From contig JAJFVK010000008.1 of NCBI GenBank assembly GCA_021371795.1, positions 124,001-188,000 on the forward strand: 64,000 bases of DNA. The letters run 5' to 3'. The stretch is from Planctomycetaceae bacterium. Its GTDB lineage: Bacteria; Planctomycetota; Phycisphaerae; Sedimentisphaerales; UBA12454. Made by a program: the position numbers and the translations under genes. Below are positions 1-64,000 of the stretch, one piece after another. Under the pieces are notes generated by a model. The model saw only the letters and a list, made by a program, of their open reading frames with translations. It ran no database searches and was not told where the DNA came from. Position 1 is the first letter of the stretch, and the number at the start of each line of letters is the position of its first letter.

Positions 1-2
1 TG

Positions 3-824
3 GATGCTTCCGGCTCTGAATCGCTTGCGACCGCGGCCAATGTCTTTATGGGAATGTCCGAAGCGCCGCTTGTAATCAGGCCTTATATAAAGACAATGAC
101 GCGTTCGGAAATTATGACGATGATGACTGGCGGAATGGCGACAATCTCCGGCGCAACGCTTGCCGCTTACACCGGCTTCGGCGCAGATGCAGGACACCTG
201 CTGACCGCTTCGATAATCTCCGCACCAGCCGCGATAGTAATTGCGAAAATTATGGTGCCGGAAACTGAAACCTCGCAAACCAAGGGCGTGGTAAAAGTTG
301 TAATTCCTCGCGAAGACACAAATGTGCTTGAAGCTGCCTGCCGCGGCGCGGTTGACGGCGCGAAGATGGCGATTAGTATTGCTGCGGTAGTTATTTGTTT
401 TATCGGATTTGTCGCGATGATAAATTGGCTGCTGGGTTTTCTGCCGAGTTTGAATGCCGAGCCGATTACGATGCAGCGTGTTCTTGGCTGGCTCTTTTCG
501 CCGCTTGCGTGGACTATGGGAATAGATTTTAAAGATGCTTCGCTTGTCGGCTCATTGCTTGGCGAAAGAATTGTGCTGAACGAATTTATCGCGTACATTG
601 ATTTGGGCAAAGCGAAGGAGTTGATTTCACCTCGTTCGTTTACGATAGCGACGTATGCTCTTTGTGGTTTCGCGAATTTCGGTTCGGTTGCGATTTTGAT
701 TGGCGGAATGGGTACGATTGTACCGGAGCGTAAAAAGGATTTCGCGCAGCTCGGTTTTAAATCTATGATAGCCGGCATGCTGGCGTGCTTTATGACCGCC
801 TGCATCGCAGGAATCTTAATTTAA
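3..824 (+). CDS. Concentrative nucleoside transporter (CNT/NupC family), 3' part
   Basis: This is the C-terminal 273 residues of an inner-membrane nucleoside symporter of the CNT family; the reading frame is open to the left edge, so the start lies outside the window. The visible start contains the family-typical stretch ESLATAANVFMGMSEAPL followed by a conserved RPY and MTGGMATISG. Further on are hydrophobic helices and the segment GFANFGSVAILIGGMG near the C-terminus, also typical of CNT proteins. The family couples uptake of nucleosides to a sodium or proton gradient. It ends 13 bases before the next gene on the same strand and may be cotranscribed with it. Substrate specificity cannot be read from this fragment. 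Confidence 0.9.
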   Translation, partial: DASGSESLATAANVFMGMSEAPLVIRPYIKTMTRSEIMTMMTGGMATISGATLAAYTGFGADAGHLLTASIISAPAAIVIAKIMVPETETSQTKGVVKVVIPREDTNVLEAACRGAVDGAKMAISIAAVVICFIGFVAMINWLLGFLPSLNAEPITMQRVLGWLFSPLAWTMGIDFKDASLVGSLLGERIVLNEFIAYIDLGKAKELISPRSFTIATYALCGFANFGSVAILIGGMGTIVPERKKDFAQLGFKSMIAGMLACFMTACIAGILI

Positions 825-837
825 AAAAAGGAAAAGG

Positions 838-1623
838 ATGCCATTGTATTTTCAATCTTTAAGAAGCGGCAGCACTGGAAATTGTCTGCTTGTGCGCACG
901 GATAAAACCACAATCCTGCTTGATTGCGGCCTGGGTACAATGAGACGAACGCGTGAAATTCTTTCACAGAGCGTAAAAAATCCCAGCCAAATCGATATGA
1001 TTCTGGTTTCGCACCTTCATTCCGACCATATAAGTCATTATCCAATGCGGGTTATTGCTGATGAAGGAATTAAGCTGAAAGTTCACAAGGATTGCCTTAA
1101 CGATTTGGAATGCAGACATTTTCGCAATAGCGGAATGGAGAATTTGAAGGTTGAATGTTATGAAACGAAGAAGTTTCAGTTTGGCGATCTTATCATCGAA
1201 CCATTTCAAATTCCACACAATCCATGTTTTATAACCTGCGGCTTTGTCATTTATCATAACGATAAAAAAATTGTTGTCGCAACGGATTTCAGAGACGCAA
1301 AAGATTTGGAACAGTACTTTATCGACGCGGATTTTATTTTCGTTGAGTCTAATCACGACTTGGAACTGCTGCGAAAATTTTTCAATCCCAACAGTCTCTA
1401 TCACATGCCGAATCCCAAGACAGCGAAATTTGTCTGCGATGTGATAAAAAAAAGCAGAAAAAATCCTTCGCTTGTAATGCTTGGCCATTTGAGCGGCGAA
1501 AGAAATACTCCGCAAATCGCGATAAAGGAAATTAAGACGGCGTTCAAACAAACCGGCATAGACGACAATTTAAAAGTCGTAACCGCTCCTCCTCACGAAA
1601 CCAGTGAAATCATCGAAATATAA
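838..1623 (+). CDS. MBL-fold metallo-hydrolase (YycJ/WalJ-like)
   Basis: A 261-residue protein of the metallo-beta-lactamase fold. The metal-binding motif HLHSDH is at residues 59-64 (H59, H61, D63, H64), preceded by the usual TTILLDCGLG strand. Later histidines in IPHNPCF, GHLSGE and PPHETSE are candidate remaining metal ligands. The N-terminus SLRSGSTGNCLLV is typical of the YycJ/WalJ group, whose members are suggested phosphodiesterases or nucleases acting on nucleic acids. The actual substrate is unknown. The ATG is preceded by an A/G-rich stretch with AAGGA, a good ribosome binding site. It follows the nucleoside transporter closely, which fits nucleic acid or nucleotide salvage, but that link is inference. 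Confidence 0.85.
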   Translation: MPLYFQSLRSGSTGNCLLVRTDKTTILLDCGLGTMRRTREILSQSVKNPSQIDMILVSHLHSDHISHYPMRVIADEGIKLKVHKDCLNDLECRHFRNSGMENLKVECYETKKFQFGDLIIEPFQIPHNPCFITCGFVIYHNDKKIVVATDFRDAKDLEQYFIDADFIFVESNHDLELLRKFFNPNSLYHMPNPKTAKFVCDVIKKSRKNPSLVMLGHLSGERNTPQIAIKEIKTAFKQTGIDDNLKVVTAPPHETSEIIEI

Positions 1624-1626
1624 AAA

Positions 1627-1657
1627 AATTCGTGTCTATTCGTGAAAATTCGTGGTT
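1627..1657. repeat. Decamer word array (ATTCGTG, period 10)
   Basis: Three copies of ATTCGTG begin at 1628, 1638 and 1648, an exact 10-bp period. They fill the short spacer between two convergent genes. The same word recurs at 33771-33794 and 35531-35552. Confidence 0.75.
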
Positions 1658-2962
1658 TCATTTCAGCAAGCTCGGCAAATACGTCGCTATCGCCGGAAAC
1701 AGCATCAGCAGAATAATGCAAACGATATACGCTGGCGTGAAAATGTTCACACCTTTATAAACTTCTTTCATCGGCACATCTTTCGCCATCGAGGCTACAA
1801 CAAAAGTTACCGCACCGACCGGCGGGCTAATCGCGCCGAACGTAGTAATGACGGTAATCGTAACGCCGAACCACAGCGGGTCATAACCGAGGCTCGTCGC
1901 GACAGGGAAAAATATCGGAATTGTAATAATCAGCAGCGCCAGCGCATCCATAATCATTCCGCCGACGATATAAATCCCGAAGATAATCATCATAATCACA
2001 ATTTTCGGAACCGCCAGCGTCAGCACCCAGTCCGCCAGATTATAAGGCATTCTTGTAACAGCGAGGAATTTTCCGAAAATCATCGCGCCCGCAACAATCA
2101 TCATCACCATACACGATGACCGCAGCGTATCTTTCACAGCGCCGACAAATTGTTTGACGGACATTTGTTTTCGTATCGCTGCGATAACTAACGCCAGAAA
2201 CGCGCCCGCACCGCCCGCTTCGGCAGGTGTAAAGAAACCTGTATAAAGGCCGGTCAGTATCAGTGCGAAAAGCAGAATCACTTCGCCGGTACCAGACAGC
2301 GATTTTATTTTTGTTTTGAAATCTACTTTATCGCCCACAGGACCCCATTGCGGTTTTATCATACAGATAACATATACGTTGAGTATAAGCAGCAGAGTAA
2401 GAACGACACCGACACCGAACCCGCCGTAAAATAATTTGACGATAGATTGTTCCGTTGATAAGCCGATTAAAATAAACACAACGCTCGGCGGAATCACAAC
2501 GCCAAGTGTCGAGCCTGCCGCGACAGAGCCGGTACTCAACTGTGGATGATATTTATATTTTTTCATCTGTGGCAAAGCGACCGTTGACATTGTCGCCGCC
2601 GTCGCCGTATTCGAACCGCATATAGCCGCAAACAGTGAACAGGCCATAACTGTCGCCATCGCTATACCGCCGCGAATATGCCCAATCCAGTTGTAAGCGG
2701 TCTTATACAATTTTTCGTTTATGCCGGAATAGAAAACTATTTGCCCCATCAGCACAAACAGCGGAATTACGGTAAGGTCGTATTTTGAGAATGTCCCCCA
2801 CAGCACCGAGCCGACCATATTAACCGCCGCGTCGAACGATACCACGCAGCAGAATCCGAAGAATCCGACAATCGCCAGCGCGAACGACACCGGCGTTGCC
2901 GTCAAAAACAGCACAACCATAAGAACGCCGATGCCCAATAGGCCAATCATCGTCTGGCTCAT
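1658..2962 (-). CDS. dctM: TRAP transporter large permease (DctM family)
   Basis: This 434-residue, very hydrophobic protein is the large membrane subunit of a TRAP dicarboxylate-type transporter, the subunit that forms the transport pathway. The many hydrophobic segments, the conserved AAICGSNTATAATMSTVALPQM region (residues about 112-133) and the SPPVGA motif near residue 378 are typical of DctM. Its ATG overlaps the stop of dctQ in an ATGA arrangement, showing translational coupling. With dctQ and dctP it forms a complete tripartite system on the minus strand. TRAP systems use a sodium or proton gradient with a periplasmic binding protein; the substrate is usually an organic acid and is not known here. 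Confidence 0.93.
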   Translation of the reverse strand: MSQTMIGLLGIGVLMVVLFLTATPVSFALAIVGFFGFCCVVSFDAAVNMVGSVLWGTFSKYDLTVIPLFVLMGQIVFYSGINEKLYKTAYNWIGHIRGGIAMATVMACSLFAAICGSNTATAATMSTVALPQMKKYKYHPQLSTGSVAAGSTLGVVIPPSVVFILIGLSTEQSIVKLFYGGFGVGVVLTLLLILNVYVICMIKPQWGPVGDKVDFKTKIKSLSGTGEVILLFALILTGLYTGFFTPAEAGGAGAFLALVIAAIRKQMSVKQFVGAVKDTLRSSCMVMMIVAGAMIFGKFLAVTRMPYNLADWVLTLAVPKIVIMMIIFGIYIVGGMIMDALALLIITIPIFFPVATSLGYDPLWFGVTITVITTFGAISPPVGAVTFVVASMAKDVPMKEVYKGVNIFTPAYIVCIILLMLFPAIATYLPSLLK

Positions 2963-3513
2963 TGGACACCTTCTTCCAGATTAACTTCAACCGAAGTTGA
3001 AAGAGGCTTAACGCTTGTGTCTTTGCTCACAAAGTTTTTCAGCAAGTCGATGACAAAAACAAACGCCAGCGCAGCGAACCCTGCCGCGGTGATGAAGATA
3101 AACGGATAAGCTACGATTCGCAGTGTTTCAGTAACTTCGCCGCTTTCGAGATGTTTCAATCCGATTTTCATAATCTGCCACGCTGCAAGAATTGAAAACC
3201 CTGTACAGGCAGTGTCGTTCAGAATCGCCGCGACGAGCCGCAGCGATTTAGGAAAATGATTTACAATAATATCGACCGCGATGTTTTCTTTTCTTTTTTG
3301 CGTATAGCCAAGCACGCACGCGCAAACGATAGCGCCGAACAGACCGGTCAGTTCGTAAGTGCCCTGTATCGGCATTCCCAATCTGCGCATTATGATATTC
3401 GCAACCGTAATAGCGAGCATTGCCAAAAGAAACGCGCCCGCGATTGATACAAGTATCTTGCGAAGCACGTAATCGATACCATCCAAAAATTTAATCATAT
3501 AAAAACCAATCAT
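2959..3513 (-). CDS. dctQ: TRAP transporter small permease (DctQ family)
   Basis: A 184-residue membrane protein with four predicted hydrophobic helices (about residues 20-42, 52-72, 95-115 and 135-160), the layout of the DctQ small subunit, which pairs with DctM. The conserved region RRLGMPIQGTYELTGL is recognisable in the family. The start is uncertain: ATG at 3513 has a weak AGAG ahead of it, while an internal ATG at 3498 begins MIKFLDGIDY, a common DctQ N-terminus. The stop overlaps the dctM start by four bases. The upstream gene dctP is separated by 56 bases containing a hairpin repeat. Confidence 0.9.
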   Translation of the reverse strand: MIGFYMIKFLDGIDYVLRKILVSIAGAFLLAMLAITVANIIMRRLGMPIQGTYELTGLFGAIVCACVLGYTQKRKENIAVDIIVNHFPKSLRLVAAILNDTACTGFSILAAWQIMKIGLKHLESGEVTETLRIVAYPFIFITAAGFAALAFVFVIDLLKNFVSKDTSVKPLSTSVEVNLEEGVQ

Positions 3514-3518
3514 TCTCT

Positions 3519-3564
3519 GTCATTGCGAGAAGTCCTGCGCAGCAGGACGACGAAGCAATCTCAA
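3519..3564. repeat. Hairpin spacer repeat TCATTGCGAG...GAAGCAATCT
   Basis: Between dctP and dctQ lies a short element with a perfect 7-bp stem GTCCTGC/GCAGGAC (3532-3538 and 3542-3548) inside weaker outer arms TTGC/GCAA (3523-3526 and 3554-3557). A divergent relative lies at 4651-4706. Sequences beginning TCATTGCGAG and ending GACGAAGCAATCT are known as dispersed intergenic repeats in several unrelated bacteria. Confidence 0.7.
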
Positions 3565-3569
3565 CTATT

Positions 3570-4610
3570 TTATTTTGGTTGTTCCATCATTTTCTTTAAA
3601 TCATCAACAATCTCTTGTGCCGGAATTTTCGCCTCATTATCTTTGACCCATTTTGCGATAATCGGCTCAAGCAGTTTGTTCCATTCCGCTTTTTGTTCAG
3701 CGGTCAGTTCGATAAATTCAACCTGAAACTTTTCTTTTGAAAATGCGATGGACTCATCCACGTGATTATCCATATAATCGCCGGTCCAGTTCATTTGTTC
3801 TTCAGCGAGGTCTTCGAAAACTTTCTTCACATCATCCGGCAGCGATTCGAACTTGGCTTTATTCATAACAACCGCGAACGGATAAATCGAAGTATCGGTC
3901 ATCGTTACATATTTGCAATACTCGGCATAGCTGAAATCCTTCATAACTTCCAGCGAAGAGAACAGACCCTGTACAACGCCTTTCTGCAGCGCTTCGGGAG
4001 TTGCGCTCATCGGCATACCGACCATATTTGCGCCCCAGGCCTTGAGGATTTCGCCCGCTCCGCCCGATGCACGCAGCGACATACCTTTAATATCTTCAAG
4101 AGTTCGCACAGGTTTTTTGCTCATAATATTTGATGTCGCCGTTGTGAACATCGTCAAAACTTTTACCGATTCGAATTCAGCAGGTTTATATTTTGTGTAC
4201 ACATCCCACAGCATTTTGCTGCCGGTTTTTGCGTCTTTGATTCCCAGCGGCAAAGCAAGCGAGTTAGTAACCACGAATCTGCCCGGCTGATATGCCATAC
4301 ACAGGCAGCCGATATCGGCCTGACCTGCGACAACGCCGTCGAACATATCTTTCGCGTCTAAAAGTGTTCCGCCGGGGAATGTTTTGATTGCGACTTTGCC
4401 GTTCGTGCGTTTTTCAACTTCAGTTTTCCATCTCTCCATCTGCACGCAAGGAAATGTTGAGGCAGGCGGGAAATTCGCGTAAGTCAGAGTAATCGTTACA
4501 GCCGCCGGTTCAGCGGGTGTATTGATGCTGCTGCCGGTTCCTTTTTTACATCCATTCAAGCAAGCACACATCATGATGAAACACATTACCAGATACACAC
4601 ACTTTTTCAT
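3570..4610 (-). CDS. dctP: TRAP transporter substrate-binding lipoprotein (DctP family)
   Basis: A 346-residue periplasmic solute-binding protein. The N-terminus has a lipoprotein signal peptide with lipobox LNGC at about residues 18-21, so it is probably anchored to a membrane. Family features include KVAIKTFPGGTLL and the segment DIKGMSLRASGG; the arginine in the latter fits the conserved carboxylate-binding arginine of DctP proteins. The ATG at 4610 is preferred over one five codons upstream because the earlier ATG overlaps the strong GGAGG ribosome binding site, which sits 8 bases before 4610. It heads the dctPQM unit. The neighbouring iorAB-paaK genes suggest an aromatic or keto acid substrate, but this is only inference. 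Confidence 0.92.
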   Translation of the reverse strand: MKKCVYLVMCFIMMCACLNGCKKGTGSSINTPAEPAAVTITLTYANFPPASTFPCVQMERWKTEVEKRTNGKVAIKTFPGGTLLDAKDMFDGVVAGQADIGCLCMAYQPGRFVVTNSLALPLGIKDAKTGSKMLWDVYTKYKPAEFESVKVLTMFTTATSNIMSKKPVRTLEDIKGMSLRASGGAGEILKAWGANMVGMPMSATPEALQKGVVQGLFSSLEVMKDFSYAEYCKYVTMTDTSIYPFAVVMNKAKFESLPDDVKKVFEDLAEEQMNWTGDYMDNHVDESIAFSKEKFQVEFIELTAEQKAEWNKLLEPIIAKWVKDNEAKIPAQEIVDDLKKMMEQPK

Positions 4611-4650
4611 TTTAAATACCTCCATATAAAATTTTATTTAACGCAACAAT

Positions 4651-4706
4651 GTCATTTCGACCGTAGTCCTGCGCAGCTGTGGCGAAGCAAGACGAAGCAG
4701 AGAAAT
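4651..4706. repeat. Diverged GTCATTTCGACC...GAAGCAGAGAAAT spacer repeat
   Basis: In the spacer between paaK and dctP, this is related to the element at 3519-3564 by the shared block AGTCCTGCGCAGC and the GACGAAGCA block. Outer arms ATTTC (4654-4658) and GAAAT (4702-4706) are complementary. The central stem is degraded relative to the other copy. Confidence 0.6.
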
Positions 4707-4755
4707 TATTTAAAAAGTATTCCACAATTTTTATTTTGATATTTAATTTTTAATA

Positions 4756-6027
4756 TTATTTCTTATAGAAGACCCGTTGCGCTTTTCCTTCCTGCCTCGG
4801 CAGACCGCCGATTGGGAACACATCGCCTTTCGGACTGAAGCCCAGAGCTTCCTTCAAAACCTTTTCAACAGTATATCCTGTAACGCTCGAATCCGCCTCA
4901 ACATTTATGCGGACATCCTGCACCCCGTTAACCTCTTCCATAATAATCTGATAATTTGCGCCGACGCCGGGTATTTGCATAAGAGCCTGCTCGACCTGCC
5001 GCGGGAAGAAGTTTACGCCTTTGACGATAAGCATATCATCGACTCTGCCGGTAATTGACGCGATGCGAACGTGAGTTCTGCCGCAGGAGCATTTTTCACG
5101 TGAAATAATTTTGGACAGGTCGCCGGTGCGGAATCTAATCACAGGCAATGCCTGCCGTGTCAGAGAAGTGATGGTAAGTTCGCCGAATTGTCCGTCTTTA
5201 ACAGGTTTATTCGTTTCTTTGTCTAACACTTCGATATAATAATGGTCTTCCCAGACATGAATGCCGTTGTGTGCCGGGCAATCCATTCCCAATGTGCCTA
5301 CGCCGCCGGTTTCCGTCATACCGTAAATATCGAAAGTTTCTATTCCAAGCCCTGATTCGATTTTTTTCTTCATAGATTCGGTAAAAATTTCCGCGCCGAA
5401 GATTCCAATTTTCAAATCAGGAAGTTCCTCTTTCATTTCTGTCATAACTTCCATAATTCTTATGCCGTAGCTGACAACGCCGGTGAGAACTTTCGTTTTG
5501 AAATCTTTCGCGAGTTTAATCTGCCTTTGCGTATTGCCTGCGCCGGCAGGTATGATAAATAATCCTGCCGCCCTTGCTCCGTGATACATTCCGAACCCGC
5601 CGTTGAACAGCCCGAACGAAGGTGTGATTTGTACGGTATCGCCTTTCGCCGCGCCTGCCATATAATAGCATCTTGCCATGCAGTCTGCCCATTGAGCCAG
5701 GTCGGCAAGTGTATATGGCATAACGACAGGGGTGCCCGTTGAGCCGCTGGACATGTGCATTTCTGCAAGCTGCGATTTATCCACACAGCAGAGATTTATC
5801 GGATAACTTTCACGAAATGTTTCTTTGTTTGTGAAAGGAAGTTTTTCAATATCTTCGAGTGTTTTGATATCTTTCGGATGAACGCCTTTGGCGTCGAACA
5901 TTTTTTTGTAAGCCGCGTTGGATGAGTAAACGTGGTTTGCGATTCGTTTTAAATGTTCAAGCTGGAGTTTGCGAATTGAATCGAGTGAAGCTGTTTCTGT
6001 TTCTTTCTGGAAAAAGTTATTTTTCAT
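4756..6027 (-). CDS. paaK: Phenylacetate-CoA ligase family protein (PaaK-like)
   Basis: A 423-residue adenylate-forming enzyme. Visible motifs include the P-loop-like SSGSTGTPVVMPYT (about residues 94-107), YGMTETGG for adenylate binding (about 236-243) and FRTGDLS (about 298-304), all typical of PaaK. The cysteines CSCGRTH just after are also family-typical. The enzyme activates phenylacetate or a similar aryl acid with ATP and CoA. The ATG at 6027 overlaps the iorB stop (ATGA) and has GGAAG upstream; a TTG two codons earlier is less likely. Together with iorAB it probably links aryl-pyruvates, aryl-acetyl-CoA and free aryl acids. The direction of flux is not determined. Confidence 0.92.
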   Translation of the reverse strand: MKNNFFQKETETASLDSIRKLQLEHLKRIANHVYSSNAAYKKMFDAKGVHPKDIKTLEDIEKLPFTNKETFRESYPINLCCVDKSQLAEMHMSSGSTGTPVVMPYTLADLAQWADCMARCYYMAGAAKGDTVQITPSFGLFNGGFGMYHGARAAGLFIIPAGAGNTQRQIKLAKDFKTKVLTGVVSYGIRIMEVMTEMKEELPDLKIGIFGAEIFTESMKKKIESGLGIETFDIYGMTETGGVGTLGMDCPAHNGIHVWEDHYYIEVLDKETNKPVKDGQFGELTITSLTRQALPVIRFRTGDLSKIISREKCSCGRTHVRIASITGRVDDMLIVKGVNFFPRQVEQALMQIPGVGANYQIIMEEVNGVQDVRINVEADSSVTGYTVEKVLKEALGFSPKGDVFPIGGLPRQEGKAQRVFYKK

Positions 6028-6608
6028 TTGCAATTTCTTCCGGCTTCAAAGGCTTTCTTATTCAAATCAGTGTACTTTCCTTTAACCGCAGTTTCAATAG
6101 CTTTGTGCCAGCATTCCAGCGGCAGGTCAAGATGATTGGACATCGCGCCGAGCAGAACGGTATTCGCTGCTCTGATATTTCCGCACTTGATGGCGATTTT
6201 TGCCGCGTCAATGAATACGAGTTTCTTGAAAACGTCATCTAACATTTGCTTTACGTTCTGTGGATACTTTGCTGCGCCCGATGAAACGGTAACCGGAATA
6301 ATCGCCTGCGAATTTGCGACGCACACTCCGTCTTCCGCCAGATAATCAGCGAATCGCAGCGCTTCAATTTGTTCAAGTGTAACAAGAACTCTCGCCGTGC
6401 CTTTTGCGACGATTGGACTGTAAACTTTTTTGCCGTATCGAATTTGCGCCAGCACCGACCCGCCGCGCTGTGCCATACCGTGCACTTCGTTTGTCTTTAC
6501 ATCGTAACCGGCCATCATTGCCGCCTGTGCCGATATTTCGCTCGCCAGTAAAATTCCCTGTCCGCCGACGCCTGCTAAAACTATGCTTGTAATCTTGTTG
6601 TCGCTCAT
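6024..6608 (-). CDS. iorB: Indolepyruvate ferredoxin oxidoreductase, beta subunit
   Basis: A 194-residue gamma-type pyruvate oxidoreductase domain protein with the N-terminal signature IVLAGVGGQGILL, followed by NEVHGMAQRGGSV, both diagnostic of IorB-type subunits. With IorA it oxidatively decarboxylates aryl-pyruvates (from Trp, Phe, Tyr transamination) to aryl-acetyl-CoA, passing electrons to ferredoxin in the cytoplasm. The start at 6608 is chosen because AAAGGAG lies 7 bases upstream, inside the end of iorA; only two bases separate the iorA stop from this ATG. The 3' end overlaps paaK by four bases. Confidence 0.94.
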   Translation of the reverse strand: MSDNKITSIVLAGVGGQGILLASEISAQAAMMAGYDVKTNEVHGMAQRGGSVLAQIRYGKKVYSPIVAKGTARVLVTLEQIEALRFADYLAEDGVCVANSQAIIPVTVSSGAAKYPQNVKQMLDDVFKKLVFIDAAKIAIKCGNIRAANTVLLGAMSNHLDLPLECWHKAIETAVKGKYTDLNKKAFEAGRNCK

Positions 6609-6610
6609 TG

Positions 6611-8365
6611 TTATATCTCCTTTGTCGCGCTGATTGCGCCAAATTTGCATACCTGTTCGCAAAGTCCGCAGCCGTTGCAAAGAAGTTCGTTAATTACAGG
6701 TTTTTCGCCCGCGCCGTCAATCGCCGGACATCCGAGTTTCAAACACATCTTGCATTTCTTGCAAAGTTCGTGATTGATTTTGCGGATGTATCCGACCCTG
6801 CGTTTCTCACGCAGCGGACATGCCGCCCGTGAAACAATCAGCGATGGCTCATCAGCGTTCAGTTCTGCTTCGATTACCTTTTGTGTTTTTTCCAAGTCAT
6901 AAGGAAATACCGTTACGACTCGTTTTACGCCGCACGCTTTTCCGATTTCTTCGATTGAGGCAGAGATTGTTTCTTCGCCCATCAGCGTTCTGCCTGTGCC
7001 GGGGTTATCCTGATGGCCGGTCATCGCGGTTGTTCTGTTGTCAACGACGATGAGAGTTGATTTGCCTTTGTTGTATGCGATGTCGAGCAACCCTGTAATG
7101 CCGGAATGGAAAAATGTCGAATCGCCGACAATGCCGACAACTTTTCGTTTCTCACCGGCCTTATCGAGTCCGTGCGCCATCGAAATTCCGCCGCCCATAC
7201 AAAGAATAATATCGAGCCGACTCAACGGCTTGAACGTTCCAAGACTGTAACAGCCGATATCGCCGGTAACTATTACATCCTGCTTTGACAGCGCATAGAA
7301 AATTCCTCTGTGTGGACATCCCGGACAAAGCACCGGCGGTCGTGCCGGAAGTTCGTCTGCGTATTTCACAGGTTTTTCCGCAGGCAGTTGTCTGCCATCC
7401 ATCATCGCGCGTGATTTCTGCAAAGTTGGAATTGAAAGCTCGCCCATCCCCGGCACAAATTCTCTGCCGACGCAGTTAATTCCCATCGAGAGAATATGCT
7501 CTTCAAGAAAATTATCAAGCTCTTCGACGATAAGAACTTTTTTAACGCCCGCGGCGAATTCTTTTATAAGTTTATCAGGGAACGGAAACGCCATACCCAG
7601 TTTCAAAACTGAAGCGTCCGGCCAAACTTCCCGAACATACTGATATGCGATTGATGAAGTAATAATACCAAGCGATTTGTCATTCCATTCGATTTTGTTA
7701 ATATTGCCGTTCGTGCTGCCGAATTCAGCGGCGTCTATCTGTCGCTGCTCGACTTTCTTTCGCATTTCTCGTGCGTACATTGGAATCGGCACAAACCTCG
7801 ACGGATTTTTTTCCAGCGCGACAGGTTTAGTATTAACTTTCCGTTCGCCGAACTGCACAAGACTTCGCGAATGACTTACGCGAGTTGTAGTCCGCAGAAT
7901 CACCGGCGTTTTATATTTTTCTGAAAGCTCGATAGCTGCGATTAAAAATTCTTTCGCTTCGCTGCTGTCTGCCGGCTCGAACAATGGAACCTTTGCGAAC
8001 CGTGCGAAATTTCTGCTGTCCTGCTCGTTTTGTGAGGAGTGCATTCCGGGGTCGTCTGCGACGATACAAACGAATCCGCCTTCGACGCCCAGATAGCTCA
8101 AAGTCATCAGCGGGTCAGCCGCGACATTCAAGCCAACGTGTTTCATTGTAACGATAGACCTTGCACCTGCGCACGACGCGGCCGCAGCAACTTCAAACGC
8201 GACTTTTTCGTTTGGCGACCATTCGCAGTAAATATCCTTTTTATATTGAACGACGTTTTCGAGAATTTCCGTGGAGGGCGTGCCTGGATAACCGACGGCG
8301 ACCGTTACGCCTGCTTCGTAAGTTCCGCGGGCAATTGCCTCATTGCCTGACATCAAATGTACCAA
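6611..8365 (-). CDS. iorA: Indolepyruvate ferredoxin oxidoreductase, alpha subunit
   Basis: A 584-residue alpha subunit, close to the family's usual length. In order it shows the N-terminal pyruvate oxidoreductase domain starting SGNEAIARGTYEAG, the TPP-binding region with GDIGCYSLG and GDSTFFHSG followed by a conserved VVDN, and a C-terminal pair of 4Fe-4S motifs CKKCKMCLKLGCP and CNGCGLCEQVC. The likely start is a TTG at 8365, because GAGG sits about 7 bases upstream, whereas the ATG four codons later (8353) has no ribosome binding site. It is the first gene of iorA-iorB-paaK. The enzyme requires an anaerobic or low-oxygen lifestyle in most known hosts. Confidence 0.95.
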   Translation of the reverse strand: MVHLMSGNEAIARGTYEAGVTVAVGYPGTPSTEILENVVQYKKDIYCEWSPNEKVAFEVAAAASCAGARSIVTMKHVGLNVAADPLMTLSYLGVEGGFVCIVADDPGMHSSQNEQDSRNFARFAKVPLFEPADSSEAKEFLIAAIELSEKYKTPVILRTTTRVSHSRSLVQFGERKVNTKPVALEKNPSRFVPIPMYAREMRKKVEQRQIDAAEFGSTNGNINKIEWNDKSLGIITSSIAYQYVREVWPDASVLKLGMAFPFPDKLIKEFAAGVKKVLIVEELDNFLEEHILSMGINCVGREFVPGMGELSIPTLQKSRAMMDGRQLPAEKPVKYADELPARPPVLCPGCPHRGIFYALSKQDVIVTGDIGCYSLGTFKPLSRLDIILCMGGGISMAHGLDKAGEKRKVVGIVGDSTFFHSGITGLLDIAYNKGKSTLIVVDNRTTAMTGHQDNPGTGRTLMGEETISASIEEIGKACGVKRVVTVFPYDLEKTQKVIEAELNADEPSLIVSRAACPLREKRRVGYIRKINHELCKKCKMCLKLGCPAIDGAGEKPVINELLCNGCGLCEQVCKFGAISATKEI

Positions 8366-8409
8366 TTTTTTACCTCATCCTTAACATGTTGTAATAGTGA
8401 TTCTAAATT

Positions 8410-9312
8410 CTAAAATAATTTTATTTGTATACCTTTTTCACTTGTCTTATCCATTACTTTTTTCATTTTTTCCAGAGCGAGTTTAAGTTCTTCGCTGCTC
8501 TCGACAAGATTGTAATAGAGTTTATCGTCGTTGACAAGTTTTCCAACGGTGCCTTGTCCGCTGTTGATTTTATTCATGAGCCGCTGAATTTCGATAAGAG
8601 TTTCGCCGAGTTGATCGCTGACGACAATGACTTTGTCATTTGCTGTCGTAGAGAACTGCCGTACCGATTGAAGCGTCGTGATGGATTCTTCAGTTGCTTT
8701 GGAAAGGTTGGCCAGTGTATTTTTTAAATTCGCTTTGTTGTTTGGGTCGCCGACAATATCATTGACATTATCAACCAGCACGCTGACTTTCACGAACAGC
8801 GTTTTGAGTTTATTCTGTAAATCTTCGGGTATGAGTTCGCTTCCGCCCGCTTCGCCCTGCAGAACCATATCGTGTTTGAGATACTTCGGCTCAAGCCTTT
8901 CCATTTCCTCTTGCGTGGCTTGAACGTTAGAGATGTCGATATAGCTGCTTCCCATTCCGCGTCTGTACAGTTTCACTCTGACGTTTGATGGAATATTGTT
9001 GTAATCGTTAGCGATGGACATTTCGACGGCGACCTGATAGATGTATTCGCCGTCTGGATTGCGATACCTTGCCGGCGGAGAAACGTGCGTAACTTTGCCT
9101 ATCGGATAGCCGCAGTATTGAACCGGTGTGCTCTCCTCAACGCCCGGCGCGTTCGGAAACAATACCCTTACGCTGTATGAGGTATATTTCGCCGTAACTA
9201 CCGGCAACTCGCCGAAAAGAAATACCATATAAACAAAAACACACAAGCCGACGATTACAAACGCGCCGACAACCATATTCCTTTTCTTCTGAATTGAATC
9301 ATAATCACTCAT
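8410..9312 (-). CDS. MCE/MlaD-domain membrane-anchored protein
   Basis: A 300-residue protein with one N-terminal transmembrane helix (about residues 13-35) followed by an MCE domain (about 42-140), recognised by VRVLFPNAPGVEESTPVQYC and the following GYPIGKVTHV. The C-terminal half is helical and charged and probably forms a coiled coil. MCE proteins carry lipids or hydrophobic molecules between membranes as part of Mla-type ABC systems. No permease or ATPase partner (MlaE/MlaF) is adjacent, so it may work with unlinked partners. The ATG at 9312 has AAGGA upstream; an in-frame ATG 13 codons earlier overlaps the preceding regulator and is less likely. Confidence 0.85.
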   Translation of the reverse strand: MSDYDSIQKKRNMVVGAFVIVGLCVFVYMVFLFGELPVVTAKYTSYSVRVLFPNAPGVEESTPVQYCGYPIGKVTHVSPPARYRNPDGEYIYQVAVEMSIANDYNNIPSNVRVKLYRRGMGSSYIDISNVQATQEEMERLEPKYLKHDMVLQGEAGGSELIPEDLQNKLKTLFVKVSVLVDNVNDIVGDPNNKANLKNTLANLSKATEESITTLQSVRQFSTTANDKVIVVSDQLGETLIEIQRLMNKINSGQGTVGKLVNDDKLYYNLVESSEELKLALEKMKKVMDKTSEKGIQIKLF

Positions 9313-9334
9313 ATTCGTTCCTTCATTTTGGTAT

Positions 9335-9574
9335 TTATGCTCTTCCTGCAAGAAACAACTCGCGAATCGCGCGAAGCGGATAACCCGATTTATTCAAAGT
9401 CTTTATCAATTTTATTCTTTCAACATTGCCTGCATCAAACAGCCGCCGATTCGTCTGGGTAACAGATGCCGGTTTTATCAAGCCAACCATTATATAGTAT
9501 TGAAGCGATTGTGTCGAGACACCGGCCAATTTCGCTGCCTTACTTATCGACATCATTTTATTGTCTTCGTTCAT
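9335..9574 (-). CDS. Minimal MerR-family HTH regulator
   Basis: A 79-residue protein consisting almost only of a MerR-type winged helix-turn-helix: ISKAAKLAGVSTQSLQYYI is the first recognition helix pair and NRRLFDAGNVERIKLIKTL the wing and second part. Typical MerR regulators are 110-140 residues with a dimerisation coil and an effector domain; this one stops right after the DNA-binding domain. It may dimerise unusually or need a partner. Its start overlaps the yidD stop by four bases (ATGA), and it ends 22 bases before the MCE gene, so it is likely cotranscribed with both. Its target is unknown; the MCE gene is a candidate. Confidence 0.82.
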   Translation of the reverse strand: MNEDNKMMSISKAAKLAGVSTQSLQYYIMVGLIKPASVTQTNRRLFDAGNVERIKLIKTLNKSGYPLRAIRELFLAGRA

Positions 9575-9843
9575 AATGTATCAGGGTGGTTTGTCCCGTT
9601 GTCCTTTTCAAGTATAACAGGGTCGAACCCTTTGCCGCCGAAAGGGTTGCAACGCAAAATTCTGCCCAAAGACTTATACACTCCCTTGATAAATCCGAAT
9701 CGCTCAAACGATTCTATCGCGTAATCACTGCAGCTCGGCACAAATCGGCATTGACCGCCTAAGTATCTGCTGATACTCGCTTTATAACAGCGAATCATAA
9801 ATATCGCAGCCCTTACCGCCAAATTGTTTTTCGCTGGTTTCAT
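9571..9843 (-). CDS. yidD: Membrane protein insertion efficiency factor YidD
   Basis: A 90-residue protein with the diagnostic YidD block: RCYKASISRYLGGQCRFVPS followed by CSDYAIESFERFG and LRCNPFGGKGFDPV, including the three conserved cysteines. YidD sits at the inner membrane and assists YidC-dependent insertion of membrane proteins. It lies 131 bases downstream of rnpA, as in the classic rpmH-rnpA-yidD-yidC order, but here yidC does not follow. Instead a MerR-type regulator overlaps its 3' end. Confidence 0.95.
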   Translation of the reverse strand: MKPAKNNLAVRAAIFMIRCYKASISRYLGGQCRFVPSCSDYAIESFERFGFIKGVYKSLGRILRCNPFGGKGFDPVILEKDNGTNHPDTL

Positions 9844-9974
9844 TTCTTTATTTACGGGTTTAGGTATTGGTATCGGTAAGGTTGCGTCGAACGTTACTGT
9901 TTGAGGTTACGTTATGCACGCAAACCGTTTAACCAAACCGATAAACAAGACGTTACCGAAACCAACAACGAAAA
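9844..9974. repeat. Degenerate inverted GGTATTG/CCGATAA-like spacer
   Basis: The rnpA-yidD spacer is built from degenerate words such as GGTATTGGTATCGGTAAGG on the left (from about 9863) and their rough complements AACCAAACCGATAAAC and ACCGAAACCAAC on the right. The two halves could fold back on each other imperfectly. It resembles the inverted word arrays found elsewhere in the window. Confidence 0.5.
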
Positions 9975-10373
9975 CTAATTCTCTGCATCCTTACGGCCTT
10001 GTATCTTTTTATATGCCTGCCGGACCAGAGATATAAACCCTTGTCTTACTTCATTTAACGTGATTTTCAATATATCAGATTTTTCCCGCTTCGACAACCA
10101 CGGAGAATAAATAATTATATAATCAAAACCGCCGGGCAAATCGTTCTGACTCAATCGAAACGCTTCCCTCGCCAGCCGTTTGAGCCGGTTCCTCGATACC
10201 GCAGGCTTTATCCTGCCGCTGACAGAAACAGCGAATCGAGGTTTTTCTACAGTATTCGGCGCAATGTAAACCGTCATTAAGTTGCTTTTGGCAAATAACT
10301 TATAATCAAAGACAGCCTTAAACGCCGCCTTTGAGTTGAGTCGTAAACACTTTGAAAATCTAAAACCTGTCAT
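9975..10373 (-). CDS. rnpA: Ribonuclease P protein component
   Basis: A 132-residue basic protein with the RnpA signature AVSRNRLKRLAREAFR (about residues 61-76), the RNR box that contacts RNase P RNA, and the FRLSQNDLPGGFDYIII region after it. It assists the catalytic RNA in tRNA 5' maturation. In most bacteria rpmH (ribosomal protein L34) is immediately upstream; no L34 reading frame is visible in the 960 bases upstream here. No clear ribosome binding site precedes the ATG. Confidence 0.95.
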   Translation of the reverse strand: MTGFRFSKCLRLNSKAAFKAVFDYKLFAKSNLMTVYIAPNTVEKPRFAVSVSGRIKPAVSRNRLKRLAREAFRLSQNDLPGGFDYIIIYSPWLSKREKSDILKITLNEVRQGFISLVRQAYKKIQGRKDAEN

Positions 10374-10805
10374 ACTTGATTATCGGCTTAACCGATACTA
10401 AATCCGAAATAAGAATAACGAAATCCGAAAACGAACGCAAATGTTAAAATAGGCAGATTGCTGGTAATTTCGCGCAACTATTCGCATGCGCGGAATTGTA
10501 CAAAGTTGCATACATCTTTCAAAAACTTGCATATAATTTAGCATAATTTCGTGCGCGGATTCGTCAAACCTGCGTAATTTTATAGCTAACTTGCAGGTAT
10601 TTTTGCTCAAAAGCCATCAAATTGCGCGTATTTACACGTGAATTGCGCGTATTTTAACGAAAAAACACCAAACTTGCGCATTATTACACGCAAAATCACA
10701 CAAAACAGTAAATTTTCGCGCTTTTATGCAATTTTATGGCGAAAAAAGTGACAAATATTCAAAAAAACACAGAAAAAAACAAAATTTGTTCGAAATAGAG
10801 TGATA

Positions 10806-10840
10806 GTTGTTAGGATGTAGTCGTTAGTCGATAGTGGAAC
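10806..10840. repeat. Heptamer array GTYGWTA-type, five units
   Basis: Five consecutive 7-base units starting GT or GG: GTTGTTA, GGATGTA, GTCGTTA, GTCGATA, GTGGAAC. The phase is exact across 35 bases while the units differ in sequence. A second array of the same type is at 11120-11154. Confidence 0.75.
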
Positions 10841-10968
10841 GCTTCACTTTAAAAGACGCAGAAGCGGATAAAATTTTAGTGTTTTTAGGTTGAGTTTCGG
10901 AAAAGAAAAAGTAAAATAGTTTTAAGAGAATTTTTTTAATCGCGGATGACGCTGATTTTTTTGTTGGC

Positions 10969-10994
10969 CACAGAGTTCACAGAGACGCACAGAG
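10969..10994. repeat. CACAGAG array, period 9-10
   Basis: CACAGAG occurs at 10969, 10978 and 10988. The complementary word family (CTCTGTG, exact period 9) is found at 30736-30762. Confidence 0.75.
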
Positions 10995-11000
10995 TTTTGT

Positions 11001-11112
11001 TTTAAGGCGTGTTCTAACGAACACTTGAAAAATCAAATAAAACTCTCCTGCGAACAAGCTCGCATCCGAGTTTTATATTTGACTTTTCTGTCCTAACGGA
11101 CTATGCCTTAAA
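11001..11112. repeat. Nested inverted-repeat module, 112 bp
   Basis: Perfect outer arms TTTAAGGC (11001-11008) and GCCTTAAA (11105-11112) enclose two small hairpins with the same TAAC loop (GTTC-TAAC-GAAC near 11011-11022 and GTCC-TAAC-GGAC near 11090-11101). Inside these lie long imperfect arms AATCAAATAAAACTC (11031-11045) and GAGTTTTATATTTGACTT (11068-11085) around a GC-rich centre. The layout is symmetrical and can fold into a branched structure. Confidence 0.75.
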
Positions 11113-11119
11113 GCAATGA

Positions 11120-11154
11120 GTTGATAGTTGGCAGGTGATAGTCGATAGTAAAAT
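11120..11154. repeat. Heptamer array GTYGATA-type, five units
   Basis: Five 7-base units in exact phase: GTTGATA, GTTGGCA, GGTGATA, GTCGATA, GTAAAAT. It lies directly after the nested module at 11001-11112. A looser heptad run follows at 11210-11237 (TTTTAGT, TCTTAGT, TTTGAGT, TAACACT). Confidence 0.75.
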
Positions 11155-11361
11155 AGTTTTGATCCCCACTCCCCGAACAGGTCGAGGGCAAGTTTCGTGA
11201 GGACAAGATTTTTAGTTCTTAGTTTTGAGTTAACACTTTGGTATATATGATTTTAAGACTTGATTTGTTTAGATTTGGTGATAAAATCCAATAATAATCA
11301 GTAGTCAGAATATAGTAGCTATCGAAAAAAGGAATTGAAACACAGGTTGAGGAAAATAAGG

Positions 11362-13158
11362 ATGGTAAAGATCAAACCGTGGTCGATATCTACAACTGTT
11401 CGAAACCCAGAGCGGCTCGTTGATTTTCTGAAAGTGTTGAAACAATTAGAAGGAGACGATTTTGATACGGCTACACAAGTCAAATATCAAATAATGCTGA
11501 TTCAACATAGACTATACACTCCTACAATTATTCCGGATAAGTACATAACCTTGTTTAAAGATGTAATTCAGGAAATTCCTTTCGAGGTAGCTCAAGAAGT
11601 TTTTGAAACTCAGAATTATGTTGGGCCTGACATGCGAGGCAGACAATCAGTAAACCCATTAAACAAACTAGGGTTTTCAGTGGCTGTTGAGAGGTTAGGG
11701 GCTGTGCATATAACAAATTTAGGTAATTTACTTTTGGCAACAGATTCTAAAGTCAGCTACATTTTCTTTAAAAGTCTTTTAAAATTACAATTTCCAAATC
11801 CAATGTCTGCACATTTTTCAGAAAAAAAAGGTTTTAATATTTGTCCTTTTATAGCAGTTTTACATTTAATAAAAAAAACTTCAGGGTTGAGTCAAGAGGA
11901 ATTTTCTTTATTTGTTCCAACTTTGGCGAACTTTAAAGATATAGATAAATATTCTGGATTTATTTTGAAGCGAAGAACATTAAAATCTTCAAAAACAAAA
12001 AAGGAATTCGACGTAAATTTTTTAAAAAACTTTTATAAAACTGATGCATTAACAAAGACACAGTGGAATAATCCTTTTGAATATGGCGATAACACGATGC
12101 GATATTTTAGACTTACAAAGTATTTCCGTGTTGAAAAACATGCTTTAGGCCATTGGAAAATAAATCTTGAGCCATCTCGAATGAAAGAAATTGATCAATT
12201 GCTCAATATGTATGATGGGGCAGCACAAGAATTCAAGGATGTGGTTGATTATGTTAAATATATTAGCGATATTAATGAACCCAAATTACCTTGGGAGATG
12301 GATTTTAATAAATCCAAAGACATCTTTATTTCTTTGTTAGACATAGTACGAAATGATTATAAAACGCTTAATTCGAATTTACAAACAGAGCTTAAAAAGG
12401 AGTATGTTTGTTTTAATGAGATTGACTTGAAAAAACTTGATTTAAAACAAACAGAAAAATTTATTGAAATGCTAAGAAGTTTTCGCCTGAAAATATTACA
12501 TCTCAGCAGAAGTAATTTCTTAAGAAAAAATATAAATGAACTTAAGAGAATTGTCAGTCTATTTAAAGATAGACAGAAAATGAAAAAAGTTGAACCTGTT
12601 GAGTTTGAATACATGATTTCTCAATGTTTTAAAATATTAAATGATGAAATTGAAATTAAACCTAATTGTATAATAGACGATGATGGAAGCCCAATAGGAT
12701 TTGCCCCAGGAAATAAAGCGGATATCGAAGGATATTATCATTCATTTAATGGTATTTTTGAAGTAACTTTAGATGTTTCCAGGAATCAAGTATACCGGGA
12801 AAGTATTCCTATTATGCGACATCTGAAAGAATTTGAAAATAATAATCCAAGTAAGCCGGCTTTTTGTGTATTTATTGCTCCTAAAGTTCATGATGATACG
12901 GTTAATTATCTCTGGATTTCGGTTAAACACGGCTTTGAGGGTAGAAAACAAAAAATAGTGGCACTAGATTTAAATAATTTTTTACGAATATTAGAAATTT
13001 TCATTGTTGTAATTGAACAGGGAAAGACGTTTAATCATGGTAATATAGAAAGTTTATTAAATTCTATCGTTACTAATGGTGAAAACGAGAATTCAAGTGT
13101 TAATTGGTTTAGAAATGTCTCTTCCAATATACAAGAATGGGAAGCTTCATTAATATGA
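11362..13158 (+). CDS. AlwI-like type II restriction endonuclease
   Basis: A 598-residue protein whose N-terminus KPWSISTTVRNPERL is the hallmark of the AlwI family of restriction endonucleases. The known AlwI recognises the asymmetric site GGATC and cuts outside it. A plausible catalytic core is D454 followed by E467-V-T (ADIEGYYHSFNGIFEVTLD region), compatible with a PD-(D/E)xK fold. The ATG at 11362 is chosen for GAGG nine bases upstream; an upstream TTG would add nine residues. The gene is distinctly AT-rich compared with flanking housekeeping genes. It overlaps the first methylase by four bases (ATGA). The two methylases downstream fit an asymmetric site, where each strand needs its own modification. 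Confidence 0.87.
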   Translation: MVKIKPWSISTTVRNPERLVDFLKVLKQLEGDDFDTATQVKYQIMLIQHRLYTPTIIPDKYITLFKDVIQEIPFEVAQEVFETQNYVGPDMRGRQSVNPLNKLGFSVAVERLGAVHITNLGNLLLATDSKVSYIFFKSLLKLQFPNPMSAHFSEKKGFNICPFIAVLHLIKKTSGLSQEEFSLFVPTLANFKDIDKYSGFILKRRTLKSSKTKKEFDVNFLKNFYKTDALTKTQWNNPFEYGDNTMRYFRLTKYFRVEKHALGHWKINLEPSRMKEIDQLLNMYDGAAQEFKDVVDYVKYISDINEPKLPWEMDFNKSKDIFISLLDIVRNDYKTLNSNLQTELKKEYVCFNEIDLKKLDLKQTEKFIEMLRSFRLKILHLSRSNFLRKNINELKRIVSLFKDRQKMKKVEPVEFEYMISQCFKILNDEIEIKPNCIIDDDGSPIGFAPGNKADIEGYYHSFNGIFEVTLDVSRNQVYRESIPIMRHLKEFENNNPSKPAFCVFIAPKVHDDTVNYLWISVKHGFEGRKQKIVALDLNNFLRILEIFIVVIEQGKTFNHGNIESLLNSIVTNGENENSSVNWFRNVSSNIQEWEASLI

Positions 13159-13946
13159 AAATAATGTCAAAAAATATCTACACTGGTGATTGTGTATCAG
13201 TTATGGGGAAAGACATCGGAAAAGAAAGTATAGATTTAATCTACGCAGATCCTCCTTATAACCTTTCTGGGAAGTCGCTGAATTTGGTTAATAATTCTAC
13301 AGGTGGACCATTTTACAAAATGAATGAAGAGTGGGATACTTGGGATTACGACAAGTATCTTTCTTTTTCTAAAGATTGGATAGAAAAATGTTGGGATGTG
13401 CTTAAGCCTAATGGGAGTTTGTATATTTCATGCACTTATCACAACATTGGTGAGATTATTTTTGTTGCAAAAAAATTGGGCTTCAAATTGAACAATGTGA
13501 TAACGTGGTATAAAACTAATTCAATGCCGAATATTACCAAAAGAGTTTTTACGCATGCTATTGAATATGTATGTTGGTTCGTTAAAGGGAAAAAATGGAA
13601 ATTCAACTACCATGAATTAAAAGAATTTAATCCACAAAAAACAAAGAGTGGTGAATTGAAACAAATGAGAGATTTTATACAGCTTCCTATTGTTCAAGGC
13701 AAAGAAAGAATAAAAAATTCGGATGGCAGAGCGATGCATCCAACTCAAAAACCAGAAAAATTGATTGAGATGATACTTATAGCATCTTCTGATGTTAATG
13801 ATTTAATTCTGGATCCTTTTTTTGGGAGCGGGACTACTGGGGCGGTTGCAACAAAATTACAACGACGTTGGATTGGTATTGAAAAGAATAGCCAATATGT
13901 TAGTATCGCAGAAAAGAGAATTTTTGGAAAAACACATGTTAAATAA
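13155..13946 (+). CDS. Beta-class DNA adenine methyltransferase 1 of the AlwI-like system
   Basis: A 263-residue site-specific methyltransferase. Catalytic motif DPPY is at residues 32-35 and the SAM-binding motif DPFFGSGTTG at about 220-229, the order of beta-class amino-methyltransferases; DPPY usually indicates N6-adenine. The start ATG overlaps the endonuclease stop (ATGA), which suggests coupled expression. The gene then overlaps the next methylase by 11 bases. It should protect host DNA at the endonuclease site on one strand. The exact site is not readable from the sequence; GGATC is inferred from the endonuclease family. Confidence 0.9.
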   Translation: MKIMSKNIYTGDCVSVMGKDIGKESIDLIYADPPYNLSGKSLNLVNNSTGGPFYKMNEEWDTWDYDKYLSFSKDWIEKCWDVLKPNGSLYISCTYHNIGEIIFVAKKLGFKLNNVITWYKTNSMPNITKRVFTHAIEYVCWFVKGKKWKFNYHELKEFNPQKTKSGELKQMRDFIQLPIVQGKERIKNSDGRAMHPTQKPEKLIEMILIASSDVNDLILDPFFGSGTTGAVATKLQRRWIGIEKNSQYVSIAEKRIFGKTHVK

Positions 13947-14694
13947 AGGCAAAATTGAACTGTTTAAAGGCGATGCTCGAGAATTTCTTAACAATATCCC
14001 AGCCAAGAGTGCGAACCTTGTTTTTGCGGATCCTCCATATAATTTATCAGGCAAGAATAATCTTACGTGCAAAAATGGGAAAGTTGCTGTTTGTAACAAG
14101 GGTAAGTGGGACGAGATAGAAGACATTCACCTATTTAATAGACAATGGTTAGAAGCTTGCATTAGGGTTTTAGCAGATGATGGAACAATCTGGATATCAG
14201 GAACTTTGCATAATCATCCATCTGTAGGTGTCATTTTAAAAGAAATGGGACTTTGGATAATAAATGATATAATATGGTATAAACCAAATGCGGCACCTTT
14301 ATTACAAGGCAACCGTTGTGCGCCATCTACGGAATTAATATGGTTGGCGAGTAAATCAAAAAAATATTATTTTGATTACGAATTAGCCAGGCAAATTAAC
14401 GGTGGCAAACAGATGCGTAATCTTTGGGTTATTGCGGCAAGCAGACATCTAACAAGCCATCCGACTGAAAAACCTGAAAATTTATTGCAAAGGATAATAT
14501 CAATTGGTAGTAAAGAGGGAGATACAATATTAGATCCTTTTATGGGGTCTGGAACAACAGGCGTGGTTGCTAAACAACTAGACAGGAATTTTATAGGTAT
14601 AGAAATTGATCAATCATATTTTGATATTGCGACTCAAAGAATAGATAGCACCACCAGAAAAACAAACCTATTCGTAAAAAAAAACACAAAGTAA
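13936..14694 (+). CDS. Beta-class DNA adenine methyltransferase 2 of the AlwI-like system
   Basis: A 252-residue relative of the preceding enzyme, with DPPYNLSGK at residue 32 and the SAM motif DPFMGSGTTG at about 200-209. Both share the N-terminal layout and a variable centre that probably recognises DNA. The frame can be extended upstream into the preceding gene, but the ATG at 13936 aligns with the start of the first methylase and is preferred. Two methylases are expected for an asymmetric site such as GGATC/GATCC. The 3' end runs into repeat sequence shared with the methylase remnant at 15710-15820. Confidence 0.9.
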   Translation: MLNKGKIELFKGDAREFLNNIPAKSANLVFADPPYNLSGKNNLTCKNGKVAVCNKGKWDEIEDIHLFNRQWLEACIRVLADDGTIWISGTLHNHPSVGVILKEMGLWIINDIIWYKPNAAPLLQGNRCAPSTELIWLASKSKKYYFDYELARQINGGKQMRNLWVIAASRHLTSHPTEKPENLLQRIISIGSKEGDTILDPFMGSGTTGVVAKQLDRNFIGIEIDQSYFDIATQRIDSTTRKTNLFVKKNTK

Positions 14695-14734
14695 AGTTGA
14701 CCATTATCAGCTTAGTTTTTCGTAACAATTTACG

Positions 14735-14752
14735 AGGACACCTTACTAATTT
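14735..14752. repeat. GGACACCTTACTAATTTT block, copy 1
   Basis: The block AGGACACCTTACTAATTT lies 40 bases after the second methylase. An almost identical block is at 44125-44142, 22 bases after the end of the other restriction-modification island. GGGGACA-type ends are typical of REP sequences associated with RAYT (Y1) transposases; no transposase gene is in the window. Confidence 0.65.
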
Positions 14753-14766
14753 TCTTTTACATAATA

Positions 14767-14813
14767 ATTAGTGCCAGCCATATTTTTAACTACGACCAAT
14801 GACGGCGGGGCGG
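14767..14813. repeat. Direct repeat flanking KilA-N gene, left copy
   Basis: About 46 bases beginning ATTAGTGCCAGCCATATTTT and ending GACGGCGGGGCGG. The right copy at 15831-15876 is nearly identical (a few mismatches and one single-base gap). The pair brackets the KilA-N gene. Confidence 0.85.
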
Positions 14814-14818
14814 ATTAA

Positions 14819-14853
14819 GTGAAAAGTTAAAAGTGAATAGTGAAAAGTTGCGG
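14819..14853. repeat. Heptamer array GTGAAAA-type, five units
   Basis: Five exact-phase 7-base units: GTGAAAA, GTTAAAA, GTGAATA, GTGAAAA, GTTGCGG, placed between the direct repeat and the KilA-N ribosome binding site. Confidence 0.75.
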
Positions 14854-14878
14854 ACATAATTTTGAGTTGAGGGAAACG

Positions 14879-15697
14879 ATGGCGAAGATGAACGTATTGA
14901 ACAAGGACGTAACGATTTATTCTCAAAATGATGAGGATTATATCTGTCTGACGGATATGGCGAGGTATAAAGACCCTGACAGGACAGATTACATCATACA
15001 AAATTGGCTTCGCAGCCGGACAACCATTGAGTTTTTGGGGATTTGGGAGCAATTAAATAATCCAGCGTTTAAACCCATCGAATTCGATGGGTTTAGAAAA
15101 CAGGCGGGCTTAAACAGTTTTGTGCTTACCGCAAAGCAATGGATTGAAAAAACTCAAGCTATTGGCCTTGTATCAAAAGCCGGCAGATACGGCGGTACTT
15201 ACGCACATAAGGATATTGCCTTTGAGTTTGCTTCATGGATTTCTGTTGAATTCAAACTATATCTTATTAAGGAGTTTCAACGGCTTAAGAGCGAGGAGTA
15301 TAAACAGCTTGGCTGGGATATTCGGCGTAACTTAGCAAAAATAAATTATCGAATTCATACCGATGCTATAAAAGAAAACCTCATACCTGCGGAGTTGTCC
15401 AAGACGCAAATAAATATAGTCTATGCGACAGAAGCAGATGTTCTCAATATGGCTCTTTTTGGAAAGACAGCCAAACAATGGCGAGACGCAAACCCTAATA
15501 TAAAAGGGAATATCCGTGATTATGCGGATATTTCACAATTAGTATGCCTTTCTAACCTTGAAAACTTAAACGCCCATTTTATCAATGACGGATTGTCGCA
15601 GGCGAAACGGTTAGTAAAACTTAATGAAATAGCAATCCATCAGATGAAACTATTAATGGAAATTCCAAGAATCAAACAAATCGAAGGAAATAAATGA
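14879..15697 (+). CDS. KilA-N domain protein
   Basis: A 272-residue protein with a KilA-N DNA-binding domain in the first ~130 residues: YICLTDMARYKDPDRTDYII, then the NWLRSRTTIEFLG and GRYGGTYAHKDIAFEFASWI segments are typical of this phage-derived family. The C-terminal half (about residues 150-272) is helical and resembles the region found in stand-alone bacterial KilA-N proteins. Function is unknown; relatives occur in phages, plasmids and defence-rich islands. ATG 14879 is chosen for GAGGG six bases upstream; a start 13 codons earlier lacks a site. It sits between two direct repeats next to a restriction-modification system, pointing to acquisition as a cassette. Confidence 0.88.
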   Translation: MAKMNVLNKDVTIYSQNDEDYICLTDMARYKDPDRTDYIIQNWLRSRTTIEFLGIWEQLNNPAFKPIEFDGFRKQAGLNSFVLTAKQWIEKTQAIGLVSKAGRYGGTYAHKDIAFEFASWISVEFKLYLIKEFQRLKSEEYKQLGWDIRRNLAKINYRIHTDAIKENLIPAELSKTQINIVYATEADVLNMALFGKTAKQWRDANPNIKGNIRDYADISQLVCLSNLENLNAHFINDGLSQAKRLVKLNEIAIHQMKLLMEIPRIKQIEGNK

Positions 15698-15709
15698 TTT
15701 TGTTTGATA

Positions 15710-15820
15710 ATGCACGAACATTTATTTGTATTTAGAAAACCAAAAGATGATGAAGATTTAAGCAATGTGAGGTATTCCAGATTTGAGGATAAAAACAATG
15801 GCGAGAAAACAAACACATAA
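15710..15820 (+). pseudogene. Remnant of a DNA methyltransferase C-terminus
   Basis: A 36-codon open frame directly after and in the same frame as the KilA-N stop. Its first residues MHEHLFVFRKPKDDED match the typical last strand of many DNA methyltransferases (EHLLVFRKP). No catalytic or SAM motif remains. Its 3' end (AACACATAAAGTAAGGTC) resembles the 3' end of the second AlwI-type methylase (AACACAAAGTAAAGTTGACC), and both run into the same direct repeat. The simplest reading is a truncated methylase left after replacement of its upstream part. Whether it is translated is unknown. Confidence 0.55.
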
Positions 15821-15830
15821 AGTAAGGTCA

Positions 15831-15876
15831 ATTAGTGCCAGCCATATTTTAAACTACGACAAATGACGGCGGAGCG
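15831..15876. repeat. Direct repeat flanking KilA-N gene, right copy
   Basis: Begins ATTAGTGCCAGCCATATTTT and ends GACGGCGGAGCG; near-identical to 14767-14813. About 1.06 kb separates the copies. Confidence 0.85.
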
Positions 15877-16495
15877 TTTTGATGGTAAAAATAGGAAATT
15901 CCACATTCGATGTTAAATGTTAAGATAATTCTTCGTGCCTTAGTGTCTTCGTGGCCGCGTAAGAAACAGCACGTTTTCAAAACACCAATTTTTCATTTTT
16001 ATGATTTCTGACGATTTTACTGCGATTTAGTATCGTTCCAGTTTATTTCAGTGCATTCTACTGTCATTTAATAATTTTTTTTATTTGCGAAACTTGCGCC
16101 TTGCGCGATTTTGTTAGCAAAAGTGCGCACGTTCTGTTTTTGCAAAAAGTGAACTACTACATATAGTGTGATTAAAAATTTGCGCACGCGAAAACCTGCG
16201 CGAAATTTGCGGAAATTGATTTTTTATATGTTTTTGGCAGGAATTTTGACTGAAAAAATGAAAAATGCCTGAAACGTGCGCATTTTAAACAGTGTTTTTT
16301 ATGGAAAATTTAAAAACTATAAAAAACGATAATATCTGATATGCCCGATAGTTAAGAAGATTTTCGTTTAAAACGTGCGCTTTTATGTTTTTGTCAAAAA
16401 GCGTTATAACCCTTTATTTTGCGTTAAATAGCAGAGTTTACGAGTTGCAGAAAATTGCAGTGTTGTGAAATTTTCTTTTTTTCACAACACCTGTT
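15877..16495. other. 619-bp AT-rich spacer with TGCGCA words
   Basis: No gene is supported. From 15935 there is a word array of the TTCGTGCC/TTCGTGGCC type. From 16085 to 16400 the sequence is AT-rich and studded with GCGC-containing words (for example GTGCGCAC, AACGTGCGCATTTT and AAACGTGCGCTTTT), resembling the spacers at 10430-10740, 39720-39930 and 44500-44700. Confidence 0.65.
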
Positions 16496-18178
16496 TTACG
16501 CGACGGCTAACTCGTCTGATTTTTCCTGATTCTTAATAATCGCGGCTCCGATTTTTCTTGTTACGGCTCTTAATTTAATTTCGCCGGTAACTGTGTCATC
16601 TGCTGAAACGACGGGCATATATTCAATGTCATACTTCTTCATATATTCCAGCGCATCGGCAAGCGGGGTGTCTGCTGTAGTTTTGTCGAGGATGGGCTGG
16701 GCGATATCACATGCCAAAAGCCAGTTCGCGACGTTCTGATGCGCGAAGGTTTCACGAATTGCTGGGATGGTTATCAGGCCTTTGATTTTTTGGTTTCTAT
16801 CCACGACCGGATAATAAAGGCTGTCTGTTCTGGTAAATGTATTTAGAATCTGGTCGAGCGGCGTATCTTCGCGAATTGTTACAGGGTTGTCTGCCATAAC
16901 ATCTCTGACTTTGTATCTGATAATCAAATCCTCTTCGGTTACGTTCATTCCGATTTCGCCTGCGAGCTTGATGCCGAGCTTGACGCAGGGCGGGCCGATG
17001 AGCTGGACTATCAGCGTGGTAGCGGTAACGCCGAAGATAATGACTTCCGCCAGCGAAATATCCGGCGTAACCATAATGTTCGTCAAACGCGTACTTGCCA
17101 TGATTGAAAGGCCGATAGCAACGCCGCCCTGTGCGAAAAGGCCCAGGCCGAGATAGCGTTTAACAACGTTTTCGCCATGTGTAACGGCTGCGCCGATGTA
17201 TGCACCGGCCATTTTGCCGAGGCTTCTGCCGACAACGTATATAACGATAATCAGCCACAGCCAGGCGGGCATTTTTGAAATGCCGAGTCTCGCACCGACC
17301 AGTACGAAGAACAGTACGTAAATCGGAATTGAAAAACTCCGCATCGTGGCGAATATTTTTTCGCTTTTGCGTGGTTCGACGTTTGTGAGTACAAAGCCCA
17401 GTGCCATCGCGGCGAGGATAATATCCATCTCTAAATAAACTGACACGGCAATCATAAGAAATATCAGTCCGACGATAAACGCGAGATTTCTTTCGGCCTG
17501 AATCTTTAGCCATTTGAGCAGAGCTATCATAATCATCGCGCAAACGGCGCCGAGGACGAGCGAACCGATGAGGTCGATTGCAACGGCAATCATCTGGCGC
17601 GAGATTGAGCCGCCGTGGTTTGTAACCATCTGTGCTACGCTTGTGCCCAGTCCGTAAAGACCCATCGCAAGCGCATCGTCGAGCGCAACGATTGCGATTA
17701 GTGAAGTTGTCAGGACGCCCCTTGAGCGGTATTCCCACAGCACGTCGATGGTTGACGCGGGGTCTGTTGCCGAGGCGATAGCGCCATAGACGACTGCGCC
17801 TGCCAGTGCGGTCGAAAAGCTGTGGAAAAGCAGGTATAGGCAAATGAATATTCCGCTGCCGACGACGAAAAATGCGCCGAGGCCTTCGCCGAATAAAATC
17901 GCCATGAATTGCTTGGCGTATTTGCGGAATATGTCGATTTTGAGTTCGCCGCCGACGAGGAAACCAATGATTCCCAACGCGAAGAGATTGAACGGCTCAA
18001 GCATTTTGATGTCGGCTGTTGTGATGAGCTTGAAGCCGCTTTCGCCGATAATCAGGCCGATAATGATGTAGCCCATTACCTGCGGAAACTTAATCCTTTG
18101 GAAAAACCACGCTCCCAAAAGACCGCAAAAAATGCCAAGGCCTAAAATGAATAAAACGCTATGGCTGATATGGTACAT
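16496..18178 (-). CDS. CPA2-type cation/proton antiporter with C-terminal CBS pair
   Basis: A 560-residue protein: about 11-12 hydrophobic helices (residues 5-400) of the Na+/H+ exchanger fold, then two CBS domains (about 430-545; VRDVMADNPVTIREDTPLD and the later PILDKTTADTPLADAL). The antiporter part exchanges sodium or potassium for protons at the inner membrane; CBS pairs usually bind adenine nucleotides and regulate activity. The start at 18178 (MYHISHSVLF) places the first helix right at the N-terminus; an upstream ATG adds 17 hydrophilic residues and is less likely. It appears to be a single-gene unit, downstream of and in the same direction as the U32 gene. Confidence 0.88.
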   Translation of the reverse strand: MYHISHSVLFILGLGIFCGLLGAWFFQRIKFPQVMGYIIIGLIIGESGFKLITTADIKMLEPFNLFALGIIGFLVGGELKIDIFRKYAKQFMAILFGEGLGAFFVVGSGIFICLYLLFHSFSTALAGAVVYGAIASATDPASTIDVLWEYRSRGVLTTSLIAIVALDDALAMGLYGLGTSVAQMVTNHGGSISRQMIAVAIDLIGSLVLGAVCAMIMIALLKWLKIQAERNLAFIVGLIFLMIAVSVYLEMDIILAAMALGFVLTNVEPRKSEKIFATMRSFSIPIYVLFFVLVGARLGISKMPAWLWLIIVIYVVGRSLGKMAGAYIGAAVTHGENVVKRYLGLGLFAQGGVAIGLSIMASTRLTNIMVTPDISLAEVIIFGVTATTLIVQLIGPPCVKLGIKLAGEIGMNVTEEDLIIRYKVRDVMADNPVTIREDTPLDQILNTFTRTDSLYYPVVDRNQKIKGLITIPAIRETFAHQNVANWLLACDIAQPILDKTTADTPLADALEYMKKYDIEYMPVVSADDTVTGEIKLRAVTRKIGAAIIKNQEKSDELAVA

Positions 18179-18301
18179 TCTAAAACTTTCTAAATGTGTG
18201 AATCTATGTACCATCCGCGGGTTTTGCAAGGTAAAATTTAATTAAAACTGGGCAATATTAGTCCGGTAATTGGCTGCGGTGTCGCGGTTATAAACTGGTT
18301 T

Positions 18302-20119
18302 TTATTCTGCGTACTCGTCGCCGAGATAAATTTCCATTCCGCATTTTCCGCAGAGAAATTTGACTTTGTATTCTCTGCCGTCTTCATCCTGCAGAATCAG
18401 CGGCTCTGCGTTCGGCTCGCACATATTCAATTCTCTTCGCAGACAATATTTTGTCGTCATTACTTTTTCGCCTATAAGATTCAGGCCCGACTCTGCGCCT
18501 TGTTCGATGGCTTCAACGCCGTGACGGGTATAAAAATCGAACGCCATTGCATTTATTGCGTTGCCGTTGAATGACAAATGCTTTTCAAAATACGGAACAT
18601 CATTTTTTGTAATCTTGATTTCCTGTCGCGGTCTGTTTTTTTTGCGTTCAATAATTAATTTTTCGACAAGCTGTCGTCTTGCTTCGTTCAATTGAGATGC
18701 CGGCACGAAATACATATTGGCAGTTTCGATTTGCAGATTATCGCAATTGAAAATAGTGTTCCCCAGTCTTGTAAGCTGATTATGAAAAGCTTCTTTTGCG
18801 GCATCGACTTTTAACGCCAGTTTCTTTTCGCCGGGAATATCCACTTTCTCACAATTCCCATCTTCATCGATACCGCATATAACCAAGCTATTGTCGGTTT
18901 CCTGTACTTTTATTGAAAGTCCGATTTTCCGCTCGGCGGGCTGATTGGTGAGTTTTTGCGAGAATTGATGGTCATTATTACGATAAACTTTTAGACCGAC
19001 GCTGATTTCATTCATTTTTTGAGCGTAAACTTTTTGGCCTTCAACAATATTTATCGTTGTGCCGGACAAATTATTCTGCCAGTCGAAGAAGCATACACCG
19101 TCGCCGCTGTGCAAATCTAATTTTGTATCGATAATGAAAAATGTCTTTTCTACTTTTTTAACAGTGCCGACAAATTCGCCGACGGTTTTGGGCGTATTGA
19201 TTGAACCGATTTTTGCCTGTTTGTCTGCGAAATTAAAATCAGTGAAGCCGCGATTGAAAGTTTTTTCCGGATTCGGCTCGAAATTAAAATGAATTTTGCC
19301 GGAAGAATTTTTTTGAAGATTTCTTTTTTCAAGAATCGAATCCAGCAGTTTACGGTAGTAGCTGACGGTATTGACGACATACGTAACATCTTTCAATCGG
19401 CCTTCGATTTTGAATGTGCTTATGCCGGCGTCAATCAATTCTTCCAAATGTCCGGAAAGGTTCAAATCTTTAATCGAAAGAAGATACCTGTCTTTTGTCA
19501 GTATATTGCCTTGTTCGTCTTTCAGCGTATAAAGCCTTCGGCAGGGCTGTGCGCATTGTCCGCGGTTTCCGCTTCTGCCGCCAAGTGCGCAGCTCAAATA
19601 GCATTGGCCGCTTTTGCTGACGCACAACGCACCGTGAACAAAACATTCCAAGTCGATGGAGACGTTGTCGCGAATATGTTTGATTTCCTCAATCGAAAGT
19701 TCGCGAGCGAGGATTGCTCTTGAAAATCCGACATCCTGCAGGAATTTAACTTTTTCCAGACTGCTGTTATCCATCTGTGTGCTGGCGATTAACGGAATCG
19801 GCGGCAGGTCTAACTCGAGCAGTCCCATATCCTGAATAATCAGGCCGTCAATTCCCATCGCGTATAATTGCTGAATCATTTTTTCGGCGATGGTAATTTC
19901 CCCATCGTACATCAGAATATTAAGCGCGATGTAAACCTTCGCGTAATATTGATGAGCGAAATCGAGGACTTTTTTAATATCTTCAGGTGAATTTGCCGCA
20001 GCCTGACGAGCGCCGAATCTCTCGGCTCCCATATAGACCGCGTCCGCGCCGCAGGTGATGGCGGCTATGGCGGTTTCGGCGTCTTTGGCTGGTGCTAATA
20101 ATTCGATTTTTCTGTTCAT
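18302..20119 (-). CDS. U32 family protein (TrhP/RlhA-like RNA hydroxylation class)
   Basis: A 605-residue U32 family protein. The N-terminus IELLAPAKDAETAIAAITCG and the cysteine-rich signature GQCYLSCALGGRSGNRGQC followed by AQPCRR (about residues 172-197) are diagnostic. Family members once called peptidases are now linked to prephenate-dependent hydroxylation of tRNA or 23S rRNA. Extra C-terminal cysteines (CGKCGM near the end) may bind metal. A TATAAT box ends only eight bases before the ATG, so the mRNA may be leaderless; there is no ribosome binding site. It is divergent from the fumarase gene, with an inverted repeat between them. Confidence 0.88.
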   Translation of the reverse strand: MNRKIELLAPAKDAETAIAAITCGADAVYMGAERFGARQAAANSPEDIKKVLDFAHQYYAKVYIALNILMYDGEITIAEKMIQQLYAMGIDGLIIQDMGLLELDLPPIPLIASTQMDNSSLEKVKFLQDVGFSRAILARELSIEEIKHIRDNVSIDLECFVHGALCVSKSGQCYLSCALGGRSGNRGQCAQPCRRLYTLKDEQGNILTKDRYLLSIKDLNLSGHLEELIDAGISTFKIEGRLKDVTYVVNTVSYYRKLLDSILEKRNLQKNSSGKIHFNFEPNPEKTFNRGFTDFNFADKQAKIGSINTPKTVGEFVGTVKKVEKTFFIIDTKLDLHSGDGVCFFDWQNNLSGTTINIVEGQKVYAQKMNEISVGLKVYRNNDHQFSQKLTNQPAERKIGLSIKVQETDNSLVICGIDEDGNCEKVDIPGEKKLALKVDAAKEAFHNQLTRLGNTIFNCDNLQIETANMYFVPASQLNEARRQLVEKLIIERKKNRPRQEIKITKNDVPYFEKHLSFNGNAINAMAFDFYTRHGVEAIEQGAESGLNLIGEKVMTTKYCLRRELNMCEPNAEPLILQDEDGREYKVKFLCGKCGMEIYLGDEYAE

Positions 20120-20127
20120 TTGGAAGG

Positions 20128-20190
20128 ATTATAGCGATTCTTTGTATATCGCAAAGAATATTTTGAAAAATGCGGGATTTTGTGTAGAAT
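20128..20190. promoter_or_regulatory. Divergent promoter region with 8-bp inverted repeat
   Basis: On the minus strand TATAAT (20133-20128) serves the U32 gene. On the plus strand TTGAAA (20163-20168), a 16-base spacer and TAGAAT (20185-20190) serve the fumarase gene. Between them is a perfect inverted repeat ATTCTTTG (20137-20144) / CAAAGAAT (20152-20159), placed like an operator. No regulator is assigned. Confidence 0.55.
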
Positions 20191-20209
20191 AGAGGTTTAG
20201 AGTCTTTTT

Positions 20210-20740
20210 ATGATTAAAATCAATACGCCACTGACTGATGATATAGTTCGCACGCTCAAAGCCGGCGATGAAGTCGCGATAAGCGGTATGATTTACACTG
20301 CGCGCGATGCCGCTCATAAGCGTTTGTGCGAATTGATTGCGCAGGGCAAAGAATTGCCTGTTTCGCTTGCCGGTCAGGTGATATATTTTGTCGGCCCGAC
20401 ACCTGCACGGCCGGGCAAAGTTATCGGCTCGGCGGGTCCGACGACATCGGCAAGAATGGATAAATTTTCGCCGATGCTTCTCGATGCCGGTCTGAAGGGA
20501 ATGATTGGCAAAGGCTATCGCGGCGAAGCGGTCAGAGAATCGCTCAAGAAAAATTGCGCGGTACATTTTGCAGCATTGGGCGGAGCAGGCGCACTTTTGA
20601 GTCAATATATAATTTCCGCCGAGGTTGTGGCGTATGAAGATTTGGGAACTGAAGCAATTAGAAAATTGGAACTGAAAGATTTTCCCGCGATTGTCGCGTA
20701 TGATTCTTTCGGCAATACAGTATTTAAAAAAGCAAAATAA
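20210..20740 (+). CDS. Fe-S hydro-lyase (class I fumarase) beta subunit
   Basis: A 176-residue protein matching the C-terminal domain of class I fumarases/tartrate dehydratases: GDEVAISGMIYTARDAAHKR, then GPTPARPGKVIGSAGPTTS and MIGKGYRG are conserved. In two-subunit enzymes this beta subunit pairs with an alpha subunit that holds the 4Fe-4S cluster, interconverting fumarate and malate. No alpha gene is adjacent, so it must be encoded elsewhere. The leader is short (promoter at 20163-20190) and has only a weak GAGG. The next gene follows 17 bases later. Confidence 0.9.
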   Translation: MIKINTPLTDDIVRTLKAGDEVAISGMIYTARDAAHKRLCELIAQGKELPVSLAGQVIYFVGPTPARPGKVIGSAGPTTSARMDKFSPMLLDAGLKGMIGKGYRGEAVRESLKKNCAVHFAALGGAGALLSQYIISAEVVAYEDLGTEAIRKLELKDFPAIVAYDSFGNTVFKKAK

Positions 20741-20757
20741 TTTAATAAAGGTAAATA

Positions 20758-21816
20758 ATGAAAACAGCATTTCTTGGTATAACCGGTTCAGGCAAAAGTA
20801 CATTAATGGCGGCGGTCAGCGGCAGGAAGATGGCACAGGCCGGCGTGTCACAGATTGAAGAAGCCGTTGCCAAAGTGCCGGATGAAAGGCTCGACTGGCT
20901 GCGTGATTTGTATAAACCGAAAAAAAATGTCCCGGCGACAATTGATTGTCTTGATGTTCCGGGTCTTTCGTTTGCCGATGACCACACTCGCGCATCTGCA
21001 CGAAAACTGCTCACAAATGCCCGCACAACGGATTTGCTTGTGCTTGTGATACGCGCGTTCGATAATGCGGGAATGAAGCCGGAGCCAATGAAAGAGCTTT
21101 CAACTTTGATGACGGAAATTCTGCTGGCAGACCTTGAGCTTGTCGAAACGAGAATCATAAATCTTGAAAAGCAGGTAAATAAGCCGTCGAAAGACCAGGC
21201 CAAACAAAAAACGGAACTTGCGTTTCAGTTGAGACTCCGCGAAGCGATTGAAAATGAAAAGCCGTTGAAGGCCGCAATTCAAAGCGCAGAAGAAGTTGAA
21301 CTCGTCAGGCCGCTTGGTTTCCTGACACTCAAACCAATGGTTGTTGTTTTCAACACGCCGGAGGGTGAACCCTCGCAAAGTTTTGATACCAAAGGCGTAC
21401 TTGATGCGAGCATACCGACAATCAGCGTTTGTGTGAGTATCGAATATGAAATAAGCCAGCTTGATGATGAAGAGAGTAAAAAAGATTTTATGAAGGATTT
21501 AGGCCTGACAGAATCCGCAGCGAAAAAACTTGTGCGAAGCTGTTATTCGGCGCTTGGCCTGATAGACTTTTTCACAGTCGGCGAAGACGAAAATCGTGCA
21601 TGGTCGATTTTAGCAGGTACAACCGCGCTCGACGCGGCCGGCAAAATCCACAGCGATATCAAACGCGGCTTCATTCGCGCAGAGACAATCAGTTATGCAG
21701 ACTTGAAACAATACGGCGATGAAAAAGCGGTCAAAGCCGCCGGTAAATTCCGTCTTGAAGGAAAAACTTATATCGTCCAGGACGGCGATATTATGAATTT
21801 CAGATTTAACGTATAA
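20758..21816 (+). CDS. YchF-like P-loop NTPase with C-terminal DUF933/TGS domain
   Basis: A 352-residue P-loop protein. The Walker A motif GITGSGKST is at residues 8-16 and a G3-like DVPGLSF around residue 64. The C-terminus (SYADLKQYGDEKAVKAAG to FRFNV) matches the DUF933/TGS domain of YchF-type ATPases. A charged segment around residues 125-165 may form a coiled coil. It differs from standard YchF (about 363 residues, start GxVGLPNVGKST) in its P-loop, so it is a divergent paralogue. YchF proteins bind ribosomes and affect stress responses; the role of this one is unknown. It follows fumarase closely. Confidence 0.83.
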   Translation: MKTAFLGITGSGKSTLMAAVSGRKMAQAGVSQIEEAVAKVPDERLDWLRDLYKPKKNVPATIDCLDVPGLSFADDHTRASARKLLTNARTTDLLVLVIRAFDNAGMKPEPMKELSTLMTEILLADLELVETRIINLEKQVNKPSKDQAKQKTELAFQLRLREAIENEKPLKAAIQSAEEVELVRPLGFLTLKPMVVVFNTPEGEPSQSFDTKGVLDASIPTISVCVSIEYEISQLDDEESKKDFMKDLGLTESAAKKLVRSCYSALGLIDFFTVGEDENRAWSILAGTTALDAAGKIHSDIKRGFIRAETISYADLKQYGDEKAVKAAGKFRLEGKTYIVQDGDIMNFRFNV

Positions 21817-21819
21817 AAT

Positions 21820-21872
21820 GAAATTAAAAATCAAAAATTAAATATCAAAATTATGGAACGGCCTTTGGCCGA
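21820..21872. repeat. Heptad array plus GGCC hairpin (module A)
   Basis: Heptads AAATTAA, AAATCAA, AAATTAA, ATATCAA are followed by the hairpin CGGCC-TTT-GGCCG (21859-21871). The 35-base array is almost identical to 30682-30716 (one mismatch), and a shorter relative is at 62944-62985. Confidence 0.8.
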
Positions 21873-21881
21873 GGTATTTTA

Positions 21882-22916
21882 ATGAAGGCTCTGGCACTGA
21901 CAGGTTTGAAAAGATTGGAAATTATCGACTGGCCTGCGCCGAAAATTGTGAACGATACGGATGTTTTACTTAAAATGGCCGTAGTCGGAGTTTGCGGCAG
22001 CGATATCCATTATTATGAAGATGGCAAAGTCGGTTCGCAGGTCGTAAAATATCCTTACCTCATCGGCCACGAATGTTCGGCGATAGTTGAGCAGGTTGGC
22101 AAAGGCGTGAAAAACGTAAAGCCCGGCGATAGAGTTGTTGTCGAGCCTGCGGTTTCCTGCCACAATTGCGATCAGTGCAAAATGGGCAGAGAAAACACAT
22201 GCAGAAAAATAAAATTCCTCGGCACACCCGGCCAGGGCGACGGCTGCCTTTGCGAATATATGGTTATGCCCGAAGAAAGCTGCCTTGTTATAAATGACAG
22301 ACTCACACTTATTCAGGCGGCACTTTGCGAACCTTTCACAATCGGTTTATATGCGGCAAAACAGGGACAAGGAACGCATAGTGAGAAAATCGCGATACTC
22401 GGCTCCGGCCCGATTGGCTTGAGTTGTATGACCGCTGCGAAATTTCTCGGCGTGAAAAAAGTTTATATGACAGACAAAATTAATTCCAGACTTGCTGTCG
22501 CAAAAGCGCACGGCGCGGATTGGACGGCAAATCCTGATGAGATTGATATTGTCAAAGAGATAACGAAGATTGAGCCGCTCGGAGTTGATGTGGTTTACGA
22601 ATGCGCAGGTCAGCAGAGTACGATTGACCAGGCTCTTGAAATTTTGCGTCCAGGCGGGAAACTCGTGCTTGTCGGCATTCCGCGTCAAAGCACAATGTCG
22701 TTTTGTATTGATTATGCCCGCAGAAAAGAAATTACGATTGTTAATATCCGCCGGCAGAACAGAACAACGCACGAAACGATAGAACTGATTGCGGATAAAA
22801 AGGTGAATGTTGATTTTATGGTTACGCACAAATTTCCATTTAAGGATGCTGCACAGGCTTTTGAACTTGTCGCAGGTTATAAAGACGGCGTCATCAAAGC
22901 AATGATTGAATTTTAA
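21882..22916 (+). CDS. Zinc-dependent sorbitol/xylitol-type dehydrogenase
   Basis: A 344-residue medium-chain dehydrogenase. Catalytic-zinc residues are in VCGSDIHYY (Cys38) and IGHE; structural-zinc cysteines are in CHNCDQCKMGRENTC; the NAD-binding motif is GSGPIGLS (about residues 170-177). The pattern matches sorbitol or L-iditol 2-dehydrogenases, which oxidise polyols to ketoses with NAD. Actual substrate is not certain. The upstream spacer is a repeat module with no clear ribosome binding site except a weak GAGG. Two bases separate its stop from the cinA start. Confidence 0.9.
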   Translation: MKALALTGLKRLEIIDWPAPKIVNDTDVLLKMAVVGVCGSDIHYYEDGKVGSQVVKYPYLIGHECSAIVEQVGKGVKNVKPGDRVVVEPAVSCHNCDQCKMGRENTCRKIKFLGTPGQGDGCLCEYMVMPEESCLVINDRLTLIQAALCEPFTIGLYAAKQGQGTHSEKIAILGSGPIGLSCMTAAKFLGVKKVYMTDKINSRLAVAKAHGADWTANPDEIDIVKEITKIEPLGVDVVYECAGQQSTIDQALEILRPGGKLVLVGIPRQSTMSFCIDYARRKEITIVNIRRQNRTTHETIELIADKKVNVDFMVTHKFPFKDAAQAFELVAGYKDGVIKAMIEF

Positions 22917-22917
22917 T

Positions 22918-24159
22918 ATGAAAAAAGCAGCAATATTAAGCGTTGGTAACGAATTATTAAACGGCAGTACAGTTGATACAAACAGCAACTGGCTGCAAAA
23001 GCAACTACTCACAGTTTCGATTCCTGTCGTTTACACTTGTTCGATTGTCGATGATATTGACGAAATCAAAAACGCGATTGAATATGCATCAACAAAAGCC
23101 GACGTGATTTTAATCACCGGCGGCCTTGGCCCCACAGACGACGACCTCACGCGGCAGGCCATTGCAAAATACCTGAACGTCGAGCTTGAATATCATCCTG
23201 ATATTTACGCGAAGATTGAAAATTTCTTCGTCTCAATCAAACGCCCGATGGTTGAGAAAAATAAAATTCAGGCGTATCTCCCTGCCGGCACAAGCGAAAT
23301 CGAAAATAACCTCGGCACAGCTCCGGGCATTTTCTATCAGAATAATAAAATCCTAATCGCATCATTCCCCGGCGTGCCGTATGAAATGAAAGAGATGTTT
23401 GAAAAAATAGTTCAGCCGAAATTGCAGGAATTAAATCGTGGAAATATTTTAGTCGTAAAGAAAATAAAGTGCATCGGCGTAGGCGAATCTTCGCTTGCCG
23501 AAATGATAGGCGATATGATGGAGCGGGACAGAAATCCGCTGATTAACTGTACAGTTGACCACGGAGTTATCACTCTGCATATTATCTCGCAGGCAAAAGA
23601 TGAAAAAACCGCGCAGGCTTCGGCGAACAAAGATATCGAAAAACTTCGCGGCATTCTCGGCGGATTTATTTACGCTTATGATGATTTGAGTTTGCCCGAA
23701 GCTGTTGGCCGAAAGCTTGCTGAAAAGAAAAAAACTCTGGCAATTGCCGAGTCCTGCACCGGCGGCCTGATAGCGAAATTACTTACCGATATTTCCGGCT
23801 CAAGCAAATATTTCACTTACGGCTGGGTTACATACAGCAACGAGGCGAAAATTTCACAACTCGGCGTTGATAAAAATCTGATAGACAAATTTGGAGCCGT
23901 CAGCAGCGAAGTTGCGGCACAAATGGCGATTGGCGCGAAGAAAAAATCCGGTGCCGATTATGCTATCGCGGTAACAGGAATCGCAGGTCCGGACGGCGGA
24001 ACAACCGAAAAACCTGTGGGTTTAGTGTATGTTTCTGTCGCAGGGCCGAATGAAACAAAAACCGAGCGTTTCCTTTTTGGCGCAAGAAACAGAGATTTTA
24101 TCAGACTACGAACTTCACAAGTCGCCCTTAATTTACTTAGATTAAACTTGTGTAATTGA
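22918..24159 (+). CDS. cinA: CinA family protein (nicotinamide-nucleotide amidase)
   Basis: A 413-residue two-domain CinA. Residues 1-170 are the MoaB/Mog-like domain (SVGNELLNGSTVDTNSNW; ITGGLGPTDDDLT), and residues about 255-410 the amidase domain (IAESCTGGLIAKLLTDISGS; AVTGIAGPDGG). It deamidates nicotinamide mononucleotide in the pyridine nucleotide cycle and in some bacteria is co-induced with competence genes. The start at 22918 follows the dehydrogenase stop by one base and has no ribosome binding site, so translation is probably coupled. The strong promoter for the pilus ATPase gene begins at its stop codon. Confidence 0.94.
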   Translation: MKKAAILSVGNELLNGSTVDTNSNWLQKQLLTVSIPVVYTCSIVDDIDEIKNAIEYASTKADVILITGGLGPTDDDLTRQAIAKYLNVELEYHPDIYAKIENFFVSIKRPMVEKNKIQAYLPAGTSEIENNLGTAPGIFYQNNKILIASFPGVPYEMKEMFEKIVQPKLQELNRGNILVVKKIKCIGVGESSLAEMIGDMMERDRNPLINCTVDHGVITLHIISQAKDEKTAQASANKDIEKLRGILGGFIYAYDDLSLPEAVGRKLAEKKKTLAIAESCTGGLIAKLLTDISGSSKYFTYGWVTYSNEAKISQLGVDKNLIDKFGAVSSEVAAQMAIGAKKKSGADYAIAVTGIAGPDGGTTEKPVGLVYVSVAGPNETKTERFLFGARNRDFIRLRTSQVALNLLRLNLCN

Positions 24160-24184
24160 CCTGAAAGGCCGATAGTGGTATAAT
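24156..24184 (+). promoter_or_regulatory. Strong sigma-70-like promoter for the pilus/secretion locus
   Basis: TTGACC (24156-24161), 17-base spacer, TATAAT (24179-24184). The -35 box overlaps the cinA stop codon. It lies about 50 bases upstream of the first PilB/GspE gene. Confidence 0.75.
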
Positions 24185-24232
24185 GTCCCGGGAAGGGGCG
24201 GAGTTAGATTGTATCATTATATTTAAGGCGTT

Positions 24233-25945
24233 ATGAGTAAAAACCGGAGAAAATTAGGCGAAATTCTCTATAAAAGCGGACTGATAGGCAAAGAAGCCTT
24301 AATCAGCGCCATCAAAACGAGCCAGCAGAAACACAAGCGGCTCGGCGAAGAGCTTATAGAGCTGGGACTTACGACCGAAGAAGAAATCTGTAAAGCAATC
24401 GCCCATCAGTTTGGTCTCAATTACATCGACCTCGACAGATTCCACGTTTCCAAAGAGGCGATGCAGCTTATTCCTAATGAAGTCGTCCAAAAATTCAGCG
24501 TTTTGCCGATAGCCAAAGAAAACGGCAAACTTAAACTTATCATCAGCGACCCGCTCGACCTCGATATGCTCGATACTTTGCGTTTCAGGCTCAACAGCGA
24601 GCTGGAATGCAGTATCGCAAGTCCCACAAAGATTCGTGCTTTCATCGAACGAAGCATCGATAACGTTCGCAGCAGTATCGACGCCACGGCAGCGGAACTT
24701 GCCGCCGAGGGGCACTCGATTGAAGCGGAAATTCTCAAGGCTGAAGCTGCCGGCGAAGATGACGAAGGCCCGGTTATCAGGCTTGTAAACCTCATTATCG
24801 ACGAAGCTGTTCGTATGAAGGCAAGTGATATTCACATCGAACCGATGACTGACCGCGTAAGGGTTCGTTATCGTGTTGACGGCGTTTGTTCCGAACGAGA
24901 TACGATACCAAAGCATATGCAGGCCTCGCTTCTCGCGAGATTCAAGATTTTGTCCGGTATGGACATTTCAGAACGAAGACTGCCGCAGGATGGAAGAATT
25001 CAGCGTGAAATCGACGGAAAGAAGATTGACTTCCGTGTTTCGGCGCTGCCAGGCTATCACGGCGAAAGTACCGTGCTTCGTATTTTGTCGCCGGAATCGA
25101 TTAATATCGGTATTCAGGCGCTCGGTTTGGGCGATGAAGATAATCAGAAATTTTTAAGAATCATCAAAAGGCCGAACGGCATTTTCCTTGTAACAGGCCC
25201 AACCGGTAGCGGTAAAAGTACAACGCTTTATTCAGCGTTGAAGGAACTCAACAAGCCTGACAAGAAAATTATTACTGCTGAAGACCCTGTCGAATATAAC
25301 GTAGCCGGCATTAATCAGTGTCAGGTGAAAGAGGATATTGGACTTACTTTTGCAAAGATTTTGAGAGCTATGCTGCGTCAGGCGCCGAACGTGATTCTCG
25401 TCGGTGAAATTCGTGACGGCGAAGTTGCGGATATCGCCATTCAAGCCGCTCTTACAGGCCACTTGGTGTTTAGTACGCTGCACACAAACGACGCGTCGAG
25501 TGCGATTACGCGTCTTATCGATATGGGCGTAAAGCCGTTCCTTGTCTCAAGTTCCATTCAGGCTATTATGGCACAGCGTCTTGTTCGAAGGCTTTGCCCG
25601 AATTGCAAGATTATCGATGAGCATCCCGACCCGCACTATTTAAGACTGCTCAATATCGGGCCGGAAGATTTGAAAAAACATCAGATTTACAAAGGTGCCG
25701 GATGCAACAAGTGCCACGGCATGGGTTATAAAGGCCGACAGGGCATTTTTGAAATACTTGAAATGAACTCCCAATTGCGTGAGCTTGCTTTCGCAAGGGC
25801 GCCGGCTTCTGAAATAAGAAAAGCCGCCAAAGCGAGCGGTATGAGTACTCTGCTCGAAGACGGCAGACAAAAGATATTTAAAGGTATAACCACGCCTGAA
25901 GAAGTATCGAAACATTCACAGGCTGAAGGTTTGGTTTTGGATTAA
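24233..25945 (+). CDS. PilB/GspE-family assembly ATPase 1
   Basis: A 570-residue traffic ATPase. N-terminal MshEN/GspE-N domain (residues 10-150) starts RKLGEILYKSGLIGKEAL. The ATPase core has Walker A GPTGSGKSTT (322-331), Walker B-type ILVGEIRDGEVA and the conserved histidine in TGHLVFSTLHTND. A zinc-binding site CPNC ... CNKCHGMGYKG is near the C-terminus. Such hexameric cytoplasmic ATPases power extension of pili or pseudopili. The locus encodes two of them; this one is first and lies downstream of the strong promoter. The stop codon lies in a perfect hairpin. Confidence 0.93.
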   Translation: MSKNRRKLGEILYKSGLIGKEALISAIKTSQQKHKRLGEELIELGLTTEEEICKAIAHQFGLNYIDLDRFHVSKEAMQLIPNEVVQKFSVLPIAKENGKLKLIISDPLDLDMLDTLRFRLNSELECSIASPTKIRAFIERSIDNVRSSIDATAAELAAEGHSIEAEILKAEAAGEDDEGPVIRLVNLIIDEAVRMKASDIHIEPMTDRVRVRYRVDGVCSERDTIPKHMQASLLARFKILSGMDISERRLPQDGRIQREIDGKKIDFRVSALPGYHGESTVLRILSPESINIGIQALGLGDEDNQKFLRIIKRPNGIFLVTGPTGSGKSTTLYSALKELNKPDKKIITAEDPVEYNVAGINQCQVKEDIGLTFAKILRAMLRQAPNVILVGEIRDGEVADIAIQAALTGHLVFSTLHTNDASSAITRLIDMGVKPFLVSSSIQAIMAQRLVRRLCPNCKIIDEHPDPHYLRLLNIGPEDLKKHQIYKGAGCNKCHGMGYKGRQGIFEILEMNSQLRELAFARAPASEIRKAAKASGMSTLLEDGRQKIFKGITTPEEVSKHSQAEGLVLD

Positions 25946-26033
25946 TTATACCGATTGGTATAATTGCTCGCGTGTCGTAAAGTTTGTACGACTTCGCGGC
26001 CCGCTTCGCTTTACCCGCGGAGCATCGTACGAT
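25944..26033. repeat. Intercistronic hairpins between pilB1 and pilT
   Basis: First a perfect 9-bp stem AATTATACC (25944-25952) / GGTATAATT (25957-25965) that includes the stop codon. Then nested arms GTACGA (25986-25991) / TCGTAC (26025-26030) and CGCGG (25996-26000 region) / CCGCG (26015-26019). No T-run follows, so termination is not obvious; attenuation or mRNA stabilisation is possible. Confidence 0.65.
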
Positions 26034-26065
26034 AATTTTTTTAACATGTATTACAGGATTTATAA

Positions 26066-27202
26066 ATGGCTACTGTACATATTGACAGGCTTCTCGAAGC
26101 ATGTATTAAAATGGGCGGTTCAGACTTGCACATCACAGTCGGAAGACCGCCGGTATTAAGACTCCACGGCAGGCTTCGTTCGCTCGAAACAAAAGTTCTC
26201 GAACCTGAAGATACGACAGCACTTATGAAGAGTATCACTCCTGACAAAAACCAGCAGGAGTTCCAGGAAGTAGGAAGTACAGACTTCGGTTTTGCTTTTG
26301 GCGATAAAGCCCGTTTCAGAACCGCAGTTTTCCGTCAAAAAGGCAACGTCGCGATGGTTTTGCGTTTGATTCCGTCAGAGCTGATGAGCTTTGATAAAAT
26401 CGGTTTGCCGAAGATTTGCGCGGCTCTGTGCAGAAGGCCCAGAGGTTTGTTCCTCGTTACCGGCCCGACCGGAAGCGGAAAAACCACAACGCTTGCCAGT
26501 ATGATTAACTATATCAACGAAACGCTCGACCGGCACATCATTACAGTTGAGCATCCTATCGAATATTATCATCAGCACAAAAAATCGATTATCAATCAGC
26601 GTGAAGTCGGCATAGACGTGCCTTCATTTGCCGAATCTTTGAGAAGAGCTTTAAGACAGGACCCTGACGTTATCCTCGTCGGTGAATTGCGAGACCTTGA
26701 AACAATGGAAAACGCTATTCGTGCCGCGGAAACCGGACACTTGGTGTTCAGTACAGTTCACACCACCGGCTGCCAGGGTACTATCAACCGTATCGTCAAC
26801 GTGTTCCCTGTTGACCAGCAGGAACAGATTCGTATTCAGTTGAGCACAAACTTGATTGCGGTTTTGAGTCAGGCGTTGTGTCCATTGAAAGTCGGCAAAG
26901 GCCGAGTCGCCGCTTATGAATTTATGGTGGTAACACCGGCTATTTCGAACCTTATTCGCGAAAACAAGACCTTTAGAATCGAGTCTGCGATTCAAACTGG
27001 TAAGGGACTTGGTATGCAGCTTCTCGATGACCATCTTTGGGAACTGTACGATTCGGACAAGATAAGTCTTGAAGAGATGGTTGAAAAGGCCAGACAGCCG
27101 AGTATGCTTCTCGAAAAAGCCGAGAAGAAACTGGGCGGCAGAACTGCCGAATTTATGAAAGAGCTGGAAGGAATCGGGCCTATTATTGGGGCGAAAGAGT
27201 AA
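26066..27202 (+). CDS. pilT: Type IV pilus retraction ATPase PilT
   Basis: A 378-residue retraction ATPase. It begins with the PilT N-terminal domain (LLEACIKMGGSDLHITVGR), then Walker A GPTGSGKTTT (about 133-142), HIITVEHPIEY, the VILVGELRDLETM Walker B segment and AAETGHLVFSTVHTT. Length and motifs match PilT, not PilB: there is no MshEN domain and no zinc cysteines. PilT depolymerises pili, giving twitching motility and DNA uptake in other bacteria. Its presence argues the locus makes true retractile pili or a hybrid machine and not only a type II secretion pseudopilus. Confidence 0.94.
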   Translation: MATVHIDRLLEACIKMGGSDLHITVGRPPVLRLHGRLRSLETKVLEPEDTTALMKSITPDKNQQEFQEVGSTDFGFAFGDKARFRTAVFRQKGNVAMVLRLIPSELMSFDKIGLPKICAALCRRPRGLFLVTGPTGSGKTTTLASMINYINETLDRHIITVEHPIEYYHQHKKSIINQREVGIDVPSFAESLRRALRQDPDVILVGELRDLETMENAIRAAETGHLVFSTVHTTGCQGTINRIVNVFPVDQQEQIRIQLSTNLIAVLSQALCPLKVGKGRVAAYEFMVVTPAISNLIRENKTFRIESAIQTGKGLGMQLLDDHLWELYDSDKISLEEMVEKARQPSMLLEKAEKKLGGRTAEFMKELEGIGPIIGAKE

Positions 27203-27569
27203 ATGCCGATTTTGAAAAAAATTTGCGGATGAACAGAATTTTGACCGTGATTTTTGAAAAAACAATGGCATTTCCGCTAAGTGTCAAGTCGGGATCGACA
27301 GAAAAGCGATAACTTTCCTCATCTAATTTTTCTGTTTATGAAAGTGTTTGTCAAAAAGATAGTTAGAATATGTCGACTTGTTGCATTTTACCCATATTGC
27401 CAGTTTAGTGATATGAAAAAACATAATTACTGGACTTTGTTGTTGTGTTTATTACAATAAACCAGTTGTCGTGTTCATAATTTTCTTGCTATAATAAAGT
27501 TACGAACGTATAGTTTAATTGTTAAGAAACAATATTAATTAACCCGTAAGGGTTAGTTGGAGGTCTCAA
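27203..27569 (+). promoter_or_regulatory. 367-bp leader with promoter and RBS-proximal hairpin
   Basis: No gene is present. A promoter candidate is TTGTCG (27466-27471), 18-base spacer, TATAAT (27490-27495). Just before the ribosome binding site GGAGG (27559-27563) is the inverted repeat TAACCC-GTAA-GGGTTA (27540-27555), which could affect translation of the second ATPase gene. Confidence 0.6.
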
Positions 27570-29318
27570 ATGGCCAAAGACATTCCAATAGAACAGTTGC
27601 GTGGACGATCGTTAGGTCGCATCCTTGTTAAGATGGGCGTCCTGACAAGGGATAAAATTCATCAGTGCCTGGCCGTTCAAAAGAAAAAGGGCGGCGGTGT
27701 TCTCCTTGGTCAGGTTATGCTCGAACTTGCGATGGTCGACCAAAAGCAACTCAACAAAGCACTGGCTGCGCAGCGAGGTATGGAATTTATCGAGATGGGC
27801 GGTATGGATATCGATAAATCCGTCATCGAGTTGGTTCCCGCACAAATGGCTAATGCATATCGTGTTATTCCCCTTGAATACAGCAAAACCGACAATAGTA
27901 TGCTGGTTGCGATTGACAGCCCAGACAATTTCAAGGCCACTGACGATTTAAGTACTCTGATGGGTTACAAGGTAAGGGCGAAAGTCGCCACTCCGACCGA
28001 CCTTGATGAGATGCTCAAGAAATACTACTCCAAAGAAGATGAAAGCATTAACGACCTGATTGGTCAGCTTGAAGGCGATGATTTTCTTGGCGAGTTCGCC
28101 GGCAGAGACCACAGTATCGACCTTGACGAGTTGAAAGAGCTTGCCGAGTCGAACCCGGTTAAAAAACTGCTCAACCTTGTGCTGCTTCAGGCGATTAAGG
28201 ACAAAGCATCAGACGTTCACTTCGAACCATTCGAAGCTGAATATAAAATGAGATACAGAATTGACGGTGTGCTGTATGAAATGATACCGCCGCCGAAACA
28301 CATTGCCGTAGCGATTAGTTCGAGAATTAAGGTTATGGCGAACCTCGACATCGCGGAAAGAAGAATGCCGCAGGACGGAAGAATTCCGCTTACGGTTCAG
28401 GGTCATCAGGTTGACCTTCGTGTCGCTATTTTGCCGACGATGTTTGGCGAAAGCGTCGTGCTTCGTATTCTTGACCGTTCACAGCTCGATTTGAAGCTTG
28501 AGAATCTCGGTCTGTCTCCGCGTGATATGGAAACGATTCGTCTGCTGGTGCAAAAGCCGAACGGCATTTTGATTGTTACCGGCCCGACCGGCAGCGGAAA
28601 AACAACAACGCTTTATTCAGCTCTTAAAGAGCTTAATACAATTGACGCTAAACTGATTACTACCGAAGACCCCGTCGAGTATGACATCGACGGCATTATA
28701 CAGGTTCAAATGAAGCCGGAAATCGGTCTGACGTTCGCGAGCTGTCTGCGTTCAATTTTGCGTCAGGACCCGGACGTGATAATGGTCGGTGAAATTCGTG
28801 ACCTTGAAACCGCGCAGATTTCCGCGCAGGCATCGCTGACAGGCCACCTTGTATTCACCACGCTTCACACGAACGACGCCCCGAGTGCGATTGCCCGTCT
28901 TGTGGACCTTGGTCTTGAGCCGTTTTTGATTACAGCGACTCTCGAAGGCGTTATCGCACAAAGACTCGTCAGAAAAATCTGCGAGAATTGCAAAGAAGCG
29001 TACGAGCCGACCGAAGAGCAGCTTATGGAGCTTGATTTGAAGCCGGATATGATTCAGGGCAAGAAATTCTATTACGGCCGCGGCTGCGACCAGTGCAACA
29101 ACACAGGTTACAGAGGTCGAATGGGACTTTATGAAATAATGATATTTGACGATGATATGCGCCAGCTTGTTATGAATAGCGCCTCGACGAACGTCCTGCG
29201 AAACGCCGCGAAGAAAACGGGTATGACTACGCTGCGTGAAAAAGGTCTCAAGGCAATATTCGACGGCATTACAACGATTGAAGAAGTTGTAAAAGAAACA
29301 GCAATGGAAGAACTATAA
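27570..29318 (+). CDS. PilB/GspE-family assembly ATPase 2
   Basis: A 582-residue paralogue of the first ATPase, with the MshEN-type N-terminus (LRGRSLGRILVKMGVLTRD), Walker A GPTGSGKTTT at about 338-347, VIMVGEIRDLETAQI and a zinc site CENC ... CDQCNNTGYRGRMG. It is preceded by a good promoter and GGAGG ribosome binding site, so it can be expressed independently of the first ATPase. It is followed directly by the PilC/GspF gene and the pseudopilin genes, suggesting that it is the dedicated motor of that machine, while ATPase 1 with PilT might serve another pilus. That division is inference. Confidence 0.93.
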   Translation: MAKDIPIEQLRGRSLGRILVKMGVLTRDKIHQCLAVQKKKGGGVLLGQVMLELAMVDQKQLNKALAAQRGMEFIEMGGMDIDKSVIELVPAQMANAYRVIPLEYSKTDNSMLVAIDSPDNFKATDDLSTLMGYKVRAKVATPTDLDEMLKKYYSKEDESINDLIGQLEGDDFLGEFAGRDHSIDLDELKELAESNPVKKLLNLVLLQAIKDKASDVHFEPFEAEYKMRYRIDGVLYEMIPPPKHIAVAISSRIKVMANLDIAERRMPQDGRIPLTVQGHQVDLRVAILPTMFGESVVLRILDRSQLDLKLENLGLSPRDMETIRLLVQKPNGILIVTGPTGSGKTTTLYSALKELNTIDAKLITTEDPVEYDIDGIIQVQMKPEIGLTFASCLRSILRQDPDVIMVGEIRDLETAQISAQASLTGHLVFTTLHTNDAPSAIARLVDLGLEPFLITATLEGVIAQRLVRKICENCKEAYEPTEEQLMELDLKPDMIQGKKFYYGRGCDQCNNTGYRGRMGLYEIMIFDDDMRQLVMNSASTNVLRNAAKKTGMTTLREKGLKAIFDGITTIEEVVKETAMEEL

Positions 29319-29321
29319 CGA

Positions 29322-29420
29322 GTGAAGATTGAAAAATGAAGAATGAAGATTTAAGGAACGCCTTTGGCGTGATATTTATGAAAATCTTCAATCTACAATC
29401 TACAATCTTCAATATTCAAT
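29322..29420. repeat. Inverted heptad module B with ACGCC hairpin
   Basis: Left arm of heptads (GTGAAGA, TTGAAAA, ATGAAGA, ATGAAGA), a central hairpin ACGCC-TTT-GGCGT (29358-29370), and a right arm of complementary heptads (ATCTTCA, ATCTACA, ATCTACA, ATCTTCA). The arms can pair imperfectly over about 30 bases. Confidence 0.8.
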
Positions 29421-29433
29421 TTAAAGGTGATTT

Positions 29434-30678
29434 ATGCCAGTATTTCAATATGAAGCTTTGGATGCCAATGGCGGCGAAATAAAAGGCCAGATTGAGGCGT
29501 TGAGCGGCGATGAAGCGTTGAGCAAGATTCGCAATATGGGCTATTTCCCCACAAAACCACCGAAGGCAAAAGGCGGCGTGCGGGAAAAATTAGCCGCTGC
29601 GGCAAAGCCCAAGTCTCGCAGAGGTTCCGGCGGTAAAGTTAAAGTTAAGATGCTTACGCAGTTTGCTCGCCAGCTTTCGACTTTACAGGATGCCGGTCTG
29701 CCGATTCTGCGTTCGCTTAGAATTCTCGAAGAGCAGCAAAAGGGCGGAACATTCAGGCGTGTTATCGGTTATGTCGCCGACGATATTGAAAGCGGCTCGA
29801 CGTTATCCGAAGCGCTTGGCAAATTCCCAAAGGCTTTCAACAGATTATTCGTCAACATGGTGGCTGCCGGCGAAGTCGGCGGTGTGTTGGATGTCATTCT
29901 CGCAAGACTTGCCGATTTTATGGAAAAGGCGCAGAAGCTCAAAGCGAAAATCAAAGGCGCGATGGTTTACCCGCTCGTAGTTTTGGGCGCTGCGTTTGCT
30001 ATCGTTATGGGTTTGATGATTGGCGTTATTCCGAAGTTCAGCCAGGTGCTTAAAGATATGACCGGCGGCGAACTGCCCGCGCTTACACAGTTTCTTATAA
30101 AGATCAGTAACTGGCTGGCGTTTCAATACGGCTGGGCGGTAATGCTTGCGGTTCCGTTTATTATGATGTTTACCCTGCGAATCATCAGAAAATTCGGCGC
30201 AGGCAGATACATCCTTGACGCCATCAATCTTAGACTGCCGGTCGTCGGCAAAATCGTTTACAAAACTACCGTCGCGAGATGGACAAGAACGCTTGGTACG
30301 CTAATCAGCGCCGGCGTTCCGATTCTTGAGGCGATTAATATTACAGCCGATACATCAGGCAACGAAGTTTATGCGGCTATGCTTCACAAAGTACACAACG
30401 GTATTCGGCAGGGCGACACGTTCGCCAATCCGCTGCGTCAGTCGAAAACGGCTGACGGCCTGGTCGTCAATATGATTGATGTCGGCGAAGAGACGGGCGA
30501 TATGGACAAAATGCTTTTGAAAATCGCAAACAACTTCGACGAAGATGTTGATGTGCTGGTCGGTTCGCTTATGAGTTTGCTCGAACCGATTATGATTCTC
30601 GTACTCGGAGGCGTTGTCGGTACTATCGTGCTGGCGATATTCCTGCCGATGGTCAAAATTATTACATCGCTGATGTAA
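29434..30678 (+). CDS. PilC/GspF inner-membrane platform protein
   Basis: A 414-residue platform protein. The N-terminus MPVFQYEALDANGGEIKGQI is characteristic, followed by two GspF domains (about 75-195 and 275-395), each with hydrophobic helices and the conserved QLSTLQDAGLPILRSL and TRTLGTLISAGVPILEAI repeats. It anchors the ATPase to the growing pilus or pseudopilus in the inner membrane. It has a good ribosome binding site (AAGGTGAT) and lies 115 bases after ATPase 2. It is the only platform protein in the window, although there are two assembly ATPases. Confidence 0.94.
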   Translation: MPVFQYEALDANGGEIKGQIEALSGDEALSKIRNMGYFPTKPPKAKGGVREKLAAAAKPKSRRGSGGKVKVKMLTQFARQLSTLQDAGLPILRSLRILEEQQKGGTFRRVIGYVADDIESGSTLSEALGKFPKAFNRLFVNMVAAGEVGGVLDVILARLADFMEKAQKLKAKIKGAMVYPLVVLGAAFAIVMGLMIGVIPKFSQVLKDMTGGELPALTQFLIKISNWLAFQYGWAVMLAVPFIMMFTLRIIRKFGAGRYILDAINLRLPVVGKIVYKTTVARWTRTLGTLISAGVPILEAINITADTSGNEVYAAMLHKVHNGIRQGDTFANPLRQSKTADGLVVNMIDVGEETGDMDKMLLKIANNFDEDVDVLVGSLMSLLEPIMILVLGGVVGTIVLAIFLPMVKIITSLM

Positions 30679-30679
30679 C

Positions 30680-30762
30680 GAAAATTAAAAATCAAAAATT
30701 AAATATCAAAATTGTGGAAGTTTAAAATTAAATATCTCTGTGAGCTCTGTGTTCTCTGTGGC
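30680..30762. repeat. Heptad array followed by exact 9-bp CTCTGTG array
   Basis: 30682-30716 is nearly identical to the array at 21821-21855. Then CTCTGTGAG, CTCTGTGTT and CTCTGTGGC follow in exact 9-bp phase (30736-30762). Different word families are thus joined in one spacer. Confidence 0.8.
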
Positions 30763-30834
30763 TATTAAAAAAGAGAACTCTGGGGCTAAAAAACGTTAAC
30801 AGTAATAATATTATTAATAGGAAAGGCAACTAAA

Positions 30835-31884
30835 ATGGAAACGAAAAGAAAATCAGGTTTTACAATCGTAGAATTGCTGACCGTTATGGCAATCATAGCT
30901 ATTCTAATGGGCTTACTTCTGCCCGCGATGCAGGCGGTAAGAAAACTGGCTAAAGATGTAAGCCAAAAAGCGCAGTTCAAAACTATCGAAGCCGCTCTCG
31001 AAGCTTATGCCGGCGAAAACGGTACGTATCCGGAATCGTCAGTATCTCCTACAATTGTTACAAAGGCGACTGTTGGTGCTCACAAGCTTGCTGAAGCTTT
31101 AGTCGGAAGAGACATGCAGGGCTTTGACCCGAAATCAAGCTGGGATGCGGACACCGATAGACTTGGTACGGCTAACACTGAAATTTATGCAAACAGAGAG
31201 GCTCCGCAGAGTTCTGAACAGGTTGAAGTTGATGCGTCTTTGAAGAGAAGACAGGAAGTGTATCTTAAGATACAGGATGTTGAAGCATATCAGGTTAATC
31301 AATTATTCAATAATTGCGGTGTTGTTTATCCCGGCAGCCTTGATAGTATCGGTACAGTAAGTTCAACTTATTATTCGGCACCGGTATTAACAGATACCTA
31401 TCGTGCTAAGAAAGTTACTTTGCCGAATGGTACAAATTTACTGGCAGGTACGCCGATTCTTTATTATAAAGCTGACACCAGGCCTGATTCAGCTATCATA
31501 GCCGCAAATGGCCAAGAAACGGCATTTCCTGATACGCAGAAGGCCACCAATCGTGGAACTGACGATCTTGCTCTGACGCCTTCAATTGATGCCATTGCAG
31601 ATTATATATATGATGTCAATGATAACGATGATCTTGTTAAGTTGTATCAAATGATGAAACCGACAGCTGCAAACGTACACTATTTTGATTCACAACATGA
31701 AGAGCAAGTTATTGTTAGAGGAACATCGCAGACAGTTAATGGTTTGTGGTTATTCTATGATACTATCACAAATGAAAAAATGGCACAGCCGACTCCGTAT
31801 AATCGCAACAGCTACATCCTGATTTCAGCAGGTTATGATGGCATTTACGGTACAAAGGATGACATCTATAACTTTGAAAAATAA
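30835..31884 (+). CDS. Pseudopilin-like prepilin 1
   Basis: A 349-residue protein with a class III prepilin signal: basic leader ending SG, cleavage before F, glutamate at mature position 5 (GFTIVELLTVMAIIAIL) and a hydrophobic helix. The long soluble domain contains a C-terminal ISAGYDGIYGTKDD motif similar to the calcium-binding end of GspG major pseudopilins. It is longer than typical GspG (about 140). After peptidase processing it should assemble in the periplasm. It has a good ribosome binding site (GGAAAGG) and is the first of six prepilin-type genes. Confidence 0.87.
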   Translation: METKRKSGFTIVELLTVMAIIAILMGLLLPAMQAVRKLAKDVSQKAQFKTIEAALEAYAGENGTYPESSVSPTIVTKATVGAHKLAEALVGRDMQGFDPKSSWDADTDRLGTANTEIYANREAPQSSEQVEVDASLKRRQEVYLKIQDVEAYQVNQLFNNCGVVYPGSLDSIGTVSSTYYSAPVLTDTYRAKKVTLPNGTNLLAGTPILYYKADTRPDSAIIAANGQETAFPDTQKATNRGTDDLALTPSIDAIADYIYDVNDNDDLVKLYQMMKPTAANVHYFDSQHEEQVIVRGTSQTVNGLWLFYDTITNEKMAQPTPYNRNSYILISAGYDGIYGTKDDIYNFEK

Positions 31885-31900
31885 ATAACGGTTAGTAATG

Positions 31901-32037
31901 CCGCAAAGGCACAAAGATGCGAAATGATTTAAGATTGAAAAATGAAGAATGAAGATTTAAGGAACGCCTTCGGCGTGATATTTATGAAAATCTTCAATCT
32001 ACAAGCTTCAATATTCAATTTCTTTGTGTCTTTGCGG
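31901..32037. repeat. Doubly nested inverted word module C
   Basis: Outer arms CCGCAAAGGCACAAAG (31901-31916) and CTTTGTGTCTTTGCGG (32022-32037) are complementary except one base. Inside are heptad arms of the ATTGAAG type (31932-31958 and 31985-32019) and at the centre the hairpin ACGCC-TTC-GGCGT (about 31963-31975). Inner parts match module B almost exactly. Confidence 0.85.
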
Positions 32038-32057
32038 CTGAAAATAAGGGTGCAAAA

Positions 32058-33011
32058 ATGATGACCGAGAAAAAATATTGCCGTAAAAATGGTTTCACGC
32101 TCGTTGAGATTCTGACTGTTGTTTTCATAATCGCGATTCTACTTGGCGTTCTTATGCCGGCTATGAATATGGTTAGAAAAACCGCAAAGGACGTTCAGGA
32201 AAAAGCGCAGATGGCAAGTATTGACATCGGCTTGAATCTTTATAAAAACGAAAGCTGCTTCGGCGATTACCCGCAGTCTCGCGGTTATAACGAAACCGGT
32301 GCTGCGAAGTATTGCGGCGCACAAACGCTTTCTGAAGCGATGTTCGGTCAGGATTTACTCGGCGTTGACCCGAATACAAGTTATGCAGTTGGTACAGGCA
32401 CGCCTCCTTATGCTCCTGAATATGATTTCGGCAATCCCGCATATAACCTTGATAACAGAAAAGGCCCTTATCTCGACAGAACACATATCAGTGTTATGAC
32501 TGCGCAAAATATTTATGATTCGAGTGCGTCAGCTATTGAGCCTGATTTATTTTTGATTTGTGATGTATATGCACGGGCGAAAAAATATGTAACACTGCCG
32601 AATGGAAACTCAAAGAAGGTGGCCATATCTACGCCGATTTTATATTACAAAGCAAACATTTCAAAAACTAACAATAATGATTTAACAGATACTGGTACTG
32701 ACAACAATATTTATGACAGTCAGGACAATGAAAAATTAATAGGATTGAAATCTCTGGGTGTGGAAAAAACCAAACTTAAGCATCATTTTGACCAAACTTA
32801 TACAGAAGAACGGCAAGAAGGTGCAACAGTAGTAACATTAAATGGCAGGCAAATTTTCTATGAATTCATCTCTGACCCTATGACTTCAACAACAACGCCA
32901 TTAATAAACCGTCCCGTAAGACCGGATAGTTTTCTTTTGATATCGGCCGGCAGCGATGGCCTGTACGGCACGTCCGACGATATCTGTAATTTCGAGCCTA
33001 ACATTGAGTGA
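32058..33011 (+). CDS. Pseudopilin-like prepilin 2
   Basis: A 317-residue relative of prepilin 1, with signal NGFTLVEILTVVFIIAIL (cleavage after G, E5 present), a shared pattern MPAMNMVRKTAKDVQEKAQM after the helix and the C-terminal motif SAGSDGLYGTSDDI. The soluble domains diverge, suggesting duplication then specialisation. ATG 32058 has AAGGG upstream; a second ATG follows immediately. Its spacer to gene 1 is the nested repeat module C. Confidence 0.86.
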   Translation: MMTEKKYCRKNGFTLVEILTVVFIIAILLGVLMPAMNMVRKTAKDVQEKAQMASIDIGLNLYKNESCFGDYPQSRGYNETGAAKYCGAQTLSEAMFGQDLLGVDPNTSYAVGTGTPPYAPEYDFGNPAYNLDNRKGPYLDRTHISVMTAQNIYDSSASAIEPDLFLICDVYARAKKYVTLPNGNSKKVAISTPILYYKANISKTNNNDLTDTGTDNNIYDSQDNEKLIGLKSLGVEKTKLKHHFDQTYTEERQEGATVVTLNGRQIFYEFISDPMTSTTTPLINRPVRPDSFLLISAGSDGLYGTSDDICNFEPNIE

Positions 33012-33017
33012 GTACTG

Positions 33018-33112
33018 ATTTAAGATTGAAGATTGTAGATTGAAGATTTGTGGAAACGCCTTTGGCGAATCTTTTTTATTCTTCATTATTCAATCTTCAT
33101 TCTTAAATCCTT
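33018..33112. repeat. Inverted heptad module D
   Basis: Left heptads GATTTAA, GATTGAA, GATTGTA, GATTGAA; centre AACGCC-TTT-GGCG (33055-33067); right complementary heptads such as ATTCTTC, ATTATTC, AATCTTC, ATTCTTA. Same architecture as module B. Confidence 0.8.
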
Positions 33113-33126
33113 CAAAAGTGTGATTT

Positions 33127-33693
33127 ATGTTAAAAACAAAACAGTCTGGTATGACGTTAATCGAGATAATGGTCTCGGTGCTGATAGTCGCTATTCTCGC
33201 GGCCGGTCTGTTTTCCGTCAGCGGCTACATCGATACGCAGATGAAGATTAAAAGTACCGAATCGACGATTCATCTTCTCGTTGCCGCTGTTGAACAGTAT
33301 CATGATTTTTACAAGGCATTCCCGGATGTAAATTCGACATCTTACGTGGGTGAATACCCAAATGGTAAATATGATAAGGATGCAAATGGTGTCAAAGATG
33401 CGAATTATATTGAAAAACTGTACTATAAATTAACGCTTGCTCCTGACGCCAAAAAGATTCTCGACCAGATAAACAGAAAGTATGTTAAGGATTCTGATAA
33501 AGATTCCGGAGGCAAACCCGCACCGGATAAAAATCCTGAAATCGTTGACGCATGGGGTAGAAGTTTAAGATATATATATGAAAAGAAAATAAATGCCAAT
33601 TTTCCGGAAATTATTTCCGCCGGTCCGGATAAAGATTTTGGCGATGGTGATGCCAAAAAAGCAGAAGACAATATCAGCAGTAAAAAACTTTAA
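33127..33693 (+). CDS. Pseudopilin-like prepilin 3 (GspG-like)
   Basis: A 188-residue protein with signal QSGMTLIEIMVSVLIVAIL (cleavage G/M, E5 present). The soluble part contains AVEQYHDFYKAFPD and, near the end, DAWGRSLRYIYEKK and ISAGPDKDFGDGD, close to the GspG arrangement (conserved DxWG and SxGPDG-type calcium site). It is the closest match to the GspG major pseudopilin here and the shortest of the group. The start lacks a good ribosome binding site. Confidence 0.87.
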   Translation: MLKTKQSGMTLIEIMVSVLIVAILAAGLFSVSGYIDTQMKIKSTESTIHLLVAAVEQYHDFYKAFPDVNSTSYVGEYPNGKYDKDANGVKDANYIEKLYYKLTLAPDAKKILDQINRKYVKDSDKDSGGKPAPDKNPEIVDAWGRSLRYIYEKKINANFPEIISAGPDKDFGDGDAKKAEDNISSKKL

Positions 33694-33697
33694 AATA

Positions 33698-33794
33698 GTG
33701 AAGCGTATCTTGTGAAGAGTATCTCGAATTTGCTTCACGCTTCACGAAATACGAGATACAAATAAATAGTGTTTATTCGTGTTAATTCGTGGTT
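33698..33794. repeat. GTGAAGC inverted heptad module E plus decamer tail
   Basis: Heptads GTGAAGC, GTATCTT, GTGAAGA, GTATCTC on the left; complementary GCTTCAC, GCTTCAC and GAGATAC on the right (to 33760). A tail of TTTATTCGTG and TTAATTCGTG decamers (33771-33790) runs into the next gene's start. Its main part is close to the reverse complement of module G. Confidence 0.8.
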
Positions 33795-34568
33795 AATAAA
33801 AGAAAACATAACGCTTTTTCTCTTGTGGAGCTTCTGGTAGTTCTGGGGATTATCGCTGCGCTGGCTGCGATTGCTATCCCTGCGATAAAGGCGATGCAGA
33901 AGTCTTATGATTCCACAGGCGCCGATGGTATGATTAGCACTGCTCTTTCGACCGCAAGAACGATTGCCATCAGCAAGCAGAAATACGTCGGTGTCAGATT
34001 TCAGAAAGCTTATGATGTGAACAACGTGATTGATGCAGACCAATATATGATTTTTATTATCAATGATGAGGATATGGGAACTCTTACTGACGCATTTCGA
34101 GCGGTTGAAGGTTATAAACCGATGAAACTGCCGGCAAATAGCGGTATAATGGATTTGAAAGTTGGAAATACCGGTGTTGATATAAAGGCAGATGGGATGA
34201 TAAATACTAACGATGCGTTGACGGACACAACGACCTTTTCGATAGTTTTTTCGCCTGCCGGAAAAGTTGCCGTGCACGATGTCCAAACTCGCAATAAAGA
34301 TGGCGAAACTGATACAAGCGATTCAAGTAAAGATGAAATTTTCAATACTAAAAATAATGCCGAGGCTGGTAAAGCTTTATTTATGCAGGATTATACGGCA
34401 AGAATCGATGGTCTTGGCAAAGAACAAAGCCGAAAAACTTTTATTATATATGATCGTGAAAAATTCAAAAAGATTGATGCTGATAAACGGTATGAGGATT
34501 ATTTAAAAAATTTAAGCTTAAAGCCTTGTACTCTTAATCCTTATACCGGAGCGATAGTCCGAAATTGA
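33789..34568 (+). CDS. Pseudopilin-like prepilin 4 (GspH-like)
   Basis: A 259-residue prepilin-type protein with the helix AFSLVELLVVLGIIAALAAI. The residue before the cleavage site appears to be alanine (HNA/FSLVE) where glycine is usual. The start is taken as GTG 33789, lying inside the decamer repeat GTTAATTCGTGG; no ribosome binding site is visible. The soluble part has the long strand-rich form of GspH/FimT minor pseudopilins. The stop codon falls within the following heptad array. Confidence 0.82.
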   Translation: MVNKRKHNAFSLVELLVVLGIIAALAAIAIPAIKAMQKSYDSTGADGMISTALSTARTIAISKQKYVGVRFQKAYDVNNVIDADQYMIFIINDEDMGTLTDAFRAVEGYKPMKLPANSGIMDLKVGNTGVDIKADGMINTNDALTDTTTFSIVFSPAGKVAVHDVQTRNKDGETDTSDSSKDEIFNTKNNAEAGKALFMQDYTARIDGLGKEQSRKTFIIYDREKFKKIDADKRYEDYLKNLSLKPCTLNPYTGAIVRN

Positions 34569-34650
34569 AGATTGAATAATGAAGATTGAAATTTTAAAAA
34601 TTCTGAACCATCCTCAAATCTTCATTCTTCTATCTTCCTTCTTCAATTTA
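34566..34650. repeat. ATTGAAG heptad module F
   Basis: Heptads ATTGAAG, ATTGAAT, AATGAAG, ATTGAAA on the left; complementary CTTCATT, CTTCTAT, CTTCCTT, CTTCAAT on the right, without the GC-rich centre seen in B-D. The stop TGA of the preceding gene (34566-34568) is part of the first unit. Confidence 0.78.
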
Positions 34651-34670
34651 TTATATGGCTGTATTTTAAA

Positions 34671-35450
34671 ATGAAATCAAAACTGAAAAATAACGGATTT
34701 TCATTAACCGAAGTCTTGATGGCAGCGGGGATTTTGTCTGTCGGCATAATGCTTGTCGCCACGATGTTTCCGGTCGCGATTTATCTTACGACTGTCGCTT
34801 CTGAAAAGACGATGGCCTCGATTGTCGCCGATGAAGCCTTCGCCAAGATGCGGCTCTACGGCATCGAGGATATGAATCAAACAAAGATAGATGATCTAAC
34901 GAAGACATTCGGCTCGTACTGGAAAGATATGAACGATGTAATCGATTTCGATGAATACATGTATCCGTCTTCCGAGGGTAATTGGCAGTATTGTTGGGTT
35001 CCGTTATACAAAAAACTAAACTCCGACCCCTGCGATATGCAGTATTTGGTCAAACTGTACATTGCCCGCAGAACAAATCCGAACCAGACATTCTTCAGGG
35101 ATGGTACGCTTACGAGCACTTCTCAAAGGCCGACTCCTATACGTATTGGTGTTGGCTATATTTACCCAAACAAGTTGAAGATACAATGGGACAATGGGGG
35201 TATTGAAAAATGTATTAATCCTCCGCCTTCGACGGCGATTGTTGACGATGCTTCGGGAAGAATATTCCGCGTTGTCAGCAGGGATGCGAAAGATGCAAAT
35301 ACTGTTATACTCGACAGAAGTTGGGACAGCGATATAGGCGTTCCTAATAATGTTTGGGTTTTGCCTGCCGCTGTGATCAACAAGGAACCGTCCGGAAAAA
35401 ATCCAGACATTGAAATTTACCAGAGAATCATAGACTTCAGGAAAAAATAA
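34671..35450 (+). CDS. Pseudopilin-like prepilin 5 (PilV/GspI-like)
   Basis: A 259-residue protein starting MKSKLKNNGFSLTEVLMAAG (cleavage G/F, E5 present) with a methionine-rich helix (GIMLVATMFPVAIYL), the pattern of PilV/GspI minor pseudopilins. The soluble domain is rich in beta-strand-type sequence and ends with a helix-like tail. GspI-type proteins form the pseudopilus tip with GspJ and GspK, which are encoded next. No ribosome binding site is visible in the A/T-rich stretch before ATG. Confidence 0.84.
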   Translation: MKSKLKNNGFSLTEVLMAAGILSVGIMLVATMFPVAIYLTTVASEKTMASIVADEAFAKMRLYGIEDMNQTKIDDLTKTFGSYWKDMNDVIDFDEYMYPSSEGNWQYCWVPLYKKLNSDPCDMQYLVKLYIARRTNPNQTFFRDGTLTSTSQRPTPIRIGVGYIYPNKLKIQWDNGGIEKCINPPPSTAIVDDASGRIFRVVSRDAKDANTVILDRSWDSDIGVPNNVWVLPAAVINKEPSGKNPDIEIYQRIIDFRKK

Positions 35451-35451
35451 A

Positions 35452-35552
35452 GTGAAGCGTATTTCGTGAAGCGTGAAGCGAATTCGAGATACTCTTCACG
35501 AGATACAAGTAAATAGAAATAATTAGTGTTTATTCGTGTTAATTAGTGGTTA
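35452..35552. repeat. GTGAAGC module G (inverted relative of E) plus decamer tail
   Basis: Contains GTGAAGCGTATTTCGTGAAG (from 35452) then GAATTCGAGATAC and CTTCACGAGATAC. This matches the reverse complement of module E with few changes, while the TTTATTCGTG/TTAATTAGTG decamer tail (35529-35549) is in the same orientation as in E. Confidence 0.8.
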
Positions 35553-35557
35553 ATTAA

Positions 35558-36361
35558 ATGAAAAAAGGATTTACATTAACAGAACTGCTTGTTGCGGTTG
35601 GTTTGCTCGTGGCTGTGCTTGCCGCTTCGACGATGATTTTTCATTACGCGATTGAAGCGCAGCGAACCGCTATGGCGACCGCCGAGATTATGCGAACGCT
35701 CCGCGCCGTTACTGACCAGCTCAACATCAACCTCGCCGGCCTGCGGAAAGACGGCTATCTTATTTTGTACTCCAATACAATACCTTCCGACGGGAATCAC
35801 TGCGACGCTCTGTATTTCTTCAGCGATGGCGATTTCCAATCGACAGCGGATGACAAAGTGCGTTCTAACATTGCCCGTATTTACTTCGGCGGCGCGAAAA
35901 ATGATGTGAATAATCTCCTGCTCGATATGAAGCTTTTAGTGCCGAGTAAATTGATGGATGCTAATGATTGGTCGAGTAAAAGCTTTGTAGAATGTCAGCA
36001 AAATATTTCTACTTTTGAAGACCCAAACGACAAACTAAATTACTCTGGCAGCAGACCGGAATTTGACGCTAATCATCCGGACAATCTTTTAGCACAGGGT
36101 GTCAGCAATCTAAAAATTACCTGGACGTATGACAGTAGTAAATGGCATACCGCCTCTGGCGTACGAAAAATAGAATGGTACGGACTGCTTCCTAATTATG
36201 GCGATTCTTCTTTTGAGTCAGCCGGATACAGAGCCGTATGGACGCCGTCGAATCCGGATAAATGGCCGGCCGCGTTACGCTTTGAATTTACGATTTCTGA
36301 TTCGAGAAAAATCATAAAAGATGGCAAAAGATTTGAGCATATAGTTTATATTGGACAATAG
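35558..36361 (+). CDS. Pseudopilin-like prepilin 6 (PilW/GspJ-like)
   Basis: A 267-residue prepilin: MKKGFTLTELLVAVGLLVAV (cleavage G/F, E5 present) then AASTMIFHYAIEAQRT, the usual GspJ/PilW N-terminus. The soluble domain contains LYFFSDGDFQS and ends LRFEFTISDSRK, typical of GspJ-type proteins. It sits between the GspI-like and GspK-like genes, the normal order for the tip complex. The stop TAG is part of the next spacer's heptad array. Confidence 0.85.
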   Translation: MKKGFTLTELLVAVGLLVAVLAASTMIFHYAIEAQRTAMATAEIMRTLRAVTDQLNINLAGLRKDGYLILYSNTIPSDGNHCDALYFFSDGDFQSTADDKVRSNIARIYFGGAKNDVNNLLLDMKLLVPSKLMDANDWSSKSFVECQQNISTFEDPNDKLNYSGSRPEFDANHPDNLLAQGVSNLKITWTYDSSKWHTASGVRKIEWYGLLPNYGDSSFESAGYRAVWTPSNPDKWPAALRFEFTISDSRKIIKDGKRFEHIVYIGQ

Positions 36362-36390
36362 GGTATAGGGGACAGGGAATAGGGTATAGT
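36357..36390. repeat. GGTATAG heptad array (module H)
   Basis: Units CAATAGG, GTATAGG, GGACAGG, GAATAGG, GTATAGT in exact 7-bp phase fill the whole spacer between the GspJ-like and GspK-like genes. The first unit supplies the upstream TAG stop. Confidence 0.8.
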
Positions 36391-36391
36391 T

Positions 36392-38959
36392 ATGGAAAAA
36401 AATAAAAAACAGGGTTCGGCTCTTATCATGACAATCGTGCTGACGGTTTTGCTCGCGTCTGTCGCGGTTATGTTCGTTGCCATTGCAAGAATGGACAAAG
36501 CCTCGACAAGCAATATCTTCGACAGCAAAATGCTCGACACCGCCGCGCAGTCGGTTATCGAAATAATCAATAAGGAACTTGTTTACGATACCCCCGGCGT
36601 TGCCAAGCAGAATCCTCATATTTATGAGGCAAATTCTCCGCAGTATTTCGATTACAAAGATTATCCAGACCCCTGCGACGCGTGGCTGGCAAGCAGCGAA
36701 CCGTATTGCGATTCCAATGATTTGTCAGACAAGAACGCGTACAAATGGCGGCAAATCAGCGATGTTACCGGCTATTTGGCTCGCCATAATTTCCAGACGA
36801 GAAACATAAATGTTAAACCTGTCGGCTTGAGCACACTGGATGTAGTCAAAGAATACCCCATTTTCGGAATGGACCCCAACGGCCATTTTCTCAAAGATGA
36901 TTCTCCAACAAACATAGCAGTAAATGGCGTTTCTGCCGATGCTGATGGCGATGGCATTGCCGATGCGAAATGGTTTGAGATTTCAAATCTTCGCACTCCG
37001 ACCGGCAGAGTCTTCGCCGCCGTGAGAATCATAGACAATGGCGCAATGGCAAATGTCAACACCGCATACAAATTAGACCCAAATGTTACCGACGCAAACA
37101 AAATCGATGGCTCATCGCAGATGCACATTAATCTCGCTGGCCTGCTGAAAAGCGGTGATGATATTGATGTTATGCACACAGCACGTTGCGGCAGCCGCCC
37201 AACAAATAATGACACGGATTTCCAAAACGATGTTGTCTGCGATTTTAATAATTTACCGCTAAGCGGATATTTGCCTTTCGATTCATCAGACGAACTCGAA
37301 CTTCGCTATCGTTTCTGTATCAACAGCAAATTTAAAAGCAGATTTGAAGTTGAATGTAACCAAACAACTAATGCCGCGATTGACAAGGGCAAACTGTATA
37401 ACGCATCCAGCGAATTGGGGCTTGAGGATTGGACAATAAGAGTTACAGATTATATGGACCCCAACGCCGACCGCAGACATTTGCTCACGACGTATAATTG
37501 CGACAGGCTCATCGACCCCAACGGCAATAAAATGCTGAACATCAACGAAGCGAGTGCGATGTCGCTTTATAAATTATTCAAAACCTGTATGGATTCCAAT
37601 TATGCCGGCCAGATTGCCGTGGACATTATTGATTCCCGCGATGCCGATTCAGACGTCAACGTTCTTACCGTCAATGGGCACACTTTCTACGGCTTCGAAA
37701 AGCCCTGTATTTACATCTCCGAAATTGCATACAAACAGGTTAAAAAAGCACCTCTGCCGCCTACATATCCCAAGGTGTATCAATCTTACGCTATTGAGCT
37801 TTACAGGCCTTATGGCACTGATATGAACGATACTTGGTATATATATGTTGAAGGTGAACCAAATGGCATTGAAATAAAATGGCTGGGTTCGAGTGAATAT
37901 CACGCTATAAGAATGAACAACTCATCTGCTGATATTAGTTATGACTCTGGCACTTCTTTGCAGAATATTAAGTACGACCCGCCGTTCTTTTCAAATAACA
38001 AGAAAATCTTCCTTATGCGTGAAATAAAAGGCAAGAGGTTGCTTGTTGATTTTAAAAAGGTTCCCGTCGGTTTTATACCTGATTCTAATAATACCAGTAA
38101 TCTTACCACATCTCTTGAACGAGACATTACAAAGTCAAAATGTATCAGGCGTATATGGCAAACCACTTTGGATAACGATGACAAACATACTCTCGGCAAG
38201 GCGAATGAATTTTTCAGCACCGACCCAAACAGCGTTCAGGCGTATCCTGCCGATAAACCTTTTACCAGTGTCGGCGAAATCGGAATGATTTTGCGGGAAG
38301 CTCCTTATTCTGTTTTTGATGTGAATAATCCGACTATACCGACCGGCATACTTGGGCTTAATACTACTCCTGTCAATTTGATTAAAGATTGGGCAGTTAA
38401 GGTTGATATTGCCGATGCGAATTTGTCTCCGATATTCAATTACCTTACAGCCGTTGACACTCGCCGAACGAATGAAACTCGCGTAAAGGGAAGAATAAAC
38501 ATTAACACCGCGCCGTTCAGCGTAATCGCGCAACTGCCGTGGGTTTCGCAAAGACCCGGCAGTTCCGCTGATGTAAATCTTGCGCAAGCAATCGTTGCAT
38601 ATAGAGACAGCAAAGACGTGAATGGTTTTAAGAATATTGGCCAACTGATGCAAGTTCCCGGCATAACTCATTATGCATCAGATACCAACGATTTGAAAGG
38701 TTTCCCAGACCTGACAACCGACAGCCCGACGACTGGCGACGGTGCGGAAAATGATTACGAAGAGCGTGATGTGATTTTCGCGCGAATCAGCAACCTCGCG
38801 ACCGTCCGCAGCGATATTTTCACTGCGTATATTTTGGTTCGCGTCGGAACTGACGGCCCGCAAAAGAGATACATCGCGATTTTGGATAGAAGCGAGGTTA
38901 AGAAACCGACCGACAAGGTAAAAATCCGCGCATTCCAATACGTTCCCGACGCAAGATAA
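36392..38959 (+). CDS. Large GspK-like tip pseudopilin
   Basis: An 855-residue protein, far longer than usual GspK (about 320). The N-terminus KKQGSALIMTIVLTVLLAS has the prepilin-like cleavage site and helix without glutamate 5, as is typical of GspK. An inserted region includes DADGDGIADAKWFE, a calcium-binding-like motif. The C-terminal third has the helix-hairpin-helix-type pair around GRININTAPFSVIAQLPWV and LAQAIVAYRDSKD, typical of GspK. It would cap the pseudopilus. A hairpin terminator follows 13 bases after the stop, so the operon likely ends here. Confidence 0.83.
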   Translation: MEKNKKQGSALIMTIVLTVLLASVAVMFVAIARMDKASTSNIFDSKMLDTAAQSVIEIINKELVYDTPGVAKQNPHIYEANSPQYFDYKDYPDPCDAWLASSEPYCDSNDLSDKNAYKWRQISDVTGYLARHNFQTRNINVKPVGLSTLDVVKEYPIFGMDPNGHFLKDDSPTNIAVNGVSADADGDGIADAKWFEISNLRTPTGRVFAAVRIIDNGAMANVNTAYKLDPNVTDANKIDGSSQMHINLAGLLKSGDDIDVMHTARCGSRPTNNDTDFQNDVVCDFNNLPLSGYLPFDSSDELELRYRFCINSKFKSRFEVECNQTTNAAIDKGKLYNASSELGLEDWTIRVTDYMDPNADRRHLLTTYNCDRLIDPNGNKMLNINEASAMSLYKLFKTCMDSNYAGQIAVDIIDSRDADSDVNVLTVNGHTFYGFEKPCIYISEIAYKQVKKAPLPPTYPKVYQSYAIELYRPYGTDMNDTWYIYVEGEPNGIEIKWLGSSEYHAIRMNNSSADISYDSGTSLQNIKYDPPFFSNNKKIFLMREIKGKRLLVDFKKVPVGFIPDSNNTSNLTTSLERDITKSKCIRRIWQTTLDNDDKHTLGKANEFFSTDPNSVQAYPADKPFTSVGEIGMILREAPYSVFDVNNPTIPTGILGLNTTPVNLIKDWAVKVDIADANLSPIFNYLTAVDTRRTNETRVKGRININTAPFSVIAQLPWVSQRPGSSADVNLAQAIVAYRDSKDVNGFKNIGQLMQVPGITHYASDTNDLKGFPDLTTDSPTTGDGAENDYEERDVIFARISNLATVRSDIFTAYILVRVGTDGPQKRYIAILDRSEVKKPTDKVKIRAFQYVPDAR

Positions 38960-38972
38960 GTTAAAAATGTAG

Positions 38973-38999
38973 GGGCGAACCTGTGTGTTCGCCCTTTTT
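38973..38999 (+). terminator. Rho-independent terminator after GspK-like gene
   Basis: Stem GGGCGAAC (38973-38980), loop CTGTGT, stem GTTCGCCC (38987-38994), then TTTTT. The sequence (TGTAGGGGCGAAC...GTTCGCCC) also belongs to a dispersed repeat type seen in many genomes. Confidence 0.8.
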
Positions 39000-39366
39000 C
39001 ATTCTCGCAACAGCGTAATCCACGATGAAAAATGAGGTTTTTGCGAGGATTTCAACGGTTTTACGCCTGAAATTTTTAACAAATTGACGATTTATACCAA
39101 CGGCATTAAAAAATTACGTTCGTACTTCGCGGCTTAGCGAAGCTGGCGTAATGACTTATGAACCGTTCAACGCGATATTAAAAAATACCTGTGGTATTAT
39201 TTACTTGCAATTTGTAGTTTAGTGTGTATAAATAGTCGCATAACTCTTTGTGATGTTAATAAAGTACAGCAATTTCAGGAAGTATTATTTCACCTCTTAA
39301 TAGTAATTTCCCTAAAAGTTAACAAGAGGTAAGTTGTTTTTAGTAAATGAGTTAAGGAGTACAAAA
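39000..39366 (+). promoter_or_regulatory. cspA-type promoter and long structured leader
   Basis: A nested hairpin lies at 39113-39152 (ATTACG/CGTAAT around CTTCGC/GCGAAG). The promoter candidate is TTGCAA (39205-39210), 16-base spacer, TATAAA (39227-39232). The transcript leader would be about 125 bases, as in many cold-shock genes, and contains a possible stem ACCTCTT (39292-39298) / AAGAGGT (39324-39330). Confidence 0.6.
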
Positions 39367-39570
39367 GTGAGTACAGGTAAAGTAAAATGGTTCAATTTAA
39401 GTAAAGGTTATGGTTTTATCACTCCTGATGGCGGCGGCGACGATTTGTTCGTTCACCATTCAGAAATTAAGACCCAGGGTCGCGCTAATCTTAGCGAAGG
39501 CCAGTCTGTCACATTTGAAGTCGGCGAGGGCAAAAAAGGCCCATGTGCTACAAATGTAGTACCTGCTTAA
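39367..39570 (+). CDS. Cold-shock domain protein (CspA family)
   Basis: A 67-residue single cold-shock domain. RNP1-like KGYGFI and RNP2-like LFVHHSEI are intact, with the standard start [16 protein letters not shown]. These small proteins bind single-stranded RNA and DNA and melt mRNA structure. The start is GTG 39367 because AAGGAG lies at 39354-39359; the frame continues upstream but those residues do not belong to the fold. It has its own promoter, long leader and perfect terminator, so it is monocistronic. Confidence 0.95.
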
Positions 39571-39594
39571 TGTTACGACTCATTATGACAAATG

Positions 39595-39623
39595 AAAGGC
39601 TCTGATTTTTCAGAGCCTTTTTT
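39595..39623 (+). terminator. Rho-independent terminator of the cold-shock gene
   Basis: Perfect 11-bp stem AAAGGCTCTGA / TCAGAGCCTTT (39595-39605, 39610-39620), 4-base loop, followed by more T residues. Confidence 0.92.
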
Positions 39624-40179
39624 ATTTATACCCATCTTTTATCACAAATCCACCGCCTTACCAATTTACTAAAAAACCAAGTGTCGAAAAGAGTAAATTA
39701 CTGTCCCGCAGGGGGATCTCCATTAAAATTACTGCAAGTTTTTTGTAATTTCGCGCAACTAAATTTACACTCGCTGTAAATTCGCGCAAGAAACACTACT
39801 TTTCATCACTGTTGACGCTGATTCCGCTGATTTTTTTATGACTTTTTTTAAATTCCCGCAATTTTTTTGGATTTTGAAGATGTTTTGGAAAAATTCGCGC
39901 AATTTTCGGAGGGGGGTGTTTTGAAAACTTGCGCCGAACTTGCCCTTTTTTTAACCACGAATTTTCACGAAACGACACAAATTTTTAGACGCGGATCCGC
40001 CGTCGTTAAAACTTTTGCGGACAAGTTTCAAGGATTTATTGATTTAAAATAGATAGTTGATAAAATTGGAGACGGTTTTTTTTGTTTACCACGAAGGCAT
40101 GAAGATTTTTAAAGAATTTGATATATTAAAAGTTTTTGATAGTATAAATAAGTAAGTTTTGATAAATGGAAAAAGAAGA
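39624..40179. other. 556-bp AT-rich spacer with GCGCAA words
   Basis: No gene is supported. TTCGCGC/GCGCAA-type words recur between 39745 and 39930. The 17 bases at 39745-39761 (GTAATTTCGCGCAACTA) are identical to 10464-10480. The end of the spacer (40060-40100) is A/T-rich and holds word-like fragments such as ACCACGAAGGCATGAAG. Confidence 0.65.
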
Positions 40180-42165
40180 ATGGAATCTCATATTATACAA
40201 TTAACACCTGCTGCCCAAAAATACGGTAATTTAAATATAAGTTGCTGCGGCAAAGGGTTTTTCCCGCCCGATATTTTTGGATGCTCATCCCGAAAAGGTG
40301 GCAAAGGTGTGCCGATTACCATTAAAGTTCAGGGACTATCAAAACCTATAGAGACGGATATTCCCACTACTACGAAAGGCAAGCCCCGCTGGTTATTTAG
40401 AGAAAGAGCTTGGGTAAAGAATTTTATAAAGTTAAATCAACTCAAGAACAATAATCATATAATGATTAAACGTCTTAATTATAGAACTTATCAGATTATG
40501 TCAAATAACAATCTTGCTAAACAGTCTTTACCCGAAAATATCACTTTAAAAGAATTACCAATAAAAATTAAACCAATAACCTTGAATGACCTCATTGGGA
40601 TAAAAGAAGCAAGTGAATGGGCAACCCAATATCTCGGTAAAAAAGTAACCACATCGAACATTTCTTATTTGATTCAATACGGATGCATAAAAAAAATAGG
40701 TGATAATGGTTCTACGCAAATTTCAAAACAAGAATTACTTGATTATTATAAATCTTACAATGGTCAAAGATTAATTTCCTGGAAGAATAAATTAGGTGAT
40801 GATTTAAATTGGGCATTATCATTTGACCAATATAAAGAAGCGGAGACGACAAAACATGTTCATCGTCTGCATCCTTACAAGGGAAAGTTTATTCCTCAAC
40901 TTGTGGAGTACTTTTTAGACAACCATACTGATAAATTCAAAAAACATACCTATTTTAAAAAAGGCGATATTGTTCTCGATCCTTTTTCCGGCAGCGGCAC
41001 CACAATGGTTCAGGCTTGTGAACTTGGAATGCACGCCATCGGCATTGACGTTTCAGCTTTTAATGCTCTTATAGGAAATTGTAAAGTAATAAAGTATGAC
41101 TTGCCAAATATTAAAAAGGAATTAAGCCGAATAACAGCATTGCTTGAAAAATATCTTGAAAATTCACATACAGTTGACTTTGAAAAAAAGTTGCTGGGGA
41201 AAATTTACGAATTTAACGAAAAATATTTCCCTGTTCCTGACTATAAATATAAAGTCAAACGAGGTGAAATTGACGAAAATAAGTACGGTGCGGAAAGGGA
41301 AAAAGAATTTTTGCCGATATATAATGATTTGGTTAAACAATACGGTATAACATTACTTCAGGACAAATCTGGCAGTTTTCTCGATAAATGGTATTCTCAA
41401 CATATCAAAAGTGAAATCCAATTTGTTTTTGGTGAAATCAAGAAAATTAAAAATATTGAGACGAAAAAAATAATTTCAATCATATTGAGCCGAACCATTC
41501 GTTCCTGTAGAGCCACAACGCACGCGGATTTGGCGACATTAAAAGAACCTGTAAATACCACTTATTATTGTGCAAAGCACGGCAAAATTTGCAAGCCGCT
41601 ATTTTCAATTTTAAAAAGGTGGCAAACATATACAAAGGATACGGTTAATCGACTTGAACAGTTTGACAAATTAAGAACACAGACATTTCAAGCATGTCTT
41701 GCGGGTGATAGCAGAACGATAGATATTTTCAGTACACTTGAAAAGAAAACTCCTGAATTTGCAAAGTTGGTGAGAAAACAAAAGATTAAGGGCATTTTTT
41801 CGAGTCCACCTTATGTTGGTCTGATTGATTATCATGAACAGCATGCTTATGCGTATGACTTGTTTGGTTTCAGCAGAAAAGACAACCTTGAAATCGGGCC
41901 TATGAGTAAAGGGCAAGGCAGAGAAGCTAAAGAAAGTTATATACAAGGTATTGCCGACGTCTTGAACAACTGTAAAAAATTTATGGTTGAAGATTTCGAC
42001 GTTTTTCTTGTCGCAAATGATAAATACAATATGTATCCGACCATCGCAGAAAAGGCCGGAATGAAAATTGTGCATCAGTATAAACGGCCAGTTCTTAACC
42101 GCACCGAAAAAGATAAAGGTGCATATTCGGAAATAATTTTCCATTTTAAAAGGCAAGATTTGTGA
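40180..42165 (+). CDS. DNA methyltransferase with putative B3/EcoRII-N-like N-terminal domain
   Basis: A 661-residue modification enzyme. The methylase core has SAM motif DPFSGSGTT (starting D267) and catalytic SPPY (S542-Y545); SPPY suggests N4-cytosine methylation. The first ~95 residues (GFFPPDIFGCSSRKGGKGVP; later RERAWVKNFIKLNQ and MIKRLNYRTYQI) resemble the B3-like DNA-binding fold of EcoRII-N/BfiI-type enzymes. Residues about 145-200 (LIGIKEASEWATQYLG) look like a helix-turn-helix. ATG 40180 is chosen over TTG 40159 because AAGAAG lies just upstream. It heads a three-gene AT-rich cluster and should protect the site cut by the TdeIII-like enzyme. Confidence 0.85.
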   Translation: MESHIIQLTPAAQKYGNLNISCCGKGFFPPDIFGCSSRKGGKGVPITIKVQGLSKPIETDIPTTTKGKPRWLFRERAWVKNFIKLNQLKNNNHIMIKRLNYRTYQIMSNNNLAKQSLPENITLKELPIKIKPITLNDLIGIKEASEWATQYLGKKVTTSNISYLIQYGCIKKIGDNGSTQISKQELLDYYKSYNGQRLISWKNKLGDDLNWALSFDQYKEAETTKHVHRLHPYKGKFIPQLVEYFLDNHTDKFKKHTYFKKGDIVLDPFSGSGTTMVQACELGMHAIGIDVSAFNALIGNCKVIKYDLPNIKKELSRITALLEKYLENSHTVDFEKKLLGKIYEFNEKYFPVPDYKYKVKRGEIDENKYGAEREKEFLPIYNDLVKQYGITLLQDKSGSFLDKWYSQHIKSEIQFVFGEIKKIKNIETKKIISIILSRTIRSCRATTHADLATLKEPVNTTYYCAKHGKICKPLFSILKRWQTYTKDTVNRLEQFDKLRTQTFQACLAGDSRTIDIFSTLEKKTPEFAKLVRKQKIKGIFSSPPYVGLIDYHEQHAYAYDLFGFSRKDNLEIGPMSKGQGREAKESYIQGIADVLNNCKKFMVEDFDVFLVANDKYNMYPTIAEKAGMKIVHQYKRPVLNRTEKDKGAYSEIIFHFKRQDL

Positions 42166-42166
42166 A

Positions 42167-43321
42167 ATGAAACTATTACTTAAAAAGTTGAGCATATCCA
42201 TAGAACATCTAAAGTGCCTTGATGAAGTTTTTCTTAAGCATAATGAAGAATACAAGAGAATTAATTCTATATTAAATTCTGTCGAGTTTAAACCTATCTA
42301 TGAAGAAATTTCAAGAGAACTCTATGCAGGTGGAAAAACGGCTGCACAAAGCCAAATCAGATTAAATCGGCAAATGATATTGGGTGATGTAATTGAGTAT
42401 ATTTTTTCAGGGAGAGCCTATTATTACGCAGCTAAGTCAGATCAAAACTTAAAAAAATTTTACAAACTGATTTTGTATTCAGTGAACCAAATGTTGCTTT
42501 ATGATACTATAACAGTAAATCCTAAGCTGAGGAAATATTACATTCAAAGATTAGAAAGAAAAATCAATAATAAAGTTCTTTTTGAAAAAGAAGGTGATAA
42601 AGCTTTAGCAAAAACAATAAAAGATAGTAATATTAAAATTTGGCAAAAAGGTTGGACAACCGCAATAGATGATTTTATAGATTCAATCTTACCTAAGACA
42701 TTAGGTGCTCCTAAAGAATTAATTGTTTTTGCTGAATTCATTCGTTTGCAGATTGGTATCATTATCCCTTTACTGTTAATACAAAGAATATTTGGCAATA
42801 AAAATCCGATAGCCCCTCCGGATTTTCTTATTCTTAAAGGCAACAAGGAAATTTATGGTATTGAAGTTGGATACAAAAAAGAACTCCAAAGTCGTGAGTT
42901 TTCAATAAGAACTTCCATTCCAACATTTGCGGTTGACTTAAAAAATAATATGCATAATAGATGCCCTAAATGTGGCGAGAATATTTTATATTGTGATATC
43001 GTAATTGAAAATTTTTCTAATGGAACTCTCGATAATATACTTGCTTCTCGAAATGATAAGAGTCGTGTTTATTGCAATGAGTGTACAAGGTTTAATAACG
43101 GAAAATGCAAATACTCAAATTATTATGGCTGGGTAGAAGGAAAAAATTTTAATCAACAACCTCTTGAAGCAAAAGCTGGCAGACATTATCATACATGTTG
43201 CGTAAAGGATGATCATTATATGTATAGAAGAACTCCAAGAAAAATTTTTGAAAATCATTTAAAAGATTTTTTTGCACAAATTCCTGAAATAGATGGTATT
43301 GAAAATTTGAAAGATAGATAA
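42167..43321 (+). CDS. Uncharacterised protein of the TdeIII-like cluster, possible PD-(D/E)xK nuclease with zinc cysteines
   Basis: A 384-residue protein I do not recognise. The N-terminal half is helical and basic. A candidate nuclease core is PPD219-FLILKGNKEIYGI-E233-V-G-Y-K-K, similar to a PD-(D/E)xK motif but with G at the K position. Two cysteine pairs follow (CPKCG ... C, and CNEC ... C) and a later CC, suggesting a zinc ribbon. It starts one base after the methylase stop and its stop overlaps the endonuclease start (TAATG), so it is an integral part of this system. It may be a second nuclease, a specificity subunit or a control factor. Confidence 0.6.
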   Translation: MKLLLKKLSISIEHLKCLDEVFLKHNEEYKRINSILNSVEFKPIYEEISRELYAGGKTAAQSQIRLNRQMILGDVIEYIFSGRAYYYAAKSDQNLKKFYKLILYSVNQMLLYDTITVNPKLRKYYIQRLERKINNKVLFEKEGDKALAKTIKDSNIKIWQKGWTTAIDDFIDSILPKTLGAPKELIVFAEFIRLQIGIIIPLLLIQRIFGNKNPIAPPDFLILKGNKEIYGIEVGYKKELQSREFSIRTSIPTFAVDLKNNMHNRCPKCGENILYCDIVIENFSNGTLDNILASRNDKSRVYCNECTRFNNGKCKYSNYYGWVEGKNFNQQPLEAKAGRHYHTCCVKDDHYMYRRTPRKIFENHLKDFFAQIPEIDGIENLKDR

Positions 43322-44103
43322 TGGCATTAACTTCAGAACAAAATGCAGGCATTGAAAATATACTTAAGAATAGTTTAAGGCATAAATTTCAAAATTATAC
43401 TCCAGAACCAGCATTAATGCCATTTCATACGCGGTTGCTTGGCAAAGACCGTATGGCTTTGTTTTCTTTTATTCAATCTCTCAACACGAATTTTGGGACA
43501 AGTATTTTTGAACCGGTTGCTTTAGCATTAGCTTCTTCTAGTTTCGCAAGTGCAGCATCACAGCAAAAGGCCGGAACACAAATTTCTTCCGAAGCACACA
43601 GAGTTATACAAAATATAATGGACAATCTATTAACTGCTGATACTACGCCGAACAAACCACAGGAAATAGAGGCTATCCGATCTGTTTGTCAACAAGGTGA
43701 GATGAAAAATGTTAAACTTACAAAAATTGACATCAAACTTGTTGCGCACAACGGAACTATTTATTTGTTTGATCTTAAAACCGCAAAACCTAATGCAGGT
43801 GGTTTTAAAGAATTCAAGAGGACTCTTTTGGAGTGGATTGCAGCTATACTCGCAGTTGACTCAACGGCAGATGTGCAATCACTTATAGCCATTCCATACA
43901 ATCCTTATGATCCTCAACCTTACAATCGTTGGACAATGCGAGGAATGCTTGACTTGCCCAATGAATTAAAAGTTGCAAATGAGTTTTGGGATTTTATTGG
44001 CGGTGAAGGTGCTTATCAAGATTTGCTAAATATTTTTGAACAAATAGGAATTGAATTGCGACCTGAAATTGATGCCTATTTCAGCCGCTATAATAGGGCA
44101 TAA
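43321..44103 (+). CDS. TdeIII-like type II restriction endonuclease
   Basis: A 260-residue protein with the family-typical N-terminus ENILKNSLRHKFQNYTPEPA and the segment MPFHTRLLGKDRMALFSFIQ. Catalytic residues are probably D137 (TKIDIKL) and D151-L-K153 (YLFDLKTAKPN), a D-x(13)-D-x-K version of PD-(D/E)xK. The following FKEFKRTLLEW is conserved. The characterised TdeIII recognises GGNCC as far as I recall; the site here is unproven. The start is coupled to the preceding gene (TAATG). With the upstream methylase it makes a restriction-modification system. Confidence 0.82.
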   Translation: MALTSEQNAGIENILKNSLRHKFQNYTPEPALMPFHTRLLGKDRMALFSFIQSLNTNFGTSIFEPVALALASSSFASAASQQKAGTQISSEAHRVIQNIMDNLLTADTTPNKPQEIEAIRSVCQQGEMKNVKLTKIDIKLVAHNGTIYLFDLKTAKPNAGGFKEFKRTLLEWIAAILAVDSTADVQSLIAIPYNPYDPQPYNRWTMRGMLDLPNELKVANEFWDFIGGEGAYQDLLNIFEQIGIELRPEIDAYFSRYNRA

Positions 44104-44124
44104 ATATTTATGTTTAAATTTCCG

Positions 44125-44142
44125 GGGACACCTTACTAATTT
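44125..44142. repeat. GGACACCTTACTAATTTT block, copy 2
   Basis: Matches 14735-14752. Here the preceding bases are AAATTTCCGG, giving the fuller form TTCCGGGGACACC typical of RAYT-associated REP ends. Confidence 0.65.
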
Positions 44143-44224
44143 TTTTCCATAAAATTATGACCAGTCATTTTTAAGCGCGGATTTAACGTATTTATTGATT
44201 TAAAAAGGATGGATGTGCTGTTTT

Positions 44225-44268
44225 CCCAGGGCTTTGCCCTGGGCTAATATGTTATACCCTTTCAGGGT
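44225..44268. repeat. Twin hairpin repeat CCCAGGGC/GCCCTGGG and ACCCT/AGGGT
   Basis: An 8-bp perfect stem with TTT loop followed 12 bases later by a 5-bp stem with TTC loop. No T-run, so not a standard terminator. Confidence 0.75.
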
Positions 44269-44813
44269 TGTAAGAAAAAGTAATTTAAGTGATAACTACC
44301 GGCGTTCCACATTCTGTCTACTGTGTTCTGTGTTCTATTTTCAAAATGCATGTCGGAGCCATTTGGGCGGAGATCCCCGAGTTTTTAGGAATTTTATTTT
44401 ACAATCCCCCATGCGGGGACCTTGAAAATAAAAATCAGAGGGGATAGCATTTTTAAAAGCTGTGTAGCATTTTTAAAATGTTAGTAGCATTTTAATTTTT
44501 TTTCGCACCTTGCGAACTCACTTTCGCGCAATGGCCTGAAATCCGCAATATTTCCTTCCCTAATAGTATGGCCGTGCACAAATTTACGAAAAAAATGGAA
44601 ACAAATGACGTTTTCTGGTCGTGGATTAAGAAAACAAAAAATTTTGCGCAATTTTTCCCTTGCGCAAAATGACGAATTTGCGCAGGCGTAATTCTGAAAA
44701 ATCGTCATCGGCGAGCCGGCCGCGCGTGTAAGTTATTTTGACTTGAATAAAAGCGATATACCAATTACACTATTAAGTTCAATAAATCTCTTTTAAGTAT
44801 TATTGGAGTCATA

Positions 44814-47006
44814 ATGAATTTAGGACGTATATGGAAATATGTTTTGCCGCAATGGCCGAGGGTTATCATTCTGATAATCTCGATAACTATGGTAAGTTCG
44901 CTGTTTGCGCTTAGCTTTTTGACCATTATACCTATATTAAAGGTAATGATGAGTCCGGAGGGCTTACACGGATGGATTGACCGCAGCAGTTGCGAATGGC
45001 GGTATGGTACGACTTTTTATATGCCGGATATTACGCATGGGCAGGAATCAATATATGGGCTGCGGGTTCAAAAATTAGCGAAAAAAAGCCTTGCGGAAAA
45101 AGCGGGGTTGCGGCCGGATGATATTATCGTCTCGATAGAAGATTTCAATTCTACGGCCGAGGCTAATCAGCCGGCAGAAGCGAAACAGCCATATATGAAA
45201 ATTCTTGAAAAACTGGCGACGATGACCGGCAACGATTCAATATGTTTGAATATTCAGAGATTAATCAACGGCGAATTGTCTGCTTGTCAGATTGCGATGG
45301 CAAAACCAAACGCCCAGATGTATGACAAGGCCGGGTTTATTGACAGGATTAGCTGGGCGGGCAAGTGGTTTGCGTCGGAGCAGTCAGAGAGAATCGCGGC
45401 TCTTTTGCCAAGGGATAACAGTAACAACGCAAAGAAAGAGGCGGGGAAAATAATCATATATGGAATGCTTATTGTTACGCTGTTCAGGTGCTTTTTCACA
45501 TTCATTCAGAAATATTATGGCGCGAAAGTAATGCAGGTTGCGACGGCTAATCTTCGCGAAGAAATGTTTACGCACTCAATGCATATGAATGTGGGGCATT
45601 TTACTTCTTACGGCACGAGCGATTCTATCAGCAGAATGATCGGCGATGTCGGCGGTATCGGCAAAGGCATTAAAGTTTTCCTCGGCAAAGATATTCAGGA
45701 GCCGATGAAGGCGTTTTTTATGCTTATCGTGGCGTTTATGCTGAATTGGAAGCTGACGCTGATATTTATTACGGCGGCGCCTGCGGTGATGTTTATTTTT
45801 TCGACGTTTGGCAGGAAGGTTCGCAAATATGCACGGCGGTCTTTGCAGGGCACGGCTTCGCTGCTGGGCAAATTGCAGGAATCCATCTCGTCGTTAAAAG
45901 TTGTGAAGGTGTATAACCGTCAGCAATATGAAACCGATAAATATACCGTGTTGAGCAGAAAACAACTCAAGCAGACACTTCGTCTGGCGAAGGTTGATTC
46001 GGCGACTCGGCCGCTGCTGGATTTTCTCGGAATGATAGTCGGTGCGGTGGCGCTGTATATCGGAATCGTATGGGTAACCAATAACGATTTGGATCCTACA
46101 TCGTTTTTTATGATATTAATCGCGCTGGGCGTGGCGGCGGAGTCCGTTCGCAAGACGAGCGATATTTGGAACCAGATTCAGGACTGCAACGCCGCGGCTG
46201 ACAGAGTGTTTCAACTTTTAGATACGCCGGCGGAATCGGAAAAGACAAACGCGGTTACTCTTGGACAAATAAAGAAACAAATCGACTTTAAAAATATCGT
46301 GTTCACCTATCCGGGCTACAGCGAGCCGGTGCTGCGTGATTTCAGTTTGACTGTGCAGGCGGGACATAACATCGCGGTTGTAGGACCGAACGGGTCTGGG
46401 AAAACGACACTGGTTAATCTGCTGCCGAGATTTTATAATCCTGACAGCGGCGCGATTTTGATGGACGGCGTTGATATTAAGGATTGCAGTCTCAAAAGCC
46501 TCCGTGATCAAATCGCGATGGTGACGCAGAATGTTGTAACGTTCAACGATACGGTTGCGGCAAATATCAGGTATGGTAATCTCAACGCGACGATGGATGA
46601 AGTTATTACCGCGGCCAAACGCGCTTATGTGCACGAATTTATTGAGCCGCTGCCAGACGGTTATAATACGATTATAGGCGAAAATGGTTCTGGGTTCAGC
46701 GGCGGTCAGCTTCAGCGAATCGCAATTGCGCGTGCGATAGTTAAAAACCCGTCAATACTTATTTTCGACGAGGCGATGAGCCAGGTTGACGCCGACAGCG
46801 AAGCGAAAATACAGAAAGCACTGGAAGAAATAATGCGAGGCAGAACGAGCTTCGTTATCGCGCATCGTTTCAGTACCGTTGTGTCGGCAGACAAAATCGT
46901 GGTTATGAATCACGGCAGAATCGCGGCACAGGGAACTCATGCGGAACTTGTCAAGACAAGCGGTTTGTACAAGAGTCTTTATGAGACGCAATTAATGGGA
47001 AAATAA
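44814..47006 (+). CDS. MsbA-like ABC exporter with a PDZ-like insert
   Basis: A 730-residue fused permease-ATPase. After the first hydrophobic helix (about residues 15-45) there is a soluble segment of about 170 residues (45-215) containing a PDZ-like pattern at about 80-155 (YGLRVQKLAKKSLAEKAGLR, then PDDIIVSIEDF). The remaining membrane helices and the ATPase follow: Walker A GPNGSGKTT (524-532), signature FSGGQLQRIAIARA (from about 628), Walker B ILIFDEAMS and H-loop VIAHR. MsbA-type exporters flip lipid A or lipid-linked glycans; the position before polysaccharide genes fits. ATG has GGAG upstream. Standard MsbA is about 580 residues. Confidence 0.88.
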   Translation: MNLGRIWKYVLPQWPRVIILIISITMVSSLFALSFLTIIPILKVMMSPEGLHGWIDRSSCEWRYGTTFYMPDITHGQESIYGLRVQKLAKKSLAEKAGLRPDDIIVSIEDFNSTAEANQPAEAKQPYMKILEKLATMTGNDSICLNIQRLINGELSACQIAMAKPNAQMYDKAGFIDRISWAGKWFASEQSERIAALLPRDNSNNAKKEAGKIIIYGMLIVTLFRCFFTFIQKYYGAKVMQVATANLREEMFTHSMHMNVGHFTSYGTSDSISRMIGDVGGIGKGIKVFLGKDIQEPMKAFFMLIVAFMLNWKLTLIFITAAPAVMFIFSTFGRKVRKYARRSLQGTASLLGKLQESISSLKVVKVYNRQQYETDKYTVLSRKQLKQTLRLAKVDSATRPLLDFLGMIVGAVALYIGIVWVTNNDLDPTSFFMILIALGVAAESVRKTSDIWNQIQDCNAAADRVFQLLDTPAESEKTNAVTLGQIKKQIDFKNIVFTYPGYSEPVLRDFSLTVQAGHNIAVVGPNGSGKTTLVNLLPRFYNPDSGAILMDGVDIKDCSLKSLRDQIAMVTQNVVTFNDTVAANIRYGNLNATMDEVITAAKRAYVHEFIEPLPDGYNTIIGENGSGFSGGQLQRIAIARAIVKNPSILIFDEAMSQVDADSEAKIQKALEEIMRGRTSFVIAHRFSTVVSADKIVVMNHGRIAAQGTHAELVKTSGLYKSLYETQLMGK

Positions 47007-47024
47007 TTTTTTCGGGTATCGCAA

Positions 47025-48941
47025 ATGCCCAACGTCAGCGTTTGTATTCCAACATATAACAGAGAGAAATTACTCAAACAAACTCTCGACAGCGTTTTTG
47101 CGCAGACATACAAAGATTTCGAGGTTGTGATAGTTGATGACGGTTCGACTGACGGCACTAAGCAAATGCTCGAACGAAACGGCTACAATGTGCGTTACCA
47201 CCGGCAGGAAAACAGCGGCGACGCGGCGGCGAGAAATAAGCTTATCGAACTGGCACAGGGGAGATACATAACATTCCTCGATTCGGACGACCTTTTGTTT
47301 GGTGATTCTCTTGAGCGAATGGTCGCTGCAATGCCGGCGAATAGCGATGAAACAATAGTTTACGGACCTTATGCCGCAATTGACGAATTTGGGCATGCTC
47401 TTTATAGAAGAAAAAAGAAACTGTACAGCGGCAGAATAACGCAATATCTTTTTGAAAATATTCTTATACATTCCTGCGGATCGCTCTTTTCCAAAAAAGT
47501 TCTCATAGAAGCGGGCGGATTTAATACGTCATTTCCAGTATGTTCCGATTACGATTTGTGGCTTCGGCTTTCCCTCAAATACGATTTTGTCGCATTGCAA
47601 GAACCGGTTTTCAAAAGGCGAAGGCATGGCGGGAATCTTTCGCAGCCATCGTTTAGGAACAGATATACAGAATATGAAGTTTTGAGAAGATTTTATTTCG
47701 AAGGCGGCGGAAAAGAAAAGATTTCATTCAAAGCGGCAATGAAAAGACTGGCTAAAGAACAATACAGAGCCGCCAGAAGCGCTGTTAGAGAATCGAAGAT
47801 TGAAGAAGGGTGCGATTTATTACAAAATTCACTAAAACTGTATTTCAATGTAAAGACCTTTTTTTGGCTGCTTGCGGCAAAATCAAAATGCTTTAACAGG
47901 CCTCAATCCGGTATTCTGATTGTAAGCAATAATCCTTCGCGTGCAAGTTACCGTCAGCGTATCAATGAGTATATTCCATATTTGCATAAAGCAGGAATCA
48001 AAACAAAAGTGCGAAAATTGCCTGATAATATATTAACGCGATGGCTGTTGTTTGTGATGAGCCGAAATTTTGACGGTGTTTTTCTGCATAAAAAAAGCTT
48101 AAACTTTCTGGATGCGAAAATTCTGCGGTTTTTCAGCAAGGTAATAATTTACGATTTAGACGATGCGATTATGTACAGTCCGAATAAGCCGGAAAGCGAC
48201 CGGACAAGGCATTTCAGGGCATTTCGCCAAACTGCTAAAATGGTAGATGTGATTATAGCCGGTAACGAATATCTGGCTGAACACGCACGACGTTTTTGTT
48301 CAAAAGTTTATCTGCTTGAAACAGGTTTGGATACCAGTGCGTATAAAACTGCGGAAAAGCTGAAGCGGGATGATAAAGTGCGGCTTGTCTGGATTGGAAG
48401 TAAAGCGACGCTGAATTACCTTTTGGAATTAAAAGACGCGCTTGAAGATTTAGGGAAAAGCAATTCAAAGATTGTTTTGCGAATTATAGCGGATGAGTTT
48501 TTCGATTTGGAAAATATGCCGGTTGAAAAATGCAAGTGGTCTATCGATTCTCAATATTCTGATATAATGGAATGCGATATTGGTCTGGCACCGCTGCCGG
48601 ATGACAGGTTTACGCGAGGTAAGTGCGGTTTTAAAATTTTGCAATATTTTTCCGCAGGGCTGCCGGTAGTTGCCTCGCCAGTGTGTGTGAATGGCGATTT
48701 GGTTTTAAACAGTGGGGCAGGGGTTGTTGCGCAAACAAATGAACAATGGAAAGAGCAAATAACAAAATTGGTTCAGAATAAGGCTCTGCGAAAAGAAATG
48801 GGTCGAAAAGGAAAAGATTATGTTAAGCAATACGATTTGGTAGTGCTGGGCGAGAGGTTTTGCGAAATTGTAAAAGACAATTGTCCAATTACGGATTTTG
48901 CAGCCAGTAGAAAAATGGGGACAGGCACAGCTCGCCGCTAA
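47025..48941 (+). CDS. Two-domain glycosyltransferase (GT2 + GT4-like)
   Basis: A 638-residue fusion. Residues 1-270 are a family 2 glycosyltransferase (VSVCIPTYNREKLLKQTLDS; VDDGSTDGT; the FLDSDD metal-binding motif). Residues about 295-620 resemble a GT-B family 4 enzyme (LIVSNNPSRASYRQRINEYI; GKCGFKILQYFSAGLPVVAS). Two sugar transfers by one protein are possible. The C-terminal tail (from about residue 630) is encoded by the left arm of a REP-like hairpin, so the original end may have been altered. It begins 18 bases after the ABC exporter. Confidence 0.86.
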   Translation: MPNVSVCIPTYNREKLLKQTLDSVFAQTYKDFEVVIVDDGSTDGTKQMLERNGYNVRYHRQENSGDAAARNKLIELAQGRYITFLDSDDLLFGDSLERMVAAMPANSDETIVYGPYAAIDEFGHALYRRKKKLYSGRITQYLFENILIHSCGSLFSKKVLIEAGGFNTSFPVCSDYDLWLRLSLKYDFVALQEPVFKRRRHGGNLSQPSFRNRYTEYEVLRRFYFEGGGKEKISFKAAMKRLAKEQYRAARSAVRESKIEEGCDLLQNSLKLYFNVKTFFWLLAAKSKCFNRPQSGILIVSNNPSRASYRQRINEYIPYLHKAGIKTKVRKLPDNILTRWLLFVMSRNFDGVFLHKKSLNFLDAKILRFFSKVIIYDLDDAIMYSPNKPESDRTRHFRAFRQTAKMVDVIIAGNEYLAEHARRFCSKVYLLETGLDTSAYKTAEKLKRDDKVRLVWIGSKATLNYLLELKDALEDLGKSNSKIVLRIIADEFFDLENMPVEKCKWSIDSQYSDIMECDIGLAPLPDDRFTRGKCGFKILQYFSAGLPVVASPVCVNGDLVLNSGAGVVAQTNEQWKEQITKLVQNKALRKEMGRKGKDYVKQYDLVVLGERFCEIVKDNCPITDFAASRKMGTGTARR

Positions 48942-48976
48942 AAACCGCGGCTTAGCTTGAGCCAGTCCCCATTTTT
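48911..48976. repeat. REP-like hairpin between convergent genes
   Basis: Outer arms AAAAATGGGGACAGGC (48911-48926) and GCCAGTCCCCATTTTT (48961-48976) pair with one mismatch; an inner stem GCCGC/GCGGC (about 48933-48937 and 48947-48951) lies inside. TGGGGAC-type ends are typical of RAYT-linked REPs. The T-rich right arm and A-rich left arm could make a bidirectional terminator for the genes at either side. Confidence 0.8.
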
Positions 48977-48986
48977 TCGCCAATGA

Positions 48987-49973
48987 TTATTTCACGGCGC
49001 AGATGCTCATTCTGCTTGTTTTGCCGAGTTTTGAGAGCAGAAACACAAACGGTCTGGCAAGGCCTTTCTTGATAATCGACGAATTCAAAATTTTGTACAA
49101 TAATTTATTGTCGAGGTATTTTGCCGATTCGGTAAGGTCTTTGGCGGCGCTCTGGTGGACTATTTTTTCAACTGTGAAATCTGCCTTGTTTAATATTGCT
49201 CTGATTGTATCAGGCGTGAAGTGATTCAAATGCTGCGGAACCTGGAGCGTATAAGCATATTTGCCGTAAATTTTTGCCTCAAAGCCTGAAATGTCCGGCA
49301 CGGAAATTATCAACTGGCCGCCTTTTTTTAACAATTTATTTACGCGCTGAAGACATTGCAGCGGCTCGTGCATATGTTCAAGTACCATACTCATATGGAT
49401 AACATCGAAAAATTCATCGGGGCACTGATAATCATCAAAAGAGCCATTATGAATATTTTTCAGGCCGAGTGTGTGTTGGGCATGTTCGACAGCTTTTTTG
49501 TTAATCTCAATTCCGTAAACGTCCCAGCCGTAACGAGCCATCCTCGCCAGATACTGTCCCCATGAGCAGCCGATATCGAGAAGTTTGCCTGTCGTGACGA
49601 AGCGCGGAATGTGCGAAGTTGCGAGTTTTGAGCGGAATAATTTGCTGAAAATTGCCGCGCGGAATTTGCCGAAAGGCGGCTGGAATTTATAGCCGTAGTA
49701 ATTGGCCAAGACGGTTTTGGAGGCTTTTTCCTCGATTGTGTTGTCTTTATTGCGGGTCTTGGGCTGATAATAATTTGCCGAGTCCGGATAGAAAAAACCG
49801 ATGGTTTCTTTGGTTGGGCGGGGGTTTGTGAAAATCATTTGGCAGTTAACGCACTTGACGACGTCGAAATAGTTGTCGGTTCCGTTGTAAAGTTCGCGTG
49901 CGTGCGTTATGTAGGGCTTATAGCCGTTTTCGCCGCACAGCGGACATTTAACTGTTTCAAGGTTATAGTTCAT
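48987..49973 (-). CDS. Class I SAM-dependent methyltransferase with zinc ribbon
   Basis: A 328-residue protein: an N-terminal zinc ribbon (VKCPLCGENGYKP, then VKCVNCQMIFTNP), then a methyltransferase domain with LLDIGCSWGQYL (SAM motif I, about residue 133), GIEINKKAVEHA and VLEHMHEPLQCL. This arrangement is common in polysaccharide gene clusters, where enzymes methylate sugars. It is transcribed opposite to the neighbouring glycosyltransferase, with a REP-like hairpin between their 3' ends, and is divergent from the following FkbM gene. Confidence 0.87.
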   Translation of the reverse strand: MNYNLETVKCPLCGENGYKPYITHARELYNGTDNYFDVVKCVNCQMIFTNPRPTKETIGFFYPDSANYYQPKTRNKDNTIEEKASKTVLANYYGYKFQPPFGKFRAAIFSKLFRSKLATSHIPRFVTTGKLLDIGCSWGQYLARMARYGWDVYGIEINKKAVEHAQHTLGLKNIHNGSFDDYQCPDEFFDVIHMSMVLEHMHEPLQCLQRVNKLLKKGGQLIISVPDISGFEAKIYGKYAYTLQVPQHLNHFTPDTIRAILNKADFTVEKIVHQSAAKDLTESAKYLDNKLLYKILNSSIIKKGLARPFVFLLSKLGKTSRMSICAVK

Positions 49974-50082
49974 TTACCCTCAAATTAACGTTTTATGTAT
50001 ATTGCCGGAAAGTTGAATCGTTGTCAATAGGGCAAATGAATCGGCTTGACAATTTGGAGGAATATTGTACTATTTCGGCGAT

Positions 50083-50946
50083 ATGCTGACAAAAATCAAA
50101 AAAGAAATTGAACGTTTTGGAAACAATATATTCTGTTGTAAACAAAACAGGAAATATAAACGGCGGCTTGCCCGATTGGAAAAGTGTGGGGATTTTAAGA
50201 TAACCGAAATAGAAGGTGTCCGAGTTGCACAAGGCAAGGAATTTAATTTCGGCTACATTCTTGGCGGTGACGGGATACTAATGGGCGACGGGATGCTGAT
50301 AGTGGAGGAGATTTTTAAAAAGGGAGAATATAATTTTGAATTGGATGGAGAAGCAGTCGTTATCGATATAGGTATGAATATAGGGCTGGCATCGCTGTAC
50401 TTTGCGGGAATGAATAACGTAAGCGATGTTTACGGCTTTGAGCCGTTTAAGCCGACATTCGAGCAGGCGATGTTCAATTTTAAAATTAACGAAAAATACG
50501 CCGGCAAAATTCATCCCAATAATTATGGTCTTGGCGACGAAGACAAAGAGCTTGTTCTTGAGTATTGTCCGCTGGCTCCCGGACGAATGAGCACAGTGAA
50601 GCCAATTACTGAAATATACCGTTCCGGCAGGAAATACGAAACGAAAACTGAAACAATACAAATCCGAGATACGGCAAAGTGCATATTGCCCATTATTGAA
50701 CGGCATAAGGATAAAAAGATTGCAATCAAGTGCGATACCGAAGGCTCTGAAAAAGAGATTTTTAATGCACTGGAATCAAAAGGACTTCTGGAAAGCATTG
50801 ATGTAATTATGCTCGAATACCATTTTTCATACGACGCGGCTCTGCTGGAAATGTTCAAAAGAAACGGTTTTATTTCCTTTAAACATAAAACTGTCTCAAT
50901 GGAAACGGGCGATGCCGGTATGATACGATCAGTTAGGAATAAATAA
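50083..50946 (+). CDS. FkbM family methyltransferase
   Basis: A 287-residue methyltransferase of the FkbM type: VIDIGMNIGLASLYFAG (SAM motif), VYGFEPFKPTFEQA, and the later KCDTEGSEKEIF (family motif with acidic residues). FkbM enzymes O-methylate sugars or polyketides. The start at 50083 is chosen because its N-terminus LTKIKKEIERFG matches that of the next gene (LTKIKKELERTK); a TTG at 50065 with GGAGG four bases upstream is an alternative. It starts the operon running to about 56260. Confidence 0.86.
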   Translation: MLTKIKKEIERFGNNIFCCKQNRKYKRRLARLEKCGDFKITEIEGVRVAQGKEFNFGYILGGDGILMGDGMLIVEEIFKKGEYNFELDGEAVVIDIGMNIGLASLYFAGMNNVSDVYGFEPFKPTFEQAMFNFKINEKYAGKIHPNNYGLGDEDKELVLEYCPLAPGRMSTVKPITEIYRSGRKYETKTETIQIRDTAKCILPIIERHKDKKIAIKCDTEGSEKEIFNALESKGLLESIDVIMLEYHFSYDAALLEMFKRNGFISFKHKTVSMETGDAGMIRSVRNK

Positions 50947-50963
50947 CTAAAATAAGAGTGAAA

Positions 50964-51941
50964 ATGTTGCTGACAAAAATAAAAAAAGAGCTTGAACGAA
51001 CAAAGAAAAAGGTGCCGTTTTTTGGTAAGATTTATAAGCAGCTTGAAAAGAAGCAGTATGAACTTGATAATCTGCCTTATGAGTTATGCGATAAGATAAA
51101 AAATGAGGGATTCACAGTTCCGATTCCGATTATAAAAAACGCGGACGAAACGATAGATAAAATTTTGCTGGATAAATGCTCACTTTCGCGTTTCGGTGAT
51201 GGGGAATTTATAATAATTGAGGGTGGGCATATTAATTATCAACATCGTTCACCAGTAATGGCAGAGAAATTAAAGAAAGTGATAGTGTCGGATAATCCTA
51301 ATTTTCTCGTTGCATTATCCCCCTGTTTCGGGTCCTTGGATAAATATCTTCCTCCTGTTGCAAATTTCTGGCGGAAGCACATGGTAAAAAGAAGGGCGAT
51401 GTATTATTCGTATCTTGACATGAAGCGGACTTATTATGACCTATTTTTGTCCAGGCCGTATATACAATCGCACAAGACAGAAGAGCATTACAAAAAATGC
51501 GGCGAATATTTTAAGAAAGTCCAAAAACTCTGGGCAGGTAGAGATATAATTATATGTGAAGGGATGGGGACTCGTTTCGGAATGTTTAACGATTTGCTGG
51601 ATGGAGCGAAATCAATATCAAGGATTTTGTGTCCGCCCCGTAACGCATTCGATAAATATGAAGAGATATTAAAAGCCTTTGATGGGATTGATAAACAGAA
51701 ACTCGTTTTGGTCGCACTGGGGCCAACGGCTACGGTACTGGCTTATGACCTTTGCAATAAGGGATTCCAGGCAATCGATATCGGTGCACTTGACATTGAT
51801 TATGAATGGTTTTTGAGGAAAGAAACGAGATTAGGAGTGCCGGTAAAGTTCAAGTACGTTGATTCAGACGGTGAAGGCAGAAAAATAGAATCATTGGATG
51901 ACCCTGTCTATAAGAAACAAATAATACGAAAAATAATTTAA
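50964..51941 (+). CDS. GT-D fold glycosyltransferase (DUF1792-like)
   Basis: A 325-residue protein with SLSRFGDGE at about residues 73-81, the hallmark of GT-D-fold glycosyltransferases (DUF1792 / SP_1767 group), followed by LVALSPCFGSLDKY and, in the C-terminal half, VLVALGPTATVLAYDL and AIDIGALDIDYEWF. It probably transfers a hexose onto a glycan. The start shares an N-terminal motif with the FkbM gene. ATG 50964 is preferred over GTG two codons before. Confidence 0.85.
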   Translation: MLLTKIKKELERTKKKVPFFGKIYKQLEKKQYELDNLPYELCDKIKNEGFTVPIPIIKNADETIDKILLDKCSLSRFGDGEFIIIEGGHINYQHRSPVMAEKLKKVIVSDNPNFLVALSPCFGSLDKYLPPVANFWRKHMVKRRAMYYSYLDMKRTYYDLFLSRPYIQSHKTEEHYKKCGEYFKKVQKLWAGRDIIICEGMGTRFGMFNDLLDGAKSISRILCPPRNAFDKYEEILKAFDGIDKQKLVLVALGPTATVLAYDLCNKGFQAIDIGALDIDYEWFLRKETRLGVPVKFKYVDSDGEGRKIESLDDPVYKKQIIRKII

Positions 51942-51955
51942 CGGATGGCGGTTTT

Positions 51956-52618
51956 ATGTCATACAAAATGATGGAATATTATTCTAACATCAGGGAAGAT
52001 ATGCTTAAATATATTCCCCAAGATGTCAAAAAAACTCTTGAAATAGGTTGCGGCTGCGGCGGTTTTTCAGCTCTTGTAAAAAGACGATATGGTGCAGAGA
52101 GTTGGGGTATAGAAATTGAAGAAAAGGCAGCGAAGGAAGCCGCAAAGAAATTAGATAAGGTAATTAACTCTGATGTCAGTGAATCATTGCGTTCCGTTCC
52201 GGATAACTATTTTGATTGTATTATTCTTTTCGATATTGTGGAACACTTAGTTGACCCTTATTCAATGCTGGATGCGCTTAAGGTTAAACTTTCAAAAACA
52301 GGTGTTATAGTAACTTCAATACCTAATGTCAGATACTGGAGTAATTTTAAGGAATTTGTTTTGAAAGGCAACTGGGATTACAAAGATCAGGGTATTATGG
52401 ACAAAACCCATTTGAGATTTTTTACTCGCAAAAGCAATATTAAGATGTTTAAAAATCTAAATTTTCAGGTTTTGCAATTTGAAGGAATACATCCAACATC
52501 AAGTATAACTTACAAATTGACAAATTTATTTTTATTAAATTTCCTGTCTGATGTTAAATATAAACATTATGTAGCAGTAGTAAGACCAGAATCCAGAATA
52601 AGGAACAAATATGATTAA
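51956..52618 (+). CDS. Class I SAM-dependent methyltransferase
   Basis: A 220-residue methyltransferase with SAM motif LEIGCGCGGFSALV (about residues 28-41), GIEIEEKAAKEA and FDIVEHLVDPYSML, the order of the Methyltransf_11/23 type. It probably methylates a sugar or a glycan end. The stop overlaps the following dehydrogenase start by eight bases. GC content is lower than in the flanking genes. Confidence 0.86.
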   Translation: MSYKMMEYYSNIREDMLKYIPQDVKKTLEIGCGCGGFSALVKRRYGAESWGIEIEEKAAKEAAKKLDKVINSDVSESLRSVPDNYFDCIILFDIVEHLVDPYSMLDALKVKLSKTGVIVTSIPNVRYWSNFKEFVLKGNWDYKDQGIMDKTHLRFFTRKSNIKMFKNLNFQVLQFEGIHPTSSITYKLTNLFLLNFLSDVKYKHYVAVVRPESRIRNKYD

Positions 52619-53618
52619 TATTGGAGTTATAGGCTGTGGATATTGGGGGCCGAATCTGATAAGAAATTTTAATTCTTTGGCGGAGAGCAGAGTCAAAAAA
52701 ATATGCGATGTCGATTCCGGCCGATTATCGCACATACAGCAGTTGTATCGCGGAGTTGAAACAACTACAGATTTCAACGACATTATCAATGACAAGGAAA
52801 TAACCGCGGTAGTAATAGCTCTGCCGGTTCATCTGCATTTTAAGATGGCGATGCAAAGTTTACAGGCTGGCAAGCATACATTCATTGAAAAGCCAATGGC
52901 GTCATCTGCGGAAGAATGCCGACAGTTAATAGCGGTAGCTGAAAAAAATAAACTGACGCTGATGGTCGGCCATACATTTATTTATTGTGCTGCTGTTCGT
53001 AAAATCAAAAGTATTATTGATAGCGGAGAACTCGGCGAACTATTATATATATGTTCACGAAGGCTGAATATGGGGCTTTATCAAAAAGATATTAATGTTG
53101 CGTGGGATTTGGCACCTCATGATATTTCGATAATCCTGTATTTGCTGAACGAGATGCCTTTGGCGGTAAATTGTCAGGGTCAGTCTCATATAAGTCAGTA
53201 TCGGGAGGATGTTACGAATATGACAGTTTATCTTTCGAATAACAAAGTAGCGATAATTCACAGTAGTTGGCTCGACCCGGTCAAAACCCGGCATATGACG
53301 TTCGTAGGAACAAAGAAGATGCTTGTTTACGATGACCTTGAACCGATAGAGACTATAAAAATATATGACAAGCGGGTAGAAAAGCCGCCGCATTACGATA
53401 CTTTCGCGGAGTTTCATTATGCTTATCACCATGGCGATATGTATTCGCCTCGAATAGAATCAACCGAACCTCTTAAGCAGGAATGCGGGCATTTCATTAG
53501 CTGTATCAAGACCGGCGCAAAGCCTTATTCGAGCGGCACCGAAGGATTGAAAGTTGTTGAGGTTCTTGAAGCTGCGGATAAGTCTTTAAAAGCAGAAGGA
53601 ATGAGAGTTAAAATATGA
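52611..53618 (+). CDS. Gfo/Idh/MocA dehydrogenase (WbpB/WlbA-like)
   Basis: A 335-residue NAD-dependent oxidoreductase: Rossmann GCGYWGPNLIRNF at residues 7-19, EKPMASSAEEC (EKP motif) and DLAPHDISIILYLL with conserved D and H. The order dehydrogenase, N-acetyltransferase, aminotransferase matches wbpB-wbpD-wbpE, which make UDP-2,3-diacetamido-2,3-dideoxy-glucuronic acid. WbpB oxidises C3 of UDP-GlcNAcA. The UDP-GlcNAc 6-dehydrogenase WbpA needed first is not in the window. The stop overlaps the next start by four bases. Confidence 0.9.
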   Translation: MINIGVIGCGYWGPNLIRNFNSLAESRVKKICDVDSGRLSHIQQLYRGVETTTDFNDIINDKEITAVVIALPVHLHFKMAMQSLQAGKHTFIEKPMASSAEECRQLIAVAEKNKLTLMVGHTFIYCAAVRKIKSIIDSGELGELLYICSRRLNMGLYQKDINVAWDLAPHDISIILYLLNEMPLAVNCQGQSHISQYREDVTNMTVYLSNNKVAIIHSSWLDPVKTRHMTFVGTKKMLVYDDLEPIETIKIYDKRVEKPPHYDTFAEFHYAYHHGDMYSPRIESTEPLKQECGHFISCIKTGAKPYSSGTEGLKVVEVLEAADKSLKAEGMRVKI

Positions 53619-54103
53619 CAGAATTTTTGTCTATATCTGATGATGTGAAACTTGGCAAAAACGTAAAGCTCGCCAAATTTATCAATCTTTATGGATGCAG
53701 CATCGGCGACAATACAAAAATAGGAACATTTGTCGAAGTTCAGAAAAATGCGGCAATAGGGAAAAATTGTAAAATCTCATCTCATACTTTTATCTGTGAC
53801 GGAGTTGCAATAGGTGATAACTGCTTTATTGGGCACAGTGTTGTATTTATAAATGATAATCATCCTGCGTCAGTAAACTCTAAGGGCGAACTGGAACAGG
53901 AAAAAGACTGGATTGACAGATATGTAAAAACTATAGTCGGCAATAATGTTTCCATCGGCAGCAACGCTACAATTCTCGGCGGCATAACAATCGGCGACGG
54001 AGCCTTAATCGGTGCCGGCAGCGTTGTTACCAAAAACGTGCCGCCCAATCAGATATGGGCAGGTAATCCAGCAAAGAAAATTCGCGAAGTCGGAGGTAAA
54101 TAG
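53615..54103 (+). CDS. Left-handed beta-helix N-acetyltransferase (WbpD-like)
   Basis: A 162-residue hexapeptide-repeat acyltransferase: repeated I/V-G-x-x units such as IGDNTKIGTFVEV and IGKNCKIS, then the loop HSVVFINDNHPAS and IGDGALIGAGSVVTKNVPP at the end. WbpD acetylates the 3-amino group of the 3-amino sugar nucleotide with acetyl-CoA. It lies between dehydrogenase and aminotransferase with overlapping or adjacent ends, so the three are one unit. Confidence 0.9.
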   Translation: MTEFLSISDDVKLGKNVKLAKFINLYGCSIGDNTKIGTFVEVQKNAAIGKNCKISSHTFICDGVAIGDNCFIGHSVVFINDNHPASVNSKGELEQEKDWIDRYVKTIVGNNVSIGSNATILGGITIGDGALIGAGSVVTKNVPPNQIWAGNPAKKIREVGGK

Positions 54104-55207
54104 ATGAAAGTTAATTTTGTTGATTTGAAAGCACAATATTTATCAATCAAAGATGAAATAGACGGTGCGATTCGTGATGTAATAGATAAGACCGCTTTTG
54201 CAGGCGGTCCTTTTGTTGCAGATTTCGAAAATGATTTCGCATCGTTTTGCAATTGCAAATATTCGATAGGCACCAGCAGCGGGACATCCGCATTGTGGTT
54301 GGCTCTGCTTGGGTTGGGTGTTGGGCAGGGGGATGAAGTGATAACATCTCCGAACACTTTTATTGCTACTGCAGAAGCAATCAGTCTTTGCGGCGCGAAA
54401 CCAGTATTTGTAGATGTTGACCAGCAGACATATAATATAAATCCTGCTTTGGTTGAGAAGGCAATTACCTCAAAAACGAAAGTAATACTTCCTGTGCATT
54501 TATATGGACAGATGGCGGATATGGATGCCATTCTGAAAATAGCCAGGAAGCATGGATTGCGTGTTGTTGAGGATGCCTGTCAGGCACATGGCGCAAAATA
54601 CAAAGGCCATTGTGCTGGTTCGATGGGTGATGCGGGATGCTTCAGTTTTTATCCTGGTAAAAATCTAGGAGCTTATGGAGAGGCAGGCGCGGTAGTTACA
54701 AATAACGCCGAGCTGGTTGAAAAGTTAAGAGTATTCAGAGACCATGGACAGCAGAAAAAATATTACCATTCAATCGTTGGCTGGAACTGTCGAATGGATG
54801 GTATGCAGGGTGCCATTCTGAAAGTAAAGCTCAAACATCTTTGGCAATGGAATAAGTCGAGACGGGAAAATGCAAAACTTTACAACAGTTATTTAAAAGG
54901 CATGACGGACATAACTACGCCCAAAGAGGCTGATGGTCGTGAACATGTATATCATATATACGCTGTTCGTACCAGCAGACGCGATGAACTTATGAGCGAT
55001 TTGGCGAAACAAAATATTTATTGCGGCATTCATTACCCTGTGCCATTACATTTGCAGAAAGCATACGAATTTTTAGGATATAAGGAAGGTGATTTTCCTG
55101 TTGCTGAACAAATCGCCAATGAACAAGTTTCGCTGCCGATGTACGCTGAACTTACCTCGCAGGAAATACAATACGTCTGTGATAAAATTAAAGAATTGCG
55201 GAACTAA
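54104..55207 (+). CDS. DegT/DnrJ/EryC1 aminotransferase (WbpE-like)
   Basis: A 367-residue PLP enzyme. The Schiff-base lysine is K186 in SFYPGKNLGAYGEAG; EDACQAHGA holds the aspartate that contacts the pyridine nitrogen, and GTSSGTSALWLAL is the PLP phosphate loop. WbpE aminates C3 of the 3-keto sugar nucleotide. The start is directly after the WbpD-like stop with GGAGG upstream (in TCGGAGGTAAATAG). Confidence 0.92.
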   Translation: MKVNFVDLKAQYLSIKDEIDGAIRDVIDKTAFAGGPFVADFENDFASFCNCKYSIGTSSGTSALWLALLGLGVGQGDEVITSPNTFIATAEAISLCGAKPVFVDVDQQTYNINPALVEKAITSKTKVILPVHLYGQMADMDAILKIARKHGLRVVEDACQAHGAKYKGHCAGSMGDAGCFSFYPGKNLGAYGEAGAVVTNNAELVEKLRVFRDHGQQKKYYHSIVGWNCRMDGMQGAILKVKLKHLWQWNKSRRENAKLYNSYLKGMTDITTPKEADGREHVYHIYAVRTSRRDELMSDLAKQNIYCGIHYPVPLHLQKAYEFLGYKEGDFPVAEQIANEQVSLPMYAELTSQEIQYVCDKIKELRN

Positions 55208-55228
55208 CTAAAAAATACGGAGAAATGA

Positions 55229-56260
55229 ATGTCGGCAAAACGTATTTTCGTTGTAGAAGATTTGAAAGAATTCGCCGGTAAGTTTTTAGCGAGCGGTCTT
55301 CGTGCGACAGTAAAAGGTTTTATAAGGCTTGGACACGATGTGTACAGGTTTGATTACGGCGGGGCGTTTTGGCAGATTGCTCCTTTGATGAGTAAATTAT
55401 TAAGCCGAAAATGGTGTAAGCATAAAGTCGATGAGCTTTTAGTCAGACAGTTGAAAGTATATAAGCCTGACATTGTTTACATCTCCTTTGCTAATTTTGT
55501 TGATACAGACACAATAGCATTAATCAGACAGACAGTCCCGAACGCGTTTTTGTTCGGATTTGATGGGGATCCATGGCCGCTGTTGCATGAAAATCGTGTT
55601 GAAATTGGGTCGAAGCTCGATCTTATGTTAGCGACCAACGATGGTAAGTGGCTTGATGAGTACAGAAGTACAGGTGTTAAAGCTGCGTTTATGCCGAATC
55701 CATGCGATCCTGATTTCGAATACAGATATAAAGTTGATGATAAATGGAAAACAGACATACTATTCACCGGTCAACTCAAACAATTTCGCAAATATCCGAC
55801 GGACCCTACAAGGCATCAGTTAGTCAGCAAACTGGCGGAGATGAAAAATTGTACGTTTTACGGGTGTCTTGGCCGACCCAAAATCGACGGGTTTAATTAT
55901 TTTTATGCAATCAGCGGCGCTAAAATAGCATTAAGCGTAAATGCAGTTAATGATGTCAGAATGTGTCATTCCGATCGACCGACTCATTATCTGGCGTGCG
56001 GGACGTTTGTGCTGGCTAAACGTGTGCCGGATTCAGATTTGCTTTTCAAAGACGGCGTACATATAAAATATTTCGATACCACAGATGAATTTTTCGAACT
56101 TGCGGACTGGTATCTAAAGCACGAAGACCAAAGGCTGAAAATAGCCGATGCGGGTATGGCTCGTGTTCATTCGGAATTCAACGGGACGAAAATTGCACAG
56201 TATATGCTCGATACAATTGAAAAAGGCAGCTATAAATCGCCGTGGACTACATCGTTATAA
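55229..56260 (+). CDS. CgeB-like GT-B glycosyltransferase
   Basis: A 343-residue protein of the CgeB / glycosyltransferase family 1_2 type. The C-terminal acceptor region has RPTHYLACGTFVLAKRVPDS and YFDTTDEFFELADWYLKH, which matches CgeB-like proteins; LFGFDGDPWPLL is in the centre. Such enzymes transfer sugars in spore or surface glycans. The 3' end overlaps the convergent next gene by 14 bases. Confidence 0.83.
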   Translation: MSAKRIFVVEDLKEFAGKFLASGLRATVKGFIRLGHDVYRFDYGGAFWQIAPLMSKLLSRKWCKHKVDELLVRQLKVYKPDIVYISFANFVDTDTIALIRQTVPNAFLFGFDGDPWPLLHENRVEIGSKLDLMLATNDGKWLDEYRSTGVKAAFMPNPCDPDFEYRYKVDDKWKTDILFTGQLKQFRKYPTDPTRHQLVSKLAEMKNCTFYGCLGRPKIDGFNYFYAISGAKIALSVNAVNDVRMCHSDRPTHYLACGTFVLAKRVPDSDLLFKDGVHIKYFDTTDEFFELADWYLKHEDQRLKIADAGMARVHSEFNGTKIAQYMLDTIEKGSYKSPWTTSL

Positions 56261-57212
56261 TCCGCCAGAGATATTTTGTCAGCAAAAGCGCGTGTAGTTT
56301 CATATTTCCTTTTGCTTTGTTTATTCTGGTCTTGTCAAATATCACGGCGGCAATCGCAAAAGTGAAAATGTCGAGTATTAAGTGGCAAATATTCCGCAAA
56401 ATGATGCCAATCTTGAAAATGGCGATGAATATTCCTGTCGCGAAACCTTTACGGTGTTTCCTGAAAAATGAAGTCATACTCTCGAGCATCATAAGCCTTC
56501 TTATCGGCGATTGAGATGATGAACGTCCGCCAAGGTGCGTTATGACTGCGTTTGGCAGAAAAACTATCCGGCTGCCGGTTTGTTTGATTGCGTAACACAA
56601 ATCGACTTCTTCGAGGTACATAAAGTAGTTTGCATCCATACCGCCTGTTTTTTTAATCAGTAAACGCCTAATCATCATCGCAGCGCCCATAATCTGGTCA
56701 ACATCTATCTGGCGGTCATAGTTGAAATCTCTCATCATCCATTTTCGATGGTGGCTGCGGAAAAGGCCGAGCATTCTGCAGATTGTCTGGCCGTATAAAA
56801 CGCCTCTGAAAGTGGGAAATCTTCTGACAGACCTTTGAATGGTTCCATCTTCGTTGAGTAATTTCGGGCCGCAGGCTCCTACATCTGGATTTTCGTCCAG
56901 AAATTTTACTAAAATCTCCATGGCGTTCGGATGCACGATTGTGTCGGGATTCAGCAGGAAGACATATTCGCCTTTGGCTATCTCTATTCCCAGATTGTTG
57001 GCTTTTGCAAAACCTTGATTTTCCCTGTTCTCAATGACTGCAACATCCGGAAATTGCTGTCTGACGGCCGAGACGGTTTGGTCGGTGCTGTTATTATCGA
57101 CAACAATTTGCTCAAAAGTGAAAGAAGGTCTGTTTTTTTGCAGAGATGAAAGGCAATTCAATAAATCGTTCTTAACATTCCAGCTTACTATAATTATTGA
57201 AACTTTCACCAT
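56247..57212 (-). CDS. Family 2 glycosyltransferase (WbbL/rhamnosyltransferase-like)
   Basis: A 321-residue GT2 enzyme: VSIIIVSWNVKNDLLNCL, VVDNNSTDQTV, FLLNPDT (metal-binding DXD-like) and MYLEEVDLCYAIKQTG, the arrangement typical of WbbL-type rhamnosyltransferases. A basic C-terminal part has hydrophobic helices that could anchor it in the membrane. It is the only minus-strand gene between 50 and 63.9 kb, and it separates two plus-strand operons. Confidence 0.88.
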   Translation of the reverse strand: MVKVSIIIVSWNVKNDLLNCLSSLQKNRPSFTFEQIVVDNNSTDQTVSAVRQQFPDVAVIENRENQGFAKANNLGIEIAKGEYVFLLNPDTIVHPNAMEILVKFLDENPDVGACGPKLLNEDGTIQRSVRRFPTFRGVLYGQTICRMLGLFRSHHRKWMMRDFNYDRQIDVDQIMGAAMMIRRLLIKKTGGMDANYFMYLEEVDLCYAIKQTGSRIVFLPNAVITHLGGRSSSQSPIRRLMMLESMTSFFRKHRKGFATGIFIAIFKIGIILRNICHLILDIFTFAIAAVIFDKTRINKAKGNMKLHALLLTKYLWRIITM

Positions 57213-57406
57213 CGATTAGTCTTGTATAAAACATATTATTTGTAACTTCCAACGCGAATATTACATTTGCGACAGCATTTTACCGCCTATTATATTACTT
57301 TCAAGAATTGTTTTGCAAAGTATTGACAAACAGGGCAATATTATACTAAACTTAAGCCGAAACCGGTTGATTCCATATATTTAGAATGTTGCAAAGGACT
57401 GTATAG

Positions 57407-58624
57407 ATGCCTCAATGCCGAATATGCAAAAGCAGTTATGAACCATTCATCTCTTTTGGTAAAATGCCCATCGCCAACGGCTTTCTTCGGCAGCAGGATT
57501 TCAGCAAAGAATACTTCTTTGAGCTGGCGACCGGCTTTTGCCCAGCCTGCAATATGGTGCAAATCATCGACCAGCCGAACAGGGAAATGATGTTTCATGA
57601 ACATTACGCCTTCTTTTCCTCCACTTCGGCATTTATGAAACAACATTTTAAGGAATTCGCCGAACTGGTAACGAAGGATATCGCGGGAAAGCCAAACCCA
57701 TTCGTCATCGAAATCGGCAGCAATGACGGAATAATGCTTGGGAATTTCGCCAAAGCGAAAATTCATCATCTTGGTATCGAACCCTCGGCTAACGTCGCAA
57801 AAGTCGCTATCGATAACGGCATTAATACCATTTCTGAGTTTTTCGACGAAGAACTGGCCGGCAAAATCATCAAACAGCACGGTCATGCTGACGCGATAAC
57901 GGCCGCTAACGTGATGTGCCATATTCCGACGATCCATTCCGTTGTCGAAGGCTTCAAAATACTTCTCAAACCTGACGGTATTATAATGTTTGAAGACCCG
58001 TACTTAGGCGCGATTGTCGAGAACACGCTCTACGACCAGATTTATGACGAACATGTGTTTTTGTTCTCCGTGGCTTCAATCGGGTATCTGTTCGGGCAGC
58101 ACGGGCTGGAAATTGTCGATGTTATGCCGCAGACAACGCACGGCGGGTCGATGCGGTATGTTATCGCGCACAAGGGAGCGAGAAAAATATCGCAGCGGGT
58201 TATCGAACAACAGGAAAAAGAAACAAAACTCGGGCTGGGTCTGCCGGCGACTTACGTTCAGTTCAAGAAAAATGTCGAGGCGTCGCGCGACCAGCTCGTT
58301 AAACTGCTCAAGGATATAAAAAAGCAGGGCAAACGTGTTGTCGGCTATGCGGCCACAAGCAAAAGCACAACGATTAATAATTATTGCGGCATCACAGCCG
58401 AACTGGTGGAATACATCAGCGATACGACGCCAATCAAGCAGGGCACGTTCAGTCCCGGTACGCATATACCGGTAAAACCTTATGAGGATTTCAAACGCAA
58501 TTACCCGGATTATGCTTTGCTCTACGCTTATAATCATTCAAAGGAAATAATGGCCAAGGAACAGGATTTCATCGCCAAAGGCGGCAAGTGGATTACTTAC
58601 GTGCCTAAAGTTGGAGTGGTGTAA
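57407..58624 (+). CDS. Sugar C-methyltransferase-like protein (zinc-binding)
   Basis: A 405-residue three-part protein: N-terminal zinc site [15 protein letters not shown] and CPACNMVQ, central SAM domain with [10 protein letters not shown], and a C-terminal domain with [20 protein letters not shown]. This is the layout of NDP-hexose C-3 methyltransferases such as TylC3. It likely makes a branched deoxysugar. The stop overlaps the next start (TAATG). A TTGACA box lies at about 57333-57338 but its spacing to a -10 is poor. Confidence 0.87.
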
Positions 58625-59709
58625 TGATTCTTTGCAGCAATCCCGCTTTTCAATATCTTTCCTGTGAAAAGGAAATTGACGCAGCGATAAAACGTGTGCT
58701 CAAAAGCGGGTGGTTCATTCTCGGCAAAGAAGTCAAAGCGTTCGAGGAAGAATTTGCGAAATATATCGGCGTAAATTTCGCCAAGGGCGTCGGCAGCGGC
58801 ACGGATGCGATTATGCTCGCGCTCAAAGCTCTGCAAATCGGCGCAGGCGATGAAGTCATCACCGTTTCGCACACGGCGGTCGCAACTGTCGCGGCAATAG
58901 AAATGACCTGCGCAAAAGCAGTAATGATCGATATTGAAGAAGATTTTTATACCATAGACCCGCAAAAAATTGAAGCTGTGATAACGCCGCGAACAAAAGC
59001 AATCGTTGCTGTTCATCTCTATGGTCAGCCGGCGGATTTGGGAGATATTTTAAAGATTGCGAAAAAACATAAATTGAAATTAATCGAAGATTGTGCGCAG
59101 GCTCACGGTGCGATGTATAAAAACAAGCGAGTCGGGTCAATCGGCGATATGGGGTGTTTTAGTTTTTATCCGACGAAAAATCTCGGAGCGCTCGGCGACG
59201 GCGGAATGGTTGTTACAAATAATACAGAGCTTGCCGACAGGGTTGAAATGCTTCGCCAATACGGCTGGAAAGAGCGGTATATAAGTGAATTTGCAGGCGT
59301 GAACAGCAGGCTCGATGAATTGCAGGCTGCGATACTGCGGGTTAAGCTGGCACATCTTGATGATGATAACGCAAAAAGAAACCGCATTGCTGAAATGTAC
59401 GATAAGCAGCTTGGCGGAACAGAAATGATTTTGCCGAGGAAAAGGAAAAACGGTACGCACGTTTACCATTTATATGTTGTGCGGGTGAAAAAACGCGACC
59501 AACTGCTGCAATATTTAAAACAAAACGATATAGCCGCGGCGATTCATTATCCGCAGCCTGTTCATATTCAGCCGGCGTATAATCACGGGCTGAAACTGCC
59601 GATAACGGAAAGCATAGCAAGGGAAATTTTGTCGCTGCCGATGTATCCGGAATTGAGCGAAATGGAAACGCAGAAAATAATTGATGCTGTAAAAGGATTC
59701 CTGCTATGA
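58624..59709 (+). CDS. DegT-family sugar aminotransferase (FdtB/QdtB-like)
   Basis: A 361-residue PLP enzyme with K185 in [24 protein letters not shown] and [13 protein letters not shown]. Best resembles 3-keto-6-deoxyhexose aminotransferases (FdtB/QdtB). Starts one base within the stop of the upstream methyltransferase and overlaps the next gene by four bases. Together with the C-methyltransferase and epimerases, it probably builds a methylated amino deoxysugar. Confidence 0.9.
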
Positions 59710-60467
59710 GTTTTAATATCTGGGAAGGAATATATAAAAATTTCGCGGAATGTCCCAATGAGGGCGGCGGATTTTCGAGCGAAAGATGGGTTACGCAACA
59801 AACAGAAAGAATTAATAACTTAAAAGAAAAAATAAAAGCATCGCCGGAGTCGGCAGTTGGTTATCGGACAAGTTTGCTGCCGGTGGTTGCGGCAATGTCA
59901 GGTAACAATGCCAAAAAAGATAAAATTAAAATACTGGATTTTGGCGGCGGGCTGGGCGATACTTATTTGTTAATGACCTGTGGATGTGCCGGGCAGATTG
60001 AGTTTGAATTTTTTATTGTTGAAGCAGAAGAGTTGTGCAAAAAAGGCAGAGAACTTTTTAAAAACAATAAAAATATTAATTTTTTTGACAAGCTGCCGAA
60101 GGATATGGAAAATTTTGACATTATTCATTTGGGGTCTTCCATTCAATATATTGAAGACTGGAAAGGATTGATAAAGGAATTCACAAAATATAAACCTGAA
60201 TATATTTTGTTTGCAGATGTACCTGCCGGTCAAATACCGACTTATGCGACTCTGCAAAATTATTACGGTTCCAAAATGCCGCACTGGTTTTTCAATATAG
60301 ATGAATTTGTGAACGCATTATATTCTGTGAATTATGATTTATTGTTTAAGTCTGCTTTCATAGGGCCTCGTTTGGGGATTATTCAGCCAATGCCGCAGGA
60401 CAACTTTCCCCAAGAATATCGGCTTGGCGAAACATGTAATTTATTGTTTGTACGGAGATGTATATGA
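59706..60467 (+). CDS. TIGR04325-type methyltransferase
   Basis: A 253-residue protein with the characteristic start [20 protein letters not shown] followed by FSSERW, and SAM motif [15 protein letters not shown] (about residues 76-90). The group is found mainly in polysaccharide clusters; its acceptor is unknown. It ends overlapping the start of the RmlC-like gene. Confidence 0.86.
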
Positions 60468-60922
60468 TAGACGGTGTAGTAATTAAAAAATTAGTAACGC
60501 ACAGAGATAACAGGGGCTTTTTCCGGGAAATCATACGTTCCACGGACGATTTTTTCAGCGAAGGGTTCGCGCAGTGGAGTCATTCGCAAATGTACACGGG
60601 AGTTATAAAGGCGTGGCACTGGCATAAGGTTCAGACTGATTACTGGTATATTTGCAATGGTGTGCTGCGGGTCGGCCTGTGTGATATGCGTGAGAATTCC
60701 AAAACATACAAGCAGACGATGGATTTTCTGATGGGCGACAATCAGGAGTCGCAAATCGTTGCGATTCCGCCGGGCGTTGCGCACGGCTGCAAATCTCTTC
60801 AGGGGCCGGTTAATTTGCTGTATGTAACTTCAAGAATATACGACCCGAAAGATGAACTGCGGATACCTTACAACGACCCATCAATAAATTTCGACTGGCT
60901 GAAGGATTATGAAATTAAGTAA
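60464..60922 (+). CDS. RmlC-like cupin epimerase
   Basis: A 152-residue cupin related to dTDP-4-dehydrorhamnose 3,5-epimerase. RGFFREIIRSTDDFFS, KAWHWHKVQTDYWYICNG and IPPGVAHGCKSL correspond to the catalytic and metal-like histidine regions of the RmlC fold. The protein is shorter than RmlC (about 180), so it could be a mono-epimerase or a sugar-binding cupin. ATG 60464 is preferred because CGGAG lies six bases upstream and it overlaps the previous stop (ATGA). Confidence 0.84.
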   Translation: MIDGVVIKKLVTHRDNRGFFREIIRSTDDFFSEGFAQWSHSQMYTGVIKAWHWHKVQTDYWYICNGVLRVGLCDMRENSKTYKQTMDFLMGDNQESQIVAIPPGVAHGCKSLQGPVNLLYVTSRIYDPKDELRIPYNDPSINFDWLKDYEIK

Positions 60923-60931
60923 TTTCGCAAG

Positions 60932-61933
60932 ATGGAAGAAAATACAATAAATAAAATTTTGCCGTATTATTCGGGCAAGCGGATTTTGGTTACAGGAGCC
61001 GGCGGGTATCTTGCGTGGAATCTTGTGAATTCGCTGAAAGAAGCTTCCTGCACAATTATTCGACTAAGCAGGAACGGCGACTTGCCCGCGGTTGACGGGA
61101 ATGCGAAAGTTATTGATGTTTGCGGAAATATCAGTGAAATTGAAATATGGGACAAAGTTGTTGATGACATAGATATTATTTTTCATTTCGCTGCGCAGAC
61201 GAGCGTGCCTGCGGCGGATAAAAATCCTGTGGAAGATTTCAGGATTAATGTTTTGCCGATGCTGAATATGCTTCAGATGTGCCGGGACAAAAAAGTAAAG
61301 CCGATAATTGTTTTCGCGGGCACTGTTACGGAAGCGGGAATTACGAAAGCTCTGCCGGTTAATGAAAATTGCGAAGACCATCCGATTACTGTTTATGACC
61401 TGCATAAATTGATGGCGGAAAATTATCTGAAATTTTATTGCGGTCTCGGAACTGTTAAGAGTGTTACTTTGCGGTTGTCCAATGTTTACGGGCCGGGGCC
61501 CAGGAGCAGCAGCAGCGACCGCGGTATAATGAATATGATGATGCGCAAAGCACTTAATGGTGAAGCATTAACAATATTCGGCAAAGGCGATTGTTTGAGA
61601 GATTATGTTTTTATCGACGATGTGATTTCCGCGTTTTTGGTTTCGCCGGTGAATATTGAAAAGCTGAACGGAAGGCATTTTGTTATCGGCAGCGGAAAAG
61701 GTTATACGATTTCAGAAGCAGTACGCCTTATCGCAGAGCAAGCGGAATTGATGCTGAAAAAACGCGTGGAAATGAAACATATAATTCCGCCGTCAGAACA
61801 GCCGGCTATCGACAGTCGAAATTTTGTCGCGGATGTCAAACAGTTTTCACAGGCCGCGGGATGGCAAAGCTGTTATTCGTTGAGCGGCGGGATAAAAATA
61901 ACTTTGGATTTTTTTAATAAAAAATCTGACTGA
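60932..61933 (+). CDS. NAD-dependent sugar epimerase/dehydratase 1
   Basis: A 333-residue extended short-chain dehydrogenase: NAD-binding ILVTGAGGYLAWNLV near residue 13-27, catalytic YDLHKLMAEN (Y-x3-K) and LRLSNVYGPGPRS. Acts on nucleotide sugars; exact reaction not determined. Its stop and the next start share a base (TGATG). Confidence 0.87.
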   Translation: MEENTINKILPYYSGKRILVTGAGGYLAWNLVNSLKEASCTIIRLSRNGDLPAVDGNAKVIDVCGNISEIEIWDKVVDDIDIIFHFAAQTSVPAADKNPVEDFRINVLPMLNMLQMCRDKKVKPIIVFAGTVTEAGITKALPVNENCEDHPITVYDLHKLMAENYLKFYCGLGTVKSVTLRLSNVYGPGPRSSSSDRGIMNMMMRKALNGEALTIFGKGDCLRDYVFIDDVISAFLVSPVNIEKLNGRHFVIGSGKGYTISEAVRLIAEQAELMLKKRVEMKHIIPPSEQPAIDSRNFVADVKQFSQAAGWQSCYSLSGGIKITLDFFNKKSD

Positions 61934-61944
61934 TGGAGTCTAAG

Positions 61945-62943
61945 ATGGATGACGAATTAAAAAGTATGAGAGGCCAAAAAGTACTAATCACCGGCGGACT
62001 GGGGTTTATCGGGAGTAATCTGGCTCATAAGTGTCTTGAGCTTGGCGCGGAAGTTACGGTATTCGACTGCCTTGACCCACGTTCGGGCGGAAACTTGTTC
62101 AATGTTCACGATATCCGAGGCTCAATACAACTCGTTCATCAGGATATTCAGGATTTCAGCAGCGTTTGTCAGCATATCTGCGACAAAAATATTATTTTTA
62201 ATTGTGCGGCTTCGACTTCGCATCCGTTTTCGATGCGCGAGCCTTGGATAGATTCGGATGTCAACAGCAAAGGTGTTGTGAATCTGCTTGAGGCGATTCG
62301 CAGGTTTAATAAGCAATGCTGTTTTATTCATCTGGGAACAAGCACGCAGCTTGGCAAACTTCAGGCTGCTATCGCCGATGAAAAACACCCGGAGTTTCCA
62401 ACGGATATTTACTCGGCAAACAAATGTGTTTCTGAAAAGTACGTTTTGATATATGCCCGCTGTCATCAGTTGAATGCGACCGTCATAAGACTTTCTAATG
62501 TTTTTGGGCCGCGGGCAAGTATTCACAGCTCCGATTTTACTTTCAATAATTATTTCATCGGTCTGGCCTTTCAGAATAGAGATATAACTGTTTATGGTCA
62601 GGGCGGACAAATGAGAAATGTGATTTATGTCGATGACGCAGTCGCTGCGATTATTATGGCTTCGCAAAACGCCAAAGCGAATGGCGAAACATTCTTCGCG
62701 GTCGGCGATGAGCATTTCAGTGTTGCGCAAATTGCCGAGGCGACTGTAAAGCACATCGGTTCCGGCAGGGTTAAATATATCGAGTGGCCGAAAAGCAGAA
62801 AAGCTATCGAAGTCGGCGATGCGATTATCAGTAATAAAAAAATCAAGGGGTTTTTAGAGTGGCAGCCGATAGATACTCTCGAAAGCGGCTTGATTAAGAC
62901 AAAAGCATTCTATGAAAAATGTTTGGCGGAATATTTAGGATAA
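61945..62943 (+). CDS. NAD-dependent sugar epimerase/dehydratase 2
   Basis: A 332-residue extended SDR: VLITGGLGFIGSNLAHKCL, NCAASTSHPFSMREPW, YSANKCVSEKY (Y-x3-K) and RLSNVFGPRASIHSS. The N-terminus and downstream motifs resemble UDP-glucose 4-epimerase or GDP-mannose 4,6-dehydratase relatives. ATG 61945 has GGAG seven bases upstream; ATG 61933 coupled to the previous stop is the alternative. Confidence 0.88.
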   Translation: MDDELKSMRGQKVLITGGLGFIGSNLAHKCLELGAEVTVFDCLDPRSGGNLFNVHDIRGSIQLVHQDIQDFSSVCQHICDKNIIFNCAASTSHPFSMREPWIDSDVNSKGVVNLLEAIRRFNKQCCFIHLGTSTQLGKLQAAIADEKHPEFPTDIYSANKCVSEKYVLIYARCHQLNATVIRLSNVFGPRASIHSSDFTFNNYFIGLAFQNRDITVYGQGGQMRNVIYVDDAVAAIIMASQNAKANGETFFAVGDEHFSVAQIAEATVKHIGSGRVKYIEWPKSRKAIEVGDAIISNKKIKGFLEWQPIDTLESGLIKTKAFYEKCLAEYLG

Positions 62944-62985
62944 AATTAAAAATCAAAATTCAGGATTCGGCCTTAAAGGCCGAGG
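62944..62985. repeat. Short AAATTAA array plus GGCC hairpin
   Basis: AAATTAAAAATCAAAATTC followed by the hairpin CGGCCTT-A-AAGGCCG (62969-62983). Close relative of 21820-21872. Confidence 0.72.
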
Positions 62986-63004
62986 CTATATTCTAAGGTA
63001 AATT

Positions 63005-63940
63005 ATGAAATTTGTAGTAACAGGTGCATTGGGACATATCGGTTCGCAGTTGATTCGTGAATTGCCGGCGGCTTTTCCGAACGCCGAAGTTGTTATGATT
63101 GATAATATGGTAACGCAGCGGTATTGTTCGCTGTTTAATCTGCCTGCCAGCGGCAAATATCGTTTTATCGAAGCGGATGTATTGACAACGGATTTGAATC
63201 CGATTATTAAAGGCGCTGACGCTGTTTTTCAGCTTGCTGCGCTCACGGACGCGGCGGGAAGTTTTAAAAATAAAGACGCGGTCGAGAATAATAATTTCAA
63301 CGCGACCGTCAAAGTCGCGCAGGTGTGCAGCGAAGCTAAATGCCCGATGATTCATCTTTCATCGACGAGCGTTTATGGCACGCAAAAAGAAGTCGTTGAT
63401 GAGAATTGCAGCGAAGAAGAATTAAAACCTCAAAGTCCTTATGCGCATACGAAATTAAAAGAAGAAAGATTTTTGCAGGATTTGGGAGCGAAAGACAGGC
63501 TGCGTTTTGTTACCTGTCGATTCGGGACGATTTGCGGAATCTCTGCGGGGATGAGATTTCATACGGCGATAAATAAATTCTGCTGGCAGGCTGTGATGGG
63601 ACAGCCGATTACCGTCTGGCGGACGGCGCTGAATCAGAAAAGACCTTATTTGACGCTCGACGACGCAATGAGGGCGTTTGTCTTTATTGTGAAAAATAAT
63701 TTGTTCGACGGAAAAATTTATAATGTGCTGACGCAGAATATGACGGTCAATGATATTATTCAGCTTATACAGAAGCATATTTCGAAAGTTGAAATTCAAT
63801 ATGTCGATACCGAAATTATGAACCAGCTTTCTTATGAAGTATTGTGCGAACGCGTCCGCGGCAAAGGTTTCGAGTTTGCCGGCAACATTGCGAAATGTAT
63901 AGACGATACAATAAGACTGCTCCAGCCGGCAGGTATATAG
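63005..63940 (+). CDS. NAD-dependent sugar epimerase/dehydratase 3
   Basis: A 311-residue extended SDR with FVVTGALGHIGSQLIREL, QLAALTDAAGSF, a YAHTKLKEE catalytic Y-x3-K and FGTICGISAGMRF. Separated from the previous gene by a repeat spacer, with its own AAGG ribosome binding site. It most likely continues the nucleotide-sugar pathway of the locus. Confidence 0.87.
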   Translation: MKFVVTGALGHIGSQLIRELPAAFPNAEVVMIDNMVTQRYCSLFNLPASGKYRFIEADVLTTDLNPIIKGADAVFQLAALTDAAGSFKNKDAVENNNFNATVKVAQVCSEAKCPMIHLSSTSVYGTQKEVVDENCSEEELKPQSPYAHTKLKEERFLQDLGAKDRLRFVTCRFGTICGISAGMRFHTAINKFCWQAVMGQPITVWRTALNQKRPYLTLDDAMRAFVFIVKNNLFDGKIYNVLTQNMTVNDIIQLIQKHISKVEIQYVDTEIMNQLSYEVLCERVRGKGFEFAGNIAKCIDDTIRLLQPAGI

Positions 63941-63941
63941 T

Positions 63942-64000
63942 TTATCTATTGGCGTACATCTGCTGGTAATATTGCTGATAGTTTCCGCTGGTTACGCCGG
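63942..64000 (-). CDS. C-terminal end of an unidentified minus-strand protein
   Basis: The minus strand is open from the window edge to a TAA at 63944-63942, giving GVTSGNYQQYYQQMYANR as the last residues. The Tyr/Gln-rich end is not diagnostic. It would be convergent with the epimerase, whose stop is two bases away. Too short for a function. Confidence 0.4.
   Translation of the reverse strand, partial: GVTSGNYQQYYQQMYANR

Follow-up and report, generated by a model that had tools for sequence, protein, structure and literature searches.

The pseudopilin operon and its spacers

What are the degenerate short-word repeats that fill one spacer after another of a pseudopilin operon, and do they serve that operon? 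The question is raised by a 64,000-nucleotide stretch of a Planctomycetaceae bacterium genome (the window), in which PilC/GspF, six prepilin-type genes, and a GspK-like gene form one operon. N_methyl matched the N-terminal prepilin motif of the six genes, with scores under the curated cut-off for the last two. The sequence-only reading had counted seven repeat-filled spacers downstream of PilC/GspF and proposed that they may act in mRNA processing or stability, or insulate translation, and thereby set pseudopilin ratios. The number is eight if s1, before PilC, is included: a second GspE-like ATPase gene precedes pilC/gspF in the operon, and s1 separates GspE2 from PilC. The features are as follows.

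29434–38959, + strand: host operon (PilC/GspF, six prepilin-type genes, GspK-like gene)
29434–30678, +: PilC/GspF gene, at the start of the operon range
36392–38959, +: GspK-like gene, at the end of the operon range
29319–29433, +: spacer s1 (GspE2-PilC), ATTGAAG heptad module
29320–29355, +: left array of s1, heptad words
29358–29370, +: s1 hairpin, ACGCC-TTT-GGCGT
29383–29420, +: right, inverted array of s1
30679–30834, +: spacer s2, heptad array, truncated core, and period-9 array
30681–30710, +: AAATTAA-type heptad array of s2, followed by a truncated TTGTGGAA core
30736–30762, +: period-9 CTCTGTG array of s2, a GxxExxY-type word as in the flanks of GxxExxY genes
31885–32057, +: spacer s3, ATTGAAG module nested in an outer inverted pair
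31926–32020, +: ATTGAAG module of s3, with its hairpin at 31964–31976
31900–31917 (GCCGCAAAGGCACAAAGA) and 32021–32038 (TCTTTGTGTCTTTGCGGC), +: outer inverted pair of s3, 8-base words
33012–33126, +: spacer s4, ATTGAAG heptad module
33017–33046 and 33080–33109, +: arms of s4, with the hairpin CGCC-TTT-GGCG at 33057–33067
33694–33791, +: spacer s5, GTGAAGC/GTATC inverted composite and period-10 ATTCGTGTTA array
34562–34670, +: spacer s6, ATTGAAG heptad arms at 34562–34595 and 34616–34649
35451–35557, +: spacer s7, GTGAAGC inverted composite and period-10 ATTCGTG array
36357–36391, +: spacer s8, GGTATAG heptad array that overlaps the preceding gene's stop codon

The spacers s1 and s3 were 93% identical across 97 bp, and the closest relative of s7 within the sample was s5. 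The arrays reach into the genes at two further places: the GTG with which the next gene starts (33789) belongs to the period-10 array of s5, and the stop codon of the gene upstream of s6 (34566–34568) lies inside the first heptad word.

Period, inversion, and folding of the spacers

Each spacer was scored against 500 dinucleotide-preserving shuffles. The lag-7 z score was 3.3–6.3 in seven of the eight spacers (s1, 6.3; s3, 3.5; s4, 5.3; s5, 3.5; s6, 4.1; s7, 3.3; s8, 3.7) and weak in s2 (2.2). A weak lag 9 in s2 and a lag 10 in s7 (z 3.2) were also detected. Inverted arms were found directly in s1, s3, s4, and s6, and folding added s5 and s7. RNA-fold z scores were −4.0 (s1), −0.8 (s2), −7.3 (s3), −5.4 (s4), −2.5 (s5), −2.6 (s6), and −3.4 (s7), the nested s3 giving the strongest fold. 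Shuffled sequences, against which the sequence-only reading had asked to be judged, thus scored lower for both lag 7 and folding in most spacers, and what it had described, namely 7-base words (in s2 only weakly above shuffles), longer words of 9 or 10 bases beside them, and right-hand words that are the reverse complement of the left-hand ones in four spacers, is real. The ACGCC-loop-GGCGT hairpin that it had placed in three spacers was located correctly to within a base (in s3, ACGCC begins at 31964, not 31963), although the stem in s4 is one pair shorter, CGCC-TTT-GGCG, and lacks the outer T. No match to the spacers was found in Rfam. By inspection of the sequence, no U-run follows the hairpins of s1 and s3, and a short one follows that of s4. 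Identical hairpin cores occurred in both orientations between codirectional genes.

Modules elsewhere in the genome

The genome was sampled over 834 kb, consisting of the window and 40 further stretches, 28 of which had been chosen for BLAST matches. Noncoding DNA of this sample contained 129 arrays at lag 7 and 53 at lag 14, the double of 7, compared with 0–8 at each of the other lags from 4 to 13. Array density was 153 per 100 kb in noncoding DNA and 2 per 100 kb in coding DNA, a sample value that is inflated because most stretches were selected for their matches; in the 12 unselected stretches, an array was present in 13/112 gaps. The words fell into 37 classes, and matches to s1 were spread over many sites of the genome. 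Paired arrays were inverted in 25 of 35 cases and direct in 2. Arrays started a median of 3 nt past the upstream stop codon, which they overlapped in 22/61 cases. The run of eight occupied gaps in this operon is unusual, the next longest run in the sampled genome being three, but the modules themselves are not specific to it and occur genome-wide.

The same operon in relatives

Every genome sampled from the same family had lag-7 arrays, and lag 7 was the clear peak in most of them; the exceptions were G004, which was weak (three lag-7 arrays), and G011, in which lag 9 was almost as frequent. Elsewhere in the order, class, and phylum, five samples gave none or one lag-7 array each, and a sixth, G036, from another family of the order, gave six. 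In nine relatives the synteny of the operon was kept, to the extent of the contigs, and the orthologous gaps held different words or measured about 20 bp or less. Spacer architecture, whose conservation in related genomes had been the second test set by the sequence-only reading, was therefore not conserved. Within one species, gaps of the operon often resembled each other most (8/8 in G004; s1 with s3 and s5 with s7 in the window), and different species carried different words in them. This likeness within species and turnover between species fit repeated insertion and local copying rather than a conserved device.

When right arms were permuted among the modules of this genome, and likewise among those of three Chloroflexota genomes, complementarity within modules did not exceed that between modules. 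Hence the stem is not kept pair by pair, and the arms, said to vary while remaining paired, do not covary; an RNA function through paired arms was rejected on these permutations. Two other candidate properties were rejected. Arrays closing all frames with stop codons (7 mod 3 = 1) were considered, and the three frames were closed in 61%, compared with 71% for column-permuted controls, which indicates no selection for stop codons in the words. A polarity rule by which the word reads away from the gene held for the arrays of this genome (89:15), where inverted pairing explains it, and was not seen in relatives (32:24).

These data bear on the proposal that the spacers are modules under selection, which process the mRNA or insulate translation and in this way set the pseudopilin ratios of the operon. 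Occupancy of all eight gaps (8/8), the stable folds, and the finding that gaps of this operon were occupied more than elsewhere in the genomes of G004, G006, and G007 are in its favor. However, words and hairpins differ across species, the gaps of several relatives measure no more than about 20 bp, the arms lack covariation, the high similarity among gaps of one operon fits local copying, and the modules occur throughout the genome and in many phyla. We regard a selected module of this kind as highly improbable, and a reading of the spacers as an operon-specific control device is not supported.

Genes flanked by the same words

Gap 7 (pp5-pp6) of the same operon in the relative G010 contained a complete unit, a GxxExxY (PF13366) gene between inverted CACTAAGG-type arms. 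Therefore, two gene families were tested for arms, GxxExxY and the four-helix-bundle family PF05635 (S23 or 23S-rRNA-IVP), by the inverted similarity of the two flanks of a gene (Smith-Waterman score ≥15). The genes were identified by simple ORF rules together with home-made profiles. The 894 control genes were unmatched for local module density; 18/894 of them had inverted flanks. By contrast, inverted arms of 7- or 8-base words flanked 34/54 PF05635 genes (odds ratio 83, p = 3e-35), and inverted arms with a word period of 8 to 10 flanked 15/29 GxxExxY genes (p = 3e-16). PF05635 flanks were inverted in 15/29 cases within the family and in 17/25 in other phyla. In a sample of the phylum that had not been chosen for modules, the count was 12/23 for PF05635 genes and 1/55 for neighboring genes (p = 3e-7). 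Moreover, PF05635 was present in 19/20 genomes chosen solely for GATTGAA inverted modules and in 0/14 control genomes, and four-helix-bundle genes were present in 13/13 genomes of the family. Clear inverted arms were lacking in roughly a third to one half of the PF05635 genes, and several of the arms found were short or divergent.

Words are shared between such arms and the empty spacers. Four-helix-bundle genes of the family were flanked by GATTTTG, TAGTCGC, GGGTATA, GTGAAAA, GTTTTGA, TAACTGA-class, and 8-base words; the TAACTGA-class word flanks such a gene in G004 (L341) and was found also in G003 and G010. Three relatives (G002, G006, and G010) have a four-helix-bundle gene in the space that separates a second pilC (pilC2) from a pseudopilin gene, and the arms of the four-helix-bundle gene consist of ATTGAAG words close to those of s1, for example, GATTGAAGATTGAAAAATGAAGATTGAAGATT / AAAATCTTCAATCTACAATCTTCAATCTT. 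Alignment of these arms with s1 gave scores of 20–30, compared with medians of 8–9 for control S23 flanks and 23 for the best control. Both forms occur in G007, where element L361, which bears a gene, and the empty module of operon gap 4 shared 48/50 bases, including the hairpin core GTGGAATCGCCTGCGGCGAT. The s8 word GGTATAG is an arm word of a four-helix-bundle element in G005 (L339), and words from GxxExxY flanks recur in the outer pair of s3, the period-9 array of s2, and the period-10 arrays of s5 and s7. Since the inverted words of the spacers are the ends of S23 and GxxExxY elements found elsewhere, the spacers are best read as gene-less relics, and it is likely that they are solo forms of these two element types.

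Comparison with palindromic repeats and transposases

Like MITEs, the modules have terminal inverted repeats and occur in numerous similar copies. The ends of a MITE are those of an autonomous transposase element; the ends of these modules are common to S23-gene elements, and S23 is, to our knowledge, no known transposase. The modules could still be MITE- or REP-like palindromic repeats mobilized by an unrelated transposase, with the four-helix-bundle and GxxExxY genes as passengers; a four-helix-bundle gene, in particular, could have landed in existing modules. Consistent with such repeats, the ATTGAAG family of this genome has an asymmetric core conserved across about 16 copies, orientation relative to the genes is mixed (seven sense, five antisense), and arrays are depleted from divergent gaps (6/85) relative to convergent ones (19/68). 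We nevertheless consider this reading unlikely, because each of the two gene families has its own word class, and many different words surround the same gene. A RAYT or Y1 transposase was rejected as the driver: the flanks of Y1/RAYT genes had other ends and no modules, so that the palindromes expected at RAYT gene ends were not those seen here, and G002, which lacks a Y1 transposase gene, had 12 module matches. REP and REPIN sequences with RAYT (PMC3116915) are likewise short, dispersed, intergenic palindromes, but the modules described here have heptad arms and no RAYT link.

Modules in other phyla

The pattern GATTGAAGATT-N15-45-AATCTTCAATC was scanned over 84,980 species and gave at least 119 stretches, for which we estimate about 0.5 to 4 chance matches over the whole collection. 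The matches listed included Chloroflexota, Desulfobacterota, Bacteroidota, Acidobacteriota, Planctomycetota, Verrucomicrobiota, Elusimicrobia, CPR, and others, and 65 of the 84 inverted-module sites that were read lay outside long reading frames. An exact inverted ATTGAAG pattern, scanned over 392 genomes of the phylum, matched only the source genome, the pattern having been too strict. Vocabularies were genome-specific: one Anaerolineae genome combined GATTGAA with GATTAAA, and another Chloroflexota genome combined it with GATTGAT or GATTAAT. In Chloroflexota, module centers were unrelated, and word order differed between copies, which is easier to reconcile with words generated locally than with whole elements being copied.

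These vocabularies and centers would agree with arrays made on site and without transposition, whether by slippage during replication or by templated addition of words at the edges of gaps, as would the start of arrays just past stop codons and the over-representation of heptads in many bacteria (PMC4692102). However, the identical word and core occur at many unlinked sites of one genome, and arms flank particular gene families. We therefore judge formation purely on site to be quite improbable, and retain the reading of the spacers as gene-less S23-type and GxxExxY-type elements.

Relation to known repeats and intervening sequences

Cyanobacterial STRRs are degenerate tandem heptads in intergenic DNA, described as tandem only. 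The modules are likewise built of degenerate 7-base units repeated in tandem in noncoding DNA, and the likeness to STRRs is drawn from their description in the introduction of PMC4692102. Known heptad repeats had been taken to be tandem only, which does not hold, since 70–75 inverted pairs of GGGAATC heptads are reported in Xanthomonas (PMC4692102). The GGGAATC and GGGGA(C/T)T repeats of Xanthomonas and Nostoc share with the modules the 7-base period, the noncoding location near or over stop codons, and the rarity between divergent genes (PMC4692102), but the modules have many words per genome, nested pairs, and a GC hairpin core. The TAACTGA repeats of Beggiatoaceae, cyanobacteria, and Bacteroidetes are also intergenic heptads; they differ in being direct and mostly just before start codons, with a single inverted case (PMC4679880). 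In the open-access literature, S23 is unmentioned in the two main heptamer-repeat papers, including PMC4692102.

Reports of heptamer repeats go back years and have left them unexplained; S23 proteins are widespread, with no known function. Their genes are a known component of intervening sequences (IVS) in 23S rRNA. The IVS of Coxiella burnetii has an S23 gene, a 28-bp inverted-repeat stem cut by RNase III, and tandem GACAGAT heptamers ahead of the gene, which is degraded in some strains (PMC4990558). These heptamers give independent support to the S23-element reading. Full elements in relatives and other phyla carry the S23/IVP gene and the modules have terminal inverted repeats closing a stem, as in the rRNA IVS, but here there are many word arrays of several word lengths, and gene-less copies predominate in the sampled genome. 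The window copies, all gene-less, lie between protein genes and not in a helix of 23S (or 16S) rRNA, so they are not classed as rRNA IVS; in appearance, and probably in behavior, they resemble gene-less IVS located in mRNA spacers.

A full element would consist of one gene enclosed by two inverted arms, each built from short, degenerate words. Words of 7 or 8 bases would enclose an S23/IVP-type four-helix-bundle gene, and words of 8 to 10 bases (CCACGAA, CACAGAG, and CACTAAGG types) a GxxExxY (PD-(D/E)XK-like) gene. Both types would land just past a stop codon and before the ribosome-binding site, and would nest in each other. After insertion into an operon, the transcript would form a long imperfect stem, probably cut by RNase III by analogy with rRNA IVS. 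Because such cutting would leave the reading frames intact, insertion would be nearly harmless; we further infer that the elements are mobile. An effect of the modules on mRNA processing is possible in view of their stable predicted folds and the RNase III cutting of S23-bearing rRNA IVS (PMC4990558).

More broadly, we raise the tentative idea, to which we give somewhat less than an even chance, that intergenic heptamer repeats (STRR, TAACTGA, GGGAATC, and the present words) are largely remnants of one widespread S23/four-helix-bundle element class, IVS-like units in mRNA spacers as well as in rRNA, and that GxxExxY elements form a second, parallel class with words of 8 to 10 bases. Linking heptamer repeats with S23 proteins would give each a testable identity, the repeats as element ends and the S23 protein as the element's gene, would offer one reason why the words recur in unrelated phyla, and would apply equally to GxxExxY proteins and repeats of period 8–10. 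It also cautions against ascribing to such spacers a regulatory role in the host operon. In the predicted fold of the full G002 element, the arms close the gene into a loop, and the element protein has a relative of solved structure in the PDB, the Xanthomonas S23 protein XCC0516 (2GSC).

Transposase genes and the module core

Y1 (REP-associated) transposase genes were observed at the loci L103, L111, L093, and L112. These genes share common ends of their own (e.g., GGTGTCAGGAGTCGTTT and AAAAGGTGTCTGACACCTTTT), which are not related to the modules. Near a Y1_Tnp gene of the relative G003, GTGGTTAGCCCCAYCA hairpins are arranged in tandem (L100, 1999-2330).

The core of the modules, GAGGAACGCCTGCGGCG, has a near-match in a 16S-like stretch of the source genome, GAGGAACGCCTGTGGCG (locus L043, near 16956), with a single mismatch between the two. 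This is probably a coincidence, but worth noting because rRNA is a known location of S23 (PF05635) elements. Rfam gave a single match across the whole window, to Acido-Lenti-1 RNA (RF01687) at 44225-44269, with 42.9 bits.

Interrupted and variant modules

At two positions of locus L034 (10043 and 19560), an element, GTCATTTCGACCG...GGAGAAATCT, interrupts ATTGAAG modules at their center; its sequence is common in other phyla. Single heptad words are interrupted by a hairpin of ~22 bp, TCGAAGACCCCTTTGGGGTAGA, at L027 (9730) and L043 (9744), which resembles the small dispersed repeats of cyanobacteria. Some coding signals are provided by repeat words of the arrays, namely the GTG start codon of the gene at window position 33789 and a TGA stop codon at 34566-34568. 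In the relative G001 (L082), two adjoining gaps within the same operon, between the pseudopilin genes pp3 and pp4 and between pp4 and pp5, contain inverted modules whose words repeat every 8 bases rather than every 7.
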